A stretch of 33,561 nucleotides of DNA. Source: Nitrospirota bacterium (lineage in GTDB: Bacteria; Nitrospirota; Thermodesulfovibrionia; Thermodesulfovibrionales; SM23-35). Below are positions 1-33,561 of this stretch, in pieces (positions within the stretch are counted from its first letter, which is position 1; each line of letters begins with the position of its first letter). The notes beneath the pieces are model-generated. The model did no database searches. It worked only from the letters and a program-made list of their open reading frames with translations, and was not told the DNA's origin. The position numbers and the translations under genes are program-made. The DNA is taken from contig JACAFE010000029.1 in NCBI GenBank assembly GCA_013388435.1, positions 1-33,561 of the forward strand, read 5' to 3'.

Positions 1-175
1 CCAGTCGCCAGAGCGACTAACTTCCAGTGCCGTTTTTCGGCACTCAATTCCAGACCCGCAAAGCGGGTCTCACTTCCAATGCGAAGCATTAAATTTGATA
101 AACGCAATGAACGCAATAAACGCTATCGCCTTCAGCCTTTTATTAGCTATCAACTATGTCTGCATTATTTGGGTT
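1..175 (-). repeat. Intergenic repeat copy E with tandem hairpins (cut by window edge)
   Basis: Read on the minus strand this matches 7257-7458 almost base for base, so the two are long inverted repeats. It carries the end motif AATAATGCAGA (about 159-169), a 9-bp tandem tract at 97-123 (three units of form GCGTTYATT), then four hairpins at 78-90, 52-70, 26-44 and 3-18 joined by 7-nt GGAAKTK linkers. Besides unit number I see only three base differences from the 7257 copy. It runs up to base 1, so its far end lies outside the window. The remaining bases to 238 hold no gene that I can see. Confidence 0.9.
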
Positions 176-238
176 AATAGAAGCAGGGAAAAGTTGACGA
201 TTTATTTTTACGTTTTTATTGCAAGAGCAATGTTTGAA

Positions 239-1978
239 TTATTCTGATGCAAAGCTTTTAATTCTGCGCGAGTACTCTTTTGTAAGGTTACCGAGAAATT
301 CAGCATCTATATGCCCTTTTGAAGTAATTATTTCGTAAAAACGTTTAGGGATTTTTATTTTTTCCGGGTCATAACCTGTGGAAATCCTTGTCTTCCATCT
401 GAGTTTCTGTATTTGTACTGATATTTTTTCAACATTTTCCGCAATATTTTTATAACCTAATACACTCAAACACTCTTTAAGAAGTTCATTGGTATAAATA
501 TTTCTTGCAAAAAGACACGATACCATTGAAGTAAGAAAAACTCTCGCTTTTTCATCATTCAGAAGAAATTCAACAGCCTTTTCTACGTTCTTATCATTAT
601 GCTTCAGGTCGTATGAATATCCAGCGGAATCAAGGTGTGAATGTCTCAACCCCAGTGCCTGAGAAGTAAAAAATACTTCTCCTGTGGCATAACCTGCCAT
701 TTCCTGACCAAGCACACATGCAAAATCCTCACCTTTATACTTCGATGCTGCCTTCATAGTCCCCTGTGAAAGAATTTTGTAGAAATCGTTTGCGCCTGTA
801 GCAAGATAAAACATTGCTTCTTTATAGCACTGTGCATTTCCAAAAGAAAGGGGAATAATTGTTTCCTTTTCAGAAATAATGCCTTTTTCATAGGCTTCAG
901 TCGCCCATGCAAGAGCCACTCCAGAAGACATTATATCAAGCCCCATTTTTTCAGCAGCATCTATTATTGAAAGAACAGAAAAACAATTCTTAACGCCAAG
1001 CATTGAACCTGAAGCAAAAACCGGTTCGTGATCATATGAAACCTGACGGTAAAGATATTGATTCTCTTCCATAAATTTTTCCCTTACGAATCCTATATGA
1101 ATACAACCAACAGGACACCCTGCACAGGCTGCATTGCGGAGCAATGCGTCATTTGCAAATGTTTCACCTGTGATGCCTTTAATTTCAGAATCGCTCGTAT
1201 ATTGTAAATTTCTATAGGGCAAGCTTTTAAATTCGTTCAATACAGCAACATTTTCTGTTGTGCCGAGATTGTGATACTTGCTCATCATCTCTGTAGTTGT
1301 GAGTTGTTTAAAAACATCCTGAAAAAGTTTAGGATAATCCTTATTTTCTACAAGTGGAAAGTTGCCATCACCCTGTATGACAATAGCCTTGAGATTTTTT
1401 GCACCCATCACAGCACCGCTTCCAAGTCTTCCAAAGTGCCTGTATGTATCAATGTTTATACAAGCCATTGGAGATAAATTTTCACCTGCAATGCCAATTC
1501 TTAAAATGCTTCTGTGTCCGGCACCCTGAAACATATTCCTGAGAATTTTACCTGAGACCTGGACATCTGTACCCCGTAGATAATGTGTTTCTCTTAACTC
1601 AAGATTTCTCGACCCTATAAAAAGGCATGATAGCCTTTTTGCTTTTCCAGTGATCACAAGCCCGTCAATATCTGCAAAACGCATGCAAAGAGCAGAACGG
1701 CCTCCCCCGTGGCTTTCGGCATATTGATTATGATAAGGAGACTTAAATGCGCAAACAGTCTTGCTCATCAAAGGGAAATAGCCTGTCAGAGGTCCAATTG
1801 TAAAAATGATTGATTGTTCAGGATTATCCCAGTTTTCTTTTATATTGCAATAACTATTAAACAGCAAAGCAGCGAGTCCGCTTCCTCCTGCTATTTCTTC
1901 TCTGCCATCGATTCTTACAAAAGTTCCTTTTTCCGATGTTAAATCATATAATAGTACTTTGAAATAATCCCTTATCAT
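239..1978 (-). CDS. Aldehyde:ferredoxin oxidoreductase family protein (tungsten/molybdenum pterin enzyme)
   Basis: This is a cytoplasmic enzyme of the AOR family, which oxidises aldehydes (or runs the reverse reaction on acids) with ferredoxin, using a bis-pterin W or Mo cofactor and one [4Fe-4S] cluster. The N-terminal pterin domain is present, with the family stretch GAVMGAKNLKAIV at about residues 188-200. Cluster ligands are visible as C285-x2-C288-x3-C292, with the fourth at C488 in MVSCLF. The length of 579 residues is normal for the family. The ATG overlaps the stop of the upstream polyferredoxin gene by 4 bp, so the two are translationally coupled and probably partners in electron transfer. 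Substrate cannot be read from the sequence; AOR paralogues differ widely (AOR, FOR, GAPOR, WOR4/5, BamB-like). Confidence 0.9.
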   Translation of the reverse strand: MIRDYFKVLLYDLTSEKGTFVRIDGREEIAGGSGLAALLFNSYCNIKENWDNPEQSIIFTIGPLTGYFPLMSKTVCAFKSPYHNQYAESHGGGRSALCMRFADIDGLVITGKAKRLSCLFIGSRNLELRETHYLRGTDVQVSGKILRNMFQGAGHRSILRIGIAGENLSPMACINIDTYRHFGRLGSGAVMGAKNLKAIVIQGDGNFPLVENKDYPKLFQDVFKQLTTTEMMSKYHNLGTTENVAVLNEFKSLPYRNLQYTSDSEIKGITGETFANDALLRNAACAGCPVGCIHIGFVREKFMEENQYLYRQVSYDHEPVFASGSMLGVKNCFSVLSIIDAAEKMGLDIMSSGVALAWATEAYEKGIISEKETIIPLSFGNAQCYKEAMFYLATGANDFYKILSQGTMKAASKYKGEDFACVLGQEMAGYATGEVFFTSQALGLRHSHLDSAGYSYDLKHNDKNVEKAVEFLLNDEKARVFLTSMVSCLFARNIYTNELLKECLSVLGYKNIAENVEKISVQIQKLRWKTRISTGYDPEKIKIPKRFYEIITSKGHIDAEFLGNLTKEYSRRIKSFASE

Positions 1979-2415
1979 TTTTGGCTCTCTGTTAGAGTTT
2001 CATTATTACCTGAAACTATAATTTCCTTCATTTCAAGACAATTGTGAGGACAGAAATTAACACATCTTCCACAATGTATGCATACAAAAGGTTCTCCGGA
2101 AGGGTCAAGGTATATTGCATTTACAGGACATGCTTTTGCGCATTCACCACATAGTATGCAGAGACTTTTTCGTACAATAACCCCTCCGCCTTTTCTTTGT
2201 GAATAAGCGCCTGTAGGACAGGCTAAAACACAAGGAGCTGGATCACATGCAAGACAGCTTTTTGCTTCGAACCCTGTAGAAAGCCCACCTGAAGAAGCTA
2301 TTCTAATACCCGCAGTGTTCCATGAAAGCTTCTTATGGACAAGTCTTGCACAGGCAAGAGAGCAAGAATGACAACCTATGCATCTTTCCATTCTTGGAGC
2401 AATTAATATTTTCAT
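1975..2415 (-). CDS. Polyferredoxin with four [4Fe-4S] cluster motifs, partner of the AOR
   Basis: This 146-residue electron-transfer protein has sixteen cysteines in four sets: C12/15/18/22, C54/57/62/66, C86/89/92/96 and C112/115/118/122. The second set has the wider C-x2-C-x4-C-x3-C spacing typical of HycB/DmsB-like subunits. It has no signal peptide or membrane segment, so it should be cytoplasmic. The 4-bp overlap with the AOR gene downstream suggests it passes electrons between the AOR active site and a ferredoxin or membrane acceptor. This is inferred from context and the family. A 27-bp gap separates it from the small coiled-coil gene upstream. Confidence 0.9.
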   Translation of the reverse strand: MKILIAPRMERCIGCHSCSLACARLVHKKLSWNTAGIRIASSGGLSTGFEAKSCLACDPAPCVLACPTGAYSQRKGGGVIVRKSLCILCGECAKACPVNAIYLDPSGEPFVCIHCGRCVNFCPHNCLEMKEIIVSGNNETLTESQK

Positions 2416-2442
2416 AATTTCTAAAAAAATACAGGTTTGAAA

Positions 2443-2727
2443 TCAATTCATCGAAGGCTTGCCCGGGGTTAATTTCTGTATTATGGGCAAAATATCTGTC
2501 AGAAGGTTATTTGTAATTTCACACTGAATCCTCGAGGCATTTTCAAGATTCTTTATCCCCTGTTTCAACCTCTCGATGCTTTTATTAAGACAATCTATAG
2601 AATTAATAGCTTTCTCGGTATTTCTATTTATCATTTCTTTACGTTTAAGACATTCCTGGATCAGAGCCTGATGCTTCTGTCTTTCTTCAGGAGTTAATTT
2701 TGAGATAAAATCCTCAAGGTTACTCAT
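2443..2727 (-). CDS. Small predicted coiled-coil protein, function unknown
   Basis: This 94-residue charged protein has long predicted helices. The stretch from about residue 30 to 75 has heptad-like spacing of Ile, Leu and Met. It has no signal peptide, membrane segment or metal-binding motif. I do not recognise a family. It lies first in a probable three-gene minus-strand unit with the polyferredoxin and AOR genes, which hints at an accessory or scaffolding role, but nothing in the protein proves this. The ATG at 2727 has no Shine-Dalgarno sequence, and a TATAAT lies only 6 nt upstream, so its mRNA may be leaderless. Confidence 0.7.
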   Translation of the reverse strand: MSNLEDFISKLTPEERQKHQALIQECLKRKEMINRNTEKAINSIDCLNKSIERLKQGIKNLENASRIQCEITNNLLTDILPIIQKLTPGKPSMN

Positions 2728-2733
2728 ATTTAT

Positions 2734-2764
2734 ATTATACTCAAATATATTACCAAATGTTCAA
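2734..2764 (-). promoter_or_regulatory. Putative sigma-70 promoter for the coiled-coil/ferredoxin/AOR unit
   Basis: The minus strand reads TTGAAC at 2759-2764 and a perfect TATAAT at 2734-2739 with a 19-bp spacer, longer than ideal. The start site would fall at or next to the ATG at 2727, implying a leaderless transcript. Confidence 0.45.
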
Positions 2765-2816
2765 TTTAATGATATATAATTATGATTACTATTGATTAAT
2801 ATTTCAATACTTTTTT

Positions 2817-3638
2817 ATGAAATGGAACAAAATATCAATAAAAGTACCTTTTACATTGCTTGAGCAGACCTATAATTTTTTATGGCATTATATAAACGGT
2901 ATCTCTGTTGAAAGAATTGATAATCACTTTAGATTAAATAGTTACGTTGTCTCAACTCTATCACAGGATTTAGCCAAAAGACTAACAAAATTTTTACGGA
3001 TTCAGGCAAAAACCTATAAATCAAATTTTACACTTCCTGAATTAACAGAAGAAATTGAAAAAAGCAGTAATTTTATTGCAATCCCTTATCCTAATGCTTA
3101 TGTGCCTGATTTCGGTATTCCTGTTTTTATTCAACGTGGTAGAGCATTTGGCATAGGGAGCCACCCCTGCACTTTATATTGTTTGAATGCTTTAACAGAT
3201 TTGTATCTTTCAAAAAAACATCCCTTGCCCTCAAATACACTTGATGCCGGAACAGGAACAGGGATTCTTTCTATTGCCGCAGCCCGTATCGGCATAAGAA
3301 AAATCACTGCTGTTGAAATCAGTCCTGAATCTGTTATGGAAGCTCGTGAAAATTTTATTATCAATAAAGTTCTAAAGTTTATAAATCTGAAACAAGGATC
3401 TGTTACTGAAATTTCAGAGAAATTTGACCTAATTCTTGCAAACCTTTTTGGGGATTTGCTAATACAAATTGCGGGCATGCTTGTTGATAATCTCACTGAA
3501 AATGGTTTGCTTATTGCTGGTGGTATGGCTGTGCCCCAAAATAAGAAGGTTATTTCAATCTTCAAAAATCTCGGATTAAATGAAAAAAAACGCTATCAGG
3601 ATGAAAACTGGTGTGTTTCTGTATTAAATAAAATATAA
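2817..3638 (+). CDS. prmA: Ribosomal protein L11 methyltransferase-like protein (PrmA)
   Basis: This is an S-adenosylmethionine-dependent methyltransferase of the PrmA type, which trimethylates ribosomal protein L11. The C-terminal Rossmann domain has the SAM loop LDAGTGTGILSIAAA (about residues 142-156), the acidic strand end ITAVEISPES, and ANLF near residue 210 where PrmA proteins have the NPPY-equivalent ANIL. The family motif FGTGxHxTT is altered to FGIGSHPCT (about 111-119). The first 85 residues form the usual small N-terminal domain, here diverged. The length of 273 residues is at the short end for PrmA. No clear Shine-Dalgarno precedes the ATG. It is divergent from the minus-strand gene at 2443-2727. 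Confidence 0.8.
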   Translation: MKWNKISIKVPFTLLEQTYNFLWHYINGISVERIDNHFRLNSYVVSTLSQDLAKRLTKFLRIQAKTYKSNFTLPELTEEIEKSSNFIAIPYPNAYVPDFGIPVFIQRGRAFGIGSHPCTLYCLNALTDLYLSKKHPLPSNTLDAGTGTGILSIAAARIGIRKITAVEISPESVMEARENFIINKVLKFINLKQGSVTEISEKFDLILANLFGDLLIQIAGMLVDNLTENGLLIAGGMAVPQNKKVISIFKNLGLNEKKRYQDENWCVSVLNKI

Positions 3639-3719
3639 ACCCGAGTAATACAAATATTGCTTTACCCGAATAATGAGAATCTTTTGGTTAAATTATCTTT
3701 TAATGATGATTATTCTTTC

Positions 3720-3725
3720 TATAAT
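3720..3725 (+). promoter_or_regulatory. Possible -10 element upstream of the PHP gene
   Basis: A perfect TATAAT lies 18 nt before the ATG at 3744. No good -35 hexamer is visible at 16-18 bp. The 99-bp gap after prmA leaves room for a separate promoter. Confidence 0.3.
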
Positions 3726-3743
3726 CTGATAAAATAAGTGGTT

Positions 3744-4400
3744 ATGATTGATTTGCATACTCATAGTTTTTTTAGTGATGGAGAACTGATTCCCTCCGAG
3801 CTTATCAGAAGAGCCGAAGCAATCGGATACCAGGCTATTGCTATTACTGATCATATAGACGCTTCAAATATAGATTCTGTCATTCCAAAAATTGTTCAGG
3901 CTATTAATAAAATAAAGGATTATATATCGGTATATGCGATTCCAGGGGCTGAGATAACCCATGCTCCACCACAAACTATACCTGAACTTGTAAAAGAAGC
4001 AAGACGTCTCGGAGCAAGGATTGTAGTTGTTCATGGAGAAACCATTGTAGAACCTGTTGCACAGGGCACTAATCGTGCAGCCATAGAAGCTGGGGCTGAT
4101 ATACTTGCACATCCTGGCTTAATAACCAGTGAGGATCTGCTTTTTGCGAAAGAAAAAGGCATTGCTCTGGAAATAACTTCCAGAAAAGGGCATTCCCTTA
4201 CAAATGGACATGTAGCTAAAGAAGCTCTCAGGCTCGGTGCAATGCTATGTATAAATACAGATTCACATAGTCCGTCAGATCTTATTACAAAAGCTTTTGC
4301 TACCAGAGTGCTTTCAGGCGCCGGGATAGAAGATGCTTTAATCGATTCGATATTTCAAAATTCAAAATTACTTATAGAAAAAGCTCTCAGGAGGAATTAA
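3744..4400 (+). CDS. PHP-domain metal-dependent phosphoesterase
   Basis: This is a stand-alone PHP-domain hydrolase of 218 residues. Metal-binding motifs are all visible: HTH at residues 5-7, an aspartate-histidine pair in AITDH near residue 37, HGE near 97, HPG near 126 and DSHS near 178. Relatives include HisK-type histidinol phosphatases, YcdX-like enzymes and nucleotide phosphoesterases; the substrate cannot be assigned. I chose the ATG at 3744, giving MIDLHTHS, the family's usual start. A GTG two codons upstream (3738) is possible, and neither has a clear ribosome site. The stop overlaps the next ATG by one base (TAATG), so it is coupled to the TPR gene. Confidence 0.85.
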   Translation: MIDLHTHSFFSDGELIPSELIRRAEAIGYQAIAITDHIDASNIDSVIPKIVQAINKIKDYISVYAIPGAEITHAPPQTIPELVKEARRLGARIVVVHGETIVEPVAQGTNRAAIEAGADILAHPGLITSEDLLFAKEKGIALEITSRKGHSLTNGHVAKEALRLGAMLCINTDSHSPSDLITKAFATRVLSGAGIEDALIDSIFQNSKLLIEKALRRN

Positions 4401-5098
4401 TGCCAAAAGTAATTAAAAAAAGGATTTATAAAAAAGCCGAAATAGAGACTGAAGAACAGGTAAAAGAAAGGCTTGAAAATCTCAAGGAAAAATTAGCAGA
4501 AAGACAACGAAATCTAATTAAATATGGAGCAATAATTCTTATCTTAATCATCGCTATAGCGGGATTTTTTGTCTATTATAAATCAACTTCACAAAAAGCT
4601 AAAAACCTTGAGTATCAGGCATATAAAACACTTTATGGCCCTGTCCTTCCAGGGGTAAACAAACAGGATAATATATCTAAGGCTCTCGAGTTATTCAAAA
4701 AATCTTATGATACAAAAAAATCTCCTTCTTCTTTATATTATTCTGCAATTTGCTACTATGATCTCGAAAAATATGGAGATTCTATTAATACTTTAAAAAA
4801 TTTAATATCTAAATATCCGGATGATTCTATTTATACACCGCTGGCTTATCAGACACTTGCGTCTGCATATATTTTGAAAGGAGATTTAAGCGAAGCAAAA
4901 AAAACACTTAATGCTTTATATAACTTAAAAGGTAATCTTTTCAAAGATGTTGCTCTAATGCAGACCGCTATTATTCTTGAAAAAGAAGGCAAATATGATG
5001 AAGCAAAAAAACAATATGAAGAACTTACTAAAAAATTTCCAGAATCGCCATTAAAATCCGAAGCAGCTGCAAAAATTTCTGCTAAAAAAGAGGGTTGA
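4400..5098 (+). CDS. Membrane-anchored tetratricopeptide-repeat protein
   Basis: This 232-residue protein has a charged, coiled-coil N-terminus (residues 1-40), one membrane segment at about 42-60 (GAIILILIIAIAGFFVYY) and a soluble helical part with tetratricopeptide-like repeats. The charge pattern suggests N-in, C-out, placing the repeats in the periplasm. The arrangement resembles the YfgM/CpoB-like group of TPR proteins that assist secretion or envelope assembly. That is a fold-level likeness, not a family assignment. A strong AGGAGG at 4389-4394 precedes the ATG, inside the PHP gene. It converges on the gene ending at 5173. Confidence 0.75.
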   Translation: MPKVIKKRIYKKAEIETEEQVKERLENLKEKLAERQRNLIKYGAIILILIIAIAGFFVYYKSTSQKAKNLEYQAYKTLYGPVLPGVNKQDNISKALELFKKSYDTKKSPSSLYYSAICYYDLEKYGDSINTLKNLISKYPDDSIYTPLAYQTLASAYILKGDLSEAKKTLNALYNLKGNLFKDVALMQTAIILEKEGKYDEAKKQYEELTKKFPESPLKSEAAAKISAKKEG

Positions 5099-5104
5099 TA
5101 ACCC
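5092..5104 (-). terminator. Putative terminator for the Fe-S/VTT gene
   Basis: A short stem (GGGTT / AACCC with a 3-nt loop) on the minus strand is followed by a T-rich run. It lies about 70 bp past the stop of the 5173-7020 gene and inside the end of the convergent TPR gene. The stem is short, so confidence is modest. Confidence 0.35.
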
Positions 5105-5120
5105 CAAAAAATACAATTGA

Positions 5121-5172
5121 AATAATGCAGATGCTGCGAAATAAAAAAAAGGCTAAGGCGAAGAGCCAATAG
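5121..5172 (+). repeat. Short copy A of the AATAATGCAGA repeat family
   Basis: The 74-bp gap between the convergent genes holds AATAATGCAGATGCTG at 5121-5136, followed by GGCTAAGGCGAAGAGC. These are the same end motif and the same GGCTGAAGGC-like module as at 7263 and 25518. It looks like a remnant or minimal member of the family. Confidence 0.6.
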
Positions 5173-7020
5173 CTATGAACTATTTTTTGTTTTGTAACGC
5201 TTGTAGAAAAGCGGGATAAGGGATACGAGAATAATAAGTCCAATACCGATCACGAACGTAGGGGATATTTTCCCTTTAATTAATTCGAGCAAGGAGCTTG
5301 AAAACACAATAAATGCTATGCATGCAGGTAACATGCAAAAAAATGTCGTTACAGCATAATGCAGAAATTTTATTTTTGTAAGGCCAAAAGCATAGTTTAA
5401 AAGATTGAAGGGGAAAACAGGTATCAAACGGGTAAAAGCAACAATCTTCCATCCATGTTTTTCAACTCCTTCATCGAGCATTCTCCACCGCGGACTCTTT
5501 AATTTTCTTTCAATCCAGTCCCTCGCGATATAACGGGAAATAAGGAATGCCAGGCATGCTCCAGCAGTTGCACTGCTGATAGTATATAAGACACCCCAGA
5601 AAGGGCCAAAAAGAATGCCACCAACAATTGTAATGGGAAGTCCGGGCAAAAAAAGCGCGGGAGCTATTGTATATATGAGCATATAGATTAATGGGGCTAA
5701 AACTCCATAGCCCTGAATTAATTCTCTAAGTGAATTCTGTTCGAGATAATGTGTTACTCCTGTATATCTTACTGCAAGAATGGCTGCGACAATAACAGCG
5801 AGAAACAGGAAGCGTTTAAGATTTCCTCCTTTTGTTTCTACCGGAATGGAAAAAGTTCGTTCACGGATTACTCCATTTTGCGATGCCTTTCTTAAATTGC
5901 TTTTTAGTTTTAAACGATTCAGATACGTAATAGGTGCCTTTGAAACTCTGACATTGCCTGAAATTGTAGCCGAGGGTTCAAACAAAAGATCAAGAATATG
6001 ACTTGTAGGGGTTATGGAACTTAAAAAATTAGCACAACCAGCGCAATAAGTAACAATCATTTTACCTTCTGCTTCCTTTTTTCTTAATGAACCCCAATTT
6101 TTCGCAAGATCAGGAGCTATAAATCCAACAGAACCTCCTTCACCACAACAAAGAGTTTTTTTACCATGATGAGGCATTTCTTTGATCTCAAGCCCCTTTG
6201 CAGAAACTAAATCTCGCACAACATTATGCACTGATTCATCAAATCTTAAAGCACATGGATCATGAATTGTTACGACACCATGAACCTGTTCGGTATCTGG
6301 CAACCCATTTTGAAACATAAATTCATAAACGCTTCTGACAGAAATGCCATCGCCGTATTTCTTAAATACCTTGAAACAGTTTGGACATGCTACCAAAACA
6401 TTTCTCACACCATTAATCATCAGGTATTCTTTCATTTCCTGAAACATTTTTTGAAAGTATTCATCCCTGCCGAGATCATGAGAAGGTTTAGTACAGCAAT
6501 CAAGAACGATTCCTATTGAGGGTATTGTTTTTTTTATATGCTCATAAAGTTTCTGAACTTTGTCAGGCCTGGTTCCCGAAAGGGTACAACCAGGGAAAAA
6601 GATTGTATCACAACCAGTCGGCAGGAAGTAGAATGAATATTTTTTAGAAGTCCCGCGCTTTTCATAGTTTAAGATTGTATTATACTCTGGATAATCGCCG
6701 TTACCTCTCCTGACAGTTTCACGTCGCATCTCAAGAAACATGAATGCCGGATTTATTTTTACAGGGCAGACAGCAACACAAAGCTGGCAGAGACTGCACT
6801 CAAAGGGCATCCCTTGATAGAGATTATCGTCAGGATTATAAGAATCCGCGATATCCTTTGGTTTGCCGTGCTTTCTAAGGAATTCGCATTCTTTTTGACA
6901 GAGTTTGCATTTGATACATTTTTCAGAGATAACAGCAAGCTGTTCTTTAAGAGCAGGTAATATATCGAGTTTTGAAAAATCTTTTGCTCCGGGCTTTTCT
7001 TCTTTAATTGTATTTTGCAT
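5173..7020 (-). CDS. Heterodisulfide-reductase-like Fe-S oxidoreductase fused to a VTT/DedA membrane domain
   Basis: This 615-residue protein has two halves. Residues 35-45 and 75-85 hold two [4Fe-4S] motifs (C35/38/41/45 and C75/78/81/85). Two CCG domains follow: C145, CC175-176, C212/C215, then C256, CC291-292, C326/C329. That is the GlpC/HdrD/LutA layout for cytoplasmic electron transfer or disulfide chemistry. A linker (about 350-400) leads to a membrane half: a helix at about 401-418, then a VTT (SNARE-associated/TVP38/DedA) domain at about 440-580 with FLPGLPITIVGGILFG and the conserved R531 and P534 region, and a final helix at about 586-604. The electron donor or substrate is unknown. 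The reading frame runs uninterrupted through both halves, so the fusion is real in this sequence. No strong Shine-Dalgarno was seen. Confidence 0.85.
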   Translation of the reverse strand: MQNTIKEEKPGAKDFSKLDILPALKEQLAVISEKCIKCKLCQKECEFLRKHGKPKDIADSYNPDDNLYQGMPFECSLCQLCVAVCPVKINPAFMFLEMRRETVRRGNGDYPEYNTILNYEKRGTSKKYSFYFLPTGCDTIFFPGCTLSGTRPDKVQKLYEHIKKTIPSIGIVLDCCTKPSHDLGRDEYFQKMFQEMKEYLMINGVRNVLVACPNCFKVFKKYGDGISVRSVYEFMFQNGLPDTEQVHGVVTIHDPCALRFDESVHNVVRDLVSAKGLEIKEMPHHGKKTLCCGEGGSVGFIAPDLAKNWGSLRKKEAEGKMIVTYCAGCANFLSSITPTSHILDLLFEPSATISGNVRVSKAPITYLNRLKLKSNLRKASQNGVIRERTFSIPVETKGGNLKRFLFLAVIVAAILAVRYTGVTHYLEQNSLRELIQGYGVLAPLIYMLIYTIAPALFLPGLPITIVGGILFGPFWGVLYTISSATAGACLAFLISRYIARDWIERKLKSPRWRMLDEGVEKHGWKIVAFTRLIPVFPFNLLNYAFGLTKIKFLHYAVTTFFCMLPACIAFIVFSSSLLELIKGKISPTFVIGIGLIILVSLIPLFYKRYKTKNSS

Positions 7021-7040
7021 TTTTTAATAAATAACCGCAA

Positions 7041-7256
7041 AAAAATATTTGAGGCAATATTTAACCAATCTTGAAGAATAAAGTTCTATCAATTATTTTA
7101 AATTTATTTTGGTTAAGAACGTGCAAATTTTCTTTTTAATATTTATAATTTACATTCCTGAAAAAATCTTATCAAATTCTTTATTTCGATTAATGAAAAG
7201 AGAATCATAGTAATAATCTATTTAATATCAAGTTCAAGCTCAAAATCTTAACCTTT
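7041..7256. other. AT-rich intergenic leader upstream of the Fe-S/VTT gene
   Basis: This very AT-rich stretch has no ORF or RNA that I recognise. It must hold the promoter of the 5173-7020 gene, but I see no pair of hexamers good enough to call. Confidence 0.5.
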
Positions 7257-7720
7257 AACCCAAATAATGCAGACATTGTTAATAGCTAATAAAAGGCTGA
7301 AGGCGATAGCGTTTATTGCGTTCGTTGCGTTTATTGCGTTTATTGCGTTCATTGCGTTTATCAAATTTAATGCTTCGCATTGGAAGTGAGACCCGCTTTG
7401 CGGGTCTGGAATTGAGTGCCGAAAAACGGCACTGGAATTTAGTCGCTCTGGCGACTGGAATTTATCAAACTGTTTTTTGCGTTTATAGCGTTATAGCGTT
7501 TTTTGCGTTATTGCGTTATTGCGTTTGTTGAGTTGTAACGTTTAATTAAAACTGCACGGAGCAGGGCGTACAACAAAGAGCGAAGAGCAAAAAACAAGGC
7601 TGAAGGCTTTAGGCTGAAGGCTGAAGAATAAAACAAAAAGAATAACGTACAGCTCAAATCGTAAGGAGCAAAGCTCAAAAAGAAGGCTGAAGGCAAATAG
7701 CGAAGAGCAAAGAGCTGAGA
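7257..7720 (+). repeat. Composite intergenic repeat copy B: end motif, 9-bp tandem tract, four hairpins, GGCTGAA modules
   Basis: The order is: end motif AATAATGCAGACATTG (7263-7278); a GGCTGAAGGCGA module; six 9-bp units of form GCGTTYATT (7309-7362); four hairpins at 7369-7381, 7389-7407, 7415-7433 and 7441-7456, each followed by a 7-nt GGAAKTK linker; more GCG-TTA units to about 7530; then AGGCTGA-type 7-bp modules and AACGTACAGCTCAAA (about 7644-7658), shared with the 25.6-kb repeat. The first 202 bp are the inverted counterpart of 1-175. Reading frames crossing it encode only low-complexity peptides and are not genes. The right boundary is approximate. 7721-7786 holds nothing that I recognise. 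Confidence 0.9.
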
Positions 7721-7786
7721 AAATGATTTATTTGAATTAATAATAATGAGGGATCGGAGGATGATTCTATTTAATAGTTACAAACT

Positions 7787-9067
7787 CTAAGATTTGTCCT
7801 GTTTTGTTTTAATTGAAGCTGTTTTAATAGACTTTGATATATTTGGTTTTTTCAACTTATTATTTTTAAAAGATACCTTAGTGCCTGACTTCTTTTTTAT
7901 ATCTTTTTTTACCTTTAAACGTATTTTTTTAGAAATAATTTTATCATCATGATCCATTTCAATTTTCCATTTTGGAGGAATATATATTGTTTTACCTTCC
8001 TTAAGAGGCATTATACTTTCCATATCATTCAAATCAAAAATTACTTCTTCAGGCACACCTGTCTTTTTTGCGATCTTCTTAAAAGTATCGCCTTTCTTTA
8101 CAGTATATTTGTCAAGTACAAATCTTCTGTCTTCAGGTATCTGCGAAATATTTTGCTGGAATATTTCTTTCTTTCCCTTCGGTATTCTAATAGTATATTC
8201 AGGCATGTATGGTGGGGTGCACCATCTTCTTAACTCAGGATTTAATTCCTTAATTGTTTCAATCGATGTTTCTGAAGCTTCGGCTATGACTTCAAGATCA
8301 ACTGGTGACTTAACAGTTACCAGATCATAGTTTAAGGGCTTATGATATTCAAGATTCTCGAATCCGAATTTCTGGGGATCGGTTGCTATCATGCTTGCTG
8401 CAATAAATTTTGGAACATAATCTTTAGTCTCATTTCTGATATATCTTGTGCTAAGCAAAGACCAAAAGTCATCTGCATTCGATTTATCAAGAGCTCTCTG
8501 TATCTTTCCTTCTCCTGCATTATAAGCAGCCATCGCAAGATTCCATGAGCCAAACATTTTGTAAAGATCTTTTAAATAATTTGCAGCTGCAATCGTAGAT
8601 TTTACCGGGTCTTTACGCTCGTCCTTCCACCAGTTAATTTCAAGACCGTAATTCTTTGCTGTTGAAGCTATAAATTGCCAGTATCCTACAGCCCTGGCAG
8701 GCGAATAAGCATTTGCGTTAAACCCGCTTTCAATTAAAGGCAGAAAAACTATATCTTCTGGAACATTGTTTTCTTTTAAGATACTTTTCATTAATTCAAG
8801 GTATTTTCCTGACCTTGCAAGCCAGATGGAAAAACGTTCTTTGATTTTTCCGGTAAAATAATTAATATGCCTCTGCACTGCATTTTCCGCTATTTCATTT
8901 GAATTATAATTTTCAATTATTTTTGGAACATTATTTAATTTTTCTTCAGGCAATGAAGAGATAACAGGATTATCCGGGGATATATCCTTTGATTGCTCTA
9001 ATGCAAAAAGCGGAGAAACAAATAAAAAAATGATGAAAAATAAACTAAATGATACCTTTTTTAACAT
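7787..9067 (-). CDS. MltD-like membrane-associated lytic transglycosylase with LysM
   Basis: This is a periplasmic peptidoglycan lytic transglycosylase of the GH23 (SLT) fold, which cleaves the MurNAc-GlcNAc bond to form 1,6-anhydro ends. A signal peptide covers residues 1-22; it ends without a lipobox cysteine, unlike many MltD proteins. The catalytic domain spans about 95-225, with E113 in PLIESGFN, then YSPARAVGYWQF and MAAYNAGEGKI. A weak LysM-like stretch lies at about 247-297 and a clear LysM at 319-364, for glycan binding. The C-terminal 50 residues are strongly lysine-rich. It is flanked by the repeat region downstream and appears to be a single-gene unit with its own promoter. Confidence 0.88.
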   Translation of the reverse strand: MLKKVSFSLFFIIFLFVSPLFALEQSKDISPDNPVISSLPEEKLNNVPKIIENYNSNEIAENAVQRHINYFTGKIKERFSIWLARSGKYLELMKSILKENNVPEDIVFLPLIESGFNANAYSPARAVGYWQFIASTAKNYGLEINWWKDERKDPVKSTIAAANYLKDLYKMFGSWNLAMAAYNAGEGKIQRALDKSNADDFWSLLSTRYIRNETKDYVPKFIAASMIATDPQKFGFENLEYHKPLNYDLVTVKSPVDLEVIAEASETSIETIKELNPELRRWCTPPYMPEYTIRIPKGKKEIFQQNISQIPEDRRFVLDKYTVKKGDTFKKIAKKTGVPEEVIFDLNDMESIMPLKEGKTIYIPPKWKIEMDHDDKIISKKIRLKVKKDIKKKSGTKVSFKNNKLKKPNISKSIKTASIKTKQDKS

Positions 9068-9075
9068 ACATTATA

Positions 9076-9105
9076 TTTTTAGCTTAAAATAGATGTTTTT
9101 GTCAA
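9076..9105 (-). promoter_or_regulatory. Putative promoter of the lytic transglycosylase gene
   Basis: A perfect TTGACA (9100-9105, minus strand) is followed after 18 bp by TAAAAA (9076-9081), a poor -10. The start would be within a few bases of the ATG at 9067, and no Shine-Dalgarno is present. Confidence 0.4.
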
Positions 9106-9186
9106 GAAAAAACCACCTGTTGCTAAAATAAGCAAAGCGAAAGCAAAACATATATTAAGCATTTCTGTTGTAGAACATTTCAGCAT

Positions 9187-9214
9187 CTGTTAAAATAACT
9201 ATCAAAGTTAACAG
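9187..9214. promoter_or_regulatory. Inverted repeat upstream of the histidine kinase gene
   Basis: CTGTTAA at 9187-9193 and TTAACAG at 9208-9214 form perfect 7-bp arms, 38 bp before the kinase ATG. It could be an operator of the kinase/regulator pair. The AT content makes chance occurrence possible. Confidence 0.3.
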
Positions 9215-9252
9215 AGTATAAATTTGTAATTTATTATTATCCCAAAATTACT

Positions 9253-10989
9253 ATGGGCAATTGCAAAAAACAATCTTATGCCACAATTAACGAAGTCCCA
9301 AATTTGCAGGATATAAAAATCTTTTCAGCACTGGTTGACCTTCCACGCGATATTCTAATTGCAGAGGGTATTGAAGAAATCTCTTTAACTATTCTCAATC
9401 ATGCAAAAAATCTTACAAATAGCAGATTCGGGTTCGTCGGTTACATAGACCCTCTTACAAATTATCTTGTCAGTCCAACACTTACTACTGAAATATGGGA
9501 TAATTGTAAGATAAAAGATAAAAATTACATCTTCAAGGAATTCAAAGGATTATGGGGATGGGTTCTTTTGAATAAACAACCTTTGCTTACCAATAACCCA
9601 TCTTCTGACCCCCGTTCAACAGGAATCCCGGAAGGACATATAATAATTGAAAATTTTCTGTCTGTTCCTGCAATGATAAAAGATGAACTTGTTGGCCAAA
9701 TATCTCTTGCCAATTCAAGCAGAGATTATAATGAGCAAGATATTGTTACTTTACAACAGATTGCATCTCTTTATGCAATTGCAATCAATAGAAAAAGAGC
9801 AGAAGAAAAACTTGTTCAGAGTCTTGAAGCTTTGCAGGCTGTATATAATATTGCAACAACACTTCGTGGTTCTTATGAAATGCTATGTGAACAGGTTGTT
9901 TTTAATCTCGCAAAATTTCTCAAAATTGCCTGTGTTTCTGTTCAACATATTAAAGAAGATAAAATTACAATAGTCTCAAAAATATGCGATGGCATTCTTT
10001 CCCATAATGAAATAGAATCGTTAAGTGAATCTCCTTGTTCCGAGGCTATTGAAGCAAGAAAACCTTTGCAGTTTATTATGAAAGATCAGGGAAAATTTCC
10101 ATTGTATAAAAAATTTAAGAGCTGTATGCTTGCTCCGATTCTTATAGAGGGAGAAACAAAGGGTTTTATATGCGCGATGGACTACTCTGACAGAAAATTC
10201 AATGAAGATGAATTGAGACTTCTTGAGATATTCTCAAAGCATATTTCTTATGAATTAGAACGTATAGAGATGGAGAAAAAGCTAAGACACCTTGATAAAA
10301 TGAAACTTCTCGGACAGCTCGCTGCAGGAGTTGCCCACGAGGTTAGAAATCCGCTTAATGCAATTCTTGCCATTGCTGAAGCACTATTTCAGGATATTAA
10401 AGATATAGGGGAAAACCCTGATTATTACAAACCTTTTTTAAATCATATTAGAAGCCAGGTAGATCGCCTATCAAACCTGATGTCAGATCTTCTCGATCTC
10501 GGGAAACCGATTAAACAGGAAACCTTCCAGAAGGAATACCTGCCGGAAATATGTCTTGCAACAATTGATCTATGGAAACAGATGCCTATATCCAGAGACT
10601 ATAAAATAATTTTTATCCAACCGGAAGAAAAAGAAAAGTTATATTTAATGGCTGATAGTTCACGTTTACAACAGGTTTTTCTTAACGTGCTTGAAAATGC
10701 ATGCCATCACAGTCCCAGGGGAAGCGATATACAATTCGTCATTCTAAATCCTAAAGGAGGGTTTATTAAAATACATATTATTGACCAGGGAACGGGTGTG
10801 CCGTCTGAGAACCTTTCAAAGGTTTTCGAACCTTTCTTTACTTCCCGTAAAAAGGGAACAGGTCTTGGCTTAAGTCTGGTAAAACATATTGTACAATCAC
10901 ATGGGGGCGAAGTTACAATTTGGAACAATACACCACCTCCAGGATGCACTATTGAAATAACTTTACCTTTATTTAAAGGGGAAGAATAA
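9253..10989 (+). CDS. Cytoplasmic histidine kinase with two GAF domains
   Basis: This is the sensor of a two-component system. Residues about 20-185 form a GAF domain of the type carrying LWGWVLLNKQPLLTN and SVPA; about 190-335 form a second GAF domain. A short coiled coil leads to HisKA with the phospho-accepting H362 in GVAHEVRNPLNA. The HATPase part has the N box (NVLENACHHSPRG, about 478-490), G1 DQGTGVP (511-517), F box FEPFFTS and G2 GTGLGLSL (535-542). No membrane segment is visible, so the signal should be cytoplasmic; GAF ligands can be cyclic nucleotides, haem, NO-type gases or small metabolites, not readable here. The stop overlaps the regulator's ATG by one base. No clear Shine-Dalgarno precedes the ATG. 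Confidence 0.92.
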   Translation: MGNCKKQSYATINEVPNLQDIKIFSALVDLPRDILIAEGIEEISLTILNHAKNLTNSRFGFVGYIDPLTNYLVSPTLTTEIWDNCKIKDKNYIFKEFKGLWGWVLLNKQPLLTNNPSSDPRSTGIPEGHIIIENFLSVPAMIKDELVGQISLANSSRDYNEQDIVTLQQIASLYAIAINRKRAEEKLVQSLEALQAVYNIATTLRGSYEMLCEQVVFNLAKFLKIACVSVQHIKEDKITIVSKICDGILSHNEIESLSESPCSEAIEARKPLQFIMKDQGKFPLYKKFKSCMLAPILIEGETKGFICAMDYSDRKFNEDELRLLEIFSKHISYELERIEMEKKLRHLDKMKLLGQLAAGVAHEVRNPLNAILAIAEALFQDIKDIGENPDYYKPFLNHIRSQVDRLSNLMSDLLDLGKPIKQETFQKEYLPEICLATIDLWKQMPISRDYKIIFIQPEEKEKLYLMADSSRLQQVFLNVLENACHHSPRGSDIQFVILNPKGGFIKIHIIDQGTGVPSENLSKVFEPFFTSRKKGTGLGLSLVKHIVQSHGGEVTIWNNTPPPGCTIEITLPLFKGEE

Positions 10990-12350
10990 TGAATCCCAAA
11001 ATTCTTTTAATTGATGACGAAGAAGCCACAAGGTTTGGTTTCTCTCGCTATCTTTCAAAGGCAGGTTATTTAGTTCACGAAGCAGCAAATCTTTTTGAAG
11101 CCAAAGAATCAATTAACTCCCAGAGGTATGATGCTGTATTGCTCGATGTAAATCTTCCAGATGGAAGCGGATTGGATTGGATAATAGAGATACGACAAAG
11201 TTACCCTGATATACCCATTGTTGTTATTACAGGTTATGGAGATATTCCTGTTGCTGTTGAAGCCATGAGGCGCGGGGCAGATAATTTTCTTACAAAACCT
11301 GTAAACATGGCTGATCTCGAAGTTTTTTTAAGAAAAAGCCTTGAAATTGGTTCGTTGAGAAGAAGACAATTAATAGATAAAAGATTATCAAAAAAAACTC
11401 AGATATATTTCGGTGAAAGCCCGGGCATGAAAAAAGTCCTTGAACTCGCTCAACTTGCTGCCCGAAATGAGTCACCTGTTGTCATATCCGGGGAGACAGG
11501 CTCTGGTAAAGGTGTGCTTGCAAAATGGCTCCATGAAAATAGTTTGCGTAGCTCATCTTCATATGTTGAGGTCAATTGCTCTAATTTACGGGGAGATTTA
11601 CTTGCAAGCGAATTATTCGGACATGCCAAAGGAGCTTTTACTTCAGCTATTCAGGAAAAACAGGGACTTATTGAAGTTGCAGATGGAGGTACTCTTTTCC
11701 TTGATGAAATTGGAGATATGGATATAAGTGTCCAGGCGCAGTTTCTTAAGGTTGTCGAGGAAAAACGGTATCGCCGTCTCGGAGAGGTAAAAACAAGAAG
11801 CAGTGATTTTAGACTTATTTGCGCAACAAATAGAGATCTCCTCGACGCTATAACGAAAGGAACTTTTAGAAAGGATTTATATTATAGGATAAATGTTTTA
11901 CCGATTGTAATACCTCCTTTGAGAAAAAGGCCGGAAGATATTCCCGGACTCGTTGAACATATAATAAGAACTTTAAGTCCTCAACCCGTTGAAATAAGTG
12001 CTGATGTTATGAGATTACTACAGGAATATTCCTGGCCCGGCAATATAAGAGAATTGAAAAATTTCCTTGAGAGAGCTTTATTGCTTTCTCATGGAAATCA
12101 ATTAACAACAGAACATTTTTATGGGCTTGAACCTGTAAGGTCAGAAGTTTCACCAAAATCTCAAGGCAAATATCCTGATATAGAAGAATCTCAGATTCGT
12201 ACTGTTTTGAAGAGATTTCATGGAGATACTGCCAGGGCAGCTAAAGAACTCGGTATTTCAAGGGCTACACTTTACCGAAAACTTAAGAAATTCAGGATAA
12301 CACCTGAAATAACTTTTAACTCAATTTCTGAAGAAGAAGAAGAAATATAA
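10989..12350 (+). CDS. NtrC-family sigma-54-dependent response regulator
   Basis: The 453-residue protein has a receiver domain with phospho-acceptor D53 and switch residues T81 and K103. A sigma-54 AAA+ domain follows (about 135-370) with Walker A GETGSGKG (168-175) and Walker B LFLDE (236-240). A Fis-type helix-turn-helix lies at about 400-437. The sigma-54 contact loop reads GAFTSA (215-220) instead of GAFTGA. A good ribosome site (AAAGGGGAAG) sits in the end of the kinase gene, and the 1-bp overlap makes this its cognate regulator with little doubt. The likely target is the sigma-54 promoter at 12522-12537, about 170 bp downstream of its stop. Confidence 0.95.
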   Translation: MNPKILLIDDEEATRFGFSRYLSKAGYLVHEAANLFEAKESINSQRYDAVLLDVNLPDGSGLDWIIEIRQSYPDIPIVVITGYGDIPVAVEAMRRGADNFLTKPVNMADLEVFLRKSLEIGSLRRRQLIDKRLSKKTQIYFGESPGMKKVLELAQLAARNESPVVISGETGSGKGVLAKWLHENSLRSSSSYVEVNCSNLRGDLLASELFGHAKGAFTSAIQEKQGLIEVADGGTLFLDEIGDMDISVQAQFLKVVEEKRYRRLGEVKTRSSDFRLICATNRDLLDAITKGTFRKDLYYRINVLPIVIPPLRKRPEDIPGLVEHIIRTLSPQPVEISADVMRLLQEYSWPGNIRELKNFLERALLLSHGNQLTTEHFYGLEPVRSEVSPKSQGKYPDIEESQIRTVLKRFHGDTARAAKELGISRATLYRKLKKFRITPEITFNSISEEEEEI

Positions 12351-12355
12351 AACAT

Positions 12356-12383
12356 AGTGAACTCAGTGAACACAGTGTTCACT
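12356..12383. promoter_or_regulatory. Palindrome within 9-bp units just after the regulator gene
   Basis: The perfect palindrome AGTGAACACAGTGTTCACT lies at 12365-12383, inside three 9-bp units starting at 12356. It begins 15 bp after the regulator's core stop and could fold in RNA as a weak terminator, although only TTTG follows. An operator role is the alternative. The unit resembles the 9-bp units of the big intergenic repeats (AATGAACGC). Confidence 0.4.
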
Positions 12384-12411
12384 TTGTATGCTTAATCCGA
12401 AGTGCTCTCAC

Positions 12412-12459
12412 ATTCTCAATAATTCTCAATGCTGAGAATAAATTCTCAGAATTGAGAAT
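12412..12459 (+). promoter_or_regulatory. Upstream activator sites: two 18-bp palindromes plus a half-site
   Basis: ATTCTCAATGCTGAGAAT (12422-12439) and ATTCTCAGAATTGAGAAT (12442-12459) share identical 7-bp arms and differ only in the central four bases. Their centres are 20 bp apart, about two helical turns. A further left half-site ATTCTCA starts at 12412, 10 bp before the first. They lie 74-94 bp upstream of the -24 base, where enhancer sites of NtrC-type activators usually sit. Binding by the adjacent regulator is an inference. Confidence 0.75.
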
Positions 12460-12521
12460 TATTCAAACCCTGCAAATTTATAACTAATTGATTAATCTAT
12501 AAAATTCCACTCTTATTTATA

Positions 12522-12537
12522 TGGCATCACTTTTGCT
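12522..12537 (+). promoter_or_regulatory. Sigma-54 (-24/-12) promoter
   Basis: TGGCATCACTTTTGCT matches the consensus TGGCAC-N5-TTGCW at all but one base, with GG and GC correctly spaced. The predicted start is near 12548, giving a leader of about 42 nt before the ATG at 12590, with a GGGAG ribosome site in it. It drives the two-receiver/HEAT/four-helix operon. Confidence 0.85.
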
Positions 12538-12589
12538 CTAATACCAATAAATTATGAATATTGTTCTTTAATTTAAAGGGAGCTATAAA

Positions 12590-12961
12590 ATGCAAAAACA
12601 GGTTCTTGTTGTTGATGATGAAGCAACTATACTTCTTGCTTTTAAAAAGATATTACAAAAGCCGGGAATTAATGTAGATACAGCAGAAAGTATTGACGAT
12701 GTGAAAGGACTTCTTAATAAGACATGTTATGATGCTGTAATTGCAGACCTTCGTCTTTCAGGAATATCAGGAGAAGAAGGACTTGAAGTTATACGTTTTG
12801 TAAAAGAATGTAACCCCGACACAAAGGTAATACTTATGACAGCATATGGAAGCCAGGATATAATGAAAAAAGCGTACAATCTTGGTGCGGCTTTTTATTT
12901 TGAAAAGCCGGTATCTGCTAATGTTCTAAAGGATGCATTAAAGAATCTGGGGGTAATATGA
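12590..12961 (+). CDS. Single-domain response regulator (CheY-like), first of a pair
   Basis: This is a 123-residue receiver domain with nothing attached. The acidic pair is DD at 9-10, the phospho-acceptor is D53 in VIADLRLSG, and the switch threonine (MTAYG) and lysine (FEKPV) are present. With no output domain it must act by protein contact or as a phosphate relay or sink. It is the first gene after the sigma-54 promoter. Its stop overlaps the next start (ATGA). Receivers ending just after KPV with helix 5 are typical of stand-alone regulators, so it is not a truncated gene. Confidence 0.92.
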   Translation: MQKQVLVVDDEATILLAFKKILQKPGINVDTAESIDDVKGLLNKTCYDAVIADLRLSGISGEEGLEVIRFVKECNPDTKVILMTAYGSQDIMKKAYNLGAAFYFEKPVSANVLKDALKNLGVI

Positions 12962-13410
12962 AAGAAATGATTAAAATCAGCGATAAGATTAGAAAAGTTT
13001 TAATAGTGGATGATTCGGAATTGCTTCACAGGATGTATGACCTTATCTTTTTCCGTTGTAGAAATAATGGAATAAAAATACTTCATGCATATGACGGTCA
13101 GGAGGCTCTCTCGAAACTATCGGAACATCCCGATACAGACCTCATTGTTCTCGATATTCATATGCCTGTCATGGATGGGCTTCAATTTTTAAGACATTGC
13201 AATAAAGAAAGAATACATCAGAAAATTCCTGTAATTGTGACCGGCACTCAAGGTAAAGAACAGGACACTATGGATGGGTTAAAAGCAGGTGCCCAGGGCT
13301 ATCTTATCAAGCCTTTTGAAACAGAGAATTTTTATAAAGTAATTAATAAAGTTTTTTATGAGAAACCTAAGGCAGCGCAAGAAACTGTTGAATTTTCTAA
13401 CCCATTTTAA
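12958..13410 (+). CDS. Single-domain response regulator, second of a pair
   Basis: This 150-residue protein has a short N-terminal lead (residues 1-11), a receiver domain with DD at 18-19, phospho-acceptor D66 in IVLDIHMPVMDG, the switch TGTQG and lysine KPF, and a 17-residue tail without a domain. It is closer to classic CheY than the preceding receiver, so the pair are not recent duplicates. A GGGGG ribosome site lies in the end of the upstream gene, and the 4-bp overlap couples the two. Its partner is likely within the operon (the HEAT protein) or a kinase elsewhere; this is inferred from context. Confidence 0.92.
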   Translation: MKEMIKISDKIRKVLIVDDSELLHRMYDLIFFRCRNNGIKILHAYDGQEALSKLSEHPDTDLIVLDIHMPVMDGLQFLRHCNKERIHQKIPVIVTGTQGKEQDTMDGLKAGAQGYLIKPFETENFYKVINKVFYEKPKAAQETVEFSNPF

Positions 13411-13440
13411 TGACGCAAAAAGTGAGGACTTGCTTTAATT

Positions 13441-15294
13441 ATGAATAGATTAGCAATAGCAGGACACGATAAAATCAGGCAAAATATATTCTGGACAAAA
13501 ACATCTTCTGTTCAGCTTACTGAAGCATTAAATCTCCTTAATCATGAAAATTCAAAAATTGTTTTGAAAGCTGTTCAAACATTAAGAGAGATAAAAGATA
13601 TAAGAGCGCTTGAACCTTTAAGGATGTTATTAAAACATCCAGATCTGGAAGTGGTTAATGAAGTCATTCTTTCAATTGGTTCATTGGGAGATGAAAGAGT
13701 AATTTCTGATTTAATTCCTTTTCTTTACTCAGACCCTTTGTTTCAAACCTCTGCAATACAGGCTTTAAAAGAAATTCGCAGTCAATCAGCTATTGCTTAT
13801 CTTGAACAACTGCTCACTGATTCAATTGTTGGACCAATGGTCGCTGAAACAATAGCTTTTATCGGTGGTATAGCAGCATACAAAGTCCTTGCAAAACATT
13901 GGTTGAAATTTAGAGGTCAACTTGATACTGAAAATTATCTCAGTTTGCTCAAGTATGTGCTGGAAGGTATTAATTCACAAATTCCATCTATATCAGGAAT
14001 TTGTGAATCTTTCTCAATATACCTGAATGACCCTAATGATTCAATCCGAACCCTGGCTGCCTGCTGCATACTTGCTTCAGGCCCATATCCTGAAGACACA
14101 AAAGCATTAAACATAATTTCAGAGACATATAAAGATTATATTCAATTGCCTGCATGTTTAAAAAACAGAAGAGACCTTATTCCCAAACTTCTTAATGGGA
14201 ACGAAAAATTAATTTCATGGGGATTTCAGCTTTCAGCCTTATATCCAAAAAATATTTCTCCTCTGAATATTCTTAATGCTCTAAAAAAATATACAGATGA
14301 ATCAGATGATATTAATTATATTGCAGAGGTTCTACTTAAGATTAAAGATCCAATACTGGCGCCAGCCATTCTTGATCTGTATTGTAAAATTCCATGGCAT
14401 AAAAGAATAATTCTCCATCCTGTAATAAAAACTTACAAAAAACAAATTCGTTCACTATTAATTGACTATGATATTGATGATGAAACACGAATTGTAATTT
14501 CTGCATACATCGGCGTCTCCCCTGTATGTATTGCTCTTGAAATAATGGATTTGCCATTAGACAGTCGTATTCTTGTTTTGTCTCTTCTGACAGATTGCAA
14601 AGGTATCATGAAATGCATGCCATGGTCCCAATGGCTTGAAAATAGTCCGGGATTTTACTTAAATGTGGCTACAGAAGTTGCTTTGAAATCAGGGATTAAA
14701 GAAATTTTTCCTGTATTAAGAAAAGTATTGCCATCTTACCCTGTTAAGAGACTTATAAAATCAGCAGGAACGCTCAAAGATAAAGAAAGTGTCTCAATAC
14801 TTATAAAACATCTTGAATCTGAATCAACAGAAATAAGGATGCTCATTCTCGAGAGTCTTGGACATATTGGGGGAAAAGAAGCAAGGCAGGGGCTGAAAAA
14901 TTTTATAAAAAATTGCACAAAAAATGAGGAACTGCGTAAAGCAATCAGGTCGCTGTCACTTTGCGCAACATCAGAAGATTGTAGTTTCTTCAGAGAATTC
15001 TCCTCTAATTCTGATTGGTATTTCAGATTAATCTGTGCGGAGGTGCTCAGCCGTTATCCAAGCCCTGAAAATTTTGAAATACTTGTAAAATTATCCTCAG
15101 ACCCTGAAAAGATCGTTTCGCAACGATCTTCTTTTTTCCTCAAATATCTTCCTATGGGAAATTTTTTAACTTGCAAGGATAGAAACACTTTAGACAGTAA
15201 ATACCAAAATATCCAGGCAATTGCCATGCATAAAATTGAGTCTTATAAATATAATCATCAATTAAAGGAGCACCAAGATGTTACAGGAAATTAA
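13441..15294 (+). CDS. HEAT-repeat protein in a sigma-54-driven signalling operon
   Basis: This 617-residue helical-repeat protein has HEAT/PBS-lyase-like repeats that are clearest at about residues 24-125 (units such as ALEPLRMLLKHPDLEVVNEV and RVISDLIPFLYSD) and at 430-500 (SVSILIKHLESESTEIRMLI, SLGHIGG). The middle is more diverged but still looks all-helical. It has no signal peptide, membrane helix, catalytic motif or receiver domain. HEAT proteins act as scaffolds or adaptors, so it may bind the receivers encoded just upstream. That is inference. It starts 30 bp after the second receiver, and its end overlaps the next gene by 17 bp. The exact family is not recognised. Confidence 0.8.
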   Translation: MNRLAIAGHDKIRQNIFWTKTSSVQLTEALNLLNHENSKIVLKAVQTLREIKDIRALEPLRMLLKHPDLEVVNEVILSIGSLGDERVISDLIPFLYSDPLFQTSAIQALKEIRSQSAIAYLEQLLTDSIVGPMVAETIAFIGGIAAYKVLAKHWLKFRGQLDTENYLSLLKYVLEGINSQIPSISGICESFSIYLNDPNDSIRTLAACCILASGPYPEDTKALNIISETYKDYIQLPACLKNRRDLIPKLLNGNEKLISWGFQLSALYPKNISPLNILNALKKYTDESDDINYIAEVLLKIKDPILAPAILDLYCKIPWHKRIILHPVIKTYKKQIRSLLIDYDIDDETRIVISAYIGVSPVCIALEIMDLPLDSRILVLSLLTDCKGIMKCMPWSQWLENSPGFYLNVATEVALKSGIKEIFPVLRKVLPSYPVKRLIKSAGTLKDKESVSILIKHLESESTEIRMLILESLGHIGGKEARQGLKNFIKNCTKNEELRKAIRSLSLCATSEDCSFFREFSSNSDWYFRLICAEVLSRYPSPENFEILVKLSSDPEKIVSQRSSFFLKYLPMGNFLTCKDRNTLDSKYQNIQAIAMHKIESYKYNHQLKEHQDVTGN

Positions 15295-15655
15295 AAAAGA
15301 AAACGAGCATATTGATTTTGAACTTTACAGATTTGTTTTTGAGACTGCTGTCGAAATTTTTGAAGAGATATTTGAAACATCAAAAAGATTCCCTCGCGAG
15401 AAGATTTTTCTTATTGATCAGTTACGCAGACACTCAAAACTCGTCTGTATTAATCTTGCTGAGGCATGGAGAGCAAAGAAAGATAAAGATATATTTCTGG
15501 ATAAAATATCTGAAGCAGCACAGGAAGCATCCAGAGTACAAAATTGTCTTAAATTTGCTGTTAAATGCAAATTTTTAGGCAATGATGTTTATAGAAAACT
15601 TGATTCTAAATACGAAGATATTTTTGAAATGCTCTGCGACGGCGTAAGAACTTAA
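15278..15655 (+). CDS. Four-helix-bundle protein of the 23S rRNA-intervening-sequence/Avd-like family
   Basis: This 125-residue protein matches the small four-helix-bundle family first known from ORFs in 23S rRNA intervening sequences and related to the Avd proteins of diversity-generating retroelements. The hallmark stretch is visible: TSKRFPREKIFLIDQLRRHS, then CINLAEAWRAKKDKD. The family forms ring-like oligomers with basic surfaces; its role outside rRNA inserts is poorly known. Here it lies in a signalling operon, overlaps the HEAT gene by 17 bp and has its own strong AAGGAG at 8 nt. No reverse transcriptase or rRNA gene is in the window, so neither classic context applies. Confidence 0.82.
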   Translation: MLQEIKKENEHIDFELYRFVFETAVEIFEEIFETSKRFPREKIFLIDQLRRHSKLVCINLAEAWRAKKDKDIFLDKISEAAQEASRVQNCLKFAVKCKFLGNDVYRKLDSKYEDIFEMLCDGVRT

Positions 15656-15680
15656 CCCAAAAATTATATTTTCGGGTTAA
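15652..15680. terminator. Bidirectional terminator between convergent operons
   Basis: Perfect arms TTAACCC (15652-15658) and GGGTTAA (15674-15680) are extended inward by AAAAT/ATTTT around a short loop. The hairpin covers both stop codons of the converging genes, so one structure ends both transcripts. Confidence 0.65.
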
Positions 15681-16774
15681 ACAGATGCCATTACAATTTC
15701 GCATATTTTCTTTATATCTTTTGCGCTAAGCTCGGGGTACATGGGAAGTGAAAGCACTTCATTTGCTGCTTTTTCAGCTTCAGGGAAATCTCCTTTTCGA
15801 TAACCGAGAAATTTTAAAGCTTCCTGAAGATGTAAAGGCACAGGATAATAAACAACAGAAGATATGCCATTCTCTTTCAGTTTTTCCTGAATAATAACTC
15901 TTTTCCTGCTTCTAATGGTGTATTGATGATAAACATGAAATGAGCCCTGTTTTTCAATAGGGCACTTAACAAAATTTGAAAGCAATTCAGTGTAAATAGA
16001 TGCATTTTCCCGGCGTTTTCTATTATATTCATCTATATATTTAAATTTAACGAGTAAAATGCCTGCCTGTAATTCATCAAGCCTGCTATTGAAACCAACT
16101 CTCTTATGTCTGTAAGAACCTTTTGAACCATGGTTTCTTAATTGTTTTATGATTTCTACTGAAGATGCTTTATTAATTGTGATCATTCCTCCATCACCAT
16201 AAGCTCCAAGATTTTTACTCGGATAGAAACTGAAACAACCTGCATCTCCGAAAGAACCGGTTTTTTTACCATTAAATTCTGCTCCAAAGGATTGAGCACA
16301 GTCCTCTATAACTTTTAATTTATATTTTCTGGCTATTCTCATGATTTCTTTCATATCAGCGGGATGTCCGAACAAATGAACAGGCAGGATAGCTTTTGTT
16401 TTTTCAGTTATATGACTTTCTATCTGTGCGGCATCTATGTTTAATGTGTCAGGATCTATATCCACAAAAACAGGAGTGGCTCCTGTATATAGAATTGCTT
16501 CTGCTGTCGCAAAAAAAGTAAAGGGAGTTGTAAGAACCTCATCTCCCGGTCCTATGTCAAGCGCATCTATTGCAAGATGAAGCGCATCTGTGCCCGACGC
16601 AACTGCTATAGCATATCCTGTCCCAATATATTCAGAAACTTTTTTCTCGAGTTCTGAAACTTTCTCTCCCAATATATAATGACTGCTTTCGAGTATTTCT
16701 GTAACTGTGTGGATAATATCCTCCTTAATTGAACGAAACTGGGTTTTAAGGTCAACCATTGGTATCATTAACAC
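15677..16774 (-). CDS. DegT/DnrJ/EryC1 sugar aminotransferase, probable GnnB-like
   Basis: This is a PLP-dependent aminotransferase acting on nucleotide keto-sugars. The family order is intact: ASGTDALHLA (59-68), PFTFFAT, EDCAQSFGAEF and the Schiff-base lysine K187 in FYPSKNLGAYGDGG. Length (365) is normal. It starts at GTG (16774), 5 nt after AAGGAG, and overlaps the stop of the Gfo/Idh/MocA gene by one base. An ATG two codons downstream is the alternative. A dehydrogenase and aminotransferase made as a coupled pair fits GnnA/GnnB, which turn UDP-GlcNAc into UDP-GlcNAc3N for amide-linked lipid A. A WbpB/WbpE-type O-antigen route is the main alternative. Confidence 0.85.
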   Translation of the reverse strand: MLMIPMVDLKTQFRSIKEDIIHTVTEILESSHYILGEKVSELEKKVSEYIGTGYAIAVASGTDALHLAIDALDIGPGDEVLTTPFTFFATAEAILYTGATPVFVDIDPDTLNIDAAQIESHITEKTKAILPVHLFGHPADMKEIMRIARKYKLKVIEDCAQSFGAEFNGKKTGSFGDAGCFSFYPSKNLGAYGDGGMITINKASSVEIIKQLRNHGSKGSYRHKRVGFNSRLDELQAGILLVKFKYIDEYNRKRRENASIYTELLSNFVKCPIEKQGSFHVYHQYTIRSRKRVIIQEKLKENGISSVVYYPVPLHLQEALKFLGYRKGDFPEAEKAANEVLSLPMYPELSAKDIKKICEIVMASV

Positions 16775-17685
16775 TAACTCCTTATCATTTCATTTATTTT
16801 AAGAACCACTTCAAGAGCATTCTTGCCTTCTTTCGCAGATACACGGGGTCTTTTTCTATTCTTAACGCAGTGCAGAAAATCTTTTAATTCTTCTTTAAGC
16901 GGCTCTTTCTTTTCAGGTCTTATTACTTCTGAAAGCATTTTTTCTCCTGACATATAATAGTGGGTTATTTCTGATTTTTGATAGTCAATCGCTATATAAG
17001 ACTCTTTTTGAAATATTTTGAGAACTCGCCGTTTTTCAGGAGATAACCTGCTTACTGTTGATAATGCTGTACATCCATTCTCAAAATCAAGCCATGCTTT
17101 TGCAACATCAATTTTTTCTGTCAGTACTTTTGCACCAACTGCTTTTATATCTTTAACAGATACGTCTATAAGACTTAATATTATATCTATATCATGAATC
17201 ATTAAATCCAGGGTAACATCCACATCCGTTGCTCTGCCAAGAAAAGGCGACATTCTTTCTGATTCGATAAAAAGAGGCTCGGTAATTAGCTCGGCAGCAG
17301 AAAGTATCGCTGGGTTAAAACGTTCAAGATGACCTACCTGAATAATACATCCTTTTTCTTTTGATAATTTTATTAGTTCTTCAGCTTCTTCAACAGTTTC
17401 GGTTATAGGTTTCTCAATGAGTAAATCCTTGCCTGCTCTCAGGCACTCATAAGCTATGGAATAATGGTTTGTAGTTGGAGTTACAATACTTAAAGCATCT
17501 ACTCTGTCTATTATTTCCCTGTAGTCATATATCGCGTTACAATTATATTCCTTTGCGAGTGCATCAGCCTTTGTTTTATCAATGTCAACAACAGCAATTA
17601 ATTCAGCTTCTTCAATTTCTGAATATATTCTTGCATGATGACGTCCGAGATATCCAACACCTATCACTCCTACTTTAACTGGCAA
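16774..17685 (-). CDS. Gfo/Idh/MocA oxidoreductase, probable GnnA-like UDP-sugar 3-dehydrogenase
   Basis: This is an NAD(P)-dependent sugar oxidoreductase. The Rossmann glycine motif GVIGVGYLGRHHARIY lies at 6-21, EKP at 91-93, VGHLERFNP at 117-125 and DLMIHDIDI at 160-168. The last two closely resemble the Gfo/Idh protein that sits beside lpx genes in many Deltaproteobacteria, which supports a role in lipid A 3-amino-sugar synthesis. The gene starts at TTG (17685) with AGGGGA 5 nt upstream, 12 bp after trpD, and is followed without gap by the aminotransferase. Substrate is inferred, not shown. Confidence 0.85.
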   Translation of the reverse strand: MPVKVGVIGVGYLGRHHARIYSEIEEAELIAVVDIDKTKADALAKEYNCNAIYDYREIIDRVDALSIVTPTTNHYSIAYECLRAGKDLLIEKPITETVEEAEELIKLSKEKGCIIQVGHLERFNPAILSAAELITEPLFIESERMSPFLGRATDVDVTLDLMIHDIDIILSLIDVSVKDIKAVGAKVLTEKIDVAKAWLDFENGCTALSTVSRLSPEKRRVLKIFQKESYIAIDYQKSEITHYYMSGEKMLSEVIRPEKKEPLKEELKDFLHCVKNRKRPRVSAKEGKNALEVVLKINEMIRS

Positions 17686-17697
17686 TTTTTCCCCTTT

Positions 17698-18708
17698 TTA
17701 TAAAGCATTGCTAACCTTTTTTACTTCTTCAAGCTTTTTTATTGCCATGCCTGAATCTATTGATTCTGCAGCCATATCATATGCTGTTTTGAAATCTTCT
17801 GTTCTACCTGCTGCAATAAGCGCGAGGGCTGAATTCAACAATACTATTTCTCTTTTCGGACTTTTTTCACCTTTAAGAATCGAGGTAGTAATTAATGCGT
17901 TTTCTTCTTTCTTGCCGCCTTTTATTGATTCGATACCGCTTCTCCATATACCAAAGTCCTCTGGTTCTATGATAAAGTTCTCAACCATGCCATTTTTATA
18001 ACGTGAAATTTTCGTTTTGCCAGTAATACTTACTTCATCAAGTCCGTCTTCTCCATGCACAATAATTGCATCAAGGGTTCCAAGATTTCCAAGAACCTGT
18101 GCAAGAGTATTTGTTAATTTTTCTGTAAAAACACCGAGTATCTGTCTTTTTGCTTCTGCAGGATTTGTAATAGGTCCGAGTATGTTAAAAATCGTTCTAA
18201 TGCCTATTTCTCTTCTTGGACCAATCGCATATTTCATTGCCGGATGAAATAAAGGCGCGAAAAGAAACCCAAATCCTGTCTGAAAAAGACATTTTTCAAC
18301 TTTTTCAGGCTCGAGATCAATCTTAATCCCGAGAGCTTCAAGAACATCAGCGCTGCCTGATTGGCTTGATACCGAACGATTACCGTGTTTTGCCACTGGT
18401 ACACCTGCACCGGCTACAACAAATGCTGTTGTTGTTGATATATTGAATGTATGGGACATATCACCTCCTGTCCCGCATGTATCAAGAACACCTTCAGGAG
18501 CTTTTATTTTGGTCGCTTTTTCTCTCATTATTTTTGCAGCGCCTGTTATTTCATCTACTGTTTCACCTTTTATTCTAAGAGCTGTAAGAAAAGAGGCTAT
18601 CTGGGAATCAGTTGCTTTACCCTCCATAATTTCCTTCATACATTCAGCCATTTCATTTTCTGAAAGGTTGATATTGTTCACCAACATATTTATAGCTTCT
18701 TTAATCAT
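17698..18708 (-). CDS. trpD: Anthranilate phosphoribosyltransferase
   Basis: The enzyme transfers phosphoribosyl from PRPP to anthranilate, the second step of tryptophan synthesis. The PRPP site DTCGTGGD is at 76-83, NISTTTAFVVAGAG follows, and the anthranilate-site motif KHGNR is at 107-111. The length of 336 residues is typical, without a fused amidotransferase. The start at 18708 has AGAGG just upstream; an internal ATG at codon 8 (MLVNNIN) also resembles family N-termini. It is 7 bp after trpG. The usual next gene, trpC, is absent; the operon instead runs into the gnnA/gnnB-like pair. Confidence 0.96.
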   Translation of the reverse strand: MIKEAINMLVNNINLSENEMAECMKEIMEGKATDSQIASFLTALRIKGETVDEITGAAKIMREKATKIKAPEGVLDTCGTGGDMSHTFNISTTTAFVVAGAGVPVAKHGNRSVSSQSGSADVLEALGIKIDLEPEKVEKCLFQTGFGFLFAPLFHPAMKYAIGPRREIGIRTIFNILGPITNPAEAKRQILGVFTEKLTNTLAQVLGNLGTLDAIIVHGEDGLDEVSITGKTKISRYKNGMVENFIIEPEDFGIWRSGIESIKGGKKEENALITTSILKGEKSPKREIVLLNSALALIAAGRTEDFKTAYDMAAESIDSGMAIKKLEEVKKVSNAL

Positions 18709-18715
18709 ATAACCT

Positions 18716-19288
18716 CTACAAATTTTGAAGTTTTAAGAAATTGTTTAAGAGTCTTTTCCCTTCTTTCGTAAGAATTGATTCAGGATGAAATTGGACCCCT
18801 TCTATTATAAATATTTTATGCCTAACGCCCATGATTTCTCCACTTTCTGTCCAAGCTGTAATTTCAAGACAGTCAGGCAGGGTCTCCCTTTTTATTATCA
18901 GAGAATGGTATCTGGTTGCTTCAAAAGGGTTTATAATACCTTTAAAAATTGTTTTTGAATCATGGTAAATCATTGATGTTTTTCCATGCATAAGTTTTGG
19001 TGCCCTGATGATTTCTCCACCAAAAGCTGCTCCTATAGCCTGATGACCGAGACAGACACCAAGAATCGGTATTCTTCCTGCAAAATTTTTGATTACTTCT
19101 ATTGAAATTCCGGCTTCCTTGGGAGTACAGGGACCAGGAGATATAACAATCCTGTCAGGCTTCATTTCTTCAATCTCTGTGATCTTTATTTTATTATTTC
19201 TGAAAACCCTTATATCTTCGCCAAGTTCACCAAAATATTGAACAAGGTTATAAGTAAATGAATCATAATTATCAATCATTAATAGCAT
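18716..19288 (-). CDS. trpG: Anthranilate synthase glutamine amidotransferase subunit
   Basis: This class I glutamine amidotransferase supplies ammonia to TrpE. N-terminal [20 protein letters not shown] is diagnostic. The catalytic cysteine is C79 in [10 protein letters not shown], and the His/Glu pair sits in GVQFHPES near the C-terminus. The length is 190 residues. Proteins of this type often serve both TrpE and PabB, so a dual role in folate synthesis is possible. AAGGTGA precedes the ATG, 10 bp after trpE. Confidence 0.95.
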
Positions 19289-19298
19289 CTTATCACCT

Positions 19299-20798
19299 TC
19301 AATGTAATTGCTTCTCAGCCATATTTACTGCTTTTATCATGCCCATGGCTTTATTTACAGTTTCTTCATACTCTTTTTCTGGAATTGAATCCGCTACAAT
19401 ACCCGCTCCTGCCTGAACATATACTTTATTGCCTTTGATTATAAGCGTTCTTATAGTAATACATGTATCCATATTACCTGAATAGCTGATATATCCGACT
19501 GCTCCTGCATAAGGTCCTCTTCTGATAGGTTCAAGTTCTTCGATAATTTCCATCGCTCTTACCTTAGGTGCACCTGTTACTGTCCCGGCAGGGAAACACG
19601 CTTCAAGAACATTAAAAGCATCGAGTCCTTCTTTAAGCATACCCTGAACATTAGAAACAAGATGCATAACATGACTGTATCTTTCAACAGACATTAATTC
19701 AGTGACCTTTACAGAACCAATTTCAGAAACTCTTCCGACATCGTTTCTGCCAAGATCAACAAGCATGATATGTTCTGCTATCTCCTTTGGATCTTTCTTT
19801 AATTCTTCTTCGAGTCTCAGGTCTTCTTCTTCTGTTTCCCCTCTTTTTCTGGTTCCTGCTATAGGCCTGAGAATAATTTGTTTTCCTTCAAGTCTTACAA
19901 GAATCTCAGGAGAAGAACCAACAAGTTTGGTGTCGCCTGTGTCAATATAGTACATATAAGGAGATGGATTAATAACACGCAACGCTCTGTAAACATTAAA
20001 AGGATCCGAGGAAAATTCACAACCAAACCTCTGCGAAAGAACTACCTGAACAATATCTCCTGAAAAAATATATTCTTTGCATTTTAAGACAGCTTTTTCA
20101 AATGCTTCTTTTGAAACAAATGATGATGAATACCTTCTTTGCTGTTCATCTTTATTTAAAGATGGCAATAATGGATTGGCTTTTCTGGTTCTGCCCTTTG
20201 ATTTTCGAAGCTTCTCGATAATGTTATCAATCTTTTGCTCAGCCTCCTTATATGCTTCCTCGACTGTCTTATCATTTATGTGTGCATTTGATACAACCTT
20301 GATTTTTCCTTTTAGATTATCAAAGATAATGACAGTATCTGTAACCATTAGAAATAGATCAGGTAATTTAAGTGATTCTTTCTTATAATCAGGCAATTCT
20401 TCAAAGAACCTCACCATATCATATCCTATGTAACCTACAAGGCCGCCATAAAATCTCGGCAGACCATCCACCTCTACAGGTTTGAAAGCTGTAAGTTCTT
20501 TTTTGAGAATATCAAAAGGTTTTTTTGTCTTAATACGTTCAGTGCCTTTTTTTATATCTTTTATTTCAATTCTATTCCCCCAGCCTTTTATAATTCTTGA
20601 TGGTTTTGAACCAAGAAAAGAATAGCGCGCCCATTTTTCACCACCTATCATGCTTTCAAGCAAAAAAGAGGGTGAGCCTCCGAGCTTTAGTGCTGCAGAA
20701 ACAGGAGTTTCAGTATCAGCAAGGATTTCTTTATAAACTGGAATTAAATTTCCTTTGAATGAAAAAGCCCTGAATGTTTCTAAATCAGGATACAGCAT
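19299..20798 (-). CDS. trpE: Anthranilate synthase component I
   Basis: TrpE uses chorismate and TrpG-derived ammonia to make anthranilate. The 499-residue length fits. The N-terminal LLESMIGGE contains the tryptophan-binding LLES signature for feedback inhibition. The chorismate-binding core is complete: [53 protein letters not shown] and YAGAVGYI. The ATG at 20798 gives the standard [20 protein letters not shown] start. AAAGGA lies 14 nt upstream, a little far. No leader peptide with tandem Trp codons was found in the 136-bp upstream gap, so classical attenuation is unlikely. It heads trpEGD plus two sugar genes. Confidence 0.96.
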
Positions 20799-20841
20799 AT
20801 TGACAAAAACTATCCTTTCTTATTAGTATTATTAAAGTTCA

Positions 20842-20871
20842 ATTATAGCTTATTATTGCTTGATAAGTTAA
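20842..20871 (-). promoter_or_regulatory. Putative trpE promoter
   Basis: Minus strand TTAACT (20866-20871) and a perfect TATAAT (20842-20847) lie 18 bp apart. The start would be near 20835, giving a leader of about 36 nt. Confidence 0.45.
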
Positions 20872-20934
20872 GAGTTTTAAGACAACAATCTTTTTTCTTA
20901 AGATTTATGCTTTCTGTCTTGCAATAACTTTAAT

Positions 20935-21010
<76 letters not shown>

Positions 21011-21112
21011 TTTTAGTATTTAGGTCGGAATTAATAGCTTAGAAATATAAGCCAGTTCCTTTTAATTATTTTAAATTTATTGTTCTTTGCTTAGTAACTA
21101 AACAGCAGTAAT

Positions 21113-21187
21113 GGCGGCGTACCCAAGTGGCAAGGGAGAGGTCTGCAAAACCTTTATGCAGCGGTTCAAATCCGCTCGCCGCCTCCA
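21113..21187 (+). tRNA. tRNA-Cys (GCA)
   Basis: Acceptor GGCGGCG pairs with CGCCGCC. The anticodon loop CTGCAAA has GCA at 21145-21147 on stem GAGGT/ACCTT, and the T-loop reads GGTTCAAATCC. Discriminator T and an encoded CCA follow (21185-21187). Its last 22 bases overlap, on the opposite strand, the end of the 21166-22998 reading frame. Confidence 0.96.
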
Positions 21188-22998
21188 ATAACAAGTTGTT
21201 CGAGAATAGTTGTATCTAACCCCTTTTGTTCAAAGTATTCTGTTTCAAGATTTTCAATATGAAACCTGTCAAGTCCGCTATTTTCAAGGAAATCTTCCCT
21301 TAATGAAATATCTTTATTCTGTACTATAATCGGCAGTAAATTGTTTATATAAAAGGATTCTTTTTGCAGGTCAAGAAATACCTTTTCAAATAATTTCTTA
21401 TGAACATCAACATGAATGCCTTTTTCAGACAACTCCCGTATTATATCTTCACGAACCTTTTCTCTGCCTTTTCTTGTATCAAGGCCGGGGAAGAAACTGC
21501 GCAAACGTTCTTTCAATGCTGTATAAACCAGACGGTATAGTTTTTCTTCCTCTGAAATATTCCCGAGTTCTGAAATTACATCTTTCAAAGAAGCATCTCC
21601 CGCGGAGATTTTTTTAATGCCTTTGTTAATTGCCTGAATTTTTTTCCTGCCATATGCTGAGATGTACTTATTGTTCAACAATGTTTGAATAAATACTTCA
21701 TCAAAAAGTTTCGGGTCGAGTTGATCAAATTCCTTTTTGTTTCCTATCAGGCTTCTCAATGAATCTTCTGTTAAATCTATATTCTCGAGAAATGCAATTT
21801 TACTGAGGAATGAAGATGTATTGTCATATCTGTCAAAATAGGTTACAACAGAAGTAAATTCTTCAAAATAACTGAAATCATTTGTCTCACGAACTATCTC
21901 GTCACATGTGCGAACAGTATCGAGGAGAATTTGTTCAAATCCTTTGTCTCCTTTCAACTCAGCAGCTTTTTTGGCTTTAATTAATCTTACTATATCTTCA
22001 TTTATTATATGTTTTTTAAGGGCAGGGTCCTTAAAAAACAGGCTCTGAAGTATTGTTCTTGTTTCGAGCAGATACTCGGGTTCTTCGGTTGCCTGAACTT
22101 TTTTCCCTTTCAAGAGAAGTTGATCAAGTGTTTCAAACAGCACTTCTGGAATATTATTTCTTATTCCGAGTGTTCGTAATCTGTTAAGCCTTGCGATTTC
22201 GGATTTTTGCAGGGTTTCTTTCTGCATTCCTGTAAGCAGAATGTCTCTATATTCATCAACAATGCTTTTATTTTCAGGGTGACGATACATAATATCAATT
22301 CTCATTCTCTCGAGCTGGTAACGGTCAATGTCATAACGGGCTACAATATCTTCAAGATAAAGTTCTTCATTCAGGGAAAGCATTCGTTCTTTTAAATAGA
22401 ACTTTTTTAATCCTGTATAGAATTTCTCGTTCCCTATGTTTACAAGTTTAAATATAAAAACAGTTGAATTTTTTTCTTTAAGTTCTGAAACAAAACCATT
22501 AAGAAGTTCTGTGTCTTTGTCTTCTGAAATTAAGCTGGTCCGCTTAAGAAATTTCCCGACAGACTTTAAAATATGTTTCTGTCTTCTGATATAATCTCCC
22601 TGAAAATCAGATGACACAAAGAAATAATAATTTTTTACTGCATGTCCATGAAGAAAAAGGCGGTAAAAAGATTCTTTGCCTTCAGTATTGTTCGTAAAAA
22701 TAACCTTTTCATTTTTATCGAGAAAAGCCCCGAACATTATAAGTCTGTTTGCAACAGACTTTTTTATTAAGTCTTTAATAGGTTTTTCAACGCCAAACAT
22801 ATATTCACAGAAACTACCGCCTGTTCCATTATAATGAACCCCTGTTTCTGTTATAGTAAATTCATTCCCGCGCGAGAAGAATCTTATGCTATCTGAATTT
22901 TCTTCATAAAAATAGTTGCTATATATCCCGGGACCGCTGATGAAGGCAAAATATTCTATATTTCCTATAGAACCGTGTAATCTGAGGTCATTTATCAT
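21166..22998 (-). CDS. Conserved-looking 610-residue protein of unknown function
   Basis: This is a large soluble protein with no signal peptide or membrane helix. The N-terminal 170 residues are mixed strand and helix with glycine-rich conserved-looking stretches (YNGTGGSFCEYMFG, VANRLIMFGAF); residues about 200-610 are mostly charged helices. It recalls an uncharacterised family seen in Geobacter-like bacteria (TIGR04442, from memory, unverified). It is last in the lpxK-yjbQ-nuclease-like-Cys-protein series, starting 70 bp after the 52-residue gene. The last six codons (GGGERI) and stop are antisense to tRNA-Cys, so the terminus may have been extended after loss of an earlier stop. No catalytic motif is seen. 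Confidence 0.75.
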   Translation of the reverse strand: MINDLRLHGSIGNIEYFAFISGPGIYSNYFYEENSDSIRFFSRGNEFTITETGVHYNGTGGSFCEYMFGVEKPIKDLIKKSVANRLIMFGAFLDKNEKVIFTNNTEGKESFYRLFLHGHAVKNYYFFVSSDFQGDYIRRQKHILKSVGKFLKRTSLISEDKDTELLNGFVSELKEKNSTVFIFKLVNIGNEKFYTGLKKFYLKERMLSLNEELYLEDIVARYDIDRYQLERMRIDIMYRHPENKSIVDEYRDILLTGMQKETLQKSEIARLNRLRTLGIRNNIPEVLFETLDQLLLKGKKVQATEEPEYLLETRTILQSLFFKDPALKKHIINEDIVRLIKAKKAAELKGDKGFEQILLDTVRTCDEIVRETNDFSYFEEFTSVVTYFDRYDNTSSFLSKIAFLENIDLTEDSLRSLIGNKKEFDQLDPKLFDEVFIQTLLNNKYISAYGRKKIQAINKGIKKISAGDASLKDVISELGNISEEEKLYRLVYTALKERLRSFFPGLDTRKGREKVREDIIRELSEKGIHVDVHKKLFEKVFLDLQKESFYINNLLPIIVQNKDISLREDFLENSGLDRFHIENLETEYFEQKGLDTTILEQLVIGGGERI

Positions 22999-23068
22999 GA
23001 AAGAAATATATCACAGTGGCAATGATAAAATAAACAGTAATCCGAAAATTCAGTCATTGCTCAAAAAT

Positions 23069-23227
23069 CTATTTTTCTTCCTCTTTAGATTCTTCTTTTT
23101 CAGCTTTAATGCTTACATCTCTAACAAAATCCGTACAGCGCAGATCTTTGCCTGAGACGCTGAATTTTTTCTGGCATGTTTCACGCCATGCACAGATAGC
23201 GCATATGCTTATATTTTCTGAAGTCAT
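23069..23227 (-). CDS. Small cysteine-rich protein (52 residues), putative metal-binding knuckle
   Basis: This short frame has clear signs of being a gene: an AGGAGG ribosome site 6-11 nt before its ATG and an ATGA overlap with the stop of the upstream gene. It encodes 52 residues. The N-terminal half has C9-x2-C12-x5-C18 in ICAICAWRETC and C31 in RCTDF, enough to bind one zinc or an Fe-S cluster. The C-terminal third is a highly charged Lys/Glu tail. The spacing differs from ordinary zinc ribbons. Function is unknown; the coupling suggests it works with the PD-(D/E)XK-like protein. Confidence 0.8.
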   Translation of the reverse strand: MTSENISICAICAWRETCQKKFSVSGKDLRCTDFVRDVSIKAEKEESKEEEK

Positions 23228-24057
23228 TTGTTCCTCCTGAAATACCAGCTTAATATTTTTTCAATATTAGAAACTATATTGTCTTTAGCATTTATTATAA
23301 ATATCTTATCATTTATATGGAAGAGTTCTTTTTCCATTCTTATTATTTCAGGCGGGTTTGTGAATTTTTTCCTCAGTTCCTCTTCAAACATTAATACTAT
23401 TTTATCTTTCATACGTAGTTCCGTATCATCAAAAAAAACACTTATTTCTGGATGTAAATCTTCAATCCTTTCAAAAAAGGCTGAAATTTCCTTCTGATAT
23501 ATCTGCTTTGGAGGAGAAGATTTTATTTCCATATAAAGAATAGAACTGTCAACTTTTGCGATCAGATCATAATCACCACCAACTTTAGGGCGTTTAAAAC
23601 GTATGCCCCAGATTGCCTCTATAGCGAATTCCCTCTTGAAAATTTCTGAAAGAAACCATTCAAGTGTTTCGCCAAAACTTTTAATAGGTCTGTTTTTTAG
23701 TCTATATTCAGGATAATGGTATTCAACCATACCTATATTGAGAAGATAATCAATATATTCCTTTGTGACTCCTGAAGTAGCATAACGTGTAACTTCTTCA
23801 GGTTTGAATCCTTCTTGTTTTTTTATAATGTCTCTCAAAAAAAGACGGAAGGAATATTTTTTCAGCATTTCATAAAAACCCGGTAAAAATTCTTCAGAAG
23901 GAATTAACAGGTCATCGGCTGGCTCTGATTTGAAGATTTTAAAACCCCTTCTTTTTAAAAGCATTTCGAGAGAAGGAGTCAATTCCGAGAGAGATTTCCT
24001 GAGTCTTTTTATCTCGTCTCTTAAATCCTGTGACTGGTCATGGATTTTTTCGTGCAT
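23224..24057 (-). CDS. PD-(D/E)XK nuclease-like protein with N-terminal coiled coil
   Basis: The 277-residue protein starts with a coiled coil (1-35). A helical middle (about 60-125) includes a stretch that could be a winged helix. A domain with the restriction-endonuclease fold signature follows: a helix with E130 (SFGETLEWFLSEIF), then GGDYDLIAKVD (160-170) and LYMEIKSSPP (174-183), giving D164 ... E177-x-K179. These are the metal and catalytic positions of PD-(D/E)XK nucleases. Whether it cuts nucleic acid is not known; some relatives only bind. It follows yjbQ by 37 bp and overlaps the 52-residue cysteine gene by 4 bp. No clear Shine-Dalgarno. No methyltransferase or helicase is nearby, so it is not a standard restriction system. 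Confidence 0.7.
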   Translation of the reverse strand: MHEKIHDQSQDLRDEIKRLRKSLSELTPSLEMLLKRRGFKIFKSEPADDLLIPSEEFLPGFYEMLKKYSFRLFLRDIIKKQEGFKPEEVTRYATSGVTKEYIDYLLNIGMVEYHYPEYRLKNRPIKSFGETLEWFLSEIFKREFAIEAIWGIRFKRPKVGGDYDLIAKVDSSILYMEIKSSPPKQIYQKEISAFFERIEDLHPEISVFFDDTELRMKDKIVLMFEEELRKKFTNPPEIIRMEKELFHINDKIFIINAKDNIVSNIEKILSWYFRRNK

Positions 24058-24094
24058 TATGAAAAAATAACATTCTAAAAAATACTTATCAGGG

Positions 24095-24487
24095 TTAAAT
24101 AAACTTTATAGCTACTCTTCTATGTCTTGGTCCATCAAACTCGCAGAAAAATATTGATTGCCATGTGCCTAAAAGAAGCTTTCCTTCATCAATAATTATA
24201 TTTACCGAAGTTCCAACAAGAGTTGATTTAATATGTGCATCGGCATTTCCTTCGCGGTGGGAATAATTCATTTCATATGGAACCATTCTATTTAATGCAT
24301 TTATAATATCGCGCTGGACACTCGGATCAGCACCTTCATTGATAGTTATTGCCGCAGTTGTATGCGGAACATAAAGATAACAAATTCCTTTTGTAACACC
24401 TGCCTCTTTAATAACTTCCTGAATCATTTCTGTTATGTCTATTAACTCGATTCTTGTTTTGCTCTTTAAATTTATATACTTTATCAT
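24095..24487 (-). CDS. yjbQ: YjbQ/UPF0047 family protein
   Basis: This 130-residue protein belongs to the YjbQ family (secondary thiamine-phosphate synthase activity has been reported). The signature histidines are in VPHTTAAITINE (about 45-56) and HREGNADAHIKSTLVG (about 82-97), and the C-terminal GTWQSIFFCEFDGPRHRRV is intact. Its main cellular role is still unclear. It overlaps lpxK by 4 bp (ATGA), so it is co-translated. No thiamine riboswitch is visible nearby. Confidence 0.93.
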   Translation of the reverse strand: MIKYINLKSKTRIELIDITEMIQEVIKEAGVTKGICYLYVPHTTAAITINEGADPSVQRDIINALNRMVPYEMNYSHREGNADAHIKSTLVGTSVNIIIDEGKLLLGTWQSIFFCEFDGPRHRRVAIKFI

Positions 24488-25506
24488 AAATACCTCCCGA
24501 GAACTTCCGTATAAAATTCATCATCAATACGAAATTTTATTGCTAATGATAATAAATTTTCAGGCAAATTAAATGTCTTTAATTTCATTATATCTTTTTC
24601 TGTCGTAACAATCCATTCTATATTATTTCCTTTAGTTTCTTTAATAATGTTCTGGATATCAGTCTTTGTAAAATTATGATGGTCTTGAAAAGTCCTGAAA
24701 ATTTTAGGATTAGCACCTATGGAGATCAGGGTTTCTTTAAATGAGCCGGGATTACCTACAGCGCAAAAACCGTAAAAAGCTTTCCCTGCTGCCCATTCAA
24801 TCGGATATATATCCCCATTTATATTCTTAAAATACAATGGCTCATGTCTTGAATAGAAAACAGGCGCATGTAGATTATATTTTTTGATTGTAATTAATAT
24901 TTTCTCAATATTACCTGCTACCGCATTAGTTCTCCATGAATCTGTCTTAGTTATAACAATAATATCAGCTCTTTTTATTTCAGAAACAGGTTCGCGCAGT
25001 CTTCCAGATGGCAGAAGTTTATTATTTCCGAATGGATTCTTGCTGTCAATCAAAACAATATCCTTATCCCTGAATAATCCCCAATGCTGAAAACCATCGT
25101 CAAGAATAAAAAGATCGGGTTTTTTATTATCGGGCAGATTATTTAATGCAAATATTCCAGCTTCATATCTATTTATTCCCCTGACAATTGGTATATCTTT
25201 TAGATATTGTGCCATAAGAAAAGGTTCATCTCCTGCCATTTTTACATCCAATAAAGGACCATCTCCTGTGCTTATAAAACAAATGCCTCTAATATTTCCC
25301 CTGTAACCTCTGGTTAATATACATGGGTTAAAACCTTTCTCCCTGGCTTTTTCAGCCAGAGCAATTGTTGCCGGGGTTTTTCCAGTGCCTCCTGTTGTTA
25401 TGTTTCCGATGCTTATTACTTTTACAGGAAGTTTTTTTTGATTAGATAGTTTAAACTTCTTTTTAATTAAACATCCTGAGTAATATAAAATTTCAAATAT
25501 ATTCAT
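24484..25506 (-). CDS. lpxK: Tetraacyldisaccharide 4'-kinase
   Basis: LpxK phosphorylates the 4' position of the lipid A disaccharide at the inner face of the cytoplasmic membrane. Walker A GGTGKTP is at 39-45 after VISIGNITTG, followed by LTRGYRG, AGDEP, DDGFQHW and LLPSGRLREP, all family hallmarks. I chose the ATG at 25506 (340 residues, MNIFEILYYSG) because AGGGTC lies just upstream. The longer frame from TTG at 25551 adds 15 residues encoded by the repeat motif and is unlikely. The membrane-facing N-terminal helix is short. Its presence shows the organism makes lipid A, fitting the gnnA/gnnB-like pair at 15.7-17.7 kb. Confidence 0.94.
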   Translation of the reverse strand: MNIFEILYYSGCLIKKKFKLSNQKKLPVKVISIGNITTGGTGKTPATIALAEKAREKGFNPCILTRGYRGNIRGICFISTGDGPLLDVKMAGDEPFLMAQYLKDIPIVRGINRYEAGIFALNNLPDNKKPDLFILDDGFQHWGLFRDKDIVLIDSKNPFGNNKLLPSGRLREPVSEIKRADIIVITKTDSWRTNAVAGNIEKILITIKKYNLHAPVFYSRHEPLYFKNINGDIYPIEWAAGKAFYGFCAVGNPGSFKETLISIGANPKIFRTFQDHHNFTKTDIQNIIKETKGNNIEWIVTTEKDIMKLKTFNLPENLLSLAIKFRIDDEFYTEVLGRYL

Positions 25507-25517
25507 TTGACCCTGAA

Positions 25518-25863
25518 AATGCAGACATTGTTCAAAAAAGGCTGAAGGCAAAGAGCGTTTGTTGCGTTTATTGCGTTATAGCGTTCAATCAAAAACGAAC
25601 AGCTCAAAGCGTAAACAACAAGGCTGAAGGCTGAAGTATGAGAAAAACAACAACATGACAGAGGGATATACAACCCCCTTAATCCCCCTTAACAAAGGGG
25701 GAATCTGGCTCTTTGCTCTATGCTCTCTGCTCATTGCTCTTTTCTCTTAGCTCTTTGCTTTATGCTATTTGCTCTTGGCTCTATGCTCTCTGCTCATTGC
25801 TCTTAGCTCTTTGCTTTATAGGGGGTTATATAAAATTAACTTCTTCTCAACATCTGCATTATT
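25518..25863. repeat. Composite repeat with inverted AATGCAGA ends (copies C and D)
   Basis: The left end AATGCAGACATTG (25518-25530) and right end CAACATCTGCATTATT (25848-25863) are inverted versions of the same motif, enclosing about 350 bp without a gene. Inside, in order, are GGCTGAAGGC and GCGTTTATT-type units to about 25585, a stretch sharing AACGNACAGCTCAAA with 7644-7658, AGGCTGA modules, a CCCCCTT/AAGGGGG hairpin near 25683-25700 and the 7-bp array at 25705-25816. It looks like a non-coding, MITE-like or slippage-built element; no target duplication could be confirmed. 25864-25955 holds nothing that I recognise. Confidence 0.8.
25705..25816 (+). repeat. Perfect-phase 7-bp tandem array (16 units)
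   Basis: Sixteen consecutive heptamers of consensus TNTGCTC occur without any insertion or deletion (112 bp). A block of units is itself repeated in order within the array. It is bracketed by CCCCC (left, about 25672) and GGGGG (right, about 25821) in inverted arrangement. The reading frame through it yields a 7-residue repeat rich in Leu, Ala and Cys, which is an artefact of the DNA repeat. Confidence 0.95.
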
Positions 25864-25955
25864 CCAAGTGCATTTTTAGGGTTATACTGGAAAAACGCAG
25901 ATAGAAATTCTGGATCTATATCATAATGTTGTTAAGGTTTATATAAAGATTGTAA

Positions 25956-25972
25956 TGCTGAATTTTTCAGCA
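25956..25972. terminator. Hairpin after ftsH
   Basis: Arms TGCTGAA and TTCAGCA around a 3-nt loop lie 18 bp beyond the ftsH stop. A CTTTTTG run follows on the plus strand. In the ftsH direction only a weak T-rich stretch follows, so termination there is uncertain. Confidence 0.4.
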
Positions 25973-25990
25973 CTTTTTGTATCATGTATT

Positions 25991-27811
25991 TTATGTAACA
26001 TGAACAGTCTTGACTCTCTCGAATTCGTTTATAATTTCATCTATTTCCGGTCCATCCAGAGTTTCTTTTTCAAGCAATTTTTTTGCAAAAATTTCGAGTA
26101 GAGCGCGATTTTCTGTAAGAAGATTTATAGCATCATTGTAAGCCTCAATAACTATTCTTTTAACCTCTTCATCAATTTCAACAGCAGTCTTTTCGCTATA
26201 GTCTTTATGTCTTGCTATCTCTCTGCCAAGAAATATTTGTTCATCTTTTTTGCCAAAGGTTAACGGGCCAAGTCTGTCAGACATTCCCCATTCTGTAACC
26301 ATTTTTCTCGCAAGATCCGTTGCTCTTTCAAGATCATTTCCTGCTCCTGTTGTCATATGCTGCAAGGCGATTTCTTCTGCTGCTCTTCCTCCGAGTAAAA
26401 CAGTAAGAGTTTTCATAAGATATTCTTTTGAATATGTGTAACGATCATCAATCGGCAGCTGCTGGGTCACACCAAGAGCCCTGCCTCTCGGAATTATGCT
26501 TACTTTATGTAAGGGATCGGTACCTGGTGTTAGTTTTGCTACAAGAGCATGACCTGCTTCATGATAGGCTGTATTTCTTTTTTCTTCTTCACTTATAATC
26601 ATGCTTTTTCTTTCAACACCCATTAATACTTTATCTTTTGCTGCCTCGAAATCAGATCTCTCAATTTTTGTTTTCCCGACACGCGCTGCAAGCAGGGCTG
26701 CTTCATTAACGAGATTTTCGAGATCAGCGCCGGAAAAACCAGGAGTACCTCTTGCTATTTGTTCAAGATTCACATTTTCATCGACAGGCTTATTTCTTGT
26801 ATGAACTTTCAATATCTCAAGCCTTCCTTTTACATCAGGCTGCGGGACAACAACCTGTCTGTCAAATCTTCCCGGCCTTAACAACGCAGGGTCAAGCACA
26901 TCAGGTCTGTTAGTTGCTGCAATTATAATAACTCCCTGATTTGCTTCAAATCCGTCCATTTCAACAAGAAGCTGGTTTAAAGTCTGCTCTCTTTCATCAT
27001 GACCTCCTCCAAGCCCTGCACCCCTGTGTCTTCCAACCGCATCTATTTCATCTATAAATATAATGCATGGAGAGTTTTTCTTTGCCTGATCAAAAAGATC
27101 TCTTACTCTTGAAGCCCCGACTCCAACAAACATCTCAACAAAATCAGAACCTGATATTGAGAAAAACGGGACACCTGCTTCGCCAGCTATCGCTCTTGCA
27201 AGCAATGTTTTTCCTGTGCCGGGTGCACCTACAAGGAGCACACCCTTAGGAATTTTACCTCCGAGTTTCTGAAATTTCTGGGGATCTTTAAGAAAGTCTA
27301 TTATTTCCTGAACCTCTGCCTTTGCTTCTTCAATACCCGCAACATCGGCAAAAGTTACCTTAACTGCTTTCTCTGATATAAGTTTCGCTTTTGCTTTACC
27401 AAATGAAAGGGCTTTGTTGCCTCCTGTCTGCATCTGGCGCATAAAAAATATCCAGATAACGACAAGAAAAATTATAGGACCCCATGAAAAGAAAAGATTC
27501 CAGTACCATGGATTCTGTTCTTCAGGTTTTACTGCTATTTTTACATTTTTTTCCTTGAGAATCTTCACAAGGTCAGGGTATTCTGTGGTAAAAGTCCTGA
27601 ATTTTTTTCCGTCTTTCAACTGTCCTGTTACAACATTTCCTTTAATGGTTACTTCTTCAATTTGATTTTCATCAAGCTTTGTAATAAAATCAGAAAAAAT
27701 AATCTCTTCTTCTGCTTTTTTCGGCATATTTAAAAGGTTGAAAAGAACTATCATCATAATTCCAATCAACAGCCATACAACAAGACTTCTATAGTTATTC
27801 ATTTTATTCAT
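25991..27811 (-). CDS. ftsH: ATP-dependent zinc metalloprotease FtsH
   Basis: FtsH is a membrane-bound AAA+ protease that degrades misfolded membrane proteins and regulators, including LpxC in enteric bacteria. Membrane helices lie at about 9-27 and 108-124 around a periplasmic domain. AAA motifs are Walker A GAPGTGKT (195-202), Walker B IIFIDEID (250-257) and the RPGRFDR arginine finger region. The zinc site HEAGH is at 417-421. The length of 606 residues is normal. The ATG at 27811 or 27802 (MNNYRS) could be used; neither has a Shine-Dalgarno. It is last in the cluster, 31 bp after rph. Confidence 0.98.
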
Positions 27812-27842
27812 AATTTATATATTTTAGCATAATTAAGCAGAT

Positions 27843-28574
27843 TTAAAATTTAAGAATATCTTCTTCAATGACTTTTTTCTGAATTTCAATAATTTGCTTT
27901 ATTCCCTGCTCCGCAAGTTTAATTAGCAAACTCAAAGTATCATTTGAGAAAGGGTTTCCTTCAGCAGTCCCCTGAATTTCAACAAATTTACCGCTTCCTG
28001 TCATTACAATATTCATATCAACTTCAGCCTGAGAGTCTTCTAAATAACAAAGATCTATCAGTGCTTCGTTATTTACTACACCTACACTTATTGCAGCCAG
28101 ATAATCTTTTAAAGGTGTTTTATCAATTAAACCGTTCCTGAGAGCAAATTTTAATGCATCAACCATACAAATAAAAGCACCAGTAATCGAAGCTGTTCTG
28201 GTCCCTCCGTCTGCCTGCAGAACATCGCAATCAATCCAGATGGTTCTCTCCCCAAGAGATGAAAGATCAACCACTGACCTGAGAGCTCTGCCAATAAGTC
28301 TCTGTATTTCATGGGTTCTACCGCTTATTCTGCCAGTTGCTGATTCTCTCATTGTTCTTGTATGTGTCGCTCTTGGCAGCATTGAATATTCAGCTGTTAT
28401 CCAGCCCTTTTTTTGATCTTTGAGAAAAGGGGGCAGTTTTTCTTCAATGCTCGCAGTACATACAACCCTTGTATTTCCCATTGAAATCAGAACCGAGCCT
28501 TCAGCAGTATTCAAAAAATTCCTCTGTATTTCTATACTTCTAATCTCGTTATTTTTTCTTCCATCTGGTCTCAT
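27843..28574 (-). CDS. rph: Ribonuclease PH
   Basis: RNase PH is a phosphorolytic 3'-5' exoribonuclease that trims tRNA precursors. The start [12 protein letters not shown] is the family signature, followed by [37 protein letters not shown] and [19 protein letters not shown]. The length of 243 residues is standard. A very strong GGAGGTTAA ribosome site overlaps the murI stop, and the genes abut with no gap, so they are coupled. RNase PH needs encoded CCA-bearing precursors only for trimming; both tRNAs in this window do encode CCA. Confidence 0.97.
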
Positions 28575-29384
28575 TTAACCTCCTAATTGTATTTTTTCTA
28601 TATTATTAATTTTTTCGCCAAGAAACTTTTCTCCTATATTTTTAAATTTTTCCACTGAATCTGTCACAAAAAATTCTCTGAAAGTACTACCTTCTTTGTT
28701 TCTCTCAAGTCCTGAAGTCTTCAAAATGTTCTTTATTTCAGAAGCGGTTTCTATTGCCGAATCTATCAGGATGACTTTGGGACCCATGACATCGGAAATT
28801 ACTTTTTTAAGCAAAGGGTAATGTGTGCATCCAAGAACGATTGTATCTATATTAGTGTTTTTAAAACTACCGAGATATTTTTCAGTAATCAAACTTGCTA
28901 TCATACCATCTGTCCAGCCCTCTTCAACCAGAGGTACAAAAAGCGGACAGGCAAGCTCTATAACTGATATTTTTTCATCCAGCTTTTTTATTGCCTTTGC
29001 ATATGAATTGCTTTTTATTGTAGCCTCAGTTCCTATAACTCCAATAATTTTATTCCTGGTAGCTTTTACAGCGGCTCTTGCACCTGGTTCTATAACTCCT
29101 ATAACAGGAATATTTACTGCTTCCTTAATTGAATCAAGACTTATTGCCGAGGAAGTATTACAGGCAATAACGAGCAGTTTTATATTTTTTGAAATAAGGA
29201 ATCTTGTGTTTTCAAAAGAATATCTCAAGACAGTCTCTGGAGAACGAATCCCGTATGGAACCCTTGCTGTGTCCCCTAAATATACTGTATTTTCGTATGG
29301 AAGCGCCTTCAATATTTCTTTTAAGACGGTCAATCCACCTATGCCTGAATCAAAAACACCGATTGGTTTTTCCTTTATATCCAA
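28575..29384 (-). CDS. murI: Glutamate racemase
   Basis: MurI makes D-glutamate for peptidoglycan. The two catalytic cysteines are C75 in IACNTSSA and C186 in LGCTHYPLL, with FDSGIGGLTVLKEI at the N-terminus (11-24). The length is 269 residues. The start codon is TTG at 29384, supported by AAGGAG 6 nt upstream and by alignment of the DSGIGG motif at the usual position. The gene lies between GerMN and rph in an envelope cluster. Confidence 0.97.
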   Translation of the reverse strand: MDIKEKPIGVFDSGIGGLTVLKEILKALPYENTVYLGDTARVPYGIRSPETVLRYSFENTRFLISKNIKLLVIACNTSSAISLDSIKEAVNIPVIGVIEPGARAAVKATRNKIIGVIGTEATIKSNSYAKAIKKLDEKISVIELACPLFVPLVEEGWTDGMIASLITEKYLGSFKNTNIDTIVLGCTHYPLLKKVISDVMGPKVILIDSAIETASEIKNILKTSGLERNKEGSTFREFFVTDSVEKFKNIGEKFLGEKINNIEKIQLGG

Positions 29385-29432
29385 AATAAACTCCTTGCTA
29401 AAATATATTTAACCTTGAAGATTTTATTTATT

Positions 29433-29993
29433 TTACGATGTTTCGTATGAAACAATTCCCTTTAAGGGATATTTAAGATAAAAATGTCCTCCAAGTGTCT
29501 CGACCTCTTTACCTTCAATAAGCACTTTTACATCAAGTATTTCTTCTATATTAGAAATAATGCTCTGATACAAACCTTTAAGTAAAAGCATTTCTGAAAT
29601 TGCATCACCCCGAAAGTTTTTTCTGAATTCCTCCGAAAGATCTACATATAATATTCTGTCAGCACCCCTGTATATTCCAAGAATTTTGACTTCCCTGGGA
29701 ACAACAGAATCCTTAGCATCAACAGGTCCCTTTAAATATTGTTCAACAACTGCTTCAGCTACTGCAATAGGTAGAGTTCTTCTCGGCAGCCTTCTTTCTT
29801 CTATCTGCAGGTGTTCACCTGCGGGATAATACATTCTGAGCGAATACAGATCCTCTGCATTCTCAGTATTGTTTTTTATTTCAATGCCCTTGCTGGCAGG
29901 TTTTGTCGAAGAAAAGTACCAGTAGCCCACAAAAATGCCTGAAATAAATAATAATAGTAATATAGAAACTCCGATAACTTTTTTCTTATCCAT
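29433..29993 (-). CDS. GerMN-domain membrane-anchored protein
   Basis: This 186-residue protein has an N-terminal membrane anchor (about 6-27, VIGVSILLLLFISGIFVGYWYF) and one GerMN domain at about 50-180, with AVVEQYLKGP, ILYVDLSEEF and an IEEILDVKVLIEGKEV stretch. There is no lipobox cysteine. GerMN domains occur in spore germination proteins and in peptidoglycan-associated proteins of non-spore-formers. Here it overlaps the amidase stop by one base, so a role with the amidase in cell-wall turnover is likely but unproven. The organism need not form spores. Confidence 0.88.
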   Translation of the reverse strand: MDKKKVIGVSILLLLFISGIFVGYWYFSSTKPASKGIEIKNNTENAEDLYSLRMYYPAGEHLQIEERRLPRRTLPIAVAEAVVEQYLKGPVDAKDSVVPREVKILGIYRGADRILYVDLSEEFRKNFRGDAISEMLLLKGLYQSIISNIEEILDVKVLIEGKEVETLGGHFYLKYPLKGIVSYETS

Positions 29994-30976
29994 TAAATTC
30001 CTTTGTTAAAATATTCAAGAGAAGTATGTGTTTGTCCATAAACTAAAAATGCTTTTATAAGCGCATTAACAATCTTTGTTTTTCTTTGCTGGTCATACAT
30101 TATAAATTGAGAATAAGGAAACTCAATCATGACAGCAGGAGCCCCGATTGAATTAAGCAAAGGCAAAGGCATTTCTCTTAGAACAATCTGCTCTTTAAAC
30201 TCTTCCTTGAATACGTTAATTAGGCTATCTGCTAATTCTTTGCTTCTGCTTAAATACTTTTTCTGCTTCATCTCAAGACTATATTTATTAAGTGTTTCGG
30301 AACCTGCTTTATCTTCAAGGTAAGGTTTGTATATAGCAAACTTGCCGGAATTAGATATATGCAGACTGATAAAAACATCAGGCTTCCTAATATTTGTGAA
30401 ACTTATTCTCTCTGAAATCTGCAAATATTGATCAACTTTTCTTGTAAGAAATACCTTTTTACCTTTCTTAACAAGATAATTGCTCAATTCCTTTGCAATA
30501 TCGAGGCAGATATCTTTTTCATTCTTTTCCCTGAATATTATCCCGAAATCATATCCACCATGTCCTGCATCAATAACAAAAGAATTCAATAAAATTCCGG
30601 ATGTTTTCTCGGGATGTATATCAGGACTTTTTATATCAAAAACAATCCTTGCGGGCGATGATAGTTTAAAAGTTTTTATTTCCGCTTTTTCCTTGATATT
30701 AATAGTCAGAGTTTTATTTGCTTGAACAACTTCAAATGGCGGTGTTTTTAAAGGAGTTAGACTGAATGAATCAGGAAAATCGATTTTTATCTGGTTCGAA
30801 ACGATATTTGCCTGGGATTTTGTGATAAAAGACTCTTCGGATTCAAGAACTATACGCATAAAACCTTCCTGTTTGCTGTATTTCAGAAAAACTTCGGTTT
30901 TTTTTTGAGCATAGACATTAAATCCAGCAATTAAAATAATAAGCACAAAAGAAAAGAAAATAATTTTTTTCTTCAT
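29993..30976 (-). CDS. N-acetylmuramoyl-L-alanine amidase (Amidase_3) with AMIN-like domain
   Basis: This is a periplasmic zinc amidase that cuts peptide stems from peptidoglycan, as AmiA/B/C do at division. A signal peptide covers residues 1-23 (to VYAQ). An AMIN-like localisation domain spans about 26-118. The Amidase_3 domain follows with ligands H139 (VIDAGHGG), E153 (EKD) and H206 (ISLHIS) and catalytic E285 (PAVMIEFPY). The region after the second histidine is short, with no obvious autoinhibitory helix. It overlaps the osmC-like gene by 4 bp and GerMN by 1 bp. Confidence 0.93.
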   Translation of the reverse strand: MKKKIIFFSFVLIILIAGFNVYAQKKTEVFLKYSKQEGFMRIVLESEESFITKSQANIVSNQIKIDFPDSFSLTPLKTPPFEVVQANKTLTINIKEKAEIKTFKLSSPARIVFDIKSPDIHPEKTSGILLNSFVIDAGHGGYDFGIIFREKNEKDICLDIAKELSNYLVKKGKKVFLTRKVDQYLQISERISFTNIRKPDVFISLHISNSGKFAIYKPYLEDKAGSETLNKYSLEMKQKKYLSRSKELADSLINVFKEEFKEQIVLREMPLPLLNSIGAPAVMIEFPYSQFIMYDQQRKTKIVNALIKAFLVYGQTHTSLEYFNKGI

Positions 30977-31377
30977 TTTACTATGGTTTTTATCTCAAAA
31001 ATCGGAGGATTCATTATTGTCTTTTTTACAGCGCATTGCTCCGCAACTTTAATTATCGCATCATGGTATTTGACAGGGAAATCAGGTGGCACTACTATTT
31101 CTATAACAATTTTTTCAAGAAACTCTTTTCCATCAGGTTTTTTGCCATATTCAAGTTTTTGCATTAAAGTTATATTTTTTGTTGGTATATCCCTCTTCTG
31201 ACAGAAACTCAGAACATAAAAACCAGCACAGGTACCAATTGATGCCATAAAATAATCATAAGGAGACGGAGCTGTCCCTTCACCTCCGTCTTTTACAGGC
31301 TGGTCAGTTTCAATAGAAAAACCATCCCATTCTGCTCGAACTTTTTTATTTCCTGGCAAAGTAATTTTTATTTCCAT
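30973..31377 (-). CDS. OsmC/Ohr family protein
   Basis: This 134-residue protein of the OsmC fold typically reduces organic hydroperoxides with two cysteines. Both are present: C50 in MASIGTCAGFYVLSFC and C115 in AEQCAVKKT. The family phrase APSPYDYFMASIGTC is intact. A third cysteine at 59 is extra. AGGAG lies 9 nt before the ATG. Position in an envelope operon, overlapping the amidase by 4 bp, is not functionally explained. Confidence 0.9.
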   Translation of the reverse strand: MEIKITLPGNKKVRAEWDGFSIETDQPVKDGGEGTAPSPYDYFMASIGTCAGFYVLSFCQKRDIPTKNITLMQKLEYGKKPDGKEFLEKIVIEIVVPPDFPVKYHDAIIKVAEQCAVKKTIMNPPIFEIKTIVK

Positions 31378-31389
31378 AGAATGCTTCTC

Positions 31390-32064
31390 CTATCTATTCC
31401 CACAGTATTTATCAAATTTATTTTTCAGAACATTAATAGTTGTTTTGCATCCTTTATTCCTCAATAAAGCCAGAATGGTCTTAGACCCAGCATATTTAAG
31501 AAACTCTGTTCTCTTTTTATTATCGCGAATATGTTTAAAAGCCTTTCCTCTTATAAGTTTGAGTGATTTTAAAAATTGTTGAAATTCTTTTTTATAATGC
31601 GCTTCTATTTCTTTTCTGATAGTTCGCGACATAGCCGGGCTAATACCACCTGTAGATATAGCTATAATCAGATGTCCGCGTTTAACAATAGATGGTACTA
31701 TGAAATTGCATAATTGAGGAGTATCAACCACATTTACGAGACATTTCGCTTCTTTTGCAATGCGTTCATTGACTTCTCTATCATCAGTTGCAGCTATAAC
31801 GAGAAAATAATTCTTAATATCACCTTTTCTGTATTTGCGGCTAATATGAATTATTTTACCATCAGAAGCTTTCTTTTCAAGTCTTTTAGTTATTACAGGG
31901 CTTATGACTGTTACATCAGCTTCTGCTTTCAGTAATGAGAGGACTTTTCTTTCAGCAATATCACCCCCACCTACAACAACCGTTTTCTTATTTTTTAGAT
32001 TTATGAATGCAGGATAATAAACAGGGTATTTTTCAGTCTTCTGATAATTTTTTAAAGAATTCAC
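31390..32064 (-). CDS. Precorrin-2 dehydrogenase / sirohydrochlorin ferrochelatase-like (CysG N-terminal type)
   Basis: This enzyme type converts precorrin-2 to sirohydrochlorin with NAD, and in some members inserts iron to give siroheme. The NAD site VVVGGGDIAERKVLSLL is at 29-45. The family stretch VNVVDTPQLCNFIVPSIVKRGHLIIAISTGGISPAMSRTIR is present, including the serine-rich active region. There is no methyltransferase half, so this is a stand-alone Met8p/SirC-like protein of 224 residues. The start is GTG, overlapping the bamD stop (GTGA). Siroheme would serve sulfite or nitrite reductase or d1-haem/alternative haem synthesis. Confidence 0.92.
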   Translation of the reverse strand: MNSLKNYQKTEKYPVYYPAFINLKNKKTVVVGGGDIAERKVLSLLKAEADVTVISPVITKRLEKKASDGKIIHISRKYRKGDIKNYFLVIAATDDREVNERIAKEAKCLVNVVDTPQLCNFIVPSIVKRGHLIIAISTGGISPAMSRTIRKEIEAHYKKEFQQFLKSLKLIRGKAFKHIRDNKKRTEFLKYAGSKTILALLRNKGCKTTINVLKNKFDKYCGNR

Positions 32065-32843
32065 TTCTCGAGTTTTGAAAGTTCTTTCCGGGCATCCTTT
32101 GCCAGTTTATTATTAGGATATTTCTCAGCGAGAAGAGAGAAAAATGTTTTAGCCTTTTCCTTTTGTTTTAATTTTTTATACGATGAGCCAATAAGGAATA
32201 GCACTTTTGCTTCATCTTTATAATCAGGAAAACTTTTAAGCAGACCTTCAAATCTTCCAATCGCTGCATTATATGAACCCTTCTTAAAATAAAACTCTCC
32301 TACAAGAAATTCATAATCAGCCATAATATTGCGGCATTTCTGTATTTTCAACTCAACTTCTTCTTTATAAGGGTTGCGTGGATATGTTTTTTTCAATTTT
32401 TCAAATTCTTCAAGAGCCTTTGCCGCTCCACTATACCCTCTTTCAGGTCCTTCTATCTGGTTAAAATATATCATAGCTATCTGGTATTGAGCATATGATG
32501 CATATTGATGGTCAGGATAGCTTTCGATAAATTTCTGGTATTCTGATATTGCCATTTCAGGAGAGTCTTCCTTGACATATGAATCTGCTATCTTAAGTTG
32601 TGCGAGTGGAGCATACTTTCGCGAAAAATCTCTATTTTTTACCTCAAGAAAAATAGCGCGGGCTTCGTCGTAATTCTTTTTCTCAAGTTGCTCGTTTGCT
32701 GAAGCAAAAACCTTTTCAGCATCAAAAGTTTCCGTTGGCTTTACCTTTGATTTGCCAGAGCATGAAAACAGAATTATGCACAAACTTAATATTAAGAGTA
32801 TGCTTATCTTTGAACCAGAAGAATTTATAAATACTTTTTCCAT
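32061..32843 (-). CDS. bamD: Outer membrane assembly lipoprotein BamD
   Basis: BamD is an essential part of the BAM complex that inserts outer-membrane beta-barrels. A lipoprotein signal ends in LFSC with the lipidated cysteine at C28. Five tetratricopeptide-like units follow, including ISEYQKFIESYPDHQYASYA, YPRNPYKEEVELKIQKCRN and YYNAAIGRFEGLLKSFPDY-like stretches typical of BamD. The length of 260 residues fits. A TGCTATAAT extended -10 lies only 7 nt before the ATG and no Shine-Dalgarno is seen. It heads the eight-gene cluster to ftsH. Confidence 0.9.
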   Translation of the reverse strand: MEKVFINSSGSKISILLILSLCIILFSCSGKSKVKPTETFDAEKVFASANEQLEKKNYDEARAIFLEVKNRDFSRKYAPLAQLKIADSYVKEDSPEMAISEYQKFIESYPDHQYASYAQYQIAMIYFNQIEGPERGYSGAAKALEEFEKLKKTYPRNPYKEEVELKIQKCRNIMADYEFLVGEFYFKKGSYNAAIGRFEGLLKSFPDYKDEAKVLFLIGSSYKKLKQKEKAKTFFSLLAEKYPNNKLAKDARKELSKLEK

Positions 32844-32850
32844 GTCAGAT

Positions 32851-32859
32851 ATTATAGCA
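32851..32859 (-). promoter_or_regulatory. Extended -10 promoter of bamD
   Basis: The minus strand reads TGCTATAAT, a perfect extended -10, with no convincing -35. Transcription would start at or within a base or two of the bamD ATG (32843). Confidence 0.55.
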
Positions 32860-33038
32860 TAGTATTATGGTTAAAGTTGTCAGTAAAACCAAAAATTTAG
32901 TCAAAAACTGCAGATTTTGAAAAACAAGTTATTTTTTAATAATAAAAACCGCTTTCATAGCCCTTTTCTAATGAGGCTAAGGGGATTGTCATACCACGAT
33001 TTATTTGCCCGATGTTTTTAAGGCGGTATTAAGACAGA

Positions 33039-33491
33039 TTAATTTTTCAAATCAGATGTACAGTTTGGACAACGTACTGCTTTAAGTGGAATTACAGTAA
33101 AGCAATAAGGACATTCTTTGGTTGTTTGAACAGGTGGAGGAATCTCCTGTTTTCTTCTCATTGCATTAATATTTTTGATAACAAGAAAAACTGAAAAAGC
33201 AACGATTAAAAAGCTTATTATTGTATTGATAAATTTTCCATAATTTAAAGTTACAGCTCCTGCTGCATTAGCCGCTGATAGAGTCTCATAAGGAGCAGGA
33301 GTTTTGCCTTCTTTCAAAATAATATATAGATTTGAAAAATCAACATTCCCCAATAAAATTCCAATGGGAGGCATTATTACATCAGTTACAAATGAATTCA
33401 CTATAGAGCCAAAAGCAGCCCCAATTATTATACCAACTGCCATATCCACTACATTCCCTTTAATAGCAAATTCCTTGAATTCTTTAAACAT
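33039..33491 (-). CDS. mscL: Large-conductance mechanosensitive channel with C-terminal zinc ribbon
   Basis: MscL opens under membrane tension to release solutes during osmotic downshock. The N-terminal amphipathic [19 protein letters not shown] is diagnostic. TM1 is at about 15-40 and TM2 at about 82-105. The periplasmic loop is ordinary. The C-terminus carries a CPYC ... CPNC zinc-ribbon (about 128-145) in place of the usual helical bundle end, a variant seen in several anaerobic lineages. A run of eight G (33501-33508 on the opposite strand) supplies the ribosome site 9-16 nt before the ATG. Confidence 0.96.
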
Positions 33492-33522
33492 ATTACTTTA
33501 CCCCCCCCTTTTATTTTTAATA

Positions 33523-33551
33523 CATTTATCACATTTATATATTGATGTCAA
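33523..33551 (-). promoter_or_regulatory. Putative mscL promoter
   Basis: TTGACA (33546-33551, minus strand) is perfect. TAAATG (33523-33528) lies 17 bp away and is a weak -10. Confidence 0.4.
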
Positions 33552-33561
33552 ATCCATTTTC

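Follow-up and report, generated by a model that had tools for sequence, protein, structure and literature searches.

Introduction

In Myxococcus xanthus, the kinase and NtrC-like regulator pair CrdS/CrdA is tied to the chemosensory gene cluster Che3. For NtrC-type activators more generally, sigma-54 regulons have been reconstructed in Desulfovibrio (PMC4641369) and in Clostridiales (PMC6615313). The first study reports that the majority of promoters lie no more than 100 nt from the nearest activator site, and the second describes multiple upstream activating sequence (UAS) sites for many groups. The half-site TGAGA, which is central to what follows, was not found in the main texts of these two papers. 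Literature searches found no paper on the regulator or the motif described here.

The window, a 33,561-nucleotide stretch of a Nitrospirota genome, carries paired palindromes between a kinase and response-regulator gene pair and a gene for a stand-alone receiver, REC1 (Table 1). We propose, with a probability of about 0.9, that these palindromes are the enhancer (UAS) through which the adjacent NtrC-family regulator drives the sigma-54 promoter at 12522.

Table 1. Features of the regulator locus, in window coordinates.
Feature	Position	Strand	Basis or remark
GAF-GAF-HisKA-HATPase histidine kinase, presumed to partner the regulator	9253..10989	+	Pfam; orthologue precedes regulator in relatives
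Response regulator of the NtrC family with receiver, AAA+ sigma-54 activator and Fis-type HTH domains and a GAFTSA loop; proposed to bind the sites	10989..12350	+	Pfam, translation, clade support 100/100
Half-site ATTCTCA	12412..12418	+	10 bp before palindrome 1; sequence, kept in sister genome
Palindrome 1, ATTCTCA-ATGC-TGAGAAT, candidate upstream activating site	12422..12439	.	Core start 98 bp before sigma-54 promoter, as in relatives
Palindrome 2, ATTCTCA-GAAT-TGAGAAT, candidate upstream activating site	12442..12459	.	Core start 78 bp before sigma-54 promoter, as in relatives
Sigma-54 promoter (-24/-12), TGGCAT-N5-TTGCT, TGGCATCACTTTTGCT	12522..12537	+	Perfect consensus, kept in sister genome
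REC1, stand-alone receiver, first gene of proposed controlled operon	12590..12961	+	Pfam PF00072; orthologue after regulator in many relatives
REC2, second stand-alone CheY-like receiver	12958..13410	+	Pfam PF00072; sister genome 86%
HEAT-repeat protein, probable operon member	13441..15294	+	Pfam; same order in G002, G010
Four-helix-bundle protein (23S_rRNA_IVP family), probable operon member	15278..15655	+	Pfam; same neighbourhood in G002, G010, G014

Results

Paired palindromes precede a sigma-54 promoter

An earlier note, made from the letters of the window, had described two 18-bp palindromes with identical arms, ATTCTCA-N4-TGAGAAT, together with a half-site, the left arms starting at 12412, 12422 and 12442. 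This description is exact, letter for letter: positions 12412-12459 read as the half-site, then ATA, palindrome 1, AA and palindrome 2. A single such palindrome has little meaning because perfect 7-N4-7 inverted repeats occur about five times per simulated window of the same dinucleotide content. A pair with the same arms within 60 bp, as a comparison, was seen in 0 of 60 simulated windows. Palindromes 1 and 2 are nearly reverse complements of each other and so jointly build an inverted repeat with 22-nt arms (12418-12439 / 12442-12463). Conservation of the half-site was seen in the sister genome only, so that it may be accessory. Separately, a second palindromic stretch (12352-12387, core AGTGAACACAGTGTTCACT) lies between the stop codon of the regulator and these sites; its exact copy is unique in the genome and it is absent from the sister genome.

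A reading of the palindromes as activator sites predicts a nearby sigma-54 promoter, and a perfect consensus begins 62 bp past palindrome 2. It is one of 19 perfect TGGCAY-N5-TTGCW matches genome-wide, with GG-N10-GC downstream of the sites, and transcription would be expected to start at about 12548. Sigma-54 itself is encoded in the genome (rpoN; PF04552 at G000:C44:60468, E 3e-60).

The motif marks three promoters in the genome

Pattern searches of the 2.15 Mb genome returned exact copies of ATTCTCA-N4-TGAGAAT at the window locus and at C17:16576 only. A second pair at 20-bp spacing, with one mismatch per member, lies at C53:12865/12885. The core TCTCA-N4-TGAGA occurs at five loci genome-wide, three of which are upstream of a perfect sigma-54 promoter; the other two fall inside long open frames. 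By a simple binomial estimate, the chance is approximately 1e-8 that three of five core loci would be no further than about 110 bp from one of the 19 perfect promoters, and the three loci were found without use of gene positions. The proposal that scanning for the motif near sigma-54 promoters would expose a regulon thus held, with the window operon, C17 and C53 as its members. At C17 the target gene encodes a double-PilZ protein; at C53 it encodes an isochorismatase-like protein that appears, from reading its N-terminus by eye, to be exported. Both genes should be activated by the same regulator. A one-mismatch copy on C56 and a core copy on C18 were rejected as regulatory sites and judged to be chance matches because they are inside long open frames without promoters.

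The sister genome (G002, the same as L044) has all three loci with both motif and promoter. At the window locus, not one of the 14 arm bases differs in either palindrome and the half-site is kept as well, and the spacers have diverged (ATGC to TCCT in one, GAAT to AAGA in the other). Fixed arms with changed spacers are the pattern expected of protein-binding sites. At the C53 locus, the pair is kept at its 20-bp spacing with a few arm differences. At C17, the palindrome is kept and an extra half-site that follows it is not.

Identical, repeated arms are also what a dispersed REP or MITE-like palindromic element without a regulatory role would show. Instead of many copies, there are three intergenic loci in 2.15 Mb, each before a sigma-54 promoter. 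Moreover, the spacers at the window locus diverge around fixed arms, and an exact copy was present at 0 of 69 loci of regulator paralogues. Copy number and placement therefore disfavour such an element, and we regard its likelihood as close to negligible.

Several side observations concern these two genomes. In the sister genome, G002:C45:27657 (L208:1658) carries ATTCTCATTTTTGAGAAT followed by GAGAATG repeats, before what we read as a nucleotidyltransferase-like/HEPN-like gene pair; it sits downstream of a sigma-54-like match and was not counted. The sister contig L044 (DYFC01000006.1) is titled Nitrospira japonica and belongs to a genus-mate of the window genome; from its gene content and relatives, this species label may be wrong. 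At C53, the leader of about 200 nt from the sigma-54 promoter to the isochorismatase-like gene (L012:8002-8160) is well conserved with the sister genome. It has helices in which three pair changes are two-sided, against a protein identity of only 50%, and a search of Rfam gave no match to this leader. It is a possible structured leader RNA.

Folding of the region as RNA

Because the palindromes come after the stop codon of the regulator, they could instead act in RNA, as the hairpin of a terminator or attenuator. The RNA from 12405 to 12470 does fold strongly (-22.6 kcal/mol, z -7.5). However, the putative hairpin lacks the T-run of an intrinsic terminator, and a terminator scan reported nothing there. 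The copy at C17 stands in the gap between two divergent genes, which is not a place where transcripts end. In addition, the spacers vary freely and the position of the sites is fixed relative to the sigma-54 promoter, not to the upstream stop codon. The earlier note had itself raised a genome-wide terminator as one challenge to its reading, and the motif is not a dispersed terminator. The missing T-run, the C17 copy and the fixed distance to the promoter make a terminator or attenuator role very improbable. A search of Rfam gave no known RNA for the region.

Sites are conserved with regulator orthologues

We scanned 230 genomes of the class for the core together with a promoter, irrespective of genes. 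Seven genomes gave matches, and in five of these one match lies directly 3' of a regulator orthologue. We gathered 30 clade members from the named genomes and from 395 genomes of the phylum. They come mainly from Nitrospirota and represent several orders and phyla; G081 (= L046, Nitrospirota) is of the same order as the window genome and G250 (= L047, Nitrospirae) of the same phylum. The clade split from controls with 100/100 support, which is a consistency check only because members were picked by identity.

An exact TCTCA-N3/4-TGAGA was present within 450 bp downstream of the gene in 16 of 30 clade members compared with 0 of 69 paralogue controls (Fisher p ~1e-10, a value inflated by related rows). 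When up to one mismatch was allowed in the same 450 bp, the counts were 20/30 and 3/69. Core starts cluster at -98 and -78 relative to the promoter in lineages that include Nitrospirota families f1, f2, f12 and f25. In L158 (Chitinispirillales) this pair sits nearer the promoter, at -76 and -55; L153 (Fischerbacteria) carries a single imperfect copy, at -76. Paired sites are spaced 18-21 bp apart, the exception being a 24-bp spacing at one G304 locus (L190), where a search for a promoter match found none. Several members retain only the promoter-side half of the second site, and some have one full palindrome plus a half-site. As a point against the proposal, no recognisable site was found downstream of the gene in the clade members L188, L191 and L193, among others. 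Overall, this agrees with what is expected of an NtrC-type unit, namely inverted-repeat sites approximately 80-150 bp upstream and conserved with the activator.

In G307, motif and promoter lie upstream of a REC1-like gene, away from the regulator. In G015, two cores 21 bp apart precede a promoter-like site with no clear downstream gene; a regulator orthologue was not detected there either. Further motif matches occur in G319 and G155. A match in G013 falls within a coding frame and was rejected as a regulatory site.

The contact loop and the recognition helix

The regulator matched PF00072, PF00158 and PF02954, all above cut-off. Its sigma-54 contact loop (L1) is GAFTSA instead of GAFTGA, a point against the proposed role. 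In 29 of 30 clade members the loop is GAFTSA, GSFTSA, GAFTTA or GSFTTA, the second G being replaced by S or T, whereas controls commonly have GAFTGA. PMC6615313 reports that activation is compatible with other loop variants, and GAFTSA would count as an accepted loop variant for an NtrC-type activator.

Three members of one subclade (L194, L195 and L198) have the recognition helix SQATLYRR instead of a SRATLYRK-type helix. Downstream of their genes, TGATA/TATCA half-sites number four or five, and TGAGA/TCTCA occurs no more than once. By contrast, TGAGA/TCTCA half-sites go with most SRAT members and with one SLSS member. Arginine reads G and glutamine reads A in standard recognition chemistry, and by this chemistry the joint change of helix and site supports the regulator as the binder. 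A search for further members of the SQAT subclade found no additional ones. The link between SQAT and TGATA represents one evolutionary event, and as a tie between regulator and sites it is only suggestive.

These data bear on whether another Fis-type activator or a repressor occupies the sites, the neighbouring regulator being a bystander. There is room for such a protein, since nine or more sigma-54 activators besides this one are encoded in the genome. Against this, the sites accompany orthologues of the regulator, not its paralogues, in several orders and phyla, and the motif shifts where the recognition helix shifts. We consider a different binder improbable. The sites are better tied to the adjacent regulator because they are conserved beside its orthologues across these lineages and because the motif apparently changes with the recognition helix.

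Genes downstream of the regulator

In most of the relatives examined, the regulator is followed by a REC1 orthologue (43-93% identity). Further along, the G161 operon carries CheW, Cache, chemoreceptor and CheR genes, and the G164 operon STAS and CheA. One G250 locus has a chemoreceptor and CheW, and the G304 operon has EAL, CheW and a chemoreceptor. An EAL protein is encoded in the G028 and G081 operons and CheA in that of G011. In the window genome, the operon has the receivers, HEAT and four-helix-bundle genes, and the PilZ protein is encoded elsewhere. From this gene content, the regulated theme is likely chemosensory and c-di-GMP signalling. As a separate observation, kdsC-pgsA-plsY-like genes follow the regulator-receiver operon in family members (L012 and L224-L226 compared). 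In the window genome they are at C53, behind the isochorismatase-like gene that bears its own copy of the sites, which suggests a split or duplicated operon.

Discussion

The sites, the promoter, their conserved spacing, the co-occurrence with regulator orthologues and the three-member regulon can be read from the DNA directly. They suggest the following model. The kinase would phosphorylate the regulator, whose dimers would dock via the Fis-type HTH onto both palindromes. These lie two helical turns apart on one helix face, and the half-site possibly helps docking. An AAA+ ring would then assemble, loop to the sigma-54 RNA polymerase at the TGGCAT-N5-TTGCT promoter and open it, giving transcripts of the two receivers, HEAT and four-helix-bundle genes. 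The same regulator would switch on the double-PilZ and the exported isochorismatase-like genes. Here we infer that the regulator binds physically, oligomerises and loops the DNA, and we likewise infer the signal and whether regulation is positive. That binding is cooperative and the regulator a hexamer, as the earlier note had also put forward, is predicted from the spacing and from knowledge of the family.

In a broader proposal, two-component sigma-54 activators with a GAFTSA loop and the site TCTCA-N3/4-TGAGA form an unnamed family. Across Nitrospirota and some other phyla, its members would control stand-alone receivers, chemosensory arrays and c-di-GMP proteins, and one Arg/Gln position of the recognition helix would set a TGAGA versus a TGATA half-site. 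We give this proposal even odds. Since the helix change and the site change co-occur, the family offers a natural test of DNA choice by a Fis-type HTH.

The locus appears to be a conserved but fairly ordinary gene switch, the controlled genes of which can now be listed. For a signalling system of bacteria that are mostly uncultured, the analysis yields a usable predicted binding motif and a regulon of three operons, and it delimits a set of orthologues. It also suggests that the system may set expression of chemosensory and c-di-GMP proteins.

Among known systems, CrdS/CrdA-Che3 may be similar in having a kinase and an NtrC-like regulator tied to chemosensory genes; the window operon itself has receivers, with no CheA or CheW alongside. 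Among solved structures, the regulator's best full-length and near-full-length relatives by sequence are NtrC-family regulators of the Aquifex type (PDB 4l4u, 1ny5), a general family resemblance only. The system described here differs from the surveyed NtrC-type regulons in its GAFTSA L1 loop and in its clade being mainly in Nitrospirota. As is often the case for NtrC-type enhancer-binding proteins, an AAA+ sigma-54 activator with a Fis-type HTH is encoded beside its target operon, with multiple sites and a -24/-12 promoter downstream of them. Judged by these sequence features, the arrangement qualifies as the pairing of an NtrC-type activator and its upstream activating sequence. Within a well-known type of system, the bacterial enhancer-binding proteins, the clade forms a new orthologous group that has an enhancer motif of its own.
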